64,000 bases of DNA from Oligoflexia bacterium (GTDB taxonomy: Bacteria; Bdellovibrionota; Bdellovibrionia; Bdellovibrionales; Bdellovibrionaceae): positions 1 to 64,000 of the forward strand of contig BOLD01000009.1 in assembly GCA_016861345.1 (NCBI GenBank), read 5' to 3'. Below the pieces are notes generated by a model. The model worked only from the letters and a program-made list of their open reading frames with translations, was not told where the DNA came from and searched no databases. Position 1 is the stretch's first letter, and the number at the start of each line of letters is the position of its first letter. Positions 1-64,000 of the stretch are shown in pieces. Position numbers and translations under genes: made by a program.

Positions 1-96
1 AGAACGGCTCATGAGTATCTCAGGGACTATAAAGTATTTTGCGAAAGCACCGAACAGGGGCAAGTACTAGTAGCTGATCTCAAAAAAGCAGCATGA
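1..96 (+). CDS. 3' end of an upstream CDS, truncated by the window edge (...RTAHEYLRDYKVFCESTEQGQVLVADLKKAA*)
   Basis: Open frame 1 from base 1 to TGA at 94-96; product not identifiable. Confidence 0.45.
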   Translation, partial: RTAHEYLRDYKVFCESTEQGQVLVADLKKAA

Positions 97-221
97 TCTT
101 GCTGACAAACTCAACCTCGGCCTACATTTGGTCTAGTTTTTTATGTCTCATTTAAGGATTTCAATAATTTTGCCGATGAATTTGACGCATGAATGTTTAA
201 CTATTTAAGGAGCGACCACGG

Positions 222-2060
222 ATGGGAGCAAAAAACATACGCACAGCACAAGAATCGACAACTTATGCGCGTTTTGATCAATTGGATGGACATCATCCCT
301 GGATGGACATCATCCCCGATGGACATATTCCATATAAAGTCCGCGAACTTCGTACTGGTGAAATCGCCTATTTTAATTTTGTTCTCGCAAAAGAGATGGG
401 GCTCATTCCCTCTACCCATCCTCAACAAATGACATCTGAGTTAAAAGAAAAAATCATTCAAACTTTCTCTCTTCAAATCATTAATGAGTACGATGAATTA
501 AATAACAGAAGAATTGATCCTTCAACCATTAAGCCGAAATCCTATATGGCTTCAAGATACTTGCAGCTTCAACACTCAAACAAACAAGGAAAAACCTCGG
601 GCGACGGCCGCGGGATTTGGAATGGCACCGTTGAATACAGAGGAAAAGTTTGGGATGTCAGCTCTAGAGGAACCGGGGTCACCCGCCTTTCTCCTGGAGC
701 TGTAGAAGCGAACCGCCCACTAAAAACTGGGGGTACAGAGTTTGGCTACGGCTGCGGGCAAGCTGAAATTGATGAACTCTATGGAGCTGCCATACTTGCA
801 GAAATCATGCACTTACAGGGAATTCACACCGAACGAGTTCTCTGCATCATTGATCTGGGAAAAGGCTATGGAATCGGAGTCCGCGCAGCGCCGAACTTAC
901 TTCGCCCCGCTCATTTATTTCTTTATCTCAAACAAAATCGGCTGAAAGATTTAAAGAACGGCTTTGAATATCTGATGCAAAGACAAATCAAGAATGGCAA
1001 GTGGCACCCCAAATCTCGGGGCACAAATCGCTATATGGAATTTTGTGAATACATTGGAAAATCTTTCGCCAATTTCACAGCCCAACTCGATATTGATTAT
1101 ATTTTTGCCTGGCTGGATTGGGATGGGGATAACGTTCTTGCGGACGCGGGCATTATTGACTACGGCAGCGTTCGACAATTTGGAATCAGACATGACCGCT
1201 ACCGCTACGACGATGTCGAACGATTCTCAACAAATCTCAATGAACAACGCCAAAAGGCTCGACTGATTGTCCAAGTTTTTGTTCAAATTGCCGACTATTT
1301 AAAAACGGGCAAAAAGAATCCAATGAAGGACTACAGCAAACATCCCATTGTTCAGCAGTTTAATGTTCAGTTTGCCCAAGCGCGAGCCCACCGACTACTC
1401 TACCGAATGGGGTTCTCAGAAACGCAGAGAAAAAATATTCTTAAAGAAAAAGACCTCTTTAACCAATTTGATAAAGAATTTTCATATTTCGAACGAGCTA
1501 AAGTCAGCGGAAACGAACAAAAAGTTCCTGATGGCGTTAACCACCCCGCACTTTTCAATGTCCGCTCTCTATTAAAGGAGCTGCCCGAATTTCTTTTCAA
1601 AAACGGATTTAACTCGGCCCTGATGCCTGAGGATATTTTCTTTAAAAAAATTCTGTCTTCATTTGCGAAGTCCCATGATGCAAGAATGGGAAGCAAGCAT
1701 AAAGGCAATATTCAAAACTTTCAGCGCCTTTATAAAATGCTTGTGATCGCCGCCTCTGGAAAGCAAAAACCAGAGCAGATCCTGCCAGGAATCATTCAGC
1801 GAGCTCAAAAACTGAATAGTGAAAATCGGATTACTGGAAATGCCCTGATCCAAATCGTCAACGAAATCATCGCTCAACTGAAAAAAGGCATGCCGATTAA
1901 GGAAGTTCAGCAGATCATTGATCAGCTGATCTTCGCTCAAAGCGGAATGCCCGAAGTCCACGTCAGCAAGTACTTTGACCAAAAGCCAAGGTTGATGACC
2001 CGTGCTGACCTTTACGGAAAAATATTAAATCTGGTGAGCGAACATAAAGAGGATATTTAA
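222..2060 (+). CDS. SelO/YdiU-like pseudokinase family protein (divergent)
   Basis: 612 aa; SGDGR, RGTGVTRLSPGA and DWDGDNVLADAGIIDYGSVRQFG resemble SelO motifs; SD AAGGAG upstream of the ATG. Confidence 0.65.
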   Translation: MGAKNIRTAQESTTYARFDQLDGHHPWMDIIPDGHIPYKVRELRTGEIAYFNFVLAKEMGLIPSTHPQQMTSELKEKIIQTFSLQIINEYDELNNRRIDPSTIKPKSYMASRYLQLQHSNKQGKTSGDGRGIWNGTVEYRGKVWDVSSRGTGVTRLSPGAVEANRPLKTGGTEFGYGCGQAEIDELYGAAILAEIMHLQGIHTERVLCIIDLGKGYGIGVRAAPNLLRPAHLFLYLKQNRLKDLKNGFEYLMQRQIKNGKWHPKSRGTNRYMEFCEYIGKSFANFTAQLDIDYIFAWLDWDGDNVLADAGIIDYGSVRQFGIRHDRYRYDDVERFSTNLNEQRQKARLIVQVFVQIADYLKTGKKNPMKDYSKHPIVQQFNVQFAQARAHRLLYRMGFSETQRKNILKEKDLFNQFDKEFSYFERAKVSGNEQKVPDGVNHPALFNVRSLLKELPEFLFKNGFNSALMPEDIFFKKILSSFAKSHDARMGSKHKGNIQNFQRLYKMLVIAASGKQKPEQILPGIIQRAQKLNSENRITGNALIQIVNEIIAQLKKGMPIKEVQQIIDQLIFAQSGMPEVHVSKYFDQKPRLMTRADLYGKILNLVSEHKEDI

Positions 2061-2072
2061 AGCTCTCTCAAC

Positions 2073-2708
2073 TTACAGCTCTTTGAGCTTTTCTCTGACC
2101 CACTGACGAATGATCGGATACTCTTCGTCTTCAAGGGTGTGTTCTTTGTTGAATTCGACCCAGTCAATTTGAAGGCCGATTTTACGAAGCTTTTCCACCC
2201 CGTACTTGGTGTCTTCAAGTGGTAAAACATCATCCTTTGTCCCGTGGGTCAGAAGCCAAGGCGTCTGATTTGCTCGGGGATGAATTTGTTTTTTCCATCT
2301 TGGGAAAAATTGAAAATACCCACTCACGCCCACCACACCGCCAAATCTGCGGGGATAATGAAGGGCCAAGTCTGTGCTCACCAAACAGCCTTGAGAGAAT
2401 CCAAAAAGAAAAATATTTTCTGGCTTCCAGCCTTGATTTTCAAGATCACTGAGAAGCTGAAACATCTTTTCACGAATCCGGCGAACACCATCTCGTTGAT
2501 AGGGGGGCTCGCCGTACCAACTGTAGCCATCATCAAATTTTTTGGGCGCATTGAGGAGCAGATAATTCACATCTTTGAACTGCATTTCATTATGAAAGTC
2601 TTTAAATGGCTTTAAACTATCGCCCTTACCATGAAGAACGATCATCAACTTGTCCGTTGGCTTTTCAGAGGGAATAAAATGAGATTGAAACAAGTCTGTC
2701 TTAATCAT
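2073..2708 (-). CDS. Phospholipase/carboxylesterase family alpha/beta hydrolase
   Basis: HGKGDS, FGFSQGCLVS nucleophile elbow, GTKDDVLP and EHTL. Confidence 0.8.
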   Translation of the reverse strand: MIKTDLFQSHFIPSEKPTDKLMIVLHGKGDSLKPFKDFHNEMQFKDVNYLLLNAPKKFDDGYSWYGEPPYQRDGVRRIREKMFQLLSDLENQGWKPENIFLFGFSQGCLVSTDLALHYPRRFGGVVGVSGYFQFFPRWKKQIHPRANQTPWLLTHGTKDDVLPLEDTKYGVEKLRKIGLQIDWVEFNKEHTLEDEEYPIIRQWVREKLKEL

Positions 2709-4266
2709 AGCACTTCATCCAGGCTTGAGCTTTTTGAAGTTGAGGATCTTCACCGCTGACCTCGGCCAAGTCCATCCAAACAACTGAGTCTGTGCTGCAC
2801 TTCATCTGCTGAAGCCATGTCAATGATTGAGGGCCAGCCCACATGTCTTTTGGTCGTACGGGATTATAGAACAACTCTTCTTCACGCTGAGAATCTGTGT
2901 TGGCAAAAGCAACTTGAATGTCAGGCTCAATGCCGACAAGTTGTGGAGTCCATCCGGATGGGAAATAGTACATCCCCTCAGTTTCAAAAAGAGCAATCTT
3001 CATGTGCGGAGCCCAAATGCGTCCGTCCTGAAAAGTTCCTTTACCAAAAGTGCGTTCTCCGACCAAGGTGGCTCTGTTGTAGTCTTTGAGGGCACCGGCG
3101 ACGATTTCAGAAGCCGACGCGGAGCCAGAGTTAATCAGAACTGCCAATGGTCCCTTGTAAATGGGCTCATTTTCATTGATGTATTGATCAATGGGGTGAA
3201 GAGTCTCAACATATCTTGTTTCAAATAAGGGCTTACCTTTATCAAGAAATAATCCCAAGATACAAGCGGCCTCTTCAACCTGACCGCCAGGGTTATCACG
3301 CAGGTCTAAAAGAATTCCCCGAACTCCTTGTTCCTTGAGTGTCACAAGCTGATGCCGAGTTTGAAGACAGGTGTCTTTTGCAAATTTATGTAAGGTAATC
3401 AGTCCCAAGTACTTATCACCAGGGAGCATTCTGGCGCTCACACTTGGGGCCATGTATTCGGATTTAATCAGCTCAATGTATTTGTCTTGAACTTTGTTTC
3501 CAAGATTTCTCTCGATCAATAAGCTGAGCCGGTCCCCTGTTTTTAGCTTTAGCAGATCAGCAAATTGAGCAGGATGAAGGGTGGCCACATCAATGCCATT
3601 AATATGTTTAATGCGGTCACCTTTTCTTAAGCCCGATTTTGCTGCCGGAGAATTCTCAAAAACTTTTCTGACAACAGCGAGCTGATTTTGGCGTTTGGCT
3701 ATAAATCCCAAGTTGTTCATTCGAGAATCACTGCGGGCTACGATTTCCTCGTAAAAAGAAAGCGGAAGAATATAGGTGTGAGGATCTCTTGAGATCGAGT
3801 AGTGACCATTGATTCCCGCAGCGACAGAAGTTTGAAACTCTGGTGGCTTGATATGGTTTGCTTTTAGCTCTTCCCAGATATTGATGAACGAACGGGAGAG
3901 TCGGACTTGAGACTGATAAACCTTTTCCCACTGAGCCATATCTTGTTTTTCACTCAGTCGCTTTGCAATTTGGTCTCTGGTCATTTTCACAAGAGCGCCG
4001 GATTCGGTCAGTTTTAAGTTGTACTTCTCACTGACAACACTCATTGAGTTCACACAAGACAAAAATGACTTTTGATCCTTGTAGCAATCCTGTTCAGAAA
4101 GAAGTGAGGTCAGACTTTCTTCTTTAAGCCCACTTTCAGCCCAGTACTCATCAATACTTTTCGTCTGTCGATCCACAGATTGAACCATGCAGTTCGGAAC
4201 CAGAAGAATGACTTCAAGGCTAAGAAGAAGAAGAGCTTTATTCAATCGAGAAAGGGTTTGAATCAT
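2701..4266 (-). CDS. S41-family C-terminal processing peptidase with PDZ domain
   Basis: PDZ segment (GLRKGDRIKHINGIDV), LLDLRDNPGG, NSGSASASEIVAGAL; N-terminal hydrophobic signal. Confidence 0.85.
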   Translation of the reverse strand: MIQTLSRLNKALLLLSLEVILLVPNCMVQSVDRQTKSIDEYWAESGLKEESLTSLLSEQDCYKDQKSFLSCVNSMSVVSEKYNLKLTESGALVKMTRDQIAKRLSEKQDMAQWEKVYQSQVRLSRSFINIWEELKANHIKPPEFQTSVAAGINGHYSISRDPHTYILPLSFYEEIVARSDSRMNNLGFIAKRQNQLAVVRKVFENSPAAKSGLRKGDRIKHINGIDVATLHPAQFADLLKLKTGDRLSLLIERNLGNKVQDKYIELIKSEYMAPSVSARMLPGDKYLGLITLHKFAKDTCLQTRHQLVTLKEQGVRGILLDLRDNPGGQVEEAACILGLFLDKGKPLFETRYVETLHPIDQYINENEPIYKGPLAVLINSGSASASEIVAGALKDYNRATLVGERTFGKGTFQDGRIWAPHMKIALFETEGMYYFPSGWTPQLVGIEPDIQVAFANTDSQREEELFYNPVRPKDMWAGPQSLTWLQQMKCSTDSVVWMDLAEVSGEDPQLQKAQAWMKCYD

Positions 4267-4420
4267 GGGTCAATTTATACCCTAACCCATTGATATTATG
4301 CCATATTTTTAGTTTTATATTGAAAGAGATTCAGAACTGTTCAGAAGATAGTCAGGTCTTGCCCTGGCCCCCATTTCTCATCTAAAACTGAATGAGCACT
4401 AAAATAATAAGGGATTTCGA

Positions 4421-5389
4421 ATGATTATCGTGACCGGGGCAAATGGATTTATTGGCAGCGCTTTTGTATGGGAATTAAACCAAAATGGCATTGAAGAAAT
4501 CACTTGCGTTGATACCGTCGGAATCGACACCCGCCCCGAGCCCCTGAAAAAGCGCAAATACTCTCGTTTTCTCCTGAAAGATCAGCTCTGGGATTATCTC
4601 AATAGCCCCGAGGCTCAAAAAGTTTCCTGGATCATCCACATGGGTGCAAACTCATCAACAACGGAAACGAATTGGGATCATTTACTTGAAAACAACACTG
4701 TGTACTCTCAGCGAATTTTTCAATGGTGTGCCGAGAATAAAAAAAATCTCATCTACGCCAGCAGTGCTGCGACCTATGGAGCTGGTGAACAGGGTTACGA
4801 TGACACTTTTGACTCTGAAAAATTAAAACCCCTCAATCTTTATGGCGAGTCCAAAGTTTTGATGGATCGATGGGCTGTTCAGCAAACGAAAACTCCACCC
4901 CATTGGTACGGACTTAAATTTTTTAATGTCTATGGACCAAACGAGTATCACAAAGACGCAATGGCAAGTCTTGTGTTTAAGGCCTATCAGCAAATTCTCG
5001 CCACTGGGGAATTAAAGCTCTTTAAGTCCTATCTTCCTGAATACAAAGATGGGGAGCAAATGCGAGACTTTATCTACGTCAAAGAAGTCACTAGTTGGAT
5101 GATAGAGTTGATGAAAAAAACTCCGGCCTCTGGAATTTACAATATGGGTGCCGGCAAAGCTCGAACTTGGGTTGATCTGGCGCATGCAGCCTTTTCATCT
5201 CTGAATCGACCTGACAACGTGAAGTTTATTGATATGCCAGATAACATAAAAAACCAATACCAATACTTCACTGAGTCTCGAATGGAAAAATGGTTGAAAA
5301 ATGGTATGAGCCCTTCAAAATGGTCTATCGAGGCTGGGGTTAAAGACTATATCCAAAACTATCTCTCTCAAAAGGACCCCTACCTCTAA
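4421..5389 (+). CDS. hldD: ADP-L-glycero-D-manno-heptose-6-epimerase
   Basis: MIIVTGANGFIGSAFVWELN; YASSAATYG; LYGESKVLMD; FFNVYGPNEYHK. Confidence 0.88.
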   Translation: MIIVTGANGFIGSAFVWELNQNGIEEITCVDTVGIDTRPEPLKKRKYSRFLLKDQLWDYLNSPEAQKVSWIIHMGANSSTTETNWDHLLENNTVYSQRIFQWCAENKKNLIYASSAATYGAGEQGYDDTFDSEKLKPLNLYGESKVLMDRWAVQQTKTPPHWYGLKFFNVYGPNEYHKDAMASLVFKAYQQILATGELKLFKSYLPEYKDGEQMRDFIYVKEVTSWMIELMKKTPASGIYNMGAGKARTWVDLAHAAFSSLNRPDNVKFIDMPDNIKNQYQYFTESRMEKWLKNGMSPSKWSIEAGVKDYIQNYLSQKDPYL

Positions 5390-5401
5390 AAGAGGTCCAC
5401 C

Positions 5402-7105
5402 ATGAGTCAGACATTTGATCAAATTCCAAACCACCTTCGAAAGTATGTGGTCGAACAAAATTATGAAAAATACACTTCAATTGATCAAGCCTGCTGGAGA
5501 TTTGTTCTTCGTCAACTGAAAGATTTTTTATCTAAAAATGCTCACGAGTCATATCTAGATGGATTAGAAAAAACAGGAATCAGTATCGAAAAAATTCCGC
5601 ATATCTCTGATATCTCAAAAAAGATTGAAAAATTTGGATGGCGAGCAATCCCTGTCAGTGGATTTATTCCCCCTGCTGCCTTTATGGAAATGCAGTCGCT
5701 CAGTATATTACCCATCGCCAGTGACATGCGCCAGCTGGGGCATCTGATGTACACTCCGGCTCCAGACATTGTTCACGAGGCCGCAGGTCACGCCCCAATT
5801 CTGGTTCATCCTGAATTTGCAGCCTATCTCAAGCAATATGCCCAGGTTGCCAAAAAAGCAATCATCAGCAAAGAAGACCTTGATGTGTACGAGGCCATCC
5901 GGGTTCTCAGTGACATGAAAGAAAATCCTGAATCGACAGAGGCAGAAATTGAAGCTGCCCAAAAACACCTCGAGCAGGTCACAAAAAACACGACTCATTT
6001 AAGCGAGGCCGCGGAACTTGCCCGAATGAATTGGTGGACGGCTGAGTACGGCCTGATTGGTGACGAGAAAAATCCAAAGATTTACGGAGCTGGGCTACTG
6101 AGCTCTGTTGGGGAATCTCGGTGGTGTTTGAGCGACAAGGTGAAGAAAATTCCGATGAGTTTAGATTGTCTGAAATATTCTTATGACATCACTGAGCCTC
6201 AGCCCCAACTTTTTGTGACTCCCAATTTTCAAAAATTAGGAGAAATTTTAGAAGAAATGGCAAGTGGGATGGCTTATCGCACGGGCGGAATTCAGGGACT
6301 GAAAAAGGCCCTGCAAGCTCAAAGTGTGAACACAGCTGAATTTAATACAGGTATTCAAATTTCAGGAGTGCTGACGAAATATATTTGCGATGAGAAAAAT
6401 CAAGTGGCCTATCTGCAGTTTTCTGGTCCTTCACAACTTTCTTATCAAGATCATGAACTAAAAGGTCATGACCGCCGCTACCATCAGGCGGGATATGGCA
6501 CAGCAGTTGGCCCTTGGAAAAATAAAGTCGACCTCACCGTGGGAAAAAATCTCACCCTTGAGTACACTTCTGGTGTCAAGGTTCAGGGCGATCTTGTCTC
6601 TGCTCTTTATCAAGATGAAAAACTGATTCTTCTCAGTTTTCAAAATTGCGTTGTGACCTATAAGAATCAAACTTTGTTTGATCCTGCCTGGGGCACCTAT
6701 GATCTTGCAGTTGGAGAAAAAGTTATTTCTGTTTTTGGAGGCCCCGCTGACCGGGTGGCTTATGGAGAAGTTGAAGACTTTCCAGCGAAGCGGGTTCCGA
6801 AAAGAACTTTCTCTGAGAAGGAATTACTTCAACAAAAAATATATTTAGAAATTCGCGAATTAAGAGAGAAAAAGATTTCTGGGATTGAGCTTGAAAAAAA
6901 GCTAACTGACTTACTCGATGTCCAAGGTAAGAATTTTCCCGAGGATTGGCTTTTTGTACTCGAAGCTTATGAGCTTTCGCTGAATAGAAGTGAGAATTTA
7001 AAACTTCAATATCAACTCAAATCTGATTTGATCAAGTTTGCAGAAGCACAGCCTGAAAATAAAAGTATTATCGAAGACGGCTTGCGGCTGGCGAAGGAAA
7101 TTTAA
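5402..7105 (+). CDS. Aromatic amino acid hydroxylase (phenylalanine 4-monooxygenase family) with long C-terminal extension
   Basis: DIVHEAAGHAPILVHPEFAAYL metal-binding motif; WWTAEYGLIG; IYGAGLLSSVGE. Confidence 0.88.
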   Translation: MSQTFDQIPNHLRKYVVEQNYEKYTSIDQACWRFVLRQLKDFLSKNAHESYLDGLEKTGISIEKIPHISDISKKIEKFGWRAIPVSGFIPPAAFMEMQSLSILPIASDMRQLGHLMYTPAPDIVHEAAGHAPILVHPEFAAYLKQYAQVAKKAIISKEDLDVYEAIRVLSDMKENPESTEAEIEAAQKHLEQVTKNTTHLSEAAELARMNWWTAEYGLIGDEKNPKIYGAGLLSSVGESRWCLSDKVKKIPMSLDCLKYSYDITEPQPQLFVTPNFQKLGEILEEMASGMAYRTGGIQGLKKALQAQSVNTAEFNTGIQISGVLTKYICDEKNQVAYLQFSGPSQLSYQDHELKGHDRRYHQAGYGTAVGPWKNKVDLTVGKNLTLEYTSGVKVQGDLVSALYQDEKLILLSFQNCVVTYKNQTLFDPAWGTYDLAVGEKVISVFGGPADRVAYGEVEDFPAKRVPKRTFSEKELLQQKIYLEIRELREKKISGIELEKKLTDLLDVQGKNFPEDWLFVLEAYELSLNRSENLKLQYQLKSDLIKFAEAQPENKSIIEDGLRLAKEI

Positions 7106-7322
7106 GGCCTGTCCCAAAACAGAGATACTCGCTGATGATTACACTCACCGCAAGTCAGCATAGCTCTAAAAGCTGGAGGCTTATCATAAAACCTCGCTAG
7201 AATATTCTTAAGCTACATAAATAAATTTATTTTACAAGGGATGGCAATTCATTTTTGCCTTGGGACAATGCTAGAAAAGAAATAGAATAGCGGCTCTGCT
7301 TAATAATTAATAGGAGCTCAAA

Positions 7323-8936
7323 ATGCCATTTTCCTACCAACCTATTTTTGAAAAACAAAAAGACACAACGACATATCGCTTAATCTCAAAGGATGGTGTC
7401 GAAGTTAAAAATTTTGATGGAAAAGAATATTTATCCGTTCAGCCTGAAGCTCTTGCCCAATTGGCAGAGGTTGCTCTGGATGATGTCTCACACTTACTTC
7501 GAACCTCTCACCTTGAAAAATTAGAAAAGATTTTAAAAGACCCCGAGTCCTCGGATAATGATCGATTTGTGGCCACAGATCTTCTTCGCAATGCTGTGAT
7601 TGCAGCAGAGCGAGTTTTCCCCTCTTGTCAGGACACTGGCACTGCCATTGTGCTTGGAAAAAAGGGCGAGCGAGTGATCACAGGTGTTGACGATAAAGAG
7701 CCACTCTCTTTGGGAATCTACAATACCTATCAGAAAAAAAATCTGCGTTACTCGCAAATGGCCCCGCTTTCGATGTATGAAGAAAAAAATACGGGCGACA
7801 ACTTGCCTGCTCAAATTGATCTTTATTCGGATGTCGGCAACGAATACAGCTTTTTATTTTTAGCTAAGGGCGGCGGTAGCGCCAACAAGTCTTACCTGTA
7901 TCAAAAGACAAAAGCTCTTCTGAATCCCAAGAGCATGGAAAAATTTATTCTTGAAGCTCTAGGCTCGCTCGGAACAGCCGCCTGCCCCCCTTACCACTTG
8001 GCACTTGTGATTGGCGGAACCTCTGCCGAAGATGTTTTAAAAACCGTCAAACTCGCATCAGCGGGATATCTGGATCATCTTCCAACGGCTGGAAATGATA
8101 AAGGTCGCGCCTTCCGAGATCTTGAAATGGAAGCCCAAGTTGAAAAGTTAGCCCGCCAAACAGGAATTGGAGCACAGTTTGGTGGAAAATACTTTGTTCA
8201 CGACGTGCGCGTGATCCGCATGCCTCGTCACGGGGCTTCGTGTCCAGTGGGAATCGGCGTGAGCTGCTCTGCCGATCGTAATATCAAAGGAAAAATTACC
8301 AAAGATGGAATTTTCATTGAGCAGCTCGAAGAGCATCCAGCTCGCTTTTTGCCAACGAACATTAAAGATGGAAATCAGCCCGCTGTGAATATTGATCTGA
8401 ATCAACCCATTGAGCAAACACTGAAAACCCTGAGCGGCTTAAAAGTTTCAACCCGAGTCATGCTGAGTGGACCAATGATTGTTGCTCGCGACGTGGCTCA
8501 CGCGAAGATCGTTGATATTCTCGATAAAACTGGGGATGTTCCAGAATATTTCAAAAAATATGCAGTTTACTATGCCGGTCCAGCAAAAACTCCTCAAGGC
8601 TTTGCTTCGGGATCATTTGGTCCAACAACATCAGAACGCATGGACCCCTATGTCGGCCGATTTCAAGCAGTGAAAGGCTCTATGATTATGCTGGGTAAAG
8701 GAAATCGCTCAGCTCAGGTCACTGAAGCCTGCAAACAGTACGGTGGATTCTACCTAGGATCAATCGGTGGCCCAGCCGCTCGCCTTGGAAAAGAGTGCAT
8801 CTCGAAAGTGGAGGTCCTTGAATTTAAAGAGCTCGGCATGGAAGCCATTTGGAAAATTGAAGTTAAAGATTTCCCTGCCTTTATTATTGTTGATGACAAA
8901 GGAAATGACTTTTTTAAAACCGTAGTCAAAGTTTAG
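7323..8936 (+). CDS. Fumarate hydratase, class I
   Basis: [37 protein letters not shown]; class I fumarase length and organisation. Confidence 0.9.
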
Positions 8937-8937
8937 C

Positions 8938-10272
8938 ATGACCAAGAAGCCCAAAAAACCCCTTGATGAAATCAAATCAAAGATTTTTTCTCGAGGGCTT
9001 GCTTTGGCAAAAACTTCTCTGAAGACTGGTTCTAAAATTGCTGCCCACAGCATTTCTACTCTTTTATCCGATGATCAAATTAAAAAAGAAAAATGGGAAA
9101 AGCTTATCCTTCGTCAAACTGAAATTTGGACAGAACAATTAGGAGAGCTGAAAGGCAGTCTGATGAAGGCCGGTCAGCTGCTTTCGATTTATGGAGAATT
9201 TTTTTTACCCCAAGAGGCCAACGAAATTCTTAAAAAACTACAGCAGGATTCCCAACCCGTTCGCTGGGAAAAAATGAAAGCTATTCTCAACAAAGAGCTT
9301 GGCCCTGAAAAACTGAACCAGCTTAAGATCCATCACGAGGCCATCGGTACAGCTTCTTTAGGTCAAGTCCATCAGGCCGAAAATCGCTCAACGGGTGACT
9401 TGCTTGCTATGAAAATTCAATATCCCGGGGTCGAAGCCGCAATTGATTCAGATCTGAAGGCGCTGAAAAACCTGCTCTCACTGGCTAAAATTTTGCCTGA
9501 GAACCTGCGGACAGATTACCTTTTTAAAGAAGTCAAAGCCATGCTTCAGCAGGAAACAAAATATGACCTAGAGGCCATTGAAACCCAAGATTATCGAAAT
9601 CGCCTTAAAGACTTTCCCGAATTTGTTGTTCCCCAAGTTTACCCAGAGTTTTCCACATCAAAAGTTCTGACCACCTCATTTGAGATGGGATTAAGAGCTG
9701 ATGACTCTCTTATTCAATCTCTCTCCCAAGAAAGACGAAATCGACTGGGCTTGATGTTTCTTGAACTTTATTTCTTAGAGCTTTTCCAATGGGGAGTTGT
9801 TCAAACCGATCCCCACCTTGGAAATTATAAAATCCGCTTAAAGTCCGACGGACAAGATCAGCTTGTCCTTCTCGATTTTGGAGCGATGAGAAAATACAGT
9901 CCCGAATTTTTATCTTCTTACCATCGCATGATTCGAGCTGGACTTCAAAATGATCGCTCTGAGCTTGAGTCCGCAGCAAAGGATCTCAAATTTCTGCACG
10001 AATCAGACAACCCTCGCTTAAAGGATTTATTCATCGAGTTTTGCCTAATGACGATGGAGCCCTTTCGGGGTGGAGACTTTGATTGGAAAAATACGGATTT
10101 GCCAAAGAGAGCTTCTCAAAAAGTCTTCCAGATCATTCAAGAGTTTCACTTTCGCCCTCCGCCAAGTGAAATTATTTTCCTGAATCGAAAAACAGGCGGG
10201 GTCTTTATCTTTCTGTCGGTGCTTGGCGCCAAAATTAATGCTCGCCCTTTGCTTGAAAAGTATTTAACTTAA
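8938..10272 (+). CDS. AarF/ABC1/UbiB kinase family protein
   Basis: KGSLMKAGQLLS; GTASLGQVHQA; DPHLGNYKI; VLLDFGAMR. Confidence 0.88.
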   Translation: MTKKPKKPLDEIKSKIFSRGLALAKTSLKTGSKIAAHSISTLLSDDQIKKEKWEKLILRQTEIWTEQLGELKGSLMKAGQLLSIYGEFFLPQEANEILKKLQQDSQPVRWEKMKAILNKELGPEKLNQLKIHHEAIGTASLGQVHQAENRSTGDLLAMKIQYPGVEAAIDSDLKALKNLLSLAKILPENLRTDYLFKEVKAMLQQETKYDLEAIETQDYRNRLKDFPEFVVPQVYPEFSTSKVLTTSFEMGLRADDSLIQSLSQERRNRLGLMFLELYFLELFQWGVVQTDPHLGNYKIRLKSDGQDQLVLLDFGAMRKYSPEFLSSYHRMIRAGLQNDRSELESAAKDLKFLHESDNPRLKDLFIEFCLMTMEPFRGGDFDWKNTDLPKRASQKVFQIIQEFHFRPPPSEIIFLNRKTGGVFIFLSVLGAKINARPLLEKYLT

Positions 10273-10278
10273 GCTGAC

Positions 10279-11709
10279 ATGACAAAACATCTTCAGTACG
10301 CCCTTCTTATTGGTTTTATCCTAAGACTTTTTTCGTCTTACTTCGTCTATGGCCCCCAAGCCCTTGATGATTATCTCAATCAAATTCTACCGGCTCTTCG
10401 AATGGATCAGGGATTGCCTCATGACCTTCCCGTCTACAGAAGTGCTTTGATGATTTGGATTTTACTTGGATGGACAAAGCTAGGACACCTTCTCGCTATT
10501 GAAACCGTTCTGTCCCAAATTCGATGGATTTATTTTTTTCTGGGCACCACATCTCTGATCGGAATTTTGGGTGTCCACTATTACTTTTCCGACAAAAAAG
10601 ATTCTCTTGCGTATAAGCTCAGTCTTTACTTGATGGCCGCTTATGGACTAATGCCTTTCATTTCAACTCGAGGATTTCTCGAATCTTTTGCAACCTGCTT
10701 TGTCACCTTTGGTTTGGGCCTTCTTGTCCATGCGATAAGAGAGAAAAAAGATATTCTGATCTGTGCTGGTCTTTACCTGATCGGATTTGCCACCCTTCTT
10801 CGGTTTCAAGTCGGGCTGATCTACGTCTTTGCTGTGGCTTACTTTATTTACCAAAAAAACTGGAAACTCTTTTTTCAATCCATTGGCGTTGGCATTGCAC
10901 TTATTTTAACTCAGATTGGAATTGAAGTTCTTGATGGGCGCGCACCCATGAGCGTTCTGCTGAATTACTTTAAAGCCAATGAGAATGTGGCCCAGTACGG
11001 AGCCCAACCTTGGTACACAACTTGGGCGACTTGGTTGTTCTTTCTCTATTTTCCATTTTCTATTGGTATTGCAAAAGGAGCAAAGCAACTTAAAGATCAC
11101 TCGCTTTTGATTGGCTCAACTCTTTTCTTTGTCTTTGTTCATAGCCTTGTTCCACATAAAGAAGAAAGATTTCTCTATCCTATTGTAGGACTGACGATCA
11201 TCATCCTTGCCATTGCTTGGGCAAACCAATGGGGACAAAGGTGGGAGAAAATCATTTTTCGCCCCGGTTTTTATTTTTTAAATTCAATTCTTCTTGTCGT
11301 TGGATGCTTTGTGAACACACAAGTTGGAGAAATCGGATTTCCCGCAGAGATTCAACAACAATCAAATAAAGTTCTTTATTTTGATCGAGATTCACTTGTG
11401 GGTTTGGGATATATGCACGAAATATTTATTCGTCCGCCCTCAAAACTGATTAAATTGACTGATAAAATTTCAAACGAAGCTCTCGCTCCCTATCGACATG
11501 AACTTCAAAATATGGATGGGTTTGTTCTATTAACTTCGAACCCTGATTACCGAGGGGAACTGCAGGTCTTTTCAGGAAAAATGGCTCTCTGGTTTCAGTG
11601 CTCTGTAGAGAGCGAAAAAAACTCTCTGACAGATGCTCTTATTTATAAAATGAACCCGAAGCGTAACTACCGCCGAAGACCAACTTGGGCGGTAGTTTGC
11701 TTGAAATAA
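10279..11709 (+). CDS. GT22 (Alg9/PIG-B-like) mannosyltransferase, multipass membrane protein
   Basis: 476 aa, many TM segments, LVPHKEERFLYPI matches the HKEXRF motif of GT22; early acidic DD motif. Confidence 0.7.
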   Translation: MTKHLQYALLIGFILRLFSSYFVYGPQALDDYLNQILPALRMDQGLPHDLPVYRSALMIWILLGWTKLGHLLAIETVLSQIRWIYFFLGTTSLIGILGVHYYFSDKKDSLAYKLSLYLMAAYGLMPFISTRGFLESFATCFVTFGLGLLVHAIREKKDILICAGLYLIGFATLLRFQVGLIYVFAVAYFIYQKNWKLFFQSIGVGIALILTQIGIEVLDGRAPMSVLLNYFKANENVAQYGAQPWYTTWATWLFFLYFPFSIGIAKGAKQLKDHSLLIGSTLFFVFVHSLVPHKEERFLYPIVGLTIIILAIAWANQWGQRWEKIIFRPGFYFLNSILLVVGCFVNTQVGEIGFPAEIQQQSNKVLYFDRDSLVGLGYMHEIFIRPPSKLIKLTDKISNEALAPYRHELQNMDGFVLLTSNPDYRGELQVFSGKMALWFQCSVESEKNSLTDALIYKMNPKRNYRRRPTWAVVCLK

Positions 11710-11711
11710 AA

Positions 11712-13175
11712 TTATTCGACAGTAACCCAGTTATCTTTCCAGAACTGAATTTTCTTACCATCTGTTGTTGTTCGTCTGACTTCAACAACAACAAGGACTC
11801 TCTCGCCTCTTCGAAGGCCAGACAGGCCTGCCGAGGTCTTAACGATCTGATTCACAGGGATTTTATAACTACCTTCAGGTGAGCGGATCAGGTCCGCTCG
11901 CTTAAATGTTTTTTCCCCTAAAGATGTTGTCCTTCCAGAAGAATTTCTTTGTGCAACAGTGATCGTGTACTCAGTTCGAACACTGATGGCATCAGGTGAT
12001 TGGTCAATCAGACCCACCACAGAGCTATCGCGCTCTCCCCGCATCACCGCAGAGATCAGAGATTCATTCTTCAGAACACCCTCGTCGATAATCACGGGCT
12101 TGGGTTCTGCCTTTAAGTAGACATCCATTCGACCAGTGGATTCGACCTGATTTTCGATGGTGTAGAGGAACTTTGAGTCCATCCAATTCAATCGAACTTC
12201 AGGCTTTGCCTCATTTCCGATTAATTCAACTTGGACGCTTTCTCTTTCGCCCTCAAGAAGTTGACTGTTTTGGGGGAAATGTATTTGCACACTGAGCGTC
12301 CATTGATGATCAAAGACGTCACGGTATCGAGTCACACAACAACGCTGTTCTTCACGGTATCTGACAACTTCACGTGTACGCAGTTCCTTGCGGTAACGGG
12401 TCACTGTGCGATACCGAGTCACAGGACGTGTATGTCGAACCTGCTCAAATCCACAACGCTCGCGCGTGACGGGATAGTCCTCGCAAACCTGTCGGTCAAA
12501 ACATCTTGGTGGATGCGGAGGTGGCGGCGGAGGATTTGGATATGGAGGTGGATTAGGCCTTGGAGCTGGTGGTGGCGGAGTTGGCCGTGGTGCAGGTGCC
12601 GGAGTTGGCCGTGGTGCAGGTGCCGGAGCTGGTGGAGGCGGCGGCGGAGTTGGCCGTGGTGCAGGTGCCGGAGCTGGGGGTGGTGATGGAGGATTTGGTC
12701 GTGGATTTGGTGGTGGATTTCCCGGATTGGGTCGCGGGCCACCTGGGTTTCCCGGATTGGGGCGTGGACCCGGCTCGGGACGAGCAGCAATATTGAATGC
12801 CAGTGTCGTCATGCCACCATTAATATTGGGCTGGCAGTCTCGAACTGTGCGACACCGACGCTCATAGTCCGTATAGGAATGGCATCGGTATTCATTTTCA
12901 TAGTAGTCTTCGTAATCGGTATAGGCCTCAGTTTCTTCGTAAGGCACGTCTTCATAATAAGTTTCCGTGGTCGTGTACGGAACTTGCTCCGTGTACGTGT
13001 CCTCGTAAGCCTCTTGTTTGTATGCATTTTTCACTAACTGAGTTTGAAGCGTGTTGCCCTCGCGGCTTGTGCGCGTCAAAACTTGAACTGAATTTTCTGC
13101 CGGTTCGGCAAAGGCCTGACTGAACATAAATATGCAGACAAGACTGATGCTCGTTCTTTTTTTATACTGGTGCAT
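11712..13175 (-). CDS. Secreted proline-rich / tyrosine-rich repeat protein
   Basis: Signal peptide; PAPAPRPTPPPP low complexity; YTDYEDYYENEYRC and RPVTRYRTVTRYRKELRTREVVRYRE segments. Confidence 0.75.
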   Translation of the reverse strand: MHQYKKRTSISLVCIFMFSQAFAEPAENSVQVLTRTSREGNTLQTQLVKNAYKQEAYEDTYTEQVPYTTTETYYEDVPYEETEAYTDYEDYYENEYRCHSYTDYERRCRTVRDCQPNINGGMTTLAFNIAARPEPGPRPNPGNPGGPRPNPGNPPPNPRPNPPSPPPAPAPAPRPTPPPPPPAPAPAPRPTPAPAPRPTPPPPAPRPNPPPYPNPPPPPPHPPRCFDRQVCEDYPVTRERCGFEQVRHTRPVTRYRTVTRYRKELRTREVVRYREEQRCCVTRYRDVFDHQWTLSVQIHFPQNSQLLEGERESVQVELIGNEAKPEVRLNWMDSKFLYTIENQVESTGRMDVYLKAEPKPVIIDEGVLKNESLISAVMRGERDSSVVGLIDQSPDAISVRTEYTITVAQRNSSGRTTSLGEKTFKRADLIRSPEGSYKIPVNQIVKTSAGLSGLRRGERVLVVVEVRRTTTDGKKIQFWKDNWVTVE

Positions 13176-13223
13176 TTTGGTTCTCCTTCATGAACACGGC
13201 GAAGAAGAGCAAAACCTATTCCA

Positions 13224-14189
13224 CTATTCGGCGGGCAAAACATCCAAATCTTTTTGACGAATTTTTCGAATGTGTTCAGGAAGACCTTCAAGAATGGCGT
13301 CAGCCAGGGCCTCGATCAGCTCACTCTTATAATGTTCACGTCGATAGACAAGACCAATTTCTCGGGCCGGGATTGGTCGTTCAAAAGGAATCAACTGAGT
13401 ATTGTCCCCAATCGAGTCTGTCGCTAACTCAGGCAAAAGTGTGTAGCCCCCATAAGAGTTTACTAAATTTTTGAGAGTCTCTAGACTTCCGCTTTCAAAT
13501 TTATATTTTCTCTTGAGCATCTTATCCTGCTTGATTGCACAGACATCGAGAACTTGATTTCGTAGACAGTGACCTTCTTCTAAAAGCCAAATGTCATTAT
13601 ATTTAAGTGCTGAATGTTTAATCTTCTTTTGATGACTGAGCTCATGATCTTTGCGACACAAAACCGAGAATGGTTCAAAGTATATGGGATATTCAAATAT
13701 TTTTGAAATCTTCAGTGGAGTTGCCAGCAGACCAACATCAATCTCATCCGTATTAAGAGCATCAATGATTTGATGAGTTTGCATCTCCTTAATTTGAAGT
13801 TCAATTTGAGGAAACAAAGACTCTACTTGGGGCAAAAGCCGCGGCAAAAGGTAAGGCGCAACCGTGGGAATAATTCCCAAAACTAATCCGCCCTTCACCT
13901 GACCGGTGGATAAGTCCGCAATCAAATCCTCAATTTTTTTTGCCTCAAACAAAACCAACTGAATCTGATCAATAATTCTCTTTCCTACTTCTGTGAGTAG
14001 GATCGGCTTCTTAGATCGATCAAAAATAACAGCCCCTAGACTTTCCTCAGCCTTCTGTATTTGCATACTCAGGGTTGGCTGCGTCACATGACATGCCTCG
14101 GCAGCTTTCGCAAAGTGCCCCCATTTGTGTACCGCAACAATATATTCAAGTTGTGTTAAAGAAAAATTCACTTTTGAGTTATTTCCCAT
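13224..14189 (-). CDS. oxyR: LysR-family hydrogen-peroxide sensor OxyR
   Basis: LTQLEYIVAVHKWGHFAKAAEACHVTQPTLSMQI HTH; CLRNQVLDVC redox cysteine motif; divergent from ahpC. Confidence 0.85.
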   Translation of the reverse strand: MGNNSKVNFSLTQLEYIVAVHKWGHFAKAAEACHVTQPTLSMQIQKAEESLGAVIFDRSKKPILLTEVGKRIIDQIQLVLFEAKKIEDLIADLSTGQVKGGLVLGIIPTVAPYLLPRLLPQVESLFPQIELQIKEMQTHQIIDALNTDEIDVGLLATPLKISKIFEYPIYFEPFSVLCRKDHELSHQKKIKHSALKYNDIWLLEEGHCLRNQVLDVCAIKQDKMLKRKYKFESGSLETLKNLVNSYGGYTLLPELATDSIGDNTQLIPFERPIPAREIGLVYRREHYKSELIEALADAILEGLPEHIRKIRQKDLDVLPAE

Positions 14190-14201
14190 ACTTAGAATGT
14201 A

Positions 14202-14216
14202 ATAGATATAATCTAT
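14202..14216. promoter_or_regulatory. OxyR operator half-site ATAGATATAATCTAT
   Basis: Exact match to ATAGnTnnnAnCTAT, between oxyR and ahpC. Confidence 0.75.
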
Positions 14217-14336
14217 TGAGTCAATTATTTTATCGATTTAACTAATATAAACAAATTCCGTATTCTAGGGACATAAAAGATCTGTAGAAAAGCAGACTTA
14301 AATAGAGAACGTCAAAAGACAAAAAGGAGACAAGAA

Positions 14337-14903
14337 ATGCAAACACTTATCAACACAAAAGTTCCAGAGTTTAAAGTACAAGCCTATTACAAGAACGACT
14401 TTAAAACTGTCACTCACAACGATCTGAACGGAAAATGGTCCATTTTCTTCTTCTATCCTGCAGACTTCACATTTGTCTGCCCAACTGAACTTGGAGATAT
14501 GGCAGATAAATACGCTGAATTCCAAAAAATGGGAGTCGAAGTTTACTCGATCAGCACAGACACTCACTTTACTCACAAAGCTTGGCATGATGCTTCGGAA
14601 ACAATTAAGAAGATTAAATATCCCATGCTTGCTGACCCCACTGGAACCCTGACTCGTGCCTTTGGTGTCCATATTGAAGAAGCTGGGCTTGCTTACCGTG
14701 GAACTTTCTTGATCAATCCAGAAGGAGTCATCAAGCTTGCTGAAGTGAACGACAACGGCATTGGACGTAATGCTGATGAGCTTCTCAGAAAAGTTCAAGC
14801 GGCTCAGTTCATCGCTAAGAATCCAAATGAAGTATGTCCCGCTAAATGGCACCCAGGTGAAAAGACATTAAAGCCAGGTCTTGACCTTGTTGGTAAAATC
14901 TAA
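14337..14903 (+). CDS. ahpC: Alkyl hydroperoxide reductase C (2-Cys peroxiredoxin)
   Basis: FFYPADFTFVCPTELGD; EVCPAKW; 188 aa. Confidence 0.95.
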   Translation: MQTLINTKVPEFKVQAYYKNDFKTVTHNDLNGKWSIFFFYPADFTFVCPTELGDMADKYAEFQKMGVEVYSISTDTHFTHKAWHDASETIKKIKYPMLADPTGTLTRAFGVHIEEAGLAYRGTFLINPEGVIKLAEVNDNGIGRNADELLRKVQAAQFIAKNPNEVCPAKWHPGEKTLKPGLDLVGKI

Positions 14904-14924
14904 AAGCTCTGATCTATTTTGATC

Positions 14925-14944
14925 TGCGGGCCTTCGGGCCCACA
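14925..14944 (+). other. Intergenic GC-rich hairpin with C(UUCG)G tetraloop between ahpC and ahpF
   Basis: TGCGGGCCTTCGGGCCCACA, not followed by a T tract. Confidence 0.7.
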
Positions 14945-14967
14945 GAATTTCCCGAAGGAGGTTGCAA

Positions 14968-16533
14968 ATGTTAGATACAGCAATGAAAGACCAATTAAAA
15001 TCCGTCTTCGCCAAACTTGAGAATCAAGTTGACCTTATCTACAACCAAAGCTCTCACCCAGACACTGACGGTCTAATTGAAATGCTGACAGACATTCAGT
15101 CAACCTCTTCACTGATTAATGTTAAAAAATCAGAGAAGCCTAGCCAAGACACAGTGACCCCAGGTTTTCACATCGAATATAACGGCAAGCCCACGGGAAT
15201 TTCTTTTCGGGGCATCCCGAGCGGGCACGAATTTACATCTCTTATTCTCGCCATTCTCAATACAGATGGAAAAGGTAAATTTCCTGATGCTAAAATCCTT
15301 CAACGAATTAAAAATTTAAAGGGGCCAATTCGTTTAAGAACTTACATTTCATTATCTTGCGAAAATTGCCCTGATGTTGTTCAAGCTCTTAATCAAATGG
15401 CCCTGATCCATGAAGACTTTCATCATGAGATGATTGATGGATCTTACGTTCAACATGATATCTCCGCACTTGGAATTCAAGGGGTTCCCAGCGTTGCCCT
15501 GGATTCTAAAATCATTCACGCTGGAAAAATTCAATTCATTGATTTACTTACAAAACTTGAAACAACCTTTGGAACAAATGCCTCTGCACAAGAGAATCTC
15601 TCTCAAGATCTTGGGAAATTTGATGTGGTTGTTGTCGGCGGCGGCCCAGCAGGTGCGTCGGCAGCGATCTACAGCGTCCGTAAAGGTTTAAAGACCGCCC
15701 TTATTGCAGAAAAAATTGGTGGCCAAGTCCAAGAGACAAAGGGAATTGAAAACTTAATCTCTGTTGTCTACACCGAAGGCCCCCAATTGGCCGCACAATT
15801 AAACCAACATCTGTCGAGCTACCCCGTACAGATTTTAGAGCATAGAAGAGTTCAAAAAATTGATAAAGAAACAAAGACGATCAATCTTGAAGGTGGAGAA
15901 TATCTTCAAGCTCAGTCCATCATTGTCACGACTGGTGCCAAATGGAGAGAATTAGGAATCCCAGGAGAAAAAGAATACATTGGCCGTGGAGTGGCCTTTT
16001 GCCCTCATTGTGACGGACCTTATTACAAGGGTAAAAAAATTGCCGTCATCGGTGGTGGAAATTCAGGTGTTGAGGCTGCAATTGACTTAGCAGGGATCGT
16101 TAGAGAAATTGTGCTGATTGAATTTAATGACCAACTAAAAGCCGACCAGGTTCTTGTTGATAAACTCAAATCTCTTCCAAACGTATCAATCGTAACATCA
16201 GCCAAAACAACATCGGTCATCGGCGATGGACAGAAGGTAACAAGTCTTGAATACCAAGACCGCAAAACAGAAAAAACGCAAAAGATTGATCTCGATGGTA
16301 TCTTTGTACAAATCGGTCTCTTACCAAACAGTCAGTTCTTAAAAGACACCGTGGAGCTAACAAAGTTTGGTGAAGTCGTTGTTGATAATAAAGGTCGCAC
16401 GTCCACTCCCGGAATTTATGCAGCGGGTGATGTGACCACAACTCCGTATAAGCAGATTATCATTGCTATGGGAGAAGGGGCCAAGGCCGCTCTGGCTGCA
16501 TTTGAAGATAGAATGTACAACCAGGCCCACTAA
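14968..16533 (+). CDS. ahpF: Alkyl hydroperoxide reductase subunit F
   Basis: GGGPAGASAAIY; CPHCDGPYYKGKKIAVIGGGNSGVEAAIDLAG; SD AAGGAGG before ATG 14968. Confidence 0.95.
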   Translation: MLDTAMKDQLKSVFAKLENQVDLIYNQSSHPDTDGLIEMLTDIQSTSSLINVKKSEKPSQDTVTPGFHIEYNGKPTGISFRGIPSGHEFTSLILAILNTDGKGKFPDAKILQRIKNLKGPIRLRTYISLSCENCPDVVQALNQMALIHEDFHHEMIDGSYVQHDISALGIQGVPSVALDSKIIHAGKIQFIDLLTKLETTFGTNASAQENLSQDLGKFDVVVVGGGPAGASAAIYSVRKGLKTALIAEKIGGQVQETKGIENLISVVYTEGPQLAAQLNQHLSSYPVQILEHRRVQKIDKETKTINLEGGEYLQAQSIIVTTGAKWRELGIPGEKEYIGRGVAFCPHCDGPYYKGKKIAVIGGGNSGVEAAIDLAGIVREIVLIEFNDQLKADQVLVDKLKSLPNVSIVTSAKTTSVIGDGQKVTSLEYQDRKTEKTQKIDLDGIFVQIGLLPNSQFLKDTVELTKFGEVVVDNKGRTSTPGIYAAGDVTTTPYKQIIIAMGEGAKAALAAFEDRMYNQAH

Positions 16534-16577
16534 TATTTGTTGAAATATATCATAAGAGCCGATACGAATATTGGTAT

Positions 16578-16940
16578 ATGAAAACACTATTCGTATCATT
16601 TTTAACGATGATTTCATCTTTGTCTTTTGGTGCCACTGAGTTAACGCTGAAAGACCAAGTCCCCATCCCCCAAGTTGCCAATATGGCCGAAGTCGCCATT
16701 CTCAGTCGCTGCGACGTCGCCGCAAGATATGCCGACGAACTCCGGGTGCGCCGATACGAATACCGCAAATCCACAGTAGATGGACAAGTCATCCTCCACC
16801 ACACGGTCGTGATTGTTTTCGACTATGGGACAGATTTCATTGACTTTGTTCGTGTCCGTGTAGATGAGTTACACCCACAGGGCACCTTCGCCGTCGGCGC
16901 CATTGAAAGTCCTGATATCTGCGATCTTCCTAAAAACTAA
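16578..16940 (+). CDS. Small secreted protein of unknown function
   Basis: 120 aa with signal peptide MKTLFVSFLTMISSLSFGA. Confidence 0.55.
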   Translation: MKTLFVSFLTMISSLSFGATELTLKDQVPIPQVANMAEVAILSRCDVAARYADELRVRRYEYRKSTVDGQVILHHTVVIVFDYGTDFIDFVRVRVDELHPQGTFAVGAIESPDICDLPKN

Positions 16941-17389
16941 GTCAGGACAGCTCCGTAGGATTTTTCGTTCTCGATCTGTTTCTCGAATAGTTTTCCGATA
17001 CCATTGAGCTCTTTTGCCACAAGCTGAAGAATGTCGTCAGAAGACACCAAACCACAGGCATTTCCTGCAGCATCAACCACAACCATTCTGCGGACGCCTT
17101 CCCGTTCCATTTTATCAACGACAGTGGCAATGCCTTCCTCTTGCTGGACCTTAATGACATTTCCAGTCATCACACTTTCTACTCTTGAGCTTAGGGGTAT
17201 GTCTTCTGCAACTACACTGAGAACAATATCTCTGTCCGTCAAAATGCCAACAGGCTTTTTCTTTCCATTCGCTTCAACAATAACGACTCCACCAACATGT
17301 TTTTTCTTCATCAGTTGAGCCGCACTTCGCAGCGACGTTCCTCGCTCTACACAAACTAATTCTCTTGAGCATAAATCTGAAATAGGCAT
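16937..17389 (-). CDS. Tandem CBS-domain protein
   Basis: HVGGVVIVEANGKKKPVGILTDRDIV and GVRRMVVVDAAGNACGLVSSDDIL. Confidence 0.88.
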   Translation of the reverse strand: MPISDLCSRELVCVERGTSLRSAAQLMKKKHVGGVVIVEANGKKKPVGILTDRDIVLSVVAEDIPLSSRVESVMTGNVIKVQQEEGIATVVDKMEREGVRRMVVVDAAGNACGLVSSDDILQLVAKELNGIGKLFEKQIENEKSYGAVLT

Positions 17390-17440
17390 AATCTCTCCTT
17401 TCGAATAAAAGATGTTATCTTAAATTACAAACGCAACAAC

Positions 17441-18236
17441 AAAAGCAGTGGCGCGCCGGACGGAGCTTCTTTAGGGCTCCGTCCAACGACTCCACCACTT
17501 TCTTCAAAGAACTGCCCATTGGGATTTCCCCAGAACAGCTCAAGAGCTGGCATTCCAAACAAAGTATTCCACACCCTCTTACGCTTAAGCCACTCTCTGA
17601 GCATACACATAAGGTGATTGTGTTGACTTCATTCTCCGCATGTCAGGTTTTTCAGACCGACAGCCACCATATAAACACACACTAGAACCCTAGAGCGTGC
17701 CTGACTCCAAAGATCCTCACTCCTCTCAGAGCTTCGCGATCTTATCCGCCCTACCTGCGGGCATGGCAGCTGGTTTCACACACACCATCGATTTAAATCA
17801 ACAGCAAGAGCTTATCCAACCGCTGCCGCTAACGTACAGAGAAACGTCACCGACCCGCAAATAGTTCCGTGCTTTCATCACAACTCATTCTCGACATGTC
17901 GTCCCCCCATTTGCGAGAGAGGTTGTCAGCTGCCAACATCCAGTGCTTCACCAACAATAATAGCCTTCGCCCATGTCCAACGGCTCGGCCCTCTCTCCAG
18001 TCTCCCGTTGTTCGTTCCGAACGTTCACAGACTGCCAAATTTTCGAGGTTCGCTCGCGCTACAACCTGCCGATTTGCCAAGCACTGAACACGAACCTGCT
18101 CAACGCTTTGTCGATCAGCATACGAGAAGTTTTTCAGACCTCCCGTTGATCCAGGCTTCAATAGCAACTGGATAATTCCATTGTCGGGACTTTCGCCCGA
18201 TTGAGTTCTGACTAGCATCGCTGCAGTAGAACATAT
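17441..18236 (-). ncRNA. Large structured RNA, copy 1 (~0.8 kb), upstream of the CBS gene
   Basis: Homologous to 18891-19707; helices preserved by compensatory/wobble changes, GNRA loops, terminator-like 3' stem, sigma-54-like promoter at the 5' side. Confidence 0.8.
17447..17499 (-). terminator. Terminator-like stem at 3' end of RNA copy 1 (AGUGGUG/CGCCACU enclosing GGACGGAGC hairpin), then TTTTGTTGTT
   Basis: Inverted repeats 17447-17453/17493-17499 and 17458-17466/17476-17484; T-rich run downstream on minus strand. Confidence 0.55.
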
Positions 18237-18246
18237 CTCCCAAAGG

Positions 18247-18262
18247 AGCAGATTCTGTGCCA
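18247..18262 (-). promoter_or_regulatory. Sigma-54-like -24/-12 promoter for RNA copy 1 (TGGCACAGAATCTGCT)
   Basis: GG and GC with exact spacing of the TGGCAC-N5-TTGCW consensus. Confidence 0.7.
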
Positions 18263-18323
18263 AAGAAAATTTAACTTCATAACAGTCTTTATTGATTTAA
18301 AATTTTATTCTCGATTTGGATGA

Positions 18324-18334
18324 GACAGTTTGAC
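18324..18334. promoter_or_regulatory. Candidate enhancer-binding site GACAGTTTGAC
   Basis: Motif shared with other stress promoters in this window; about -93 from the predicted start of copy 1. Confidence 0.45.
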
Positions 18335-18373
18335 AGGGCGAGTGAACAGAAGTGTCACTCGCCCAGTAATGAA

Positions 18374-18835
18374 TTAATGAATGGGAATTTGTTTTGCTTT
18401 TAGAGCTTCAGTCTTGGGAATAGTGACTGTTAAAACTCCATTTTCAAATTTTGCATCAACTTTCTTTTCGTCAACAGGTCCAGGTAAAGTAAAACTTCTC
18501 ACATAAGAGCCATAATAAAGTTCTGATAGATATTTCTTTTTTGAATCTGTCTTTTTTTCCTCTTTTCGCTCAGCGCGAATGGTGATCTGGTCATTTTCTG
18601 CTTCGACCTTAACCTGATCCTTTGTAACACCAGGCAAGTCAAATTTCATGACGTAGTTATTGCCCTCCTCTGCAATTTCACAGGATGGGCTAAATGAAAA
18701 ATCACTGATCCCACTAGTTTTCTTTAAATTCATGAACTCATTGAACAATCGATCAAATGACTCCTGAACATCTGAAAAATCTCGAAATGGACTGAGACGC
18801 TTATTGTCGAACCATCGCTCGAGTGCTGTAGACAT
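18374..18835 (-). CDS. Hsp20 family small heat-shock protein
   Basis: Alpha-crystallin domain: FDLPGVTKDQVKVEAENDQITIRAER, FENGVLTVTIPK; SD GAGGAGG before ATG 18835. Confidence 0.92.
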   Translation of the reverse strand: MSTALERWFDNKRLSPFRDFSDVQESFDRLFNEFMNLKKTSGISDFSFSPSCEIAEEGNNYVMKFDLPGVTKDQVKVEAENDQITIRAERKEEKKTDSKKKYLSELYYGSYVRSFTLPGPVDEKKVDAKFENGVLTVTIPKTEALKAKQIPIH

Positions 18836-18890
18836 AAAATTCCTCCTCAATATGTTTATGTTTTGCATTAATCTTTTTTTGGTAACTAAT

Positions 18891-18957
18891 GAAAAAATAA
18901 AAGGCGGTGGCGCGCCAGACAGAATTTTGGAAGTTCATATCTAGCGGCTCCGCCACC
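18891..18957 (-). terminator. Terminator-like stem at 3' end of RNA copy 2 (GGUGGCG/CGCCACC) then TTTTATTTTTT
   Basis: Inverted repeat 18906-18912/18951-18957 followed on the minus strand by a T tract. Confidence 0.65.
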
Positions 18958-19707
18958 CAAATTGAAGAACTGCCCATTGGGATTTCCCCAGAACAGCTCA
19001 AGAGCTGACATTTCAAATAGAACATTCCTTCGTCGCTTTCTGCTTAAGCCACTCTCTGAGCATACGCAGAAAGTTTTCAAAGTTGGTTCTATTCTTAGCA
19101 CCGACACAGACACCAGTCCGGCACAGTACCGTCATCAAATCTTCCCAAGCGCTAACCTAAGAAGATCACTCCAAAGATCCTCGCCCTCCTCAAGGGCTTA
19201 ACCGATCTTATCCGCCCTACTCATGGGCATGGCAGCCGGTTTCGCTGGCACTACCAACTGTATCCAGTCAGCATCACAAGCTTATCCAACTGCTGCCGCT
19301 AACGCTCAGAGAAACGTCACCGACCCACAAGCAGTTCCGTGCTTTCATCACAACTCATTCTCAGCATGTCGTCCTTCCATTCTCCGGAGAAGCTGTTGGC
19401 TGCGACTATCCAGTTCTTCACCACCAGTGTTAGCCTTCACTCCTGTTCCCGAGCTCGGCCTTCTCACTCAGTCTCCCGTCGTTCGTTCCGAACGTTCAAA
19501 GACCAACGAATTTCCAAGGTTCGCTTTCGCTACGACCTGCCGATTCACCAAGTACTGAACACGAACATACTCAGTACTTTGTCGATCAGCTTACGGGAGG
19601 TTTTTATACCCCCCGTTGATCCAGGCTACAATAGCAACTGGACAATTCTATTGTCGGGACTTGCACCCGCCTGAGTTCTGACTAGCATCGCTGCAATCGA
19701 ACATGCG
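18891..19707 (-). ncRNA. Large structured RNA, copy 2 (~0.8 kb), upstream of hsp20
   Basis: See copy 1; includes a 43-nt block identical in both copies (18965-19007 = 17507-17549). Confidence 0.8.
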
Positions 19708-19717
19708 AAACAACAAA

Positions 19718-19733
19718 AGCAGATTTCATGCCA
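19718..19733 (-). promoter_or_regulatory. Sigma-54-like promoter for RNA copy 2 (TGGCATGAAATCTGCT)
   Basis: -24 TGGC / -12 TGCT at canonical spacing; equivalent position to copy 1. Confidence 0.7.
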
Positions 19734-19773
19734 CGGCCAATATGCGATTAATCTGCAAATAAATAGCACCGCC

Positions 19774-19800
19774 GTGACAAAATGGCAGTTATCTTGTCAC
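19774..19800. promoter_or_regulatory. Inverted repeat GTGACAA-N13-TTGTCAC, candidate shared enhancer site between RNA copy 2 and usp
   Basis: Centre about 80 and 88 bp upstream of the two divergent predicted starts; contains GACAAAATGGC. Confidence 0.55.
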
Positions 19801-19848
19801 AGATCTTGATCTTCTGAGCTTACAGTTTGACGCTGATCCATTAGACTC

Positions 19849-19864
19849 TGGCCTTTGCATTGCA
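19849..19864 (+). promoter_or_regulatory. Sigma-54-like promoter for usp (TGGCCTTTGCATTGCA)
   Basis: TGGC ... TTGCA at exact -24/-12 spacing, about 37 bp upstream of ATG 19901. Confidence 0.72.
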
Positions 19865-19900
19865 CATCATCAAGAGTTGTTTCTCATCAAGGAGGACGGC

Positions 19901-20950
19901 ATGAAAGCACAGGATCTGTCGCATCGTCGCAGGAAAGAAATCATTGTTTGGGCTGTGGACCCAACTCGTGAACCTAAGGATTCAGAGAATATCATCAAGG
20001 AACTGAAAATTTGGTCTGCACACCTGAACTGCGATGTTCTACCTGTCTCAATTTTTTCAAATACTACCTTCAACATGCCTATGGAATTATCTGGACTCTG
20101 GAAGGAGAAGTTTGAGCAACTTGCAGAAGCCTATTTAAATCGTTATTTCAAAGGATTAGATACGAAAACCTTTCTCCCCCCTGAAAAGATATTTACGGAT
20201 TCAACATCAAATCGGAGGTTGGCTTTAGAGTTATCTCGTTATTCTGAACGAAAAAAAGCCATTATCATTTTCGCCAATACCCACTCTCAAAAGTCATGGA
20301 ATCCATTTCGGCTTGGAAGCTTTTCTGAAGTACTTATTTCAACCTCACGAGTTCCTGTCTTTTTGTTAAATGCGAAAACTAAACCCGTAAGCAGAATTCC
20401 TTCGATATTATTTCCAACCGATTTCGCGCGGGATTCAAAATACGCTCTCCTAAATCTCAGCTCATGGGCGAAAGCCTTTCAATCAGAAGTGCTTCTTTAC
20501 AGCCAGATCGAGACTCCAATGGTGATTAGCTCAGAGCTTAATGGCTACTGGCCATATGACGCACGAAGCTTTGAATCTGTCATGAAAACCATAAAAAAAT
20601 CCAGACTTAAAAAAGCAGCTCAGTGGGCCTCTTTCCTGAAAAAGGGAAAAATCAAATCAAAAATCCTGATTGAACGTCAAAAGGGCACAATCGCAAGTGA
20701 TTTACTTGAAATAGCAAAGAAAAATAAAGTGGGAATTATTGCTATGGCCAGTCACAGTGGACCAACGTCGCAGGCTATACTTGGCAGCGTTGCAAAAGAT
20801 GTACTGCTTCAATCAAGGTGTCCTGTTCTTATTTTCTTTAACCCTAAACCCAAGCGAATAGAGAATCGGTTTATCGAGAAAAAGTGGGAGCAGCCTTTGG
20901 CTTATCCACATCAGTCGAGAGAACTTGAGTATTTTTCGGAAGTTTTGTAA
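19901..20950 (+). CDS. Universal stress protein (tandem Usp domains)
   Basis: GIIAMASHSGPTSQAILGSVAKDVLLQSRCPVLIF; SD AAGGAGGA. Confidence 0.85.
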   Translation: MKAQDLSHRRRKEIIVWAVDPTREPKDSENIIKELKIWSAHLNCDVLPVSIFSNTTFNMPMELSGLWKEKFEQLAEAYLNRYFKGLDTKTFLPPEKIFTDSTSNRRLALELSRYSERKKAIIIFANTHSQKSWNPFRLGSFSEVLISTSRVPVFLLNAKTKPVSRIPSILFPTDFARDSKYALLNLSSWAKAFQSEVLLYSQIETPMVISSELNGYWPYDARSFESVMKTIKKSRLKKAAQWASFLKKGKIKSKILIERQKGTIASDLLEIAKKNKVGIIAMASHSGPTSQAILGSVAKDVLLQSRCPVLIFFNPKPKRIENRFIEKKWEQPLAYPHQSRELEYFSEVL

Positions 20951-21428
20951 TTTTCAATTTGATTTCTCCACGCTCAAAGAATACCCCTAAGACGCCACCT
21001 AAAATTCCAGCGACGAGCGCAAAAAAATCACCTAAAAATCCATGCCAAAAAAGACCAACGGTAGGTGAATCCAATAATGCATGAAGATTTGAATCTGCCA
21101 TTGTCAGCGCAATACCACCAAAGAGTAAATAACTTCCCGCCCAGGCAGTTATTGAATTTAAAATGCCATTTTTCATTTCACGCGAGCGAGAGGCAATAGC
21201 AGAAACACAAGAGCCTGCAAGGACACTAAAGGTCCAAGCAATTGATGTGAGAGTCCAAAATCGGGGGCCCAACATCGAAAGCTCCTCTGGATTATAAGAC
21301 CAAAACCCAAGCGCTGCCGCTAGAGACATAAAAAGAAACATCACAGCTAGTGTCACCATGCTTCCCGCCACAACTGAAACCACACTGATGCGACTACTGG
21401 TGAAAAGATAATTCTGTTCGCTCTTCAT
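20871..21428 (-). CDS. Membrane protein of unknown function
   Basis: 185 aa, about 4 TM segments; immediately downstream of the PRTase/esterase gene. Confidence 0.65.
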   Translation of the reverse strand: MKSEQNYLFTSSRISVVSVVAGSMVTLAVMFLFMSLAAALGFWSYNPEELSMLGPRFWTLTSIAWTFSVLAGSCVSAIASRSREMKNGILNSITAWAGSYLLFGGIALTMADSNLHALLDSPTVGLFWHGFLGDFFALVAGILGGVLGVFFERGEIKLKITKLPKNTQVLSTDVDKPKAAPTFSR

Positions 21429-21431
21429 AAA

Positions 21432-24023
21432 TTATTGTCCCGAAGGCCATGTCTCAGGGAACTGGCCTCGCACATAAGGTGAATGTAGTGATTTTAATGC
21501 ATGAGTCTGATCCACAAAAACAAAGGCATCATATCTTCTGGATAATTCTGTCGGCACATAGCTGGTTCTCTGCTCATGCAAGGGGCTGTAGACCACACCA
21601 ACAGCTCGGTGCCCCCTTCTTTGTCCAAATGGTGTCCGATGTTTATTCTCCAGTAGAACATAGAACTCATTTACATTCATTTCACCAGCTGCCTTATGAA
21701 AATAGTGTTCGTAACTGTTCTTCAGAGCAGGGGGAAGAAACATCACTTTCTCAGTAGCTCCCCACGCTGGTCCAGCGAGTACATCTCCTTGATATGTCCC
21801 AAACCCTACAAGTGCGACATTCTCCTCGCCATAACTTTGTCTTGCTAAACCTCCCAAACTCACAAACCCATTCTCCTTCATGTCTGTAGCTCTGTAGTCA
21901 CCAATATGAGTATTATGAGCCCAAACTATAGCCTTCGCCCCTTCTCCTGCTCGTTCAAGCAAACGATCAAGTGTTTCCATCATATGTCCGTCTCGAACAT
22001 TCCAGGATCGGGGTTCGGCTCTTAGCATGGCACGATAATAGGCCTCTGCGCTTGCTACAATTCTAGCGTTTTGTTGTGAGTTAAAGAGCTCATCTTCATC
22101 TTGTGTCCAATCAACCAGTCGTAGATTGAGCATCTGCTGCAGGTTTTGAAGCACTTCTTTCTCACATCCTGCAGGATAGTTTAAAATCGACCGTGCATAA
22201 GCGAGCTCATCACCTCCGTAGGAATCAAAACAGGAATATCGACGCTCAATTTCAATTGCTAAGTCAGGATAATTTTTATTTAAATACTTTGTAACTTCAC
22301 CAATAGATTCAAAAAGCGAATAAATATCTAATCCATAAAATCCACCATCGTAGGCCCTCATCCACTCACCAAGTTGAGCTATTTCTTCGTTGGCCCACAT
22401 CCATGTTGGCCAACGGTGATTTTTCATCAACACACTTTGAGCCCTTCCGCCCTCTCCAGTTTTTATGTATCGGTGCAATCTATAAGCAGCAGGCCAGTCG
22501 CCCTCAACTGCAATAAATTTAAATCCGTAATCCTTAATCAAACGCTTCGTTATTAGACTGCGTATTTTATAGAATTCTTCGGTACCATGAGAAGATTCCC
22601 CCAACATGACAACGCGTGCACTTTTCACAAATTGAATAAGTCGATCATAATCACTTTCTGATTTTATTGCGGTCATTGACTCTTTTATTGCCTCAGTTAG
22701 ATCTAGGCTAATTTTGGATTTTTGCTTGATATTTTTCTGTAAGTATATGGCAAACCAATCAGCCGCCTTCTGTGAGACCTCTTCAAGAGTGCCGGGTTCT
22801 TCAAAAAGATGAGTAGCTCCATCCACAAGGGACAACTTCGCAAGTGGTAGTAACTTTTGTGCCTGCTGATTGAGTTCAATGACTCCATAATCCTGACTGC
22901 CGACGAGCAGCAGTGTTGGAGATGACATTGTTTTCAAGGCCTCACCAGCAAGATCGGGACGCCCTCCTCGGCTGACCACCGCGGAAATTTTAATTTCCTT
23001 TTCTAATTGCTCCGCCGCATGAATGGCTGCGCCGGCCCCCGTGCTAGCACCAAAATATCCAAGAGGAACACTCTCAAACCCAGATTGTTCTCGCACCCAC
23101 TTGGTCACCTGCCCAAGTCGATGGCTTAATAATGGTATATTAAAGACATTTCTTCTATCTTCCGATTCCTGGTCTGTTAGTAAATCGAACAACAACGTTC
23201 CGAAGCCCCTATCATTTAAATATCGCGCAACCTTTCTGTTACGCGGACTTTTACGACTGCTCCCACTACCGTGGGCAAAAATGATAAGGCCCTTCATTTC
23301 TGGAAAAATCACCAAATCTCCCTTTAATTGCACATCATCAACGGGAATCTCTCTTTCTGACTCCAGTATCTTTTCCTTCTCTTTTTGAATTGGCTTACGC
23401 CTCAGAAGAGAAATAACCTCACTGTCACTAACTTGGGAAAAATTCCTATACCACTGGCCAACTGACATCAAATCTTCGCGCTCATCTACAACAATAACTT
23501 CGTCCACCTTGGTTCTTAATAACGTTGCAGAGCTAGCTGCCGCAACTGGCACGGCAATAACCACTTTCGCAGCGCCCTTTCTTTTTAAATAGCTAGCTGC
23601 AGCTGTGGCTGTGGCACCTGTAGCCAATCCATCATCTACGATAATAGCAACTTTCTTTGAAACCGATGACAAGTCCCTTCCTTCACGAAATAAATCGATT
23701 TGTTGTTTGATTCTTGCCCTCTCTCTCTCAACTACGCTATTTAGGTCATCTGGCTCAAGTCCCATTCGAGATAGAATTTGCTGATTCCATACTGGATCTT
23801 CGCTCTCACACAGAGCTCCCACAGCAAGTTCAGTTTGAAAAGGAGCGCCAATTTTACGCACAACAAGAACCTCCATAGGCAGATTTAATGCGTTGGCAAC
23901 CTCAATTCCAACTGGTACTCCACCTCTAGGTAGGGGCAACACGATGGCGTTTGAGTTTTTATATTTTTGAAGTTTTTCCGACAGAAGCTGACCAGCATGC
24001 TGACGATTATGAAATAACATCAT
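21432..24023 (-). CDS. Three-domain fusion: phosphoribosyltransferase + dienelactone-hydrolase-like + erythromycin esterase family
   Basis: LPLPRGGVPVG and VDDGLATGATA (PRTase); FAHGSGSSR...GYFGASTGAGAA (hydrolase); MLGESSHGTEEFYKIRS...VEGDWPAAYRLHRY (erythromycin esterase). Confidence 0.9.
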   Translation of the reverse strand: MMLFHNRQHAGQLLSEKLQKYKNSNAIVLPLPRGGVPVGIEVANALNLPMEVLVVRKIGAPFQTELAVGALCESEDPVWNQQILSRMGLEPDDLNSVVERERARIKQQIDLFREGRDLSSVSKKVAIIVDDGLATGATATAAASYLKRKGAAKVVIAVPVAAASSATLLRTKVDEVIVVDEREDLMSVGQWYRNFSQVSDSEVISLLRRKPIQKEKEKILESEREIPVDDVQLKGDLVIFPEMKGLIIFAHGSGSSRKSPRNRKVARYLNDRGFGTLLFDLLTDQESEDRRNVFNIPLLSHRLGQVTKWVREQSGFESVPLGYFGASTGAGAAIHAAEQLEKEIKISAVVSRGGRPDLAGEALKTMSSPTLLLVGSQDYGVIELNQQAQKLLPLAKLSLVDGATHLFEEPGTLEEVSQKAADWFAIYLQKNIKQKSKISLDLTEAIKESMTAIKSESDYDRLIQFVKSARVVMLGESSHGTEEFYKIRSLITKRLIKDYGFKFIAVEGDWPAAYRLHRYIKTGEGGRAQSVLMKNHRWPTWMWANEEIAQLGEWMRAYDGGFYGLDIYSLFESIGEVTKYLNKNYPDLAIEIERRYSCFDSYGGDELAYARSILNYPAGCEKEVLQNLQQMLNLRLVDWTQDEDELFNSQQNARIVASAEAYYRAMLRAEPRSWNVRDGHMMETLDRLLERAGEGAKAIVWAHNTHIGDYRATDMKENGFVSLGGLARQSYGEENVALVGFGTYQGDVLAGPAWGATEKVMFLPPALKNSYEHYFHKAAGEMNVNEFYVLLENKHRTPFGQRRGHRAVGVVYSPLHEQRTSYVPTELSRRYDAFVFVDQTHALKSLHSPYVRGQFPETWPSGQ

Positions 24024-24061
24024 CCACCCCCCTCAAGAATAGACATACCCGACTTTAACAA

Positions 24062-24077
24062 AGCAAAGTAAGTGCCA
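24062..24077 (-). promoter_or_regulatory. Sigma-54-like promoter TGGCACTTACTTTGCT for the PRTase/esterase operon
   Basis: Perfect TGGCAC-N5-TTTGCT; predicted start about 28 nt before the ATG. Confidence 0.82.
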
Positions 24078-24101
24078 ATATGACGCTGGTCTTATCAGAC
24101 T

Positions 24102-24132
24102 TGTCACAAAATGTTTGTGTCATGTTGTCACA
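24102..24132. promoter_or_regulatory. Candidate enhancer-binding region (TGTCACAAA-atg-TTTGTGTCA plus TTGTCACA)
   Basis: Inverted/direct repeats; GACAACATGAC on minus strand at about -73. Confidence 0.5.
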
Positions 24133-26506
24133 TTGATAACAGATTTTGGTCGGCTTCATTCAGCCTCATTATTTTTCCTAGCTGCTTTGCAAAAGTTCGC
24201 AGTCGTGCCTCAATCTTCTCGTTGATCATTTGCACCGGCATTCCAGTTAAAAGGTGCATGCAATCATCTATGGTTTCTACCGCGTAGATTGAAAACTGAC
24301 CTCGACGGACGGATTCAATCACATCATTGCGCAAAGCTAAGTGATTAATATTCGATCTTGGAATAATTACGGCTTGGTCCCCCGTTAATCCTTTGTGACA
24401 GCAAAGGTCATAAAACCCTTCAATCTTCTGGTTAATACCGCCGACCGCCTGAGCCTCTCCGTGCTGATTCACGGAGCCTGTAATCGCAAAGGACTGCTTA
24501 ACTGGAAGTTGTGAGATTGCTGATAGTAGAGCGACCAGCTCTGCCATGGACGCACTATCGCCCTCAACTAATCCATATGACTGCTCAAAGACAACACTTG
24601 CAGAAATAGAAAAAGGAACATCAGTTGCAAACCTTGATTTTAAGAATCCAGATAAAATAAGGACGCCTTTTGAATGTATGGGGCCACCCATTTTGACTTC
24701 ACGCTCAATATCGACAACATGTCCATCACCCATTCGTACAATAGCTGTGATTCGAGTGGGATGTCCAAAAAGATGATTCCCAAATTCAAATATAGATAAC
24801 CCGTTCACCTGGCCAATACTTTCTCCAGCAACATCAATCAGCAAAACACCACGCTTGGTTTCCTCAATGACTTTTTCGTAGATACGACTTGCTCGATGAA
24901 CTTGAGCATCAATCGCTTTTTGTATGTCTTGATTTGAAATTAGATCCCTCTTTGACTCCTTGGCAAAAAAATCTGCTTCTTTCAGAAGGTCCGTAATCTC
25001 CCTTAAATTAATAGATAGTCGCTCATTATCAGAAGATAAGCGCGTGCTATACTCGAGAACTCGAGTCGCCCCAGAGAAATCTAAGCTCTTGAGATTGTAC
25101 TTGCGAGCCAATGAACCTAACAATCTCACAAATCTGCTTTCATTTTTCTCATCACGAACAATATCGCTTTCAAAGTCAGCTGAAACTCGGAACAATTCAG
25201 AAAACTCAGGGTCATATTGAGTTAACAAATGATAGAGATCACTTTCTCCGATGAGAATCACTTTACAGTTAAGTGGTATGGGCTCTGGCTTTAAAGTCAC
25301 AGTGGACACAAGGCTGTAAACTTGCCCAAGAGATTCAATCCGAATCTGTTCCGACTTCAGAGCTCTTTTAAGCCCCTCCCACGCATAAGGAGATGATAGG
25401 AGCTTAAAGGCATCCAACACAAGATATCCACTGTTAGCTCGATGAAGTGCACCCGTGCGGATTAAAGTAAAATCTGTAATCAAAGCTCCCAGTTGGGAAA
25501 TATGCTCAATTTGCCCAACAAGATTCATAAATGTCGGATTATCTTCATATATGATTGGTAATTTTGTCGTTTGGGAGTGTTCGACAATAACGTTGACCTC
25601 GTACCGTCTCAACGTAGAGGCGACTTCTTCTCTCACTTCCAATGTTTCGTCCTGATGGCGTCTAAAATCTCTCGCATTGTCAATAATGTCGCGAACCATA
25701 CTTTGAATATAGTCACTAATTTTCCTGTCTTCAGAATATTTTTTCTTAATATCACTAACGAGAGCTTCAACCGCTGAAGAAATCATCTCTCGATTTAGGT
25801 TTTTAATTCGCAAACGCATTTGACGCTCTTCGATTGGAAATTGATTTATTAAGTTGGCCAGATCATTATTAAACTTTGAAATTCGCTCGGATGATGCCTT
25901 TTGCTCTTCTGGTGACAGTTGACTTATAGTGGCCTCGTCCAAAATATTTCCATCTTTGTCTCCCTGAGCAAAAAACAATGATCCACGAATCGTCAGCAAA
26001 TAAATATTTTCTTTCTTTGCCCTCTCTTGAAGAGCTGCAAGGGCTTTATCTTGCTGTTCTTTGAACTCTTTAATAAGACTATCTCGCTGTGTCCGATACC
26101 TTTCACTTTCATATAAAGAAGGAACCGTTGTTCTGAGATCCTCAACCAATTGCCGAATTTGCTGCTGAAAAATTTTTGCGGTGCCTGCTGGAAATGATAT
26201 TGCAATCGGCTTTCCTGGTTCCGCAAAATTATTCACATAGGCCCAATCCAATGGCGTCTGCCCATTTGAAACCTTCTGACGCAAAAACTGTTCAATAATC
26301 TCGTGTTTTCCAATTCCAGATGAGCCTAGGGCATATATATTGTACCCAGGACATTTAATATTTGTGCCGAATTGAAGTGCTTCAATGGCTCTCTCTTGAC
26401 CAATTGGTTCGAGCAAATCCTCTAGCTCATCTGTCGCCTGAAAAGAAATATGATCTGACTTATATTTAAAAGAAAGAGTGTCTGCGGGAACTTGCCAGGC
26501 TGACAT
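24128..26506 (-). CDS. Lon-related ATP-dependent protease (LonB-like, AAA + S16)
   Basis: YALGSSGIGKHEIIEQFL Walker A; EGDSASMAELVALLSAIS catalytic Ser; GEAQAVGGINQKIEGF. Confidence 0.9.
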   Translation of the reverse strand: MSAWQVPADTLSFKYKSDHISFQATDELEDLLEPIGQERAIEALQFGTNIKCPGYNIYALGSSGIGKHEIIEQFLRQKVSNGQTPLDWAYVNNFAEPGKPIAISFPAGTAKIFQQQIRQLVEDLRTTVPSLYESERYRTQRDSLIKEFKEQQDKALAALQERAKKENIYLLTIRGSLFFAQGDKDGNILDEATISQLSPEEQKASSERISKFNNDLANLINQFPIEERQMRLRIKNLNREMISSAVEALVSDIKKKYSEDRKISDYIQSMVRDIIDNARDFRRHQDETLEVREEVASTLRRYEVNVIVEHSQTTKLPIIYEDNPTFMNLVGQIEHISQLGALITDFTLIRTGALHRANSGYLVLDAFKLLSSPYAWEGLKRALKSEQIRIESLGQVYSLVSTVTLKPEPIPLNCKVILIGESDLYHLLTQYDPEFSELFRVSADFESDIVRDEKNESRFVRLLGSLARKYNLKSLDFSGATRVLEYSTRLSSDNERLSINLREITDLLKEADFFAKESKRDLISNQDIQKAIDAQVHRASRIYEKVIEETKRGVLLIDVAGESIGQVNGLSIFEFGNHLFGHPTRITAIVRMGDGHVVDIEREVKMGGPIHSKGVLILSGFLKSRFATDVPFSISASVVFEQSYGLVEGDSASMAELVALLSAISQLPVKQSFAITGSVNQHGEAQAVGGINQKIEGFYDLCCHKGLTGDQAVIIPRSNINHLALRNDVIESVRRGQFSIYAVETIDDCMHLLTGMPVQMINEKIEARLRTFAKQLGKIMRLNEADQNLLSM

Positions 26507-26520
26507 AGAGCCATTTCCTC

Positions 26521-26979
26521 CTAGGTATTTGCAGACAATCCCTGGCTGACCAATTTAACAAAATCATATTCAGTAATTATTCCAACCAGGTGATTACCAT
26601 CGACAACCGGGAGGCAGCCGATTCGATTTTCAAGAAGGACTGTGCCCGCCTCTCTCACCGTCACATCTGGGCTAACTGTTTCTGGCGTTTTTGTCATCAC
26701 ATGACTAACGCGGTTTTTGCTCCACCCACCCTCTGCACGTTCACGCACCTTCCAAGGCCGTACTCTGATAACAACACTGAGTAAATCTCGATCTGAAATA
26801 ATCCCCTGAATGTCTCCATTATCATCGACAACTGGCAGATGATGAAAATTATTTTCTGCCATCAAAACTGCCGCTGTCTCTAAATCCTCACTTGCTCGCA
26901 CAGTTATTGGATTCTCGCTCATAATATCTGAAACTAAGGTTTTACCTAATGCATCAACATCAATCTGGGCCGTTAGCAT
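26521..26979 (-). CDS. Tandem CBS-domain protein
   Basis: NNFHHLPVVDDNGDIQGIISDRDLL and ENRIGCLPVVDGNHLVGIITEYDFV. Confidence 0.9.
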   Translation of the reverse strand: MLTAQIDVDALGKTLVSDIMSENPITVRASEDLETAAVLMAENNFHHLPVVDDNGDIQGIISDRDLLSVVIRVRPWKVRERAEGGWSKNRVSHVMTKTPETVSPDVTVREAGTVLLENRIGCLPVVDGNHLVGIITEYDFVKLVSQGLSANT

Positions 26980-27003
26980 AAAAACCTCCGCTCCCCTTTG
27001 ATG

Positions 27004-27019
27004 AGCAATATCTAAGCCA
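27004..27019 (-). promoter_or_regulatory. Sigma-54-like promoter TGGCTTAGATATTGCT for the CBS-Lon operon
   Basis: TGGC ... TTGCT at canonical spacing just upstream of the SD/ATG. Confidence 0.68.
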
Positions 27020-27059
27020 TCCTCACAAGTCAGATCTATCCTCTTTGTAACTGGAGTGA

Positions 27060-27082
27060 GTCAATTTGACTGACAACTTGTC
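27060..27082. promoter_or_regulatory. Two 11-bp palindromes GTCAATTTGAC and GACAACTTGTC, 12 bp apart
   Basis: Candidate enhancer sites at about -72 and -84 of the CBS-Lon promoter. Confidence 0.55.
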
Positions 27083-27176
27083 TCTTTTTCGCACATAAAG
27101 TCTTCATAATAGTTGTAGCGTTCTGGAATGAAAATTGAATAGAGAAATAGCCTTGAACTTGAAAGAGAGGTCTCCA

Positions 27177-27446
27177 ATGGTCAAGCAGTGTGCCGCATGT
27201 GGAAATAGATACGATAAACCAATCGAAATAACATACAACGGTCGCACCGAGTATTTTGACTGTTTTGAGTGTGCAATCCATGTCCTTGCCCCAAAATGCG
27301 TGGACTGTGGAGTCAGTATCATCGGTCACGGAGTAGAGGCTGATGGAGTTATGTTCTGCTCCGCTCACTGTGCCCGGATGCACGGTGAGATGGATTTGTC
27401 TGACAGACTTCCCGCTCGGGGAACATATTTGCACCCAGAATTTTAA
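27177..27446 (+). CDS. Small zinc-ribbon/TRASH-like Cys-rich protein
   Basis: CAACGNRYDKPIE...CFECAIHVLAPKCVDCGVSIIGHG...FCSAHCARM; start at MVKQ with SD AGAGAGG. Confidence 0.7.
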   Translation: MVKQCAACGNRYDKPIEITYNGRTEYFDCFECAIHVLAPKCVDCGVSIIGHGVEADGVMFCSAHCARMHGEMDLSDRLPARGTYLHPEF

Positions 27447-27472
27447 AGCGCAGAACAGAATAAGGAGTCTAT

Positions 27473-28198
27473 ATGAAATTAAATCTAATTATAGTTTCTC
27501 TACTCTGTTGGACAATCAGTGGCCAAGCTTACCTTGAAAAGGGCAAAGAAGCGCCGCTCGGAAAGGGCTGGGCTCGCACCTTTGCTGAATTCAATAAAAA
27601 GGGAGGCCTCGAAAGACTGGGAATCGAATTATCAGAACAAGCTCTGGCGGGGCTACCCAAAACCAACAGCATGGTTCAATTGCAATTACCGGCATCAACA
27701 GGGCTTGCTCCCTACGACCATGTTACAGTCGACTGGAATCCACTGGGTCATGAACCCGATCATATCTATGATAAACCTCACTTCGATTTTCATTTTTATA
27801 TGATTTCAGAAGCCGCCCGAACTCATATTCGTTGCCAAGAGAGTGACACCTCCATTTGCATGAAATCACCCTCGCCGGAATTTATTCCTCCAAAGTACGC
27901 GCCAACTCCAGGTGGAGTTCCCGAGATGGGATGGCATTGGGTGGATACAACCTCGCCCGAGTTTAATGGAAAGCCCTTCGTTGCCACATATATTTATGGA
28001 TACTATGACGGCCGACTGGCTTTTGTTGAACCGATGATTACTCTCAGTCATTTGCTTGAGCGCCACAGTATGGTTACAGATGTTCGAGTTCCATCAAAAT
28101 TTGAAAAACCTGGGTCATACCCCCAAGCCTATTCAATCGAGTACGATGCCCAGGAAAAAGTACATCGAATCGTACTTCAAAAATTCATAATGAATTAA
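27473..28198 (+). CDS. Secreted protein, DUF5602/TTHB210-like
   Basis: Signal peptide; DWNPLGHEPDHIYDKPHFDFHFYMIS. Confidence 0.6.
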   Translation: MKLNLIIVSLLCWTISGQAYLEKGKEAPLGKGWARTFAEFNKKGGLERLGIELSEQALAGLPKTNSMVQLQLPASTGLAPYDHVTVDWNPLGHEPDHIYDKPHFDFHFYMISEAARTHIRCQESDTSICMKSPSPEFIPPKYAPTPGGVPEMGWHWVDTTSPEFNGKPFVATYIYGYYDGRLAFVEPMITLSHLLERHSMVTDVRVPSKFEKPGSYPQAYSIEYDAQEKVHRIVLQKFIMN

Positions 28199-28215
28199 AA
28201 TTAAGTATCAGCTCC

Positions 28216-28809
28216 CTAGTTCTTTGCTAGGGAGACTTGATAAAATGCCACAAAATTTGCGATTTGCGTTTTTATCTTTTTTTCCATTTCTTTCGGACTT
28301 GATTCAATTGCTGACAAATACCCATTTGAGGCAAGGACCGTCATGCCATGTATATAAGCCCAGAAGGCAGAAGAATATTGATTTTCAAATTTTTGATTCT
28401 TTAATTTATTCACGCCAATAAATTCATGCACATACTTTGAGAATTGGGCATAGCTTGCCCTCGCCGAGTTTTGAAAGTGAGAAGACAGGCTTTCTTTTTT
28501 CTTTAACGGGCCAAACATGAGTTCAAAAAGATTATGATGATTTTGGCCAAACTGATAATAGGCATACAAAACGGCCTCTAATTTTTTTTGAGCTGTTTTT
28601 TCATGGTCCGCAGCCTGATTGCCAAGTTGAGTCAGGCGATCAAAGCCGCGAGCCGCGACCTCGAGAAGCAGCTCATCCTTACTTTTGTAATGCCGGTATG
28701 CGGCCATTGTCGATGCCCCTACCTTTTTTGCCAAGTCCCGCATTGACACAGACTCAGCACCCTTTTTTTCAACTAATTCCGCGGCCTTATCCACTAAATC
28801 TTTTTTCAT
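28216..28809 (-). CDS. TetR-family transcriptional regulator
   Basis: SVSMRDLAKKVGASTMAAYRHYKSKDELLLEVA HTH. Confidence 0.88.
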   Translation of the reverse strand: MKKDLVDKAAELVEKKGAESVSMRDLAKKVGASTMAAYRHYKSKDELLLEVAARGFDRLTQLGNQAADHEKTAQKKLEAVLYAYYQFGQNHHNLFELMFGPLKKKESLSSHFQNSARASYAQFSKYVHEFIGVNKLKNQKFENQYSSAFWAYIHGMTVLASNGYLSAIESSPKEMEKKIKTQIANFVAFYQVSLAKN

Positions 28810-28830
28810 ACATCCAATTATACAGAAAAA

Positions 28831-28866
28831 GTGTACACTGTAAACAATTTAGTGTACAATGTACAC
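28831..28866. promoter_or_regulatory. Tandem 15-bp operators GTGTACACTGTAAAC / GTGTACAATGTACAC
   Basis: Two near-identical boxes offset by 21 bp between divergent tetR and MaoC-like gene. Confidence 0.65.
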
Positions 28867-28878
28867 ATGAGGTCAAAT

Positions 28879-29724
28879 ATGAAAACAATAGCATATAATC
28901 GAAACCCCTCTGTTGCTGCCTTTATGACGAGAGCCTTTTGGCCCTCAAAAGGGTTTAAAAACATCAAAAATCTGCCTCACTTTGAAATCAATCAAAAGAA
29001 CTTTCAATTCACTCAGGATTTGTGTTCAAAAATGTATAAATTGACTCAAATTCCTTACGCTGAAACTCTACCGATCTTTTTTCCCCAGGCGATGAGCTTT
29101 CGACTGGTCATGAGAACAGTAACAGATCCCGATTTTCCCGAACCCATTTGGAACGCCCTTCAGCTTCGAAATGAAATCAATCAGTTTTACCCTTTGAGGG
29201 TGAATGACACTGTGAACTTCACCCTGAAAACACATTCTTACAGATTTCTTGAAAAAGGTGTCGAAGCCGACTTCATCACCGAAGCTCACAGGGATGGGGT
29301 TTTGTGTTGGCAAAACATCACAACCTTTTATTATCGCATCAAGCATGGAAGACCAATCGAAGTCCCCATCAAGCCTCCCCCAGCAATTTCAACTGCCCCA
29401 ACAAACTCATTTCAACTTCCCAATGATGGAGGCCTAAAGTTCGGCGATCTCTCTGGAGATTATAATGGAATTCACCTATACAGCCCTTACGCGAAAATGC
29501 TCGGATTCAAATCCGCATTCCTACACCCCCACCGCGTGGTCGGCGCAGCTCTTGCCCACATTCCCATCACTGTGAATTATCCCTGTGGCCTTGATTTGTG
29601 GTTTCGTGGTCCCGTTCCTTATGGAGCTACAGCACGACTTGCGGTAGAAAGGCAAAACAATCAAACCTGCTTTGCTCTCTATGCTGATGATGACCGCCCT
29701 AGCATTATTGGGAAAATTCGATGA
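28879..29724 (+). CDS. MaoC-like acyl dehydratase
   Basis: LKFGDLSGDYNGIHLYSPYAKMLGFKSAFLHPHRVVGAAL; SD GAGG upstream of ATG 28879. Confidence 0.72.
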   Translation: MKTIAYNRNPSVAAFMTRAFWPSKGFKNIKNLPHFEINQKNFQFTQDLCSKMYKLTQIPYAETLPIFFPQAMSFRLVMRTVTDPDFPEPIWNALQLRNEINQFYPLRVNDTVNFTLKTHSYRFLEKGVEADFITEAHRDGVLCWQNITTFYYRIKHGRPIEVPIKPPPAISTAPTNSFQLPNDGGLKFGDLSGDYNGIHLYSPYAKMLGFKSAFLHPHRVVGAALAHIPITVNYPCGLDLWFRGPVPYGATARLAVERQNNQTCFALYADDDRPSIIGKIR

Positions 29725-29776
29725 AAAAAATGATGATGATTAGCTTGTCTTTTGATATTCTTGCAACATGCAAAAA

Positions 29777-30580
29777 TCAATAAATAATTTTCTTTAGTGA
29801 TTCCATCAAGTCAATTCTCTTTGACCCGCTCCAATGCATCTCGAGATAGACACAGCGAAATGTTGTTAAAATATTTTGTATAGCAGGCATTCGAAAAAGA
29901 AGTGACGATTCATATTTTTGCTCAATAAGATTTCTTGCGAAATCCTCTGGGATTCTTTCAAGAAGAACTGATAGGGCTCGAGCCAGGCGATAATCCTCCT
30001 GCCACTGAAAAACATTTTGCCCTCTCTTTTCAATATGTGACAAAAGTTTGGTCAAACAATGTACACGTTCATTCTGCTCTAGCGAAGGATGACTAGCTAA
30101 AGCCCAAAAAGCATCTCCAGAATGAGCCAATGCGTGAATCCAACCAATAGCTTCGCTGTGCCCACGCCAATCCTTCTCAAGGTCAAGATAGCGACACAGC
30201 TCATAAGCCACTAAACGGAGTCGACTAGACTCAATCAACGCTCCATACTTAAGATCGCCCCCCAAAATATCTGCAATAGTTAAAATTGAAAATGATCTCT
30301 TAACACTATCAACAGTTTCACCATCGCATATTTTATAGAACAAGAACTCATTAGATAAAAGTAGATCTAATATTTTGGAACGAACTGCCGCCGGACAATA
30401 GGCACTTCGAAAGTACTTTGAAAGTGTTGACCAGCCTAAATTATCTCTAAACTTAGCGTCTGGGTGACCTAGTACTTCTAGCAGTCCTGGCAACCGATTT
30501 GTAAAATCGCCTGCTGCAAGTGCAGCATCCCCTGCTTTTAATTGCTCCTGAAGCCTGTAAAAGTCATTCTCAGTTGCCAT
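29777..30580 (-). CDS. DUF2785-like protein
   Basis: RGHSEAIGWIHALAHSGDAFWALASHP pattern; 267 aa. Confidence 0.55.
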   Translation of the reverse strand: MATENDFYRLQEQLKAGDAALAAGDFTNRLPGLLEVLGHPDAKFRDNLGWSTLSKYFRSAYCPAAVRSKILDLLLSNEFLFYKICDGETVDSVKRSFSILTIADILGGDLKYGALIESSRLRLVAYELCRYLDLEKDWRGHSEAIGWIHALAHSGDAFWALASHPSLEQNERVHCLTKLLSHIEKRGQNVFQWQEDYRLARALSVLLERIPEDFARNLIEQKYESSLLFRMPAIQNILTTFRCVYLEMHWSGSKRIDLMESLKKIIY

Positions 30581-30596
30581 AACCTGGTCCTCATTT

Positions 30597-31217
30597 TCAA
30601 TTCTTAATTGATTGCTGAATAACTAAGTCACCACTAGCAATGCCATTTATATAATAGGTATGCTGAGCTGACGACAACCCCAAAAATGGATCCATTCGCC
30701 TTTGATACTCCACAGTACTAAATCCTGCATTTCTGGCCTCAACGTCACTTCTCTGCGCTTTTGAAATAGCCTCGTCAGAGGCCACAATAATATTGTAAAC
30801 CACTTTTCCTGGCGATACCAAATTCACGGAATCAACTTCCTCTGGTCCATCAATAGTCTGCAATACTAAACCAGGCTTTAGCTCCTTTGATACAAGAGTT
30901 AAACCCGCTTCTGTAATGAATGGATGGCCCTCAGTTGCAACAACCGCCTTTCCACTGCTCATTTTGACACGATATAGTGGAATATTCTCCGAACCTCGGA
31001 TTCGAAGTAGTGGAGAAAAATCTTCTTGAGTATTAGTTAATATTCTATCCTGCTCTACAATTTTTTCAATAGGCTTCTGAGTCCCATTTTTCATTGTAAC
31101 TAATGTGCCTTCAACAACACACCCACCATAACGACCATTGTTGTTCCCCTCCCATTCCCGGGCCGAGGCAGTGATTGATACAATACTCATTAACATAGCC
31201 AATAAAATCTTATTCAT
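30597..31217 (-). CDS. Secreted Hint (hedgehog/intein) domain protein
   Basis: Signal peptide MNKILLAMLMSIVSITASA; GGCVVEGTLVTMKNGTQKPIEKI; EGHPFITEAG; HTYYING. Confidence 0.8.
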   Translation of the reverse strand: MNKILLAMLMSIVSITASAREWEGNNNGRYGGCVVEGTLVTMKNGTQKPIEKIVEQDRILTNTQEDFSPLLRIRGSENIPLYRVKMSSGKAVVATEGHPFITEAGLTLVSKELKPGLVLQTIDGPEEVDSVNLVSPGKVVYNIIVASDEAISKAQRSDVEARNAGFSTVEYQRRMDPFLGLSSAQHTYYINGIASGDLVIQQSIKN

Positions 31218-31548
31218 AAAACCTCCAATTTGATTATCGAAAATGATTCGTTGAGTGGCACCTTGCACCTTAAGTGCCAATGAAGCCGGCCCTAAAATCT
31301 ATTATATCGATTCTAGATTAGAATTATTCCGATAATCGGGATTCATGTCCGAAAGTCCGAAAAGCAACATTCTTGTGTTGAAAAAATTATTGAGATATTA
31401 GAGGTTGGCATAGTAATGAAGTCTGCGGTGAAAACTGTACGCTTTTCTGCCGATGGAGATTTCAGTTGTAGCCCCTTTTCAGCCCCTCGAGATATCAGTG
31501 ATAAAAAGTTTCAGCTAATTTCAAGTAGCTAGAAATGCCTTTTAAACT

Positions 31549-31639
31549 TGGCGGAGGATGCGAGATTCGAACTCGCGTCACGCTTTTGACGTGAACTCGC
31601 TTTCCAAGCGAGCGCCTTCAGCCACTCGGCCAACCCTCC
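31549..31639 (-). tRNA. tRNA-Ser(GGA)
   Basis: Reverse complement GGAGGGTTGGCCGAGTGG...CTTGGAAAG...GTTCGAATC...ATCCTCCGCCA; long variable arm; encoded CCA. Confidence 0.95.
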
Positions 31640-31752
31640 GCTGATATAGGAACAAGAAAGGTGAAATTACATCAATAATGTGGCGCAGTCTAGAGCGTTT
31701 TTATCGCATCTAGTACTGGACTCGACCGCATTTTATTGTTCACAATGGTTCT

Positions 31753-32361
31753 ATGCCCTTTCGGTTTTTCTTTTTTGTTATTGTTATTGTTTTTGCGGGT
31801 CTGAGCGCACATTCCTCGAAAGAGGCCATCATTAATTATTACACCTTCGAAGCCAAGGGCAAAGCCTCTTACGGGTCCCTTACCCTGAGAGAAGGCTACA
31901 AGACGATACCCATTAACGTGCCTTGGTTTGATTGGAAATGCACAGCCACCCGACAGACTGATGGGATCAATGTGCTCTGCAATCGCGGTGACGATGCCGT
32001 CGAATCCAAGGTCTATTGTGCCTTGTCCGCAAATAAACAAGTTCGTGCGGTTCAAATCAAAAAAGGGGCTCACTTTGTCAGTCTCGAGGTCCTTTGCAAA
32101 CCCGAGTATGAAGGTGAAATCAAACCAAAGAAAAAGCCTTCTGAGCCTATGGTCTGCATGCCGGCATCTCAGGCTGAACTCTTAAAGCAAAATCAACAGC
32201 AGCAATTACAGCAACCAGATCAACAGCAATCTTTACCTGTTGAGGCGCCGGCTCCTGTACCCACCGAGCCAGTGCCACCTCCATCACAGGGGCTGCCGCC
32301 ACCATCAAGCGGAGCTTTGCCTGCGCCTGAGCAAATGCCGCTGCCACCAAACGCAAGATAA
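31753..32361 (+). CDS. Secreted protein with Gln/Pro-rich C-terminus
   Basis: Signal peptide; QQQQLQQPDQQQ and PVPTEPVPPPSQ. Confidence 0.6.
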   Translation: MPFRFFFFVIVIVFAGLSAHSSKEAIINYYTFEAKGKASYGSLTLREGYKTIPINVPWFDWKCTATRQTDGINVLCNRGDDAVESKVYCALSANKQVRAVQIKKGAHFVSLEVLCKPEYEGEIKPKKKPSEPMVCMPASQAELLKQNQQQQLQQPDQQQSLPVEAPAPVPTEPVPPPSQGLPPPSSGALPAPEQMPLPPNAR

Positions 32362-32371
32362 TTCAGTTTGA

Positions 32372-33352
32372 TTACGCTTGTTTTACTTTTTGAGAGATCT
32401 TTCCGAACAGACTTTGACCACTAGAATCTTCCATCCAAATTTCCACCTGATCTCCGACTTTCATAAACGGAGTCTCGGGCTGACCTTTTTCAATCTGCTC
32501 AAGAGTTCTTTTTTCTGCCAAACAGCCTGAGCCCACATCCGAGTTTTCATTTGAAACAGTCCCACTTCCGATCAATGTACCAGCCACAAGATTTCTTGTC
32601 TTTGCGGCATGAGCAATCAGTTGGCCAAAGTGAAAATGCATTTCCCCTGCATTCGGACGACCGAAAACTTTCCCATTCAGATTTACTGAAAGAGGCAAAT
32701 GAACTCGTCCATTTTTCCACGATTCACCCAGCTCATCAGGAGTCAGCGCTATCGGAGAGAGAGCCTTTGCTGGTTTACTTTGAAAGAAACCAAACCCTTG
32801 AGCCAATTCGGCAGGAATCAATCCTCGAAGGGAAACATCATTAATTAAACAGACTAGTCGAATTTTTTTGAGAGCCTCTTCTGGGCTCGTGCCAATTGGA
32901 ACAAAATCAGTAATGACGCCAACTTCAGCCTCAAAATCAGTTCCATGTGAAAAATCAATCTGGGGAATATCCTCTGTTGGAGCCAGAAAGCTTCCACTCT
33001 CGGCTTGATACATCAAGGGAACTGTTTGCAATGTTTCTGGCAAGGCCGCGTTTCTGGCTTTTCTGACCAATTTTATGTGGTGAATAAAGGCCGATCCGTC
33101 GGCAAAGAGCCAAGTGCGGGGAAGACAAGAATGAAATTTTTTGTCTTCGTATGAAAAGGCATCTTTGCATTGGCCTTGATTTAATTTTTGGTAGAGCTCT
33201 TGAAAATAGGTCTCATACAAAGCCCAATTCTCAAGAGCTTCTCGAAGATTTGAAACAATCTGGGTCGCTTTAACCGCAGACTTTCCATCTTTGCTGACAA
33301 GGCAAAGCTCACCGTCCTTTGATTTTGTTGAAATGAGGCTCGCAAATTTCAT
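32372..33352 (-). CDS. Fumarylacetoacetate hydrolase family protein
   Basis: HGTDFEAEVGVITDFVPIG; CLINDVSLRGLIP; GTLIGSGTVSNENSDVGSGCLAEKR. Confidence 0.88.
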   Translation of the reverse strand: MKFASLISTKSKDGELCLVSKDGKSAVKATQIVSNLREALENWALYETYFQELYQKLNQGQCKDAFSYEDKKFHSCLPRTWLFADGSAFIHHIKLVRKARNAALPETLQTVPLMYQAESGSFLAPTEDIPQIDFSHGTDFEAEVGVITDFVPIGTSPEEALKKIRLVCLINDVSLRGLIPAELAQGFGFFQSKPAKALSPIALTPDELGESWKNGRVHLPLSVNLNGKVFGRPNAGEMHFHFGQLIAHAAKTRNLVAGTLIGSGTVSNENSDVGSGCLAEKRTLEQIEKGQPETPFMKVGDQVEIWMEDSSGQSLFGKISQKVKQA

Positions 33353-33894
33353 TATTCGAAATAAACTTTCAAGTTGATGATGGCTGCTTTATTTTCTTTA
33401 ATGTTTGTTGTCACTTTTGACAGGGACTCGTACACCATTTCACCGCCGAGCTGAGGATGAAACTTAAAGCTCACACCCATTTGCCATCCGTAAGGATTGG
33501 ATTGAAGTCCATCACAAACGTTACCCAAAGTGGTGCTGCAGTCTTTGCCCACATTCATAGCCATGACTCCACCTAAGAAAACTCCTCCCAGGTCAGAAAA
33601 CTTAAACATCAATCCCACCGGAACATCAAAGTAAGTCATCTTTGCGTCGCCCAACTCTGTCGATCCAGAAGTGATTCCATAAGCTCTTTGAGTATAGATA
33701 AATCCTGCGCGAAGAGCGACTTTCTCAGCCATATCCATAAAGGCCAGTGCGCCCACATTGTATCCAGTTCTGGATTGCACATCTTGCGCACTGTCTGAGC
33801 GAAACCCCAGCACGCCTGTAAAATCTGATGCCTGAGCTACAAGTCCATTGAAGCAAATTAAGCAAAGTGCCAAAGTTAAAAATGTTTTTTTCAT
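33352..33894 (-). CDS. Outer-membrane beta-barrel-like protein
   Basis: Signal peptide MKKTFLTLALCLICFNGLVAQA; alternating strands; C-terminal aromatic (INLKVYFE). Confidence 0.65.
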   Translation of the reverse strand: MKKTFLTLALCLICFNGLVAQASDFTGVLGFRSDSAQDVQSRTGYNVGALAFMDMAEKVALRAGFIYTQRAYGITSGSTELGDAKMTYFDVPVGLMFKFSDLGGVFLGGVMAMNVGKDCSTTLGNVCDGLQSNPYGWQMGVSFKFHPQLGGEMVYESLSKVTTNIKENKAAIINLKVYFE

Positions 33895-33964
33895 GAATCC
33901 TCCATTACTGCTTGTCGAATACAGACCCGGCCAGTGTACGATAGCCCATATAAGGAGTCCAATC

Positions 33965-34615
33965 ATGTCTAGCCTTGTCTTATATAACTATTTTCGCAGT
34001 TCGACTTCATATCGCGTGAGAATTGGTCTTCATTTTAAAAACTTAGACTTTGAATACAAGTCCGTTCATTTACTTAAGGATGGCGGAGAGCAGCATAGGG
34101 CCGAGTACCGACAACTCAATCCCATTGGTGGAGTTCCCACTCTTGTTCACAACGGAAAACCCATCTCTCAATCCATGGCCATTCTTGAATATTTAGAAGA
34201 AACCTTTCCTCAAAACCGATTTTTCCCAAAAGACATCTACACTCGGGCAAAGGTTCGCCAATTCTGTGAAAACATCAATGCCGACATTCATCCACTGCAA
34301 AATTTAAAAGTGACTCAGTACTTAGAAAAGAACTTAAATATTAGCCCTGAACAGAAACAGCAGTGGCTCAATAATTGGATCTCGCTTGGGTTACAGGCAA
34401 CAGAAAGAATCCTTGAAAATGCGGCGGGACAATTTTGCTTTGGTGACGAAGTCACAGCGGCGGATTTGTTACTTGTGCCCCAGGTCTTCTCTGCGGAAAG
34501 GTTTCAAATTGATCTGAAACCCTTCCCGAATATTCAAAGAATTAATCTTGAGTGTCTAAAGCTAGACGCCTTTCAAAAAGCCCATCCCACCAGGCAGCCA
34601 GACTATCAAGCCTGA
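33965..34615 (+). CDS. maiA: Maleylacetoacetate isomerase (zeta-class GST)
   Basis: LYNYFRSSTSYRVRIGLHFK; LNPIGGVPTLVHNGKPISQSMAILEYLEE. Confidence 0.9.
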   Translation: MSSLVLYNYFRSSTSYRVRIGLHFKNLDFEYKSVHLLKDGGEQHRAEYRQLNPIGGVPTLVHNGKPISQSMAILEYLEETFPQNRFFPKDIYTRAKVRQFCENINADIHPLQNLKVTQYLEKNLNISPEQKQQWLNNWISLGLQATERILENAAGQFCFGDEVTAADLLLVPQVFSAERFQIDLKPFPNIQRINLECLKLDAFQKAHPTRQPDYQA

Positions 34616-34628
34616 CTATCAGGCTGAA

Positions 34629-35279
34629 TTACCAGCAGCGTCCCTGGTATGTGTAAACACGCTCTGTCCAATCGCTGACTGAGGTGAATGTTCCAAGAAC
34701 AGCTGGAGAGCGAGGAGCGTATGCATTCATTTTCACTTCACGGTGAACTTGTACATTATAGAACTCAACATCGCGATATCCCCAACGAGTGTAAGGAACA
34801 TCTCGGCACACAGTTGCTGGAGGATTGCCAGTGACATAACACTCGTGACGATAATCGGTGTATGAACAAGACTCATTTTCACGAACTGTTTGTCCTCTTT
34901 GTTTTTGAGTTTGAACGTCGCCAGCGAGATCAAAAGGTTGACCAGTTTGTTGAGAAGTTAAAGAAATTGTCCCGTTCTCTGATGGTAAATTTGCACCACT
35001 TGGAATATGGATATTGATATTCCACTGCTCACGATTGTACTTCACTTGCATTTCAACATCATGACGCCCAATAAATCTCAATGTCGTTGAGTAGTCCCCT
35101 GTTGGCAAAGTCTTATCCACAATCTCTTCGCAATTTGTGCCTTCATTGCACCAGTTGCTCTTTTGAGTCACCTTCACTGGTAAAGAAGATTGAAGAGAAA
35201 GAGTTCCTTTGATTTTTTCATTACAAGAAACGAGTCCTACAAATGAAACTGCGATGAGCGTTTTAATTAAGTTTTTCAT
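34629..35279 (-). CDS. Lipoprotein with YTDY/CRDVPYTRW motifs
   Basis: Lipobox LVSCNE; CSYTDYRHECYVTGNPPATVCRDVPYTRWGYRDV. Confidence 0.65.
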   Translation of the reverse strand: MKNLIKTLIAVSFVGLVSCNEKIKGTLSLQSSLPVKVTQKSNWCNEGTNCEEIVDKTLPTGDYSTTLRFIGRHDVEMQVKYNREQWNINIHIPSGANLPSENGTISLTSQQTGQPFDLAGDVQTQKQRGQTVRENESCSYTDYRHECYVTGNPPATVCRDVPYTRWGYRDVEFYNVQVHREVKMNAYAPRSPAVLGTFTSVSDWTERVYTYQGRCW

Positions 35280-35290
35280 TGAAAAACCTC

Positions 35291-36172
35291 CTAGGGTTGA
35301 GATGTCACAAATAGAGCCATCCATTTTCCAATAACAGGAACAAAGAGATAAATCAAAATACTTGTATTAATCCAAAGAAAGAAAGCCAACCAGCGTTGCT
35401 CCCCCTTAGATTTTGTAAAGATATAAAGCTCCTGGAGCAGTTTAAATGAAACTGGAACAAGCAGAATCAAATAAACATAACTTAAATTAAAAACGAGAGG
35501 GGCCGTGAGCGCCACTGCGACATAAGCCAACGTGTAGTGAGCCATCTGCTGAATAGTCTTTTCAACGCCTCGCACAACGGGGAGAGTGGGAATATCTGCC
35601 TTCGCATAGTCTTCTCGAAACCGAATGGCAAGGGCCCAAAAGTGAGGCATCTGCCATAAAAACATCACCAAAAACATCCACACCGAAGGAGCACTGAAAA
35701 AATCTTCTCGATTAGCAACATATCCTATCGTCACGGGCAGCGCCCCAGGCAGTGCCCCAGGAACCGCACCATAGATCATTTTTCGCTTCCACCAATAGGT
35801 GTAAAAACCGTTATACAAAATCACAGTCAGCCAACCGAAAACACCAGCCAATATAGAAGTTCGAAAGAGTAGATCAGAACCGACAACAAGAAAAACAACT
35901 GACATGATGCCCGCAGCAGCTGGTTTAATTTTACCCGAAGCGATTGGGCGCCTTGCTGTTCTTGGCATTTTTTGATCAGTTTCCCACTCTTGAACCTGAT
36001 TCAAAGATAAGCTGCCTGAAGAAAGAAAAAACAATCCCCCCACAAGCATCAAGATATGATTGAACTGTAGAGTTTGATCTAAGGGAAAACTAACAACATA
36101 TCCGGCCAATCCACAGAGAATGACAAAAACTACTATCCCAAATTTCGTAAGATCGGCATATGTCCTAAACAT
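35291..36172 (-). CDS. ctaB: Protoheme IX farnesyltransferase (UbiA family)
   Basis: SLSLNQVQEWETDQKMPRTARRPIASGKI; GALPGALPVTIGYVA; MFLWQMPHFWALAIRFREDYAKADIPTLPVVRG. Confidence 0.9.
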   Translation of the reverse strand: MFRTYADLTKFGIVVFVILCGLAGYVVSFPLDQTLQFNHILMLVGGLFFLSSGSLSLNQVQEWETDQKMPRTARRPIASGKIKPAAAGIMSVVFLVVGSDLLFRTSILAGVFGWLTVILYNGFYTYWWKRKMIYGAVPGALPGALPVTIGYVANREDFFSAPSVWMFLVMFLWQMPHFWALAIRFREDYAKADIPTLPVVRGVEKTIQQMAHYTLAYVAVALTAPLVFNLSYVYLILLVPVSFKLLQELYIFTKSKGEQRWLAFFLWINTSILIYLFVPVIGKWMALFVTSQP

Positions 36173-36215
36173 GTGCTGAAAAGATACTCGATGAAAGCGT
36201 CGAGAGTCCAGCGTA

Positions 36216-36434
36216 TTAACCTTGAGTTTTAGAGCTATCGCGGCGAGATTTAAGCCGGAAAACCAACAAAATAGCCAATAAAATGATCAATATGACCCCA
36301 CCACCCATTCTCGTTAACATGGAAACCCCAGAATGATCAGACTTGGATTGATCTTCCGGGGCACAAACAAGCCCCGTTTGTTCTGTGGGTTGCGTATTGG
36401 GCAGCTCAGTGGGCGGGGCTGTTTCTTGTGGCAT
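36216..36434 (-). CDS. Small single-TM protein
   Basis: 72 aa, one TM helix; stop overlaps neighbouring reading frame in an apparent operon. Confidence 0.45.
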   Translation of the reverse strand: MPQETAPPTELPNTQPTEQTGLVCAPEDQSKSDHSGVSMLTRMGGGVILIILLAILLVFRLKSRRDSSKTQG

Positions 36435-37249
36435 TAGTTAAATAAAAACTTTGATGTGATTTCAACAAACTTGGCCGGATTCTCTGCATTCGTGCAGTGC
36501 CCTTGGCCAAGAATAGTTTCAAATTTCGCATTTTTCATCAGCGTAGCTAACTCTTTTGAGTCAGCAACTGGCAAGAGTGCATCATGCTCACCGTGAAGAA
36601 CAAGAACCGGGTTGTCTATTTTTGAAATCTCTTGTCTAGCATCAAAACCATCTAAATTTTTAAGCACATAAAGACCCACTGTTTTCACAGCATGAAAGGC
36701 ATCTTCAACAACAATCTGCTTAAAGAAATCTGTTTCAGGATTATTATTGTGAATAGTGCTCGCCATCACAATACCGACCAGCTCTTTACTTGCTTTCATC
36801 TGCTCAAAGGCCGCAGTCATCGAGTCATCAAACTTAACCCCTTTTGCGCCCACTGGGTCAAGCAGTACAGCCTTGTTGAAAAGTTCAGGGGCCTTCGCCA
36901 ACATCAGCGCGGCAATCAATCCACCAGTAGAGTGGCCCACGATATTGATGGGTCCAAGATTTAAACTTTGAACCAAAGAAATGAAATCATTGGCAAGCGT
37001 ATGCATGCTCACTTCATCAACCGAGTTTGGTGCCGAACTTTTTCCGCAACCACGGAATTCAGCCAAAAGCATTGCGCCCTTACAGTTTTGACCTTTTGCG
37101 ATCTTTCGATACTCTTGCTCCGCAGGATACCACCAACGATTCGAAGCTAAATTTCCATGAATAAACAGAGTGGTTTGAGGCAGGACGCCCTCAATAATTT
37201 CATAGTTCATTGAAAAATTTGTTCCGTCTTTAATTTGGTGCATTGGCAT
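36434..37249 (-). CDS. Alpha/beta hydrolase
   Basis: FIHGNLASNRWWYPAEQEY; NIVGHSTGGLIAALM; LHGEHDALLP; GQGHC. Confidence 0.88.
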   Translation of the reverse strand: MPMHQIKDGTNFSMNYEIIEGVLPQTTLFIHGNLASNRWWYPAEQEYRKIAKGQNCKGAMLLAEFRGCGKSSAPNSVDEVSMHTLANDFISLVQSLNLGPINIVGHSTGGLIAALMLAKAPELFNKAVLLDPVGAKGVKFDDSMTAAFEQMKASKELVGIVMASTIHNNNPETDFFKQIVVEDAFHAVKTVGLYVLKNLDGFDARQEISKIDNPVLVLHGEHDALLPVADSKELATLMKNAKFETILGQGHCTNAENPAKFVEITSKFLFN

Positions 37250-37273
37250 AACGACCTCGCTTTATTTAATTTA

Positions 37274-38260
37274 TTAATTGTGAGGCAATTTAAATGACCC
37301 ACCCTCGTACCGAACTACGCCTGTGATAGCGTCGCCTTCAAAGTTCCGCGCTGAATTGAGAATTCTATTTTTCATCAAAATCTCAGCCACCCAAGCAGCT
37401 GAAAAATTGGGCGCGGCTTCTGGAATCTTATGTTCAGTGTTGTTCACAACAATCACAGATGCTTTTGATTCTTCAGGCACCCCGGCCCAAAAATCATCCA
37501 TCACTTGACGCTTAATGTATTGGTCATTTCCGGCGATCATCAAATGAACTGATTTTGCTGGGAAAGAGTTTGCTGCCGATAAAGCTGTCCATTTGCGAAT
37601 ACCTTGAACCATTCTGAAAACAGCTTCAAGTTTGTAGGAGTTTTCAAGCACGATCGGCTCAGCAGCGGGGTATGTAGTGTACACAATCTGACGTAAGAAA
37701 TAGTCGTAAAGCTCATCATCTGAGGCTGGGTGCAAAGGATACAATTTGCGAGTGTACCAAATCTGTGACCGAATCCAGCGATCTTGCTCCTCGATGGGCT
37801 CTGTGTATGGAGCCATTAAGACCATTACTCCAACTCGCTCGGAATAAAACTGAGAAAAGGCCATCGCAATTCCGCCACCATAAGAAAGGCCAACCAAATT
37901 GAGCTTTCCCTTAAGGCCTAAAACATTGGTGAGGGCATTGAGATCCTGGGCTTGCTGTTTGTATGAAATAGCTTCAACTAGTGGCGCATATTTCAAAAGC
38001 GTTTGGCCCATTCCATACATATCATAGCGAAGCACGCCGATTCCTCGCTTGGAAAGGGCTTGAGTAAATCGATCCCACTGCTTTGTGCTGTAAGTAAGCC
38101 CGTTGAGCAATATAGCCGTTGGCTTGCCTGGCGCTGCCTTGACCCAATCAACGTAGAGCTCCCGATCTTTCCGAATCTGAACAAAACCGCTGAAGGTCTT
38201 GTCATCAGCCTGAGCAAATGTTGTTGAGAACACAAGCAAACATAAGAGTAGAAATCTCAT
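37274..38260 (-). CDS. Alpha/beta hydrolase with signal peptide
   Basis: LLNGLTYSTKQWDRF; NLVGLSYGGGIAMAFSQ; IAGNDQYI. Confidence 0.85.
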   Translation of the reverse strand: MRFLLLCLLVFSTTFAQADDKTFSGFVQIRKDRELYVDWVKAAPGKPTAILLNGLTYSTKQWDRFTQALSKRGIGVLRYDMYGMGQTLLKYAPLVEAISYKQQAQDLNALTNVLGLKGKLNLVGLSYGGGIAMAFSQFYSERVGVMVLMAPYTEPIEEQDRWIRSQIWYTRKLYPLHPASDDELYDYFLRQIVYTTYPAAEPIVLENSYKLEAVFRMVQGIRKWTALSAANSFPAKSVHLMIAGNDQYIKRQVMDDFWAGVPEESKASVIVVNNTEHKIPEAAPNFSAAWVAEILMKNRILNSARNFEGDAITGVVRYEGGSFKLPHN

Positions 38261-38287
38261 AGGCCCTCCTTAAAAAAGCGCCTGTAA

Positions 38288-39037
38288 TTATAAAACAATA
38301 CCGCCATCGACACTGAGCACAGTTCCGTTCACATAGGAAGCCTGCTCAGAGGAAAGATAAAGACATGCATTCGCAATATCACTTGTTTCGCCAAGTCGCT
38401 GAACGGGAACTTTTGCCGACATTTGGTCTAAAACCTCTTTCGGCATCGCCTTTGTCATCGCTGTCATAATGAAACCAGGAGCAATGGCGTTCACAGTCCA
38501 ACCCTTGCGACCAAGTTCTTTAGCCCAAGTCTTTGTCATTCCAATCACGCCGGATTTAGCCGCAGCATAGTTTGTTTGTCCAAAGTTACCGTACAATCCC
38601 ACCACGCTTGAAATGTTTACAATGCGCTTATGAGTTGAATTTGGATTGAATTTCTCAAGCAAGGCTTTTGTAACGTTAAAAAGCCCAGTCAGGTTCGTTG
38701 AAATCACCGCATCCCAATCTTCGCCAGTCATTTTGACAAATGATTTATCTCGAGTAATGCCAGCATTGTTAATCAAAACATCCACTGGCCAAGGCAAACT
38801 GGCAGCCGCCTGAGCGCAGGACTCGCGATTGCCGACATCCACTTTTGCGACGTGAAGTTGAGCTGAATACTGAGAAAGTTCAGCCTTAGCTGTATTGAGT
38901 GCCTGCTCTGAATAATCCCAAATAGAAACCTTGGCTCCTGCCGCCAAATACTGTCGAGTGATTTCAAAACCGATGCCTTGTGCGCCACCAGTTACGATCA
39001 CAGCTTTTTCATTAAAATTGAAAGTCATATTTGTCAT
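38288..39037 (-). CDS. FabG-like short-chain dehydrogenase/reductase
   Basis: VTGGAQGIGFEI; NNAGITRD; NYAAAKSGVIGMTKTWAKE. Confidence 0.9.
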   Translation of the reverse strand: MTNMTFNFNEKAVIVTGGAQGIGFEITRQYLAAGAKVSIWDYSEQALNTAKAELSQYSAQLHVAKVDVGNRESCAQAAASLPWPVDVLINNAGITRDKSFVKMTGEDWDAVISTNLTGLFNVTKALLEKFNPNSTHKRIVNISSVVGLYGNFGQTNYAAAKSGVIGMTKTWAKELGRKGWTVNAIAPGFIMTAMTKAMPKEVLDQMSAKVPVQRLGETSDIANACLYLSSEQASYVNGTVLSVDGGIVL

Positions 39038-39220
39038 AAAATTCCTCCGAAGAATGTAACGGCGACCTTGTCTCTCGAGTTATTGCACATGTCAAACATC
39101 TGCCTTATTTCACTCTTGATTCTCCGCGCATCTAGAGCAGTTACTCCACTTTTTCTTGCTTGCTATTTAGTCGATTTTCATTAAAAAGTTCTTCTCTACT
39201 TTTATGCTTCTGGAGGATTT

Positions 39221-40228
39221 ATGACAGAGGTTCGTCGCGCCACAATCAAGGGAACTGGAATGTATGTTCCAGAGAAAATTATTAAAAACGATTACTTCAA
39301 CAAGATGTACAACAAAGACATCGACACCTTCTTAAAAGAACAGCGCAATATTTTCGAACGTCACTACATGGAACCAAATCAGACAACTTCTGACTTAATC
39401 ATTCCTGCTGCTCAAGAGGCAATGAAGAACGCTGGGATCACAGCAAAGGATCTCGATCTCATTGTCGTTTCAACAGATACTCCTGATTATATTTCTCCCT
39501 CCACAGCAGCCGTTGTTCAATACAAGCTTCAAGCAACCAATGCAGGAACCTTTGACATTAACACTGCCTGCGCTGGATTTGTGGCCGCAGTGGATTTAGC
39601 CTCAAAATATATTGCTGCAGATTCAAAATATAAAAACATCCTTGTGGTTGGTGCCTATGCCATGTCCAAGTGGCTGAACTTTGATGATTTTAAAATTGCG
39701 ACTTTGTTTGCTGACGGCGCCAGCGCGGCGATCATCCAACCCAGCACAGATAATTCTGGAATTCTGGATAGCCAACTTTACACCGATGGCCAATACCATG
39801 ACTATATGGGAATCTATGCGGGCGGCAGCTACATGCCAGTGACACATGAAGTGATCGAGAAAAAAGGTCATCTTTTAAATTTTGCTAAAAAAATCCCGAT
39901 TGAAACAAACGGCACACACTGGCCGCGACTGACCAACATGATCTGTGATCGCATTCATCGCAAACCTTCAGACATCAATCATTTCATGCTCACGCAAATC
40001 AACATTAATAGCATCAACGAGGCCATGGATAACCTGAAAGTGCCTCGTACCAAATCACACAATGTGATGGATCGATTTGGATACACAGGTTCCGCAGCTG
40101 TCGGAATGTGTTTGGCTGACGCCGCACGAGTGCACAAATTGAAAAAAGGGGATTTGATCTTCATGCTCGGCTCCGGTGGTGGTCTTTCCATGGCTGCTCT
40201 CGCGATGGAGTGGAGTTATGACACTTAA
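39221..40228 (+). CDS. FabH-like (KAS III) condensing enzyme homologue
   Basis: DINTACAGFVAAVDLA (active Cys); GSGGGLSMAALAMEW; His/Asn of the triad replaced. Confidence 0.85.
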   Translation: MTEVRRATIKGTGMYVPEKIIKNDYFNKMYNKDIDTFLKEQRNIFERHYMEPNQTTSDLIIPAAQEAMKNAGITAKDLDLIVVSTDTPDYISPSTAAVVQYKLQATNAGTFDINTACAGFVAAVDLASKYIAADSKYKNILVVGAYAMSKWLNFDDFKIATLFADGASAAIIQPSTDNSGILDSQLYTDGQYHDYMGIYAGGSYMPVTHEVIEKKGHLLNFAKKIPIETNGTHWPRLTNMICDRIHRKPSDINHFMLTQININSINEAMDNLKVPRTKSHNVMDRFGYTGSAAVGMCLADAARVHKLKKGDLIFMLGSGGGLSMAALAMEWSYDT

Positions 40229-41720
40229 AACCCAAATCGAGTTAGACTGGCTCAAGCGCTGGAACATGTATTCTCCCGAAAGTGTCGCCCTGAAAGATGG
40301 GGACACTGGAGTTGATTACACATACAAAGAGTTTTTTGAAAACTCTTGCGCTGGTGCCCAGATCCTTTCTCAAGAATTTGAGATTCAAAAGGGCGACCGA
40401 GTTGCCGTTCTTTCGACAAACGAAATTGAATACGTCTTTTTATTTTTTGCACTTCAAAGATTGGGCGCCACCATGGTTCCCATCAATTTTCGACTGACTC
40501 AGCGAGAAGTCGAACACATTATTTCTGATTCCGATCCAAGTCTCATTGTTTATCAAGAGGCTTACTCTTCACTTGTTGGTCCATTCAAAGCAAAAAAATT
40601 GCTCCTTCAAGGACCCAACAGCTTCGCTGAAAAATTAACTCAAGCTCCGACATCTTTCACAGAATTTTTATCTGAAGAGGAAACGCCGGCACTGATCCTT
40701 TACACATCTGGCACGACAGGATCTCCAAAGGGAGCCATCATTTCTCATCGAATGATCTTTTGGAACTCAGTCAACACCATGCTTCGCTTAGATATTACTC
40801 AAAAAGACTGTGCTGTGATTTTTCTACCCTTCTTTCACACAGGGGGCTGGAATGTTCTGACAACACCAATCCTGCACCATGGTGGCAAAATTGTTTTCTT
40901 AAAAAAATTCGAGGCCGAAAAAATTCTTCATCTCAGCGAAAAAGAAAAAGCCACCATCATCTTCGGAGTTCCTACCACAATGGACATGATGGCTCGAACT
41001 GAACTCTTTAAAACCGTCAACTTGAAATCTGTTCGCTACGCTATTGTGGGCGGAGAACCCATGCCCATCCCGCTGATTCGAATTTGGGATGAAAAAGGTG
41101 TTCCCATTCGTCAAGGCTATGGACTGACTGAATTTGGACCCAATGTCTTTTCTCTGAACGAAAAAGATGCCATTCCCAAAATTGGCTCCATCGGGTTTCC
41201 CAATTTCTACATTGATGCCAAAATTGTTGATGATCATGGAAATGAACTCCCTCCGCACCAAGTGGGCGAACTGGTGCTCAAGGGTCCAATGTGTATGACC
41301 GGCTATTGGAACAACGAAAAAGCCACGCAAGAAACAATTCAAAAGGGATGGCTGCACACCGGCGATTTGGTTCGTAAGGACGAGGCCGGATATTATTACG
41401 TCGTGGGCCGAAAAAAAGACATGTACATCAGTGGGGGAGAAAATGTTTATCCTCCAGAACTCGAACAAGTCCTTCGAACCCTGCCCGGGATTCGAGATGT
41501 GGCTGTCATCGGAGTTCCTGATGAAAAGTGGGGCGAAGTGGGCAAGGCCTTTATCGTTCGAGAGCAAGAGAGCTTAACTCAAGAAGATGTGATTAACTTC
41601 TGTCAAAAGAATTTAGCCAGGTTTAAAATCCCCAAGCATATCGTTTTTGTTCCTGATCTGCCCAAAGGAGATTCTGGAAAAATTCTCAAACGGCAGTTAA
41701 AAGAAATGTACCCCAACTAA
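40218..41720 (+). CDS. AMP-dependent acyl-CoA synthetase/ligase
   Basis: ILYTSGTTGSPKGAI; GYGLTEFGP; GWLHTGDLVRKDEAGYYYVVGRKKDMYISGGENVYPPELE. Confidence 0.92.
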   Translation: MTLKTQIELDWLKRWNMYSPESVALKDGDTGVDYTYKEFFENSCAGAQILSQEFEIQKGDRVAVLSTNEIEYVFLFFALQRLGATMVPINFRLTQREVEHIISDSDPSLIVYQEAYSSLVGPFKAKKLLLQGPNSFAEKLTQAPTSFTEFLSEEETPALILYTSGTTGSPKGAIISHRMIFWNSVNTMLRLDITQKDCAVIFLPFFHTGGWNVLTTPILHHGGKIVFLKKFEAEKILHLSEKEKATIIFGVPTTMDMMARTELFKTVNLKSVRYAIVGGEPMPIPLIRIWDEKGVPIRQGYGLTEFGPNVFSLNEKDAIPKIGSIGFPNFYIDAKIVDDHGNELPPHQVGELVLKGPMCMTGYWNNEKATQETIQKGWLHTGDLVRKDEAGYYYVVGRKKDMYISGGENVYPPELEQVLRTLPGIRDVAVIGVPDEKWGEVGKAFIVREQESLTQEDVINFCQKNLARFKIPKHIVFVPDLPKGDSGKILKRQLKEMYPN

Positions 41721-42012
41721 AGAGCGCCCGTCGCAAGCACTTCATCCATGAATAGCCTTTAGGTTTCAAGCCTGAACTATCACAGACTGCATTCTAATGT
41801 TCTTAAGCCCGAGCCGGTCTTACGACCAGCCAAATGCCGATGAAACGAGATTCAAAAACTCGATGAGCCGGATCAGCAAAACTAACAATAAGACCAGAAT
41901 TCTGATCAAAATTCTGATTCTAGTCTCGAGTTTTTTCCTCCGTCGTCGATGAGAAATCACTTGGTGATTTTTCATGTGAGCCCCTTTCTGTTAAAAAGGA
42001 GTTCATCTTGAA

Positions 42013-42042
42013 CAGGCCTGCGACGAGCGGGCCTTTTCATTT
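42013..42042 (+). terminator. Intrinsic terminator-like hairpin AGGCCTGC-gacga-GCGGGCCT then TTT
   Basis: Stem-loop plus T stretch in a ~390-nt intergenic region. Confidence 0.55.
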
Positions 42043-42112
42043 CAAGAATTCAGCCACCCTCTATCTCAAATAAATACCGTTTCTATATTTCTCACGATCA
42101 AAATTCGGATAT

Positions 42113-42601
42113 TCATTTCGGATAGCGCGGAAACTGCGCCGGTCGATGAAAGAGATTCATATTATCGACAAAACAACATCGAAGCTCTTGTCTGCCGCTA
42201 AGTAATTGCAATGATGAGTAGGGGTAAGAAAATGCGTCCCGTACTAATCCTGCATTGACTGGATTTTGATAAATATACTCGTAAGTGATTTTATATTGGG
42301 GATATCCCAGAATCTGCTCTGAATGCAAATCGAGCTGGGGAATCTGACTGACCGCTTTCCAGCGAAGTTGCAATAAAAAAAACTCGCTGGTGGATTGGTG
42401 AAAATCCACCAACAAATGAAAATGATTCGTCATCATCACAAAAGCCCGGTAAGTGCATTGATGATCCGCCTGAAGATCATTAAAAACCTCAAGCCAAAAA
42501 GCCCAGGCCTCTTTCGGATTCATGTCCGCCCATCCGAGATCTGGGACTTTTCCGACAATGTGATAACAATTTTTCTTTGTAAAATTCGTATAAGGTCTCA
42601 T
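42113..42601 (-). mobile_element. RAYT / REP-associated Y1 tyrosine transposase (TnpA_REP-like)
   Basis: FVMMTNHFHLLVDF HUH-type motif; YEYIYQNPVNAGLV...YPYSS. Confidence 0.8.
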
Positions 42602-42661
42602 GCAGGTCTCAGCCGTGCGAAGATTACGCCAGAGCTGAGACCTCAGATTATTTTTTGAAAA

Positions 42662-43576
42662 TTAGCGAACGGGCGTTTGTGCATCACCCGCTTTTGGCAT
42701 CGAGCCTGGACCCATCATGCCCATGCCCCCAAGGCCTCTGGTACCAAACGGGCCATACATGCCCATTCCGGGGAACATGCCCATTGGCAGGCCCTCGCTA
42801 GCACAGGCCGTAACAAAATTTGAAATTTCAAAAGTCGAATTAAGATCTGGCTTTTGCACTGTCGTGACATAACTTGGATTCAATTCTTTATTTTCGCTTT
42901 TTAATTCACCACGGCGGATATCCATAATTCCTGCTGCTTGCATCATTAAATTACCGCATTCAGACGCATTCTGATGTCCCATTTTCTTCATCAATGGAGC
43001 AAGGCTGTCACAAGCCTTCTTGTCATAGAAAACATTTCCTTTAGCTTGACCTTTATCATCCATCCAGTGAGTAATTTGCTCCGTCTTGCAGTCTTCTCCA
43101 GTTCCCGTAAAGCGAGTCTCATATGACTTACTGACCGGCATTTCCCCCAATTTAGCTTTAGAATTTTTAGCCCACTCTTCTTGCTGTTTTTTCTGAGCAG
43201 CCATATCAAAATCACTAACAATGGAGGCAAGCTGTCCATTTTTTCTTGTTACATGGATCGTTTTTCTGACCTCAACAATCTCAGTAACATACTTGCCTTC
43301 GACTAATTTCATTCTTGGTTCTTTGACTTTATAAGTAATCGTCTCCACACCGTCTTTGGTTTCTTGGCTCACTATTCGACTTTTATCCGAGATTTGTGTA
43401 TTTCCACTCCAGTCAAAAAACAGTGCGGGCAACAGGTACTTTCCATCTTTACCAGCGCCGTGATAGGTGTCTGTCACATGCATGTTAGCTTGGGCAATGC
43501 AGGCACTTGAACTTAAATAAGTCGCATTTGCTTGAGCAACAAAACCGATGACAGTGAACATAAAAATATATTTCAT
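42662..43576 (-). CDS. Secreted protein of unknown function
   Basis: Signal peptide MKYIFMFTVIGFVAQANA; Met/Gly/Pro-rich C-terminus. Confidence 0.6.
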   Translation of the reverse strand: MKYIFMFTVIGFVAQANATYLSSSACIAQANMHVTDTYHGAGKDGKYLLPALFFDWSGNTQISDKSRIVSQETKDGVETITYKVKEPRMKLVEGKYVTEIVEVRKTIHVTRKNGQLASIVSDFDMAAQKKQQEEWAKNSKAKLGEMPVSKSYETRFTGTGEDCKTEQITHWMDDKGQAKGNVFYDKKACDSLAPLMKKMGHQNASECGNLMMQAAGIMDIRRGELKSENKELNPSYVTTVQKPDLNSTFEISNFVTACASEGLPMGMFPGMGMYGPFGTRGLGGMGMMGPGSMPKAGDAQTPVR

Positions 43577-43721
43577 TTTTTAAATCTCCTTTATAAATTC
43601 CACTTAAATCCTTGAATAGAATACCCCCCCCCGATGCAGAGTTACAACTTGGACTAGACTTTGGTTTATTGTTGGTCTGGTCCAAATAGATGTGCTAAGA
43701 CTCATTTGAGATACTTTGGTT

Positions 43722-44204
43722 ATGAAATTATTTGTAACACGCATATTATTCTTAACTTCACTCTTCTTCGTGGTCGGATGCCAGACCACCCCTCTTGCTC
43801 AGTACAAACAAGTTCGTGTGGGGATGGAAAAATTTGAAGTGCTTGAGTTGATGGGAAGCCCTCAAAGAAATATCCGCGCAAGTGGAGTCGATAAGTGGAC
43901 CTACATTTTTTATGATCAAAGCCATCGATATCAGCGTGAAGTGCATTTTAAGAATGATCGTGCCATCTATGTGGGTGAGCCTGTAAAACCAAAAGTCACC
44001 GCCGAACAGACTGATTCAATGAACGATCGCGTGAATAAAAATATTGAGCAACAAAATGAACGGCAACGACTTGAAGTTGTCCCAGGTCAAAAAAGCCCCG
44101 CTTCTGAAAATGGATCTTCACCGATTAAAGTTCCTGTTGAGGAGATTCTGAACACGCCAGAAAGCTCAAAGGGTCCTAAGCCAATTTATACCGAGATTAA
44201 ATAA
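43722..44204 (+). CDS. SmpA/BamE-like lipoprotein
   Basis: Lipobox FVVGC; YKQVRVGMEKFEVLELMGSPQ...DKWTYIFYD. Confidence 0.72.
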   Translation: MKLFVTRILFLTSLFFVVGCQTTPLAQYKQVRVGMEKFEVLELMGSPQRNIRASGVDKWTYIFYDQSHRYQREVHFKNDRAIYVGEPVKPKVTAEQTDSMNDRVNKNIEQQNERQRLEVVPGQKSPASENGSSPIKVPVEEILNTPESSKGPKPIYTEIK

Positions 44205-44206
44205 AA

Positions 44207-44800
44207 TTATTTCTGCAGAATTATGTTTGGCGACTCGCCAATCGGACGACCCTCTGATTTTGCATCAGATTTTTTCTTTGGCTTCACTGGCGCCACGGCT
44301 TGGGGTCCACCATACTGCTGCTGCATGCGCTTTAAATTGCGGTCTAGACGACCATCAATACCCAGCTGGGCTTCCATTTCATCTAAAGTTTTCAGTTCAA
44401 TCACTTCGTATTGTCGCTCTTCTTTTAAGCCCCGCTCAGGAAAGCGGTACTTGAGAAGTGCGCTCTGCTTTTCATACTCCAGAACAGCATCTCGATATTC
44501 TTTATATTCAGACACCAATTCTTTTACAATATCTGGAACCCGAGGACTGTCCGCAGGCAATTTCTTCTTTTCTTCAATTAATCGGTTAATATTTGTTTGC
44601 TTAGCATTCACTTTTGACTCGAGCATCCCGATACGCCCCTGAAGCTCCACCCATTCTGGCTGTCTTTTGTCTTCGGGTTTGGCTCCCTTTTGGTCCGCTT
44701 GTTTTTCATCTGCTTGAGCTTCTTTACCCGCATCTTCGCTGGCAAGGACAAGATTCGACATTAAAACCAAGGTCGCAAAAATAAATTTAAGAATAGACAT
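44207..44800 (-). CDS. Secreted coiled-coil protein of unknown function
   Basis: Signal peptide then charged helical region. Confidence 0.55.
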   Translation of the reverse strand: MSILKFIFATLVLMSNLVLASEDAGKEAQADEKQADQKGAKPEDKRQPEWVELQGRIGMLESKVNAKQTNINRLIEEKKKLPADSPRVPDIVKELVSEYKEYRDAVLEYEKQSALLKYRFPERGLKEERQYEVIELKTLDEMEAQLGIDGRLDRNLKRMQQQYGGPQAVAPVKPKKKSDAKSEGRPIGESPNIILQK

Positions 44801-45617
44801 GCTGACTCCAAGTGAACTTCATTTTAAGAGGCATTATTCTTCGAACCAATATACTTGCCTTTACCGGATTGAGATTATCCAAAACAAGGCGCCCGCCCCG
44901 CACCCGCGCCATGATCTCATCGACATCCCACTTCATCTTAGGATCATCCAACACTTCACGTAGCTTTTCTCGAATCTCGCTATAATCAAGCCCTTCAATA
45001 ATGATCGAATAGGAAAGTGGATTGGCACCGGTCTCTGAATTTCCGTAGTCTCGAATTTCTTGAATCATTTTCGCGGACGACTGTGGCTCCTCGATAACTT
45101 GATCATCCTCTGGCTGATTTTCTTCCGGAAAAATAGACTGAAATTCTGTATTCACAGGCTCTTCAGAAGACTCTTGAGCAGGTTGCACATTGACAGCTTG
45201 CTCATTGATAGACGGCTCTCCCGCAGACTGATCAATAGCAGACTGTTCATACGTTGACTCAGTAGAATCTTGCTCCGTGGGTTCTTGCTGAGTGTATCCA
45301 TCATGCAAAGAATCTGAATTTTCTGCGTTGATCACTTGACTCATTTGGTCTGCAAGCGGCTCGTCTGATGAAGGCTCTGCGGCAGAGGCCTCTTCGACAT
45401 GGGGAACTTCAACTATTGACTGATCCTCTTGAAGAGGCAGGCCCTCAAACTGTCCCGCGGCCTGCTCACTTTGATACTCGATGGTGACATGGGTTTCAGA
45501 TGGAACATGGATCTGTCCATCAACATCAACTGATAAAACCGTAGCGCAGCCTGGACAATTTACCAATCCAAAATCTTGGTCAATCTGGGCTCCGCATTTG
45601 GGACAAGATAAACTCAA
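44787..45617 (-). CDS. Zinc-ribbon protein with long acidic linker
   Basis: CPKCGAQIDQDFGLVNCPGC; Glu/Ser/Gln-rich middle. Confidence 0.65.
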   Translation of the reverse strand: MSLSCPKCGAQIDQDFGLVNCPGCATVLSVDVDGQIHVPSETHVTIEYQSEQAAGQFEGLPLQEDQSIVEVPHVEEASAAEPSSDEPLADQMSQVINAENSDSLHDGYTQQEPTEQDSTESTYEQSAIDQSAGEPSINEQAVNVQPAQESSEEPVNTEFQSIFPEENQPEDDQVIEEPQSSAKMIQEIRDYGNSETGANPLSYSIIIEGLDYSEIREKLREVLDDPKMKWDVDEIMARVRGGRLVLDNLNPVKASILVRRIMPLKMKFTWSQHVYS

Positions 45618-45632
45618 ATGAGCTCCTTGGTC

Positions 45633-48347
45633 TTATCTCTTCTTTGCTTTTTCCATTTGTCGTCGTTGTTCACGATTCATGGGGCGACTTGAATCCTCAG
45701 GTGGTGGTCCCGCAGTCATTCTCATGCGCTGCCGGCCACCTTGTACTGGCGCATCTGTGCCCAATTCCCGCTGTGGTGGGGGCGGCGGAGGAGGCGGCGA
45801 CCGAATCGCTCCACCTGCAGAAGATTCGTCCGCACCGTGATAGTTCAACTCGTCCATGTCAGGCGCTTGAAGCATATCTTCCATCGCCTTGGCCTGATCT
45901 TGGGAAACAATCTGAACTTTTAAGAGCTTTTCAATGGCATCAGATTTAATTTGACTGTTTAAAGCATCAAAAGCGGCAAAGGCCTCTTTCTTATACTCGA
46001 TCAAAGGATCTTTTTGAGCATAACCGCGAAGATTAATACCCTCTTTGATCCGATCAATTTTCGCCAAATGTTCTTTCCAGCGCTGGTCAATGGCCTGAAG
46101 CAGAATCATCTTTTGAATTTGCTCGTAATAAGGACCAAGATTTCCTTTTTGATGATCAAAAATATCCTTTACGGCCTTTGAAACCGAATCCGTCAAAATC
46201 TGACCATCAATATGAGGGAAACTTTGGAAATCAATTTTCAAACCAAATTGCTGCTGTAGAGCTGTGTTGAGTCCATCCAGGTTCCAATGTTCTTTCTTCA
46301 CTTCTTCAGGAATATGAAGATCCAGAATGTTGGAAGTCACATCTCCCAACATATCAAGATAAGTTCTATCGATACTTTCTCCGCGCAGGATTTGCTTTCG
46401 CATTCCGTAAATGATCGTGCGCTGTTGGTTCATGACGTTGTCATAATCCAAAAGATGCTTACGAATATCAAAGTTGTGCCCTTCAACTTTTCTTTGCGCT
46501 CCTTCAATCGATCGTGAAACCATACCTGCAGTGATAGGCTCATCTTCTGGAACATTGAGACGATCCATAATTTTCTGGATCATTTCCCCGTTAAAGATTC
46601 TCATCAAATTATCTTCAAGAGAAAGATAGAACATTGAAGCCCCAGGATCTCCCTGGCGACCCGCACGACCTCGAAGCTGATTGTCGATACGTCGAGATTC
46701 ATGTCGTTCAGTACCGATAATGTAAAGACCACCGGCAGCTAAGACCTCTTCTTTTTCTTTTTCACATTGAGCTTTGTACTTTTTCAGAGCTTCTTCAAAC
46801 TCGGGCCCCTCGTCAGCGCCAACTGCTCGCTTAGCCATCATTTCAGCATTACCGCCCAGAACGATGTCGGTTCCACGACCTGCCATATTTGTGGCAATAG
46901 TCACAGCTCCCTTGCGACCGGCCTGAGCGACGATCTCAGCCTCTCTCTCGTGGTGTTTCGCATTAAGAACTTCGTGACGAACGCCCTCTTGCTTTAAAAA
47001 TCGAGAAAGAAGTTCTGATTTCTCAATCGAAACTGTTCCGACCAGTACGGGCTGACCTTTTTCGTGGCGAGCCTTAATATCTAGACCAATTGCTTTGAAC
47101 TTTGCTTTCTCAGTTTTGTAAACCACATCGTCATGATCAAGACGACGAATGGGCTTGTTCGTTGGAATCACAGACACATCAAGGTTATAAATTTTCTTAA
47201 ACTCGACAGCTTCTGTATCCGCAGTTCCCGTCATTCCCGACAGTTTCTTGTACATACGGAAATAATTTTGGAAGGTGATTGTCGCTAAAGTTTGGTTTTC
47301 ATTTTTAACTGTAACGCCCTCTTTTGCCTCGATCGCCTGATGAAGACCATCGGACCAGCGACGTCCCGGCATCAATCGACCCGTGAACTCATCGACGATC
47401 ACGATCTCGCCATCTTTAATCATGTACTCAACATCAAGTCGGTACAAATGATAGGCCTTCAAACCCTGATAAATCAGGTGAAGCAGTTCAATGTGCTGAG
47501 GATCGTAAAGATTCTCAATTCCAAGAAGCTCTTCAACTTTTGCATTTCCATCATCAGTTAAAGAAGCCGTCTTTGACTTTTCTTCCATAGTGAAATGCTT
47601 ATCGCGCACCAAGTGAGGAATAATCTTATTCACCTCAACGTATTTGTCTGTTGAGGCCTCGGCAGGACCAGAAATAATGAGCGGAGTTCTCGCCTCGTCG
47701 ATCAAAATCGAGTCACACTCGTCCACAATGGCGAAATTTAATTCTCGCTGAACCATCTCTTCGAGAGAGAACTTCATGTTGTCCCGAAGATAATCAAAAC
47801 CTAATTCATTGTTTGTCGCATAGGTAATGTCACTGTTGTAAGCTTCGCGACGTTCAGAATCATCTAAATCATGGACAATAATTCCAACGGTCAGCCCCAA
47901 CCACTTGTATAACCGACCCATCCACTCGGCATCACGACGAGCCAGATAATCATTCACAGTGACAACGTGAACACCCTTTCCACTGAGAGCATTGAGATAC
48001 ACCGGCAAGGTTGCAACAAGAGTTTTTCCCTCTCCCGTTCTCATCTCAGAAATTTTTCCCTGATGTTGAATGATTCCACCAATGAGCTGAACATCATAGT
48101 GTCGCATTCCCAAAACCCGTTTTGAGGCCTCTCGACAAACAGCAAAAGCTTCAGGAAGAATTTGATCAAGAGTTTCGCCCTTTTGTAATCGGGCTTTGAA
48201 CTCTGGAGTTTTTGCTTTGAGTTGATCGTCGCTTAATTCTTTTAGAGCTGGCTCGTAGGAATTAATTTTATCAACGATGGGTTTGAGCGTTTTCATTTCA
48301 CGCTCGTGCTTTGTTCCGAATATTGCTTTAAGTACTGAATTCATCAT
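45633..48347 (-). CDS. secA: Preprotein translocase ATPase SecA
   Basis: [62 protein letters not shown]. Confidence 0.97.
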
Positions 48348-48359
48348 AAGAAATTCAGT

Positions 48360-48929
48360 CTAGAGCTTACCCCAGGGAATGTCGAGAAATGAAGGGTCGA
48401 GTTCTTTTCTACGATGCAACTGCCCGATGGCTTCATAGAGAACCACCGCCACCGCAGTGGCCACATTCAAACCACGGGCTGGACCCAAGAGAGGAATCAG
48501 AAGACAGTTTTCTTTATTGCTCTGCATTAAGTCATCGGGAAGACCCTTGGTTTCCTTACCAAAGACAAACCAATCCCCGATTTGATAATCCACATCGTAA
48601 TAAGATTTATCTGCCTTCGCTGAAAAATAAAACACCCGCTTGGGGTTTTGAATTTCTTTTTGCCAAGTTGCGATGTCTGGGTGGTGAGTCCAGGTCAGGT
48701 ACTCCCAATAATCCAAGCCTGCTCTTTTCAAATTTTTATCTGTAATTCGAAATCCCAGATCGCCAATCAAGTGCATATCCGAATGAGTGCCCACGCAAGT
48801 GCGACCAATGTTCCCGGTATTTTGGGGAATTTCGGGTTCCACTAAAGCCACATGAAACAAATGTGGCTTTGCAACGTGGGGACGACCATGTGTAAGGACT
48901 TTATCAGCCCAAGTATCGAACGACCTCAT
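48360..48929 (-). CDS. trmL: tRNA (cytidine(34)-2'-O)-methyltransferase, SPOUT family
   Basis: LVEPEIPQNTGNIGRTCVGT; FGKETKGLP; LNVATAVAVVLYEA. Confidence 0.88.
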   Translation of the reverse strand: MRSFDTWADKVLTHGRPHVAKPHLFHVALVEPEIPQNTGNIGRTCVGTHSDMHLIGDLGFRITDKNLKRAGLDYWEYLTWTHHPDIATWQKEIQNPKRVFYFSAKADKSYYDVDYQIGDWFVFGKETKGLPDDLMQSNKENCLLIPLLGPARGLNVATAVAVVLYEAIGQLHRRKELDPSFLDIPWGKL

Positions 48930-49500
48930 GACCCAGCTTGGATAGCGCAAGCCGACGGCCTTTATCAACGATTAACTCAAGTTTCATCAACTCTCGATAG
49001 AGCGGCAAATCAATTGGAACAATTTCTCGCCCCACTGTTGCCCCTAAACGCTGAATATAAACTCGCTGTCTCTCAGTCAGCTTCTCTGTCAAAGCTGGCT
49101 CTTTCTCAAGAGACTCTTTCCAGTTTCCACCCTCAATGAGAACAGCATTTTTCGGAAGTTGCGTCGGATTTAAAACATAAACCCAAGCTCGAACCACTCC
49201 GTTTGCCGTCACAACTTCTTTTTCTTTTCGAAAATACAGGCTCTTCTCCGGGTCTTGAATATTATAGCCATGGAACTGATCCAATAGTCCCACCAAAACC
49301 TCAGAGGCCTGGACGGTGATAACCTCACCCGGGATTGAGTCCAAACCACCCTCGACAACGACAGGAAAGCCTACCTTTAATCGATAGGCCTTGGCCTGAA
49401 GCGCACCAGGCATCTTTTCGACGATAAAATCTTTGATTTTTTGAAAGTGAACAAGGCCTTCTGTCAAAGACCCATACACAAAAAACTTCATTTCCGTCAT
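48904..49500 (-). CDS. Gamma-glutamylcyclotransferase/AIG2-like protein
   Basis: FFVYGSLTEGLVHF...AKAYRLKVGFPVVVEGG...GEVITV. Confidence 0.8.
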   Translation of the reverse strand: MTEMKFFVYGSLTEGLVHFQKIKDFIVEKMPGALQAKAYRLKVGFPVVVEGGLDSIPGEVITVQASEVLVGLLDQFHGYNIQDPEKSLYFRKEKEVVTANGVVRAWVYVLNPTQLPKNAVLIEGGNWKESLEKEPALTEKLTERQRVYIQRLGATVGREIVPIDLPLYRELMKLELIVDKGRRLALSKLGHEVVRYLG

Positions 49501-49715
49501 CGAATCCCCCCTCTGAAATCCATTGACTGATGTAAAAGTCTTATTTGGAGCGGCACTGTTACCAAAATCACACAGCGCCCGCAACCATTAATCGAGCCAC
49601 AGCTCTAGGGAATTCTTCGATTCAAATACTTAATGATCTGCGTTAGGAATTTTTCTAATGACAGCCCCGGTGACATAAAATGTATTTTTGATAATTGATT
49701 CAAAACGGGGTGTCT

Positions 49716-50159
49716 ATGTCAGACCAAGTTCGCAATTTTATGGGCTATTTATGGGTAATGAAAGAGGACAACGTCTATACCATTGGAATCAATGAAGAAG
49801 GCCTTGAAGACTTATCTGATATTAATGAAGTCGAACTTCCCCAAGATGGCGAAGCCATCGAGGCTGATGTGGTCATCGGAAGTATCGAAACAGATGACGG
49901 CCCTCTTGATCTTTATTCCCCTGTTTCTGGAACTGTTGTTGAAATCAATAATGCCGTAGTTGAAGACCCCGAGCTCATCCACGAAGATCCTTATGATGCT
50001 TGGCTCGTGAAAATCGAATCCGAAGAAGACCTTGATAATCTTGATGATGAAGAGGATGAGGATGAAGACGACGATGATGACGAGGACGAAGAGGATGAAG
50101 ATCGAGAAGAGGATGAAGATCGAGAAGAGGATGAAGATCGAGACGAAGACGAGGATTAA
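49716..50159 (+). CDS. GcvH-like protein lacking the lipoyl-lysine, with acidic repeat tail
   Basis: VYTIGINEEGLEDLSDINEVELP...LYSPVSGTVVEINNAVVEDPELIHEDPYDAWLVKI; tail DEDEDDDDDEDEEDEDREEDEDREEDEDRDEDED. Confidence 0.82.
   Translation: MSDQVRNFMGYLWVMKEDNVYTIGINEEGLEDLSDINEVELPQDGEAIEADVVIGSIETDDGPLDLYSPVSGTVVEINNAVVEDPELIHEDPYDAWLVKIESEEDLDNLDDEEDEDEDDDDDEDEEDEDREEDEDREEDEDRDEDED
50091..50144 (+). repeat. 18-bp tandem repeat x3 (GAGGATGAAGATCGAGAA)
   Basis: Exact units 50091-50108 and 50109-50126, third with one mismatch. Confidence 0.9.
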
Positions 50160-50163
50160 GTCC

Positions 50164-50571
50164 TTACTTCACACCTTTCTCAATTAAAAATTGAGAATAA
50201 GCCATATCGCTTTTCAAAATGTGATTCAGTAGCCATTGCTTCAGAAAGTCCATGACTTCCATGCCAATAGCAACTTTACCAAGCTTGTGATCTTTAATGA
50301 GTCGATCAAGGCGGACAATAAATTTCTGATGCTCATCGTGATGCTCTGAAGATGTTTGATACCCGAACATCTCAAACAAATCTTCCTCGTAGACAAAATG
50401 AACTTCTGTGTACTCAAGCAGACCATCTAAAACACGAGAGATCACATGTTCAATTTCATCTCGCTCAATGGCTAAAAATAGCTCATTGATATAATCAATG
50501 ATGATCTTGTGATGCTCATCGATTGAGGCTATTCCCACACTATAATCTTTTGACCATTTAATTAAGGACAT
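50164..50571 (-). CDS. Bacteriohemerythrin
   Basis: IDEHHKIIIDYINEL; HFVYEEDLFE; EHHDEHQKF; WLLNHILKSD. Confidence 0.92.
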   Translation of the reverse strand: MSLIKWSKDYSVGIASIDEHHKIIIDYINELFLAIERDEIEHVISRVLDGLLEYTEVHFVYEEDLFEMFGYQTSSEHHDEHQKFIVRLDRLIKDHKLGKVAIGMEVMDFLKQWLLNHILKSDMAYSQFLIEKGVK

Positions 50572-51374
50572 AGACCATCTCTAGTGGACTTTTGCTGATC
50601 CCGCAAGGTCAGCAGTTCACCAACTATACTAAAGGCTATCTCAATAGGAGTGTTATTGCCAAACGGCAGGCCGATGGGGCAATGAAAGTTTTGAAGTTGT
50701 GATAGCTCAAAACCATGATCGCTCAAATCCTTTTGGATTCGCTTGGCCTTCACGTCACTTCCCATGCATCCCACGTAAGGAAAATTTCTTTTCAGAGCTT
50801 GCAACAAGATGGGTAAGTCTGTTCCATGACCCATGGTAATTGACACAACAAAAGCTTGATCAGGGATCTCAGACACATAAGTTTCCATCGGGATGGCTTG
50901 TTTTTTTTCAAGCTGAGGATGGTCAGGCAACTTGGATAACCACTCACTGCGAGAATCAACACAGGTGACATGACAATCCAGCTTCAGGAGCAGTGGAATC
51001 AGCTCTTGGCCCACATGACCTGCACCGAAGACAACGATTTGCCAATGGGGTTTGCACCGATGAATTTCAAAATATAATGAAACCTGACCACCACAAGTCA
51101 TTCCGATGTCTTTTTGCAAATTCCATTGAGTGAAATAATTTTGCTGAGCTCGATCTTTTAGAAGCTCCTGGGCCTGATGAATGGCTCTAACTTCTAGCTT
51201 TCCTCCGCCAATTGTTCCAAACTGAAGTCCCTTTTCAGTCACAACACAACGGGCCCCTTGCTCTTGAGGAGAGCTTCCCTGAGCATGAACAAGGGTGATT
51301 GTGCAAAAATCTTGATTTGTCTTTTTGAGATCTTGGATTTTCTCAAGATAGAATTCAAACGAGGATTTATTCAT
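50562..51374 (-). CDS. xdhC: Xanthine dehydrogenase accessory protein XdhC
   Basis: LVHAQGSSPQEQGARCVV; GTIGGGKLE; VFGAGHVGQEL. Confidence 0.9.
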   Translation of the reverse strand: MNKSSFEFYLEKIQDLKKTNQDFCTITLVHAQGSSPQEQGARCVVTEKGLQFGTIGGGKLEVRAIHQAQELLKDRAQQNYFTQWNLQKDIGMTCGGQVSLYFEIHRCKPHWQIVVFGAGHVGQELIPLLLKLDCHVTCVDSRSEWLSKLPDHPQLEKKQAIPMETYVSEIPDQAFVVSITMGHGTDLPILLQALKRNFPYVGCMGSDVKAKRIQKDLSDHGFELSQLQNFHCPIGLPFGNNTPIEIAFSIVGELLTLRDQQKSTRDGLCP

Positions 51375-53688
51375 ATCGCTGAAGTTCCATTAAAACTCGC
51401 TCGGCCGTAGCTGGACTTTTCAAGCTGACAATATTGGACTTTGCCCTGTGTGCAAGCGCATTTTTAATCGCCGTCCATACACTAATGCCCAACAAAAAGG
51501 GGGGCTCCCCGACGGCCTTAGCCCCATTGAAAGTTTCTGAATTATACTCGTTCTCTAAAAGATGAACTCGTAAATCTCTTGGAGTGTCTTGAATGTTTGG
51601 AATTTTATAAGTCGTCGGCGAATGAGAATAAAGAATTCCCTTTTCATCATAATGCAAATACTCAGTGGTCACCCAGCCCTGGGCTTGAACAAAGGCGCCC
51701 ACAACTTGGCCCCGATCAATTCCAGGATTTTGAGGCCTGCCTAAATCCATCAAAATATCTGTTCTGATAACTTTAGATTGCCCCGTGCATTCGTCCACTT
51801 CAACTTCTGTCACCGCTACACCATTGGTGAAATACTTAAATGGAGTTCCTATTGCCTTTTGTTTATCAAAACCAATCCCCTCTGTTCTGTAGTGAGCATA
51901 CTCTGAAAGAGACAATCGATTGAGATAAGCCTTTTCAACTATCTCAGGCAATCGGAAAATCTTTCCCGTCTTTAGATTTTCAATAGTCTGATTTTGAAAT
52001 CGATATTGATCTGCTGTAAATTCGATGGGTGGGGGACTCATCTCTTGTCCCACTGCAGATGGATTTTGATTTTCCAACTGATGGCAAACCCAAGCGAGTC
52101 TCTTCTTTAAAGCCTCGCAGGCGATTTTCGTAGCTCCGCAATTAATATCAGCTCCGCTTGAAGCCGCCGTTGGCGATGTGTTCGCATTTTTATCTGTTGA
52201 GGTCGGCATCACCTGAACATTGGTCATCTCTAAACCTAAAATTTGACAAACTGTTTGAGCTACCTTTGTGTAAACACCCTGACCCATTTCAATTGCACCA
52301 GTTGAAACTTGAACTGTGGCATCTCGATGAATATGAACCAAGGCATTACCCTGATTTAAAAATTTCGCCGTAAAAGCAATTCCAAATTTCGTTGCTGTAC
52401 AGGATAAACCCCGAAGTCGCCCATTTTGCTCTTGATTAAATTTCGTGATCTCTGCTCTGCGTTTTTTGTAATCAGAAGAAGATAAGATCTCTGAAAATAA
52501 ATCCGGCAGTGGATTTGGTTGGACCTTCTGTCCGTAATGGGTCACATTGTGATCACTTTTTCCATAACAGTTTAAAAGACGAATTGCGGCTGGATCTTTT
52601 TGAAGAGTCTGCCCAATGTCCTCGATAATGCTCTCAATCACAAATGTGCCCTGGGGCCCACCAAATCCGCGGAAAGCTGTGTTGGAATGGGTGTTCGTCT
52701 TACAGGAAACACCTTGCACCAGAATATGGGGGATGTAATAGGCCCCATCGATATGAAACATCGCTCGCTCAAGGATCGAGGGAGAAAGATCCACATAGGC
52801 CCCACCATCAGAATAAAGCTCAACCCTCAGCGCAAGAATTTTTCCCTGATCATCAAAACCAACTTCATAGTGAATTTCAAAAGGATGTCGCTTGCCTGTC
52901 ATCACCATGTCTTCATCTTTAGTCAGCACCAGCCGACAGGGGCGTTTTGTTTTCATCGCAGCAAATCCCGCAAGGGCCGCAAAAGGGGCGGCCTGAGATT
53001 CTTTTCCGCCGAAGCCTCCGCCTAAGCGCTTTACGGTGCAGACGACTTTGCTATAGGGAAGGCCAACAGCTTCTGCAATAATGTGTTGGGTCTCTGTCGG
53101 GTGCTGAGTTGAAGAGTGGACCTCGAGACGATCTCCATCCAGCGGATAAGCAATAGCTGCCTGAGACTCAAGATAAAAATGTTCTTGTCCATCAATGCGC
53201 AGTTTACCCTTGAGGCGGTGAGGACCCTGTGAAAGACCCTCGGTGACATTTCCTCGATGAAGATCTGTAGCACGGTAAAGAAACATTTGTTTTTCTCTGG
53301 CTTCATCGATGGTGAGAACAGGTTTTTTCTCAGCAATCTGAATTTGAACTTTTTTTCGAGCCAAACGAAGAGCTTCCTCAGTTTCTCCCACCATAATTCC
53401 CAGGGGCTCTTGATAATGACTAATTTCTCTCTCCACTAAAAGTGGCTGATCATGAAAAATAGAACCCCATCGGTTATGAGCGAGATCTTTTGCCGAAAAA
53501 CAGTTAACAATTCCTGGAACTTTAAGGGCCTCGGTAAAATCAATTTTCAAAAGTTCTCCTGCGGCAGTCGGAGACCCGATTACACCAACAAGTAACTCTC
53601 CCCTCTGAAAAGGACGGTCATCGACGTATTCACTTTGTCCTGTGACATGTCCCCAAGCCGATTCATGTGGAGTGGACTTTTTTATCAT
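51367..53688 (-). CDS. xdhB: Xanthine dehydrogenase molybdopterin-binding subunit
   Basis: RLGGGFGGKESQA; NTAFRGFGGPQGTFV; GAIEMGQGVYTKVAQ; GAKAVGEPPFLLG. Confidence 0.95.
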   Translation of the reverse strand: MIKKSTPHESAWGHVTGQSEYVDDRPFQRGELLVGVIGSPTAAGELLKIDFTEALKVPGIVNCFSAKDLAHNRWGSIFHDQPLLVEREISHYQEPLGIMVGETEEALRLARKKVQIQIAEKKPVLTIDEAREKQMFLYRATDLHRGNVTEGLSQGPHRLKGKLRIDGQEHFYLESQAAIAYPLDGDRLEVHSSTQHPTETQHIIAEAVGLPYSKVVCTVKRLGGGFGGKESQAAPFAALAGFAAMKTKRPCRLVLTKDEDMVMTGKRHPFEIHYEVGFDDQGKILALRVELYSDGGAYVDLSPSILERAMFHIDGAYYIPHILVQGVSCKTNTHSNTAFRGFGGPQGTFVIESIIEDIGQTLQKDPAAIRLLNCYGKSDHNVTHYGQKVQPNPLPDLFSEILSSSDYKKRRAEITKFNQEQNGRLRGLSCTATKFGIAFTAKFLNQGNALVHIHRDATVQVSTGAIEMGQGVYTKVAQTVCQILGLEMTNVQVMPTSTDKNANTSPTAASSGADINCGATKIACEALKKRLAWVCHQLENQNPSAVGQEMSPPPIEFTADQYRFQNQTIENLKTGKIFRLPEIVEKAYLNRLSLSEYAHYRTEGIGFDKQKAIGTPFKYFTNGVAVTEVEVDECTGQSKVIRTDILMDLGRPQNPGIDRGQVVGAFVQAQGWVTTEYLHYDEKGILYSHSPTTYKIPNIQDTPRDLRVHLLENEYNSETFNGAKAVGEPPFLLGISVWTAIKNALAHRAKSNIVSLKSPATAERVLMELQRYE

Positions 53689-55130
53689 GCAAGTCCCCCT
53701 GAAATCTCATCAAAGAATTTGTGAATGAAATTTTTGACCAAAAGATACCGATACTCTTTCGAAGCCCGTAAATCAGAAAGCGGATTGATAGACCCGCTGA
53801 CCTCTTCACCAAGACGTTGAACGGTCTCCTTTGTCAGAGCCTGACCAATATATTTTTTTTCAACTTGATTCAGTCTGATCACTGTTGGCCCAACACCGCC
53901 AAAAGCTAAGCGCAAATTGGAGATTTTTTTATCTTGAGTCTCTAAAATCCCTGCAAAAGTGACTGAGGAAATATCCAGATCTTTTCTTTGCGAGGCTTTA
54001 TAAAGACGAAGCTTTTGATCTTCCTGCAGCTTTGGAATTTCAATTCCGGTGACAATTTCATCAGGGTTGAGATTTAATTTTTTATATCCCAAATAAAAAT
54101 CACAAATTGGAATTTTTCGCTTTCCGCTTAAGCCTTCTACACAAATGACAGCTTCTGTGACCATCAAGAAAGGAATCGTATCGGCGATGGGAGAAGCATT
54201 CACCACATTCCCCACCAAAGTTGCTCGATGCTTAATCTGTGGAGAAGCAAAAATATGTAAGAGACGAACAAACTCGGGGTAGACGTCGACCAATTCATTT
54301 TCAATTTGATCAATGGTGACTTGAGATCCAACGACAACTGTCTCTTTATTTTTTTGAATTTGATGAAGCTCTTGAACCTGCTGAAGGCTTAAAACTTTTT
54401 GATAAGCCTGCTTGCCCTTATTCACCAAAACGCTCAGATCAGTTGCTCCTGAGACAAGACGGATGTCAGGATGTTTTTTCTTAAGCTCTAGGGCTTCAGT
54501 TAAATTGACCGGAAGATGAATCGAAATTGTGTCCAGCTCAATGTTGACTGATTTCTGTCGAGCCTGAGAAAGCTCTTGGTCTCGACTGGGGTTTAAATAT
54601 TTTTTTCTCAACGAATGTTCAGGCGAGAGCTTCAGATTTGTTGCCGCCTGGATGATTCCCTCATACCCCGTGCACCGACACAAATTTCCAGTTAAGGCAT
54701 GACATGCTTTTTTCGCATCAATGCTTTTCTTTTCCTCGATTGCCTGCTCTGCGAGACCCGCCATAGCCGTGATAAATCCGGGGGTGCAGTATCCGCACTG
54801 AGATCCAAAATGCTCCACCATGGATTTCTGAACAGGATGGGGATTTTCTCTTGTGCCCACGCCCTCAACAGTAATGACATGAGCCCCATTCAAAAGAAAG
54901 ACGGGTAAAATACAAGAGTTCACAGATTGATAATTTATTTTTCCATTTGGCTCTGGGTATCCCACTAAAACCGTGCAGGCTCCGCAGTCCCCTTCTGAGC
55001 AAACAATTTTTGTCCCACTTAATAAAACTTCACGACGTAAAAATTCTGCCAGCGGCATTAGTAGGCGATGATCTGAGACCTCAACTCGGGTATCATTGTA
55101 ATAAAATAAAATCGAGGCCTGTGTTCTCAT
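53685..55130 (-). CDS. xdhA: Xanthine dehydrogenase FAD/2Fe-2S subunit
   Basis: CSEGDCGACTVLVG; QCGYCTPGFITAMAGL; LTGNLCRCTGYEGI; VGNVVNASPIAD. Confidence 0.93.
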   Translation of the reverse strand: MRTQASILFYYNDTRVEVSDHRLLMPLAEFLRREVLLSGTKIVCSEGDCGACTVLVGYPEPNGKINYQSVNSCILPVFLLNGAHVITVEGVGTRENPHPVQKSMVEHFGSQCGYCTPGFITAMAGLAEQAIEEKKSIDAKKACHALTGNLCRCTGYEGIIQAATNLKLSPEHSLRKKYLNPSRDQELSQARQKSVNIELDTISIHLPVNLTEALELKKKHPDIRLVSGATDLSVLVNKGKQAYQKVLSLQQVQELHQIQKNKETVVVGSQVTIDQIENELVDVYPEFVRLLHIFASPQIKHRATLVGNVVNASPIADTIPFLMVTEAVICVEGLSGKRKIPICDFYLGYKKLNLNPDEIVTGIEIPKLQEDQKLRLYKASQRKDLDISSVTFAGILETQDKKISNLRLAFGGVGPTVIRLNQVEKKYIGQALTKETVQRLGEEVSGSINPLSDLRASKEYRYLLVKNFIHKFFDEISGGLA

Positions 55131-55597
55131 CAATAAGTAATTCGATCTGCCTTCTCGGTCCACTCTTTAAAAACAGACAGAGCTTCTTCATGCAGAACTT
55201 GTTTCATTGGCAGTTTTCTTTTTTCAATCGGCTTTGGAAGTTCCTGATAGAGAAAATCATCATCAAATTCAATTTGAGCTGCATCTTTTCTCGTGTTGGC
55301 GTAATAAATTTTTTCAATACGAGCCCAATAAATAGCCGCCAAGCACATGGGGCAGGGCTCACAACTGGTGTAGATCTCAGCGTTTGTTAATTGAAATGAA
55401 TTGATATTCTTGCAGGCTTGTCGAATGGCTTCGACCTCGGCATGAGCTGTAGGATCATTGGCAGAGGTCACTTTGTTCCAACCTTCTCCGATAATTTTCC
55501 CATTCAGAACAACAACTGCCCCAAAAGGACCCCCACTGTTTTTTCGCATATTTTCTCTTGATAGCGCGATCGCACGCTGCATAAACTTCGGATCCAT
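55130..55597 (-). CDS. guaD: Guanine deaminase-like cytidine deaminase family protein
   Basis: PTAHAEVEAIRQAC; YTSCEPCPMCLAAIYWARI. Confidence 0.85.
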   Translation of the reverse strand: MDPKFMQRAIALSRENMRKNSGGPFGAVVVLNGKIIGEGWNKVTSANDPTAHAEVEAIRQACKNINSFQLTNAEIYTSCEPCPMCLAAIYWARIEKIYYANTRKDAAQIEFDDDFLYQELPKPIEKRKLPMKQVLHEEALSVFKEWTEKADRITY

Positions 55598-55740
55598 TTC
55601 ATACTCCAAAGGTCTAGTTATCTACAGATTTTCATAGAGTGTAAAGCTCCACTTCGAGAAAATTACTATGCGTCTTAAGAATCTACTCTTTCTATTCTGC
55701 CAACAATGCGTCATGCTTAAGGTGTGCAGGGAGGTGTTCA

Positions 55741-56130
55741 ATGACTGAGCAAGGCAAACATCCGACTGAGAAAGTTGAATTTGCTGCGGGGGCTCTGATT
55801 TTTGCCGAAGGAGATCCCTCTCATGAGCTTTATATAGTTCAAGACGGACAAGTTGAGGTTTACAAGTCCGGTCACGGTGGTTCTAAAACTGTTCTTGGCC
55901 GCGTCGCTCGAAACGAATTCTTGGGCGAAATTTCATTTCTTCTCGACAAACGACACTCGGCCAGTGCTGCCGCCCTGACCCCAGTCGTTGCAGTAAAAAT
56001 CACAAAAGCTTCTTTAAATGCTCAACTTGCTGACACTCCCTCTTGGCTCATTTCTCTTGCCAAGGGTTTGGCAATTAAACTTGATCACAGCAACGAGGCT
56101 CTGAAAAAAGCTAGCCGAATCGGCCCGTGA
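55741..56130 (+). CDS. Cyclic-nucleotide-binding domain protein
   Basis: [22 protein letters not shown]...[17 protein letters not shown]. Confidence 0.85.
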
Positions 56131-56896
56131 TGTAGCTCTCTGTTCGTTTATCCGCAGGATTGGTGAATATTTTTGTCGTTGGACCGTACTCGATGAGATC
56201 ACCTAAGTACATAAAGGCCGTGTAATCTGAAACTCGGGCCGCCTGATGAAGGTTGTGAGTCACAATCACAATGGTCACATCTTTTTTAAGCTCGATAATT
56301 AATTCTTCAACGTGAGCCGTGCTGATGGGATCAAGGGCCGAGGTTGGCTCATCCAGCAGCAAAACCTCTGGCTCTGTAGCCAAGGCGCGAGCGATACAGA
56401 GACGCTGTTGCTGCCCACCCGAAAGCATTTGCGCTGAAGAATTCAATCGATCTTTGACCTCATCCCAAAGGCCCGCCTGCTGTAGCGCCTTCTCACACCG
56501 CTCTTGAATGAAGCTTGTTTTCTTCACTCCACGGACTCTGAGACCATAAACAACATTTTCAAAAATTGTTTTTGGAAAAGGGTTAGGCTTTTGAAAAACC
56601 ATTCCGATTCGCATTCGCACTTCGATCGGATCAATGTCTTTGCTGAGGATATTCATTTGCTCAGGATAAAGCGTAATTTCGCCCTGGTATTCTTTGACCT
56701 TGTACAGGTCATGCATGCGATTAAAACACCGAAGCAATGTTGTTTTCCCACAACCTGAGGGGCCAATCAATGCCGTGACTTTCGTATCATAGATGGGCAT
56801 GGAAACAGAGTTCAGAACTTTTTTCTCTGTACTGTAAGAGAAAGAAAGATTTTTGACTTCAGCCCGCAATTGAAGATTTGGATTTACTTCTACCAT
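56111..56896 (-). CDS. pstB: Phosphate ABC transporter ATP-binding protein
   Basis: [47 protein letters not shown]. Confidence 0.96.
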
Positions 56897-57789
56897 TTGA
56901 TCTTCTTTCTAAATCGATAGCGAATAGCAATGGCTATTCCGTTCATCACCAAAGTTAACAATAATAATATTAATCCCGTCGCTGCCGCGTTCACATGAAA
57001 CTCGGCCTGGGGCCTGGAAACCCAGTTGAACATCTGAATGGGCAAAACAGTAAAAGAGTCTTTCAGCCACTGAAAACTGATAAAGGGAGCTTCGTGCAAA
57101 ATCGGGCTTGTCGGCAAAAACGCAATAAAAGTTAAAGCTCCGATGGTGATCAGCGGGGCTGTTTCGCCAATCGCTCTTGATAAAGAAATAATCACTCCGG
57201 TGATGATTCCCCCAGCTGAATACGGAAGTAAATGATGCTGGATCATCTGCCATTTGCTCGCGCCCATAGCGTAAGCCGCCTCGCGAATCGTGCCTGGAAT
57301 TGCTCGAATTGATTCTCGGGTGGTCACAATAATGATTGGCAAAATTAAAAGTGCCAAAGTTAATCCCGCAGTCAGGATGCTTTGACCCAGTTGTAATTTG
57401 TAAACAAATAAACCCAGTGCCATTAGTCCGAAAGTGATCGAGGGAATTCCTGCCAGGTTCGTGATGTTGAGTTCAATAATTGTGGTGAGCCAATTTTTGG
57501 GAGCGTACTCTTCAAGATAAACTCCAGCGGCAATTCCAATCGGAATAGCAACAAAGGCTGTCACCAACATAACACAAAGTGAACCCACCCAGGCTGAAAG
57601 AATCCCCGCCTTTGCCGGGAATCGGGAGGGAAAACTTGTTAAAAAATTATAATCAATACGACCAAAACCTGTTGTCCAAAGGTCAAGCACCAGAACCAAT
57701 AAAGTGCAAATTGCAAAAACAAGAGAAAATAATCCCGCTAGAGCAAAAATCAGATCTTTTCTTTTTCGATTTCGAACCTCTTGTTGCAT
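56890..57789 (-). CDS. pstA: Phosphate ABC transporter permease
   Basis: [49 protein letters not shown]. Confidence 0.93.
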
Positions 57790-58734
57790 CTAGTAACTCT
57801 CTCGGTATTTTTTCTTTAAGTAATAACCAATCACATTAAACATCAATGTCATCACCAATAATGTCAAACCGGCCACATAAATGGACTGATAACCAATGGA
57901 TCCATGGGGCAAATCCCCCATGCTCACTTGAACAATGTAGGCTGTGATGGTCTCAGCCGGCTGAAGTGGGTTCAATGTAAAATTGGGCTGCATTCCAGCC
58001 GCAATGGCCACAACCATGGTTTCACCAATGGCCCTGGATATTCCTAAAATGTACGCCGAAGTGATTCCTGAAAAGGCCGCCGGGATCACCACCCGAAATG
58101 AAGTTTGAAACCGCGAAGCCCCCATCGCAAAGGAACCCTCGCGCAAATATCCAGGCACTGATCTCATCGCATCTTCAGCCAAGGAGCTGATGTAGGGAAT
58201 AATCATGATCCCAATAACGAGCCCAGCGCTCAGAACATTAAAGCCTGAAAGATCAGGAATAATTTTTTGCAAAAGCGGAGTCACAAAGATCAAAGCAAAA
58301 TATCCGTAAACCACCGTTGGGACTGCAGCTAAAAGTTCTAATACAGGCTTGACGATCTCGCGAACAGTTGAGTTTGTGTACTCGCTTAAAAAAGTTGCCG
58401 ATATTGTCCCCAAAGGAATCGCCACCAAAAGGGCCACAAAAGTTGTCAGCAAAGTCCCACAGACAAGGGGTAAGATTCCATATTTGGGTTCGGCAAATAA
58501 GGGAGTCCACTGCGTTTCAGTCAAAAACTCGACGAGTGAAACGGTTTGGAAAAAGGGCAAGGACTCAGAAACAAGAATCCAGACAATTCCCACGGTGACT
58601 AAAACTGAAGAAGCCGCAGCTAAAAAAAGAACAAGCTCGATCATCATCTCTCGAAAACGACGCATCCGCCGAACCGGATGGTTGGCGGATGTAAATGTAG
58701 AAAGCTTGCTGGTTTTTTTTGCTGTGTTAGCCAC
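57790..58734 (-). CDS. pstC: Phosphate ABC transporter permease
   Basis: FLSEYTNSTVREIVKPVLELLAAVPTVVYG; SFAMGASRFQTSFRVVIPAAFSG; ISRAIGETMVVAIAAG. Confidence 0.93.
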   Translation of the reverse strand: MANTAKKTSKLSTFTSANHPVRRMRRFREMMIELVLFLAAASSVLVTVGIVWILVSESLPFFQTVSLVEFLTETQWTPLFAEPKYGILPLVCGTLLTTFVALLVAIPLGTISATFLSEYTNSTVREIVKPVLELLAAVPTVVYGYFALIFVTPLLQKIIPDLSGFNVLSAGLVIGIMIIPYISSLAEDAMRSVPGYLREGSFAMGASRFQTSFRVVIPAAFSGITSAYILGISRAIGETMVVAIAAGMQPNFTLNPLQPAETITAYIVQVSMGDLPHGSIGYQSIYVAGLTLLVMTLMFNVIGYYLKKKYRESY

Positions 58735-58740
58735 GATACC

Positions 58741-59778
58741 CTAGAGCGTTCCCTCTCTCTTCATTAAGTCTTCAATTTTTAATCCCACTTCAGAGTGCCC
58801 ACCAAACTTTGTTCCTAATTTGGATTTGGTTAAATGCTCTTCCCCCAGCTTATAAGCTTTTTCTGGTAGGCCAATGTATTTGACCTCAGGTACCAGTTGA
58901 TTTGCTGATTGCAAATAGAAGGTCACAAATTCTTTGACCTCGGGCTTTTTGTACGAAGACTCGCTCACATATATAAATAATGGACGAGAAAAGGGCTGGT
59001 ACTCTCCTTTTTCCACAGTGTCTTTAGTGGCCATCACAGGCTTTAGAGTTTTGGGATTAATAATGGCAATGGCTTTTAGTTTTTTCTGATTTTCAGTGTA
59101 ATAAGACATCCCAAAGTAACCAATCGAGTATTTATCAGTCGCAACGCCCGTCACAATGGTGTTGTCATCTTCGCTGGCTGTGTAATCACCACGGCTTGAT
59201 TTGGCTTTACCGACAGCGGCCTCTGTAAAGTAATCAAAAGTGCCAGAGTCTGCGCCTGGTCCATACAATTTGAGCGGTTGATCAGGCCACTTGGGATTGA
59301 CCTGATTCCATTTTGTAATTTTACCCTGAGCTGCGGGCTCCCACATTTTCTTCAGTTCCTCAACTGTTACTGCTGTCACCCAATCTGCTTTGGGATTCAC
59401 AACAACCACAAGGGCATCATAGGCCACGGGCAACTCAAAATATTTAATCCCGGCTTTCTTACAAGCCTCCATCTCTTTTGCATCAATGGGGCGAGAAGCA
59501 TCTTGAATATCAATTTCACCACGACAGAATTTTTTAAATCCACCACCAGTACCTGAAATTCCAACTGTCACTTTCACTGCGCCCTTTTTTGAAGTTTGAA
59601 ATTCTTCAGCCATGGCTTCAGTGATGGGAAAAACCGTGCTTGAACCATCGATTTTGATGATAGGAGATTGGGCGTAAACTTTTACAGTTAAAAGTAGAAT
59701 CAACAAAGCCAGAAGCGAAGTCGCCAAAATCTGCAAATCAATGTGTCGTCCAATTGCTTTTAAGGATGCTCGAGTCAT
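58741..59778 (-). CDS. pstS: Phosphate-binding protein
   Basis: KIDGSSTVFPITEAMAEEFQ; GISGTGGGFKKFCRGEIDIQDASRPI. Confidence 0.92.
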   Translation of the reverse strand: MTRASLKAIGRHIDLQILATSLLALLILLLTVKVYAQSPIIKIDGSSTVFPITEAMAEEFQTSKKGAVKVTVGISGTGGGFKKFCRGEIDIQDASRPIDAKEMEACKKAGIKYFELPVAYDALVVVVNPKADWVTAVTVEELKKMWEPAAQGKITKWNQVNPKWPDQPLKLYGPGADSGTFDYFTEAAVGKAKSSRGDYTASEDDNTIVTGVATDKYSIGYFGMSYYTENQKKLKAIAIINPKTLKPVMATKDTVEKGEYQPFSRPLFIYVSESSYKKPEVKEFVTFYLQSANQLVPEVKYIGLPEKAYKLGEEHLTKSKLGTKFGGHSEVGLKIEDLMKREGTL

Positions 59779-59842
59779 AAAAACCCCTTTGATGCCGTGT
59801 TTTGATAGAAATGAACCTATCAAAAGCTCGACAAAAGTCATG

Positions 59843-59860
59843 TCAGGGTTTCTTCAGGGT
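59843..59860 (-). promoter_or_regulatory. Pho-box-like direct repeat ACCCTGA-AGAA-ACCCTGA upstream of pstS
   Basis: Two identical 7-mers at 11-bp periodicity, the geometry of PhoB boxes. Confidence 0.4.
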
Positions 59861-59900
59861 TTTAATGCGCTGCAATTATGATTAAAAGTGCTGAAATCGA

Positions 59901-62000
59901 TTAAAACCCAGGTTGATTCTTAATGGAGCCCGTCACGCCCTTACCACCAAGCTCGAGATCTGATTTTCGAAGATATTCTCCATCCACAATTTTCACAGAA
60001 TACCCCACCCGTCCGCCAGCGTAGCAGTTTCCTGTTGTGGCAAACTCGGGTCCCCGGTCATCAGGAATAGAAGCGTTTTCGCACTTTCCAAAATAATCAG
60101 GGCTCAAAGAGGGTTCCTCGGGTCCCTTTGCCTTAAAGCCAGTTAAGAGTTCAGGCCAGGCTTTGACGTAATACTTTAAAATATTTTGAACATCGATAAT
60201 GTTTTTATCCTGAACCCTCTTGATCATTTCTTTTATGGACCAAATCTTCCACCCTTCGGTGTTTTTTCTCATTCCCAAATCGCCACGGATATTAAAATCG
60301 AACTGATTCTCTGAGCTTTTTGAATTAATTAACCGCAGATAATAATTTCTGTAAAAATCAGGCTCGATCGAAAAATAGGCCGCATCAAAATTAGTGGGCG
60401 CAATCACTGCTAGCTCAGCGTCTCTCATCACAGGGGGTGGAGAGTTTTTATCTATGTCCCAAGCCAAGATATCCCCATCTGTTCCGGGAGAATCAATCCA
60501 TCTATTGGGGTCCACAATCTCATCCCACCAGCGAAGATCCATTTGCATTCCTGAGTAGTGTTTTTTTATAACCGAGTTAAATTGTGTGATATTCATTCTC
60601 GATTTCGTTCCAATATCATCACCGATGTAACGGGGATAGTCCGCGCGCAATCGGGGATCACTGGTGTCTGCAAATGAATCTGGAGGTATAATTCTAGTTG
60701 GACTGATTTTTTCAACATCATCGCCCTGATCTGACATTTTCGAACTTTGACTCCACTGCTTTTTGTACCAAGGCCCCACAGAACCACCAAAAGGTTTGGC
60801 ATAAGCTTTTGCTCGAAGAGTCACTTGTCCAAATGGAGAAAATGGAATTTGAGGAGTGGTCTTTGCCTCGACCCCCACATAAGACATGCACCAAGGATTT
60901 TTCTCAAAACCTAAAGTGGATTTCCACATTTTCTGAGCGGGATTGCTGCCATCTGGCTCTTGAACGTAGGGGTTCATCCCTTTGATGTTGGGCCAAAATG
61001 GACTACCTGTCAGATCCGGTTCGTTCGCGGGATCAAATCCGTTGGCATTGATTAATCGAGGGACATAGTTCACTGACGTACCGCCATGACAGACTCCGAC
61101 AAAGGCTTGGTAGACGGGATAGACGCTAATTTCATTGAGCCACCCTGGGGGCATCTCATCTCCACCCAGACTTCGGCACTCGCCAGCCCCCATGGAATTA
61201 AAAAATTTAATTTCTAAATCTTTGGCTTCCTTATTCTGATAGGTCAGATTGTTTTTTAATGTTTTCTCAACACCCTCTTTAACGGACTCGCCATCAAAAT
61301 CTTTAAAATCATCCGTGGACTTACTCATTCGGTTGGCCATTTTATAAAGAATCTTTTTTCGATTATAAACATCCAACTTATAGGCAAAAATAAATCGATA
61401 AAGCGAGTAAATGCTCAAAGGACTTTTCTGGGCACAGTCGCTTTTAACCTGTTGCCGAACCGCCTCTGAGAAATTAATAACTCCGCTTTGAAAGGCGATA
61501 AAAGGATTCACCACAAAGTTTCCGCTGACGAAACTGGGCTTTCCTGGCAAGGGAATGCTCATTGCCCTTTCGTTATCCTTGCAGTAATTCTCTTTTGTGC
61601 TGTCGCTGGGATTCATATGGGTAAAGGGATAATACAAGGTGCAAAACGTCGGCAGATCCACACCCACCGAATTCGTATTATCTTCAATTCCCTGATAAGC
61701 CAAATAACCAAAGTTTCCAATATGACGGTATCGATAGCTCAGTAATTTCCAGCTTTGTCGAATCTGGTAATTGGTGTGGGCGACAAAATTTAAAATCTCT
61801 GCCTGTTTCATCGCGCCGTAATAGGCCGCCAAGTCCACAGAATTTTGCAAATTAATTTTATGATGCACAAGAAGACCCACGTTAATCAACATGGCAAAGA
61901 AAGCGAACAAGACTTGAAAAATCAGTGCGACAAAAAGAGCGACCTGCCCCTTTTGATTTTTGAACAATTTTGCAAATAGCTTTTTCTTTTGCATCATCAT
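59901..62000 (-). CDS. TadG/TadE-like pilus-assembly protein
   Basis: N-terminal KNQKGQVALFVALIFQVLFAFFAMLINVGLLVHHKINLQNSVDLAAYYGAM. Confidence 0.72.
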   Translation of the reverse strand: MMMQKKKLFAKLFKNQKGQVALFVALIFQVLFAFFAMLINVGLLVHHKINLQNSVDLAAYYGAMKQAEILNFVAHTNYQIRQSWKLLSYRYRHIGNFGYLAYQGIEDNTNSVGVDLPTFCTLYYPFTHMNPSDSTKENYCKDNERAMSIPLPGKPSFVSGNFVVNPFIAFQSGVINFSEAVRQQVKSDCAQKSPLSIYSLYRFIFAYKLDVYNRKKILYKMANRMSKSTDDFKDFDGESVKEGVEKTLKNNLTYQNKEAKDLEIKFFNSMGAGECRSLGGDEMPPGWLNEISVYPVYQAFVGVCHGGTSVNYVPRLINANGFDPANEPDLTGSPFWPNIKGMNPYVQEPDGSNPAQKMWKSTLGFEKNPWCMSYVGVEAKTTPQIPFSPFGQVTLRAKAYAKPFGGSVGPWYKKQWSQSSKMSDQGDDVEKISPTRIIPPDSFADTSDPRLRADYPRYIGDDIGTKSRMNITQFNSVIKKHYSGMQMDLRWWDEIVDPNRWIDSPGTDGDILAWDIDKNSPPPVMRDAELAVIAPTNFDAAYFSIEPDFYRNYYLRLINSKSSENQFDFNIRGDLGMRKNTEGWKIWSIKEMIKRVQDKNIIDVQNILKYYVKAWPELLTGFKAKGPEEPSLSPDYFGKCENASIPDDRGPEFATTGNCYAGGRVGYSVKIVDGEYLRKSDLELGGKGVTGSIKNQPGF

Positions 62001-62104
62001 GACGAAATAATATTGTACTCGACTTGGAAATCTTTGACAGAAAATCATGCGCACGACAGACTTTTATCCACAGGTATTTTTTGTTTGATGAAGGAGTCCC
62101 GACT

Positions 62105-63043
62105 ATGGTCCGTATCTTGATCTTATCAAATGTCTTCGCGCTACTGCTGACAGTCTCTTTTGCCAAGGCCGAAATTTTATTTGAAGGGTACTCAAAAATT
62201 ATCTCCGGCGGAGTTCACGTTGGCTACATCATCAATCGCTATGAATACGACGCCAAGAAAAAACAATTTTCTTCAATCAGCTTTTTAAAAACAAATGAGC
62301 TTGGCGGCAACATCACAGAAAGTCTGCGTGCACTGGCTGGTGATGATCTGAAACCTATTTCCTATTCATACACCACCTTAATCGGTGGTGCTGCAAAAAC
62401 AATTGATGCCCAATTTGAAAAAAACAAAATGCTCGCCACTGTCAAAGACGGTGAAAAAATAGAAAAAATCTCAAAAGATCTTCCAAAGGGAACTTTTCTT
62501 TCGACTTTTTTAGTCTATGTCATGCTGAAAAGTCCCCAAGGGTTAAAGCCGGACACAAAATATGAATATCAAGCCATCGCTGAAGAGGACGCAGCTATTC
62601 AAAAAGGAATGGCTATGGTGAAAACTCTTGAAGACGTGAATGGCCTGAAGGCCCTACGTGTTCTGAATGAATTTAAAAACACAAAATTTATTTCCTATGT
62701 CAGCGAGCGGGGCGAAGTTTTCTCAACAAAATCTCCCGTGCAAGGAATTGCCACTGAACTGATGGCTCAACCCAGCCTGGCCACTGGGAACTTTGGTGTC
62801 CCCTCTTCATTGCTGATTAATCTTTTTGGCTCTGTTCCCACTGGAGTCACTAACGAGGTCTCGAAAAAAGCCCAACAAGGTCCATCTGGTGATGTCGGCC
62901 CTCAAGAGCCCCTGCCTGGAAAACAAAAGGGCATTCCACCCAGCAACAAGGGCATTCTTCTGAAGTCTGGCCAACCGAAAAATCAAGAGACAGCACCTGC
63001 TGAATCTCCAGCTCCGACACCAGAAAAGAAAAAGGGCAACTAA
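62105..63043 (+). CDS. Secreted protein of unknown function
   Basis: Signal peptide MVRILILSNVFALLLTVSFAKA; Pro/Lys-rich C-terminus. Confidence 0.65.
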   Translation: MVRILILSNVFALLLTVSFAKAEILFEGYSKIISGGVHVGYIINRYEYDAKKKQFSSISFLKTNELGGNITESLRALAGDDLKPISYSYTTLIGGAAKTIDAQFEKNKMLATVKDGEKIEKISKDLPKGTFLSTFLVYVMLKSPQGLKPDTKYEYQAIAEEDAAIQKGMAMVKTLEDVNGLKALRVLNEFKNTKFISYVSERGEVFSTKSPVQGIATELMAQPSLATGNFGVPSSLLINLFGSVPTGVTNEVSKKAQQGPSGDVGPQEPLPGKQKGIPPSNKGILLKSGQPKNQETAPAESPAPTPEKKKGN

Positions 63044-63045
63044 GA

Positions 63046-64000
63046 ATGCGCAAACTGATTGGGCAGCAAATGATGATCGGGGTTTCGGGACTAACCCTGA
63101 CTGCTGAAGAGAAAAAATTTATCGTTCAAAATAATATTGCGGGTGTGACTTTGTTTGGTCGCAACGTGAAAGAGCCTCATCAAGTCAGAGAACTCTGTAA
63201 AGAACTGCAATCACTCCGACATCAAATGCCTGATCGAGCTCCGCTTTTCATCGCCATTGACATGGAGGGCGGCCGTGTCGCCAGATTAAAAGCTCCTTTC
63301 ACTGTTTGGCCTCCGCTCAAAAAACTCGGCGATCTGGATTCCCCAGCGGCTTCGTTTCACTTAGCTTACTACATGGGGCTGGAGTTAAAATCAGTTGGAA
63401 TTAATTTGGATTTTGCTCCTTGTGTGGATGTGTACACAAATCCGAAGAACACCGTGATTGGTGATCGTTCAATCAGTACTGATTTTGAAGTCGTTGCTAA
63501 GCATGCCTCGGCCCTGGTGCGAGGTTATCTTGAATCTGAAGTTATTCCCTGTGCAAAACATTTTCCTGGCCATGGCAACACCTTAATTGACAGTCATCTG
63601 GATTTGCCGGTTGAAGAAATCAGTCTTGAAGAATTAAAAGCTCGCGAGATTATTCCCTTCATCAAGTCGGTGAAATCTCGAGTCCCTATGATCATGACCG
63701 CTCACATTCTTTATAAAAATATTGATCCTGATTGGCCGGCCACTTTGTCTGAGTTCTTCATTCAAAAACTGCTTCGTGATGAACTCAAATTCAAAGGTCT
63801 TGTCGTCACTGATGATTTAGGAATGAAGGCCATGTCCGCTCACTACGGAGTAGGCCAGATCCCCGTGCGCGCTCTCAAGGCTGGAGCAAATTTATTATTG
63901 TATTGTAACGAGTTTGATACTCCACCGCAGGCCATGGATTCGATCGAAAAAGCTCTTCAAGACAATACTTTGAGTAAAGATCTTGTCGCCGATAATTCTC
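63046..64000 (+). CDS. nagZ: Beta-N-acetylhexosaminidase (GH3), truncated by window end
   Basis: Direct translation MRKLIGQQMMIGVSG...IDMEGGRVARL...KHFPGHGNTLIDSHLDLP...VTDDLGMKAMS, open to base 64000. Confidence 0.92.
   Translation, partial: MRKLIGQQMMIGVSGLTLTAEEKKFIVQNNIAGVTLFGRNVKEPHQVRELCKELQSLRHQMPDRAPLFIAIDMEGGRVARLKAPFTVWPPLKKLGDLDSPAASFHLAYYMGLELKSVGINLDFAPCVDVYTNPKNTVIGDRSISTDFEVVAKHASALVRGYLESEVIPCAKHFPGHGNTLIDSHLDLPVEEISLEELKAREIIPFIKSVKSRVPMIMTAHILYKNIDPDWPATLSEFFIQKLLRDELKFKGLVVTDDLGMKAMSAHYGVGQIPVRALKAGANLLLYCNEFDTPPQAMDSIEKALQDNTLSKDLVADNS

Follow-up and report, generated by a model that had tools for sequence, protein, structure and literature searches.

A putative domesticated group II intron-derived RNA with a predicted sigma-54 promoter in Bdellovibrionota

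Introduction

Two long homologous stretches of DNA lie on the minus strand of a draft genome of an Oligoflexia bacterium (GCA_016861345.1, 85% complete), with an hsp20 gene in between, and neither contains a conserved open reading frame. The question raised by this locus is what kind of gene product the two stretches specify and whether it belongs to a known family. The original prediction, made from the DNA letters, described a selected large structured RNA in two copies and set it beside OLE, ROOL and GOLLD by size class, without assigning it to a known family. Here, the locus is compared with its homologues across Bdellovibrionota and with group II introns, from which spliceosomal RNAs and retroelements are considered to descend. 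Throughout, the window denotes the whole analyzed stretch of 64,000 nt (contig BOLD01000009.1, positions 1–64,000, forward strand); other genomes and loci are cited by our own G and L handles.

Results

Two paralogous RNA genes in a stress island

The two units are 77% identical over ~740 nt, confirming their homology, and share a 43-nt block that is exactly the same in both copies (17507–17549 = 18965–19007), as first noted. Their extents (Table 1) were set by aligning homologues end to end, with the start taken from the sigma-54 spacing and the end from the stem and U-run; the limits proposed earlier for copy 2 were retained, and those of copy 1 were revised to 17432–18236 from 17441–18236. 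No common reading frame is conserved on either strand across 11 homologues, in agreement with the original prediction, and a protein-coding gene was thereby ruled out. Copies 1 and 2 are two paralogous genes of one RNA. They are sisters in the tree (100/99), so the hsp20-linked and CBS-linked copies do not represent two ancient lineages. Since the promoter is in register in both copies, the whole unit was duplicated, and retrotransposition of one copy to a new site was ruled out on the same ground.

The stress island around the two RNAs encodes Hsp20, CBS proteins, a universal stress protein, a LonB-type protease and a phosphoribosyltransferase–erythromycin esterase. Elsewhere in the window, positions 11712–13175 (minus strand) encode a proline-rich protein with a low-complexity PPPAPAPAPRP tract.

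Table 1. Coordinates of the two RNA units, their elements and the adjacent genes in the window
Feature	Position	Strand	Remarks
RNA copy 2, predicted transcript ~817 nt	18891..19707	-	directly upstream of hsp20
RNA copy 1, predicted transcript ~805 nt	17432..18236	-	directly upstream of CBS-domain gene
hsp20 (PF00011)	18374..18835	-	begins ~56 nt past end of copy 2
CBS-domain protein gene (PF00571)	16937..17389	-	begins ~43 nt past end of copy 1
Predicted sigma-54 -24/-12 element, copy 2	19719..19733	-	TGGCATGAAATCTGC; same distance in 9/11 order-level copies
Predicted sigma-54 -24/-12 element, copy 1	18248..18262	-	TGGCACAGAATCTGC; same distance in 9/11 order-level copies
RF02003 group-II-D1D4-4 match, copy 2	19525..19672	-	67.0 bits, cut-off 49
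RF02003 group-II-D1D4-4 match, copy 1	18054..18202	-	55.1 bits, cut-off 49
Domain 1 equivalent, copy 2	19338..19704	-	closed by consensus helix 1; boundaries inferred
Domain 1 equivalent, copy 1	17868..18234	-	consensus structure; boundaries inferred
Domain 3 core equivalent, copy 2	19174..19209	-	AAGAUCG...CGAGGAUCUU; helices 23/24
Domain 3 core equivalent, copy 1	17709..17743	-	helices 23/24
Domain 5, copy 2	18967..18999	-	GAGCUGUUCUGGGGAAAUCCCAAUGGGCAGUUC; within 43-nt identical block
Domain 5, copy 1	17509..17541	-	GAGCUGUUCUGGGGAAAUCCCAAUGGGCAGUUC; identical to copy 2
3' hairpin in D6 place, copy 2	18903..18958	-	then UUUUAUUUUUU; helices 32/33
3' hairpin in D6 place, copy 1	17447..17500	-	then UUUUGUUGUU; helices 32/33

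Conservation of the RNA fold

A single copy folds at z = -7.8. The consensus of 11 order-level RNAs comprises 218 pairs with 95.4% of cells paired, and 133 of these pairs carry two-sided changes; none of 500 shuffles equalled the alignment on any of five measures, and pairing drops to 35–46% when partners are slid by 1–3 nt. Covariation, expected from the two copies, is thus borne out in a larger set of homologues, and the five helices (a) to (e) originally listed all recur in the 11-sequence consensus, as helix 8, helix 7, helix 4, helices 23/24 and helix 32, respectively. Over 49 phylum-wide copies the 5' part is 90.7% paired, with 593 two-sided cells against 179 ± 13 in shuffled alignments, although this alignment was built on the model and is biased in its favour. 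Domain 5 (D5), the most conserved stretch of the RNA, shows two-sided changes in nine pairs over 27 distinct sequences. At paired positions of the sense strand, G-U combinations outnumber A-C (345 versus 27), and the consensus energy is -233 for the sense versus -103 for the antisense strand, which supports the earlier assignment to the minus strand; an antisense-strand structure was rejected for its weaker fold and opposite G-U/A-C asymmetry. These substitution patterns indicate that the fold of the RNA family is under selection.

Domains 1, 3 and 5 of a group II intron

When the RNA region was scanned by cmscan against all 4227 Rfam families (E up to 10), only group II models matched at a meaningful score; the OLE, ROOL, GOLLD and HEARO covariance models, named at the outset as candidates, gave no match. 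Scores exceed the RF02003 threshold for the two window copies and for 7 order-level relatives, and distant members fall over or under it. The loop at 18186–18198 / 19656–19668, initially read as GNRA, proved to be the 7-nt UGNAAGU loop of the group II GGGUGNAAGUCCC element. Between D1 and D5 lies a D3-like element resembling CGGAUGAGGCCGUAGU...GCGAAGGGCCUCUG of the RT-bearing introns L075/L077 of the same class. A near-palindromic loop, GAACGUUCGGAACGAAC, was also observed in domain 1 (window 19475–19500, minus strand); it is nearly invariant within the window's clade and could be a kissing or dimerisation site.

The D5 hairpin of both copies has an AGC triad, 5 bp, a two-nt AY bulge and an upper helix, and reads GAGC-UGUUC...AU-GGGCAGUUC. 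The likeness is plainer in more distant family members: at L118, one of these, D5 is AGCCGUAU...ACGUACGG, in line with GAGCCGUAU...ACGUACGGUUC in the Rfam D5 consensus of true introns. Instead of a GNRA tetraloop, the 27 distinct D5 sequences have a 5-nt loop, NAAAN, mostly GAAAN. No match to the RNA family was obtained with RF00029 (Intron_gpII, D5+D6), which is blind to it because of this 5-nt loop and the altered domain after D5; true introns in three relatives, used as positive controls, were detected normally in both their D1D4 and D5–D6 parts. Domains 1–5 are retained in canonical order and, judging from these elements, both RNAs are descended from a bacterial group II intron. Of the original prediction, the selected large structured RNA in two copies stands, and a reading as an unaffiliated class is not supported, given the RF02003 match and the recognisable D5.

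Loss of splicing features

From intron position 1 onward, copy 2 reads GUUCG and copy 1 GUUCU in place of GUGYG; among the 11 order-level copies, the 5' end is GUUYN in 10 and GUGYG in none. A long hairpin, GUGGCG...CGCCAC in the window's clade, stands in the place of D6 and has no consistent bulged branch-point A. None of the RNA copies inspected contains a reverse transcriptase ORF, and a search for the group II maturase domain (PF08388) was negative in 32 of the 37 RNA-bearing genomes, among them that of the window, which is 85% complete. For EBS1/IBS1, no reliable assignment was reached. On these sequence criteria, the family lacks the defining features of a splicing intron that were tested (GUGYG, D6, IEP and 5' exon) and is therefore not to be filed as an intron.

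Predicted promoter, start and 3' end

Upstream of both copies lies TGGCAY-N7-GC, the -24/-12 element of sigma-54. A strict element precedes 26 of the 49 copies, 28–30 nt ahead of the RNA start, with a chance occurrence that we estimate ourselves at about 0.01 per copy; in a subgroup with a 5' extension the distance is 46–49 nt. Sigma-54 is encoded in 16 of 16 genomes tested. The -12 element ends ~15–17 nt ahead of intron position 1 in the window's clade, which places the predicted start about 4–6 nt ahead of that position and would leave hardly any 5' exon. The sigma-54 element is absent from the f12 copies and from G126/G136, so other promoters must serve there. At the opposite end, a 3' hairpin follows D5 throughout the family, and a U-run comes after it in both window copies and in most others. 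A consensus terminator scan picked up neither window hairpin, owing to the scan's loop limit. The promoter, start and terminator-like 3' end of the unit are predictions from sequence.

The motif GACAAA occurs upstream of 12 of 30 sigma-54 copies against 1.7 expected, in rows that are not independent, and weakly suggests a shared upstream activator motif. A dyad, TGACAA...TTGTCA, is located at window 19772–19800, 65–93 nt ahead of where copy 2 is predicted to start, and is a candidate activator site. Two further sigma-54-like sequences were observed on the minus strand of the window. One, TGGCACTTACTTTGC (24063–24077), lies about 40 nt ahead of the gene for phosphoribosyltransferase / erythromycin esterase (24023–21432) and suggests that the stress island may share the regulator of the RNA. 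The other, TGGCACTTAAGGTGC (31265–31279), is just upstream of ORF 31280–30597 (true start probably 31217), which encodes a small secreted protein resembling a Hint/intein-type domain.

Distribution across Bdellovibrionota

By blastn, homologues were found in 9 of 100 relatives, a figure that includes the window's genome and a short remnant in G010; an RF02003 search of the class added G126 and G136. R1, a covariance model of the first 181 nt of the RNA, matched in 38 of 369 genomes of the phylum. The distant R1 matches that were inspected are also free-standing RNAs with D5 and the 3' hairpin and without RT. In total, 49 RNA copies were counted in 37 Bdellovibrionota genomes, leaving out a weak R1 match at a contig end (G152). 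The distribution is patchy, and the named bearers are mostly metagenome-assembled genomes; RNA-bearing relatives are labelled Pseudobdellovibrionaceae, Bdellovibrionales, Bdellovibrio or Bdellovibrionota, apart from two other labels, one of them evidently wrong.

D5, with triad, 5-bp spacer, AY bulge and a helix in two parts, is present in 46 of the 49 copies; it is cut by a contig end in G280 and has been lost in G136 and G328, whose RNAs (L071:4867-5602, minus strand, and L130:2078-2900) keep the 5' domains and the 3' hairpin. Since these two copies lack D5, catalysis cannot be essential everywhere. Many distant copies have a disrupted triad pairing at the D5 base.

In Myxococcota, R1 matches are mostly weak, and those inspected are RT-bearing introns or fragments; across the two phyla covered, Bdellovibrionota and Myxococcota, the apparently free-standing form has so far been seen only in the former. 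Matches of a D5 pattern scan in Sciscionella and Myxococcaceae were discarded as looking like chance, in coding-like DNA. A phage or plasmid element was likewise rejected, with no match by distant blastn, and the distant-type D5 pattern had no match in viral contigs. A description of the RNA family was found neither in Rfam nor in the open-access papers searched.

Genes downstream of the RNA

Outside the window, the first gene on the same strand encodes Hsp20 in G019, G008 and G310a, a CBS protein in G014, G183a/c, G184b and G201, archease in G183b and G184a, a ribosome-hibernation protein in G328 and, by eye, an FtsH-like protease in G313b. In G093 the RNA is followed by a gene for an NtrC-type sigma-54 activator. 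A convergent gene faces the RNA in G017, G066, G174, G185b, G307b, G312a and G315b. Homologues of CBS1 (E<=1e-25) turned up in only 3 of the 66 family genomes, and all three genomes carry the RNA or its remnant.

Two arrangements were observed separately. At L125 and L137, the gene directly behind the RNA encodes archease and the next one, by eye, an RtcB-like RNA ligase; this neighbourhood has a possible link to RNA repair. In G010 (L022:5832-5980), a remnant of ~130 nt is all that is left of the RNA, with an intact sigma-54 element on one side and a CBS gene on the other; this is a natural deletion derivative.

Discussion

The RNA family appears to have left the intron state. We consider it quite probable that it is a domesticated, free-standing RNA derived from a group II intron, which has its own promoter, belongs to a stress regulon and probably acts in trans. 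In the proposed mechanism, the unit and stress genes such as those for Hsp20 and CBS proteins would be activated jointly under stress by sigma-54 and an enhancer-binding regulator, and some transcripts would extend into the stress gene that follows the RNA. Induced by stress, the structured RNA would adopt a D1–D5 group II scaffold and work in trans, most likely in complex with a protein; copies with the D5 triad and bulge may retain group II hydrolytic chemistry.

The placement of the window copies, which end 43–56 nt before a same-strand stress gene, can also be read as that of a cis-acting leader, in which the sigma-54 transcript would open with a group II-like sensor or attenuator and the 3' hairpin would decide on transcription of the stress gene. 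Similar placement recurs in all the Hsp20-, CBS- and archease-linked copies listed above, the G010 promoter and remnant still run straight into the CBS gene, and the few CBS1 homologues all accompany the RNA or its remnant. Against this stand the convergent genes next to several copies, the lack of relationship among the downstream genes, and the strong hairpin and U-run after most copies. We regard the leader as an unlikely, if serious, alternative, and trans action as considerably more plausible than a purely cis-acting role. How the domesticated RNA would act in trans is a separate matter. Laboratory D1-D3-D5 constructs, among them the aI5-gamma D135 ribozyme, cleave RNA in trans, and with the triad and bulge kept in most copies this makes trans catalysis a live option. 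A natural trans-acting group II ribozyme, a sigma-54-induced D1–D5 RNA lacking the branch-point domain that would cleave or rearrange other RNAs under stress, is nevertheless put forward only tentatively: the two D5-less copies and the weakened triad pairing in distant clades suggest that the scaffold may matter more than the chemistry.

Canonical D1–D5 order, the AGC triad and the AY bulge would also fit a functional group II intron without an ORF that lies in a 5' UTR and splices with the help of a maturase encoded elsewhere. We consider this very improbable: GUGYG and the bulged A of D6 are absent, transcription is predicted to begin ~5 nt ahead of intron position 1, a terminator-like hairpin closes the 3' end, and a maturase was detected in neither the window's genome nor most other bearers. 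Nor do the RNAs resemble the decaying remains of dead group II introns. A match to a known intron family had been named in advance as an outcome that would refute the original prediction, and one was found in RF02003. Decay would fit the missing D6 and IEP, the two D5-less copies and the deletion remnant in G010. It is at odds with the strong two-sided covariation, with D5 as the most conserved stretch, with the conserved promoter spacing and the paralogues, and with the phylum-wide persistence of a unit that has its own predicted promoter and 3' hairpin and no maturase, so that we give it slightly less credence still. Least probable of all is an unrelated large ornate RNA of the OLE, ROOL or GOLLD type with a merely local likeness to group II: similar size, ornate structure and the lack of a known function are shared, but only group II Rfam models match meaningfully, and D3 and D5 follow in group II order.

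With bacterial group II introns (RF02003, RF00029), the putative domesticated RNA shares the domain 1 match, the D3-like element, the D5 triad, 5-bp spacer and AY bulge, and the domain order; in contrast to them, it lacks GUGYG, the D6 branch-point A and an RT/maturase, has a 5-nt D5 loop (NAAAN), and has its own predicted promoter with almost no 5' exon. OLE, ROOL and GOLLD are comparable as large ornate bacterial RNAs of this size class. Among bacterial group II derivatives without IEP, the closest precedent is provided by the CP group II ribozymes ('T-large'), ~900-nt derivatives without IEP that are conserved in bacteria and whose role is unknown (Roth et al. 2021, PMC8637638). These have the order D5-D6-D1-D2-D3-D4, with internal splice sites and D6 present (PMC8637638), whereas the order here is D1-...-D5, without D6 or reversed splice sites. 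A CP group II ribozyme was rejected for the window RNAs, in which D5 lies ~700 nt 3' of the RNA start and the promoter directly 5' of D1. ORF-less bacterial group II introns such as C.te.I1 of C. tetani splice, and are rare and sporadic (Zimmerly & Semper 2015, PMC4424553); like them, the RNA family is group II RNA without IEP, but it is spread over the phylum and lacks splicing ends. The aI5-gamma D135 ribozyme is likewise a free group II core that has no D6; it is an engineered laboratory construct (used e.g. in PMC10255950) with a known substrate, whereas the RNA described here is natural.

According to the 2015 review, ORF-less group II derivatives in bacteria are rare and apparently short-lived, and few would have been overlooked unless their D5 is atypical (PMC4424553). 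The present family is a case of the atypical D5 foreseen by that caveat, with a 5-nt loop, phylum-wide occurrence, no D6 and an apparent stress regulon. The family is a tractable system in which to ask by what route a self-splicing intron turns into an RNA of its host, and whether the group II active site serves any purpose beyond splicing and retromobility. If the trans-acting ribozyme were to prove true, a bacterial group II core would have become a cellular RNA, as has been proposed for the ancestry of spliceosomal snRNAs.
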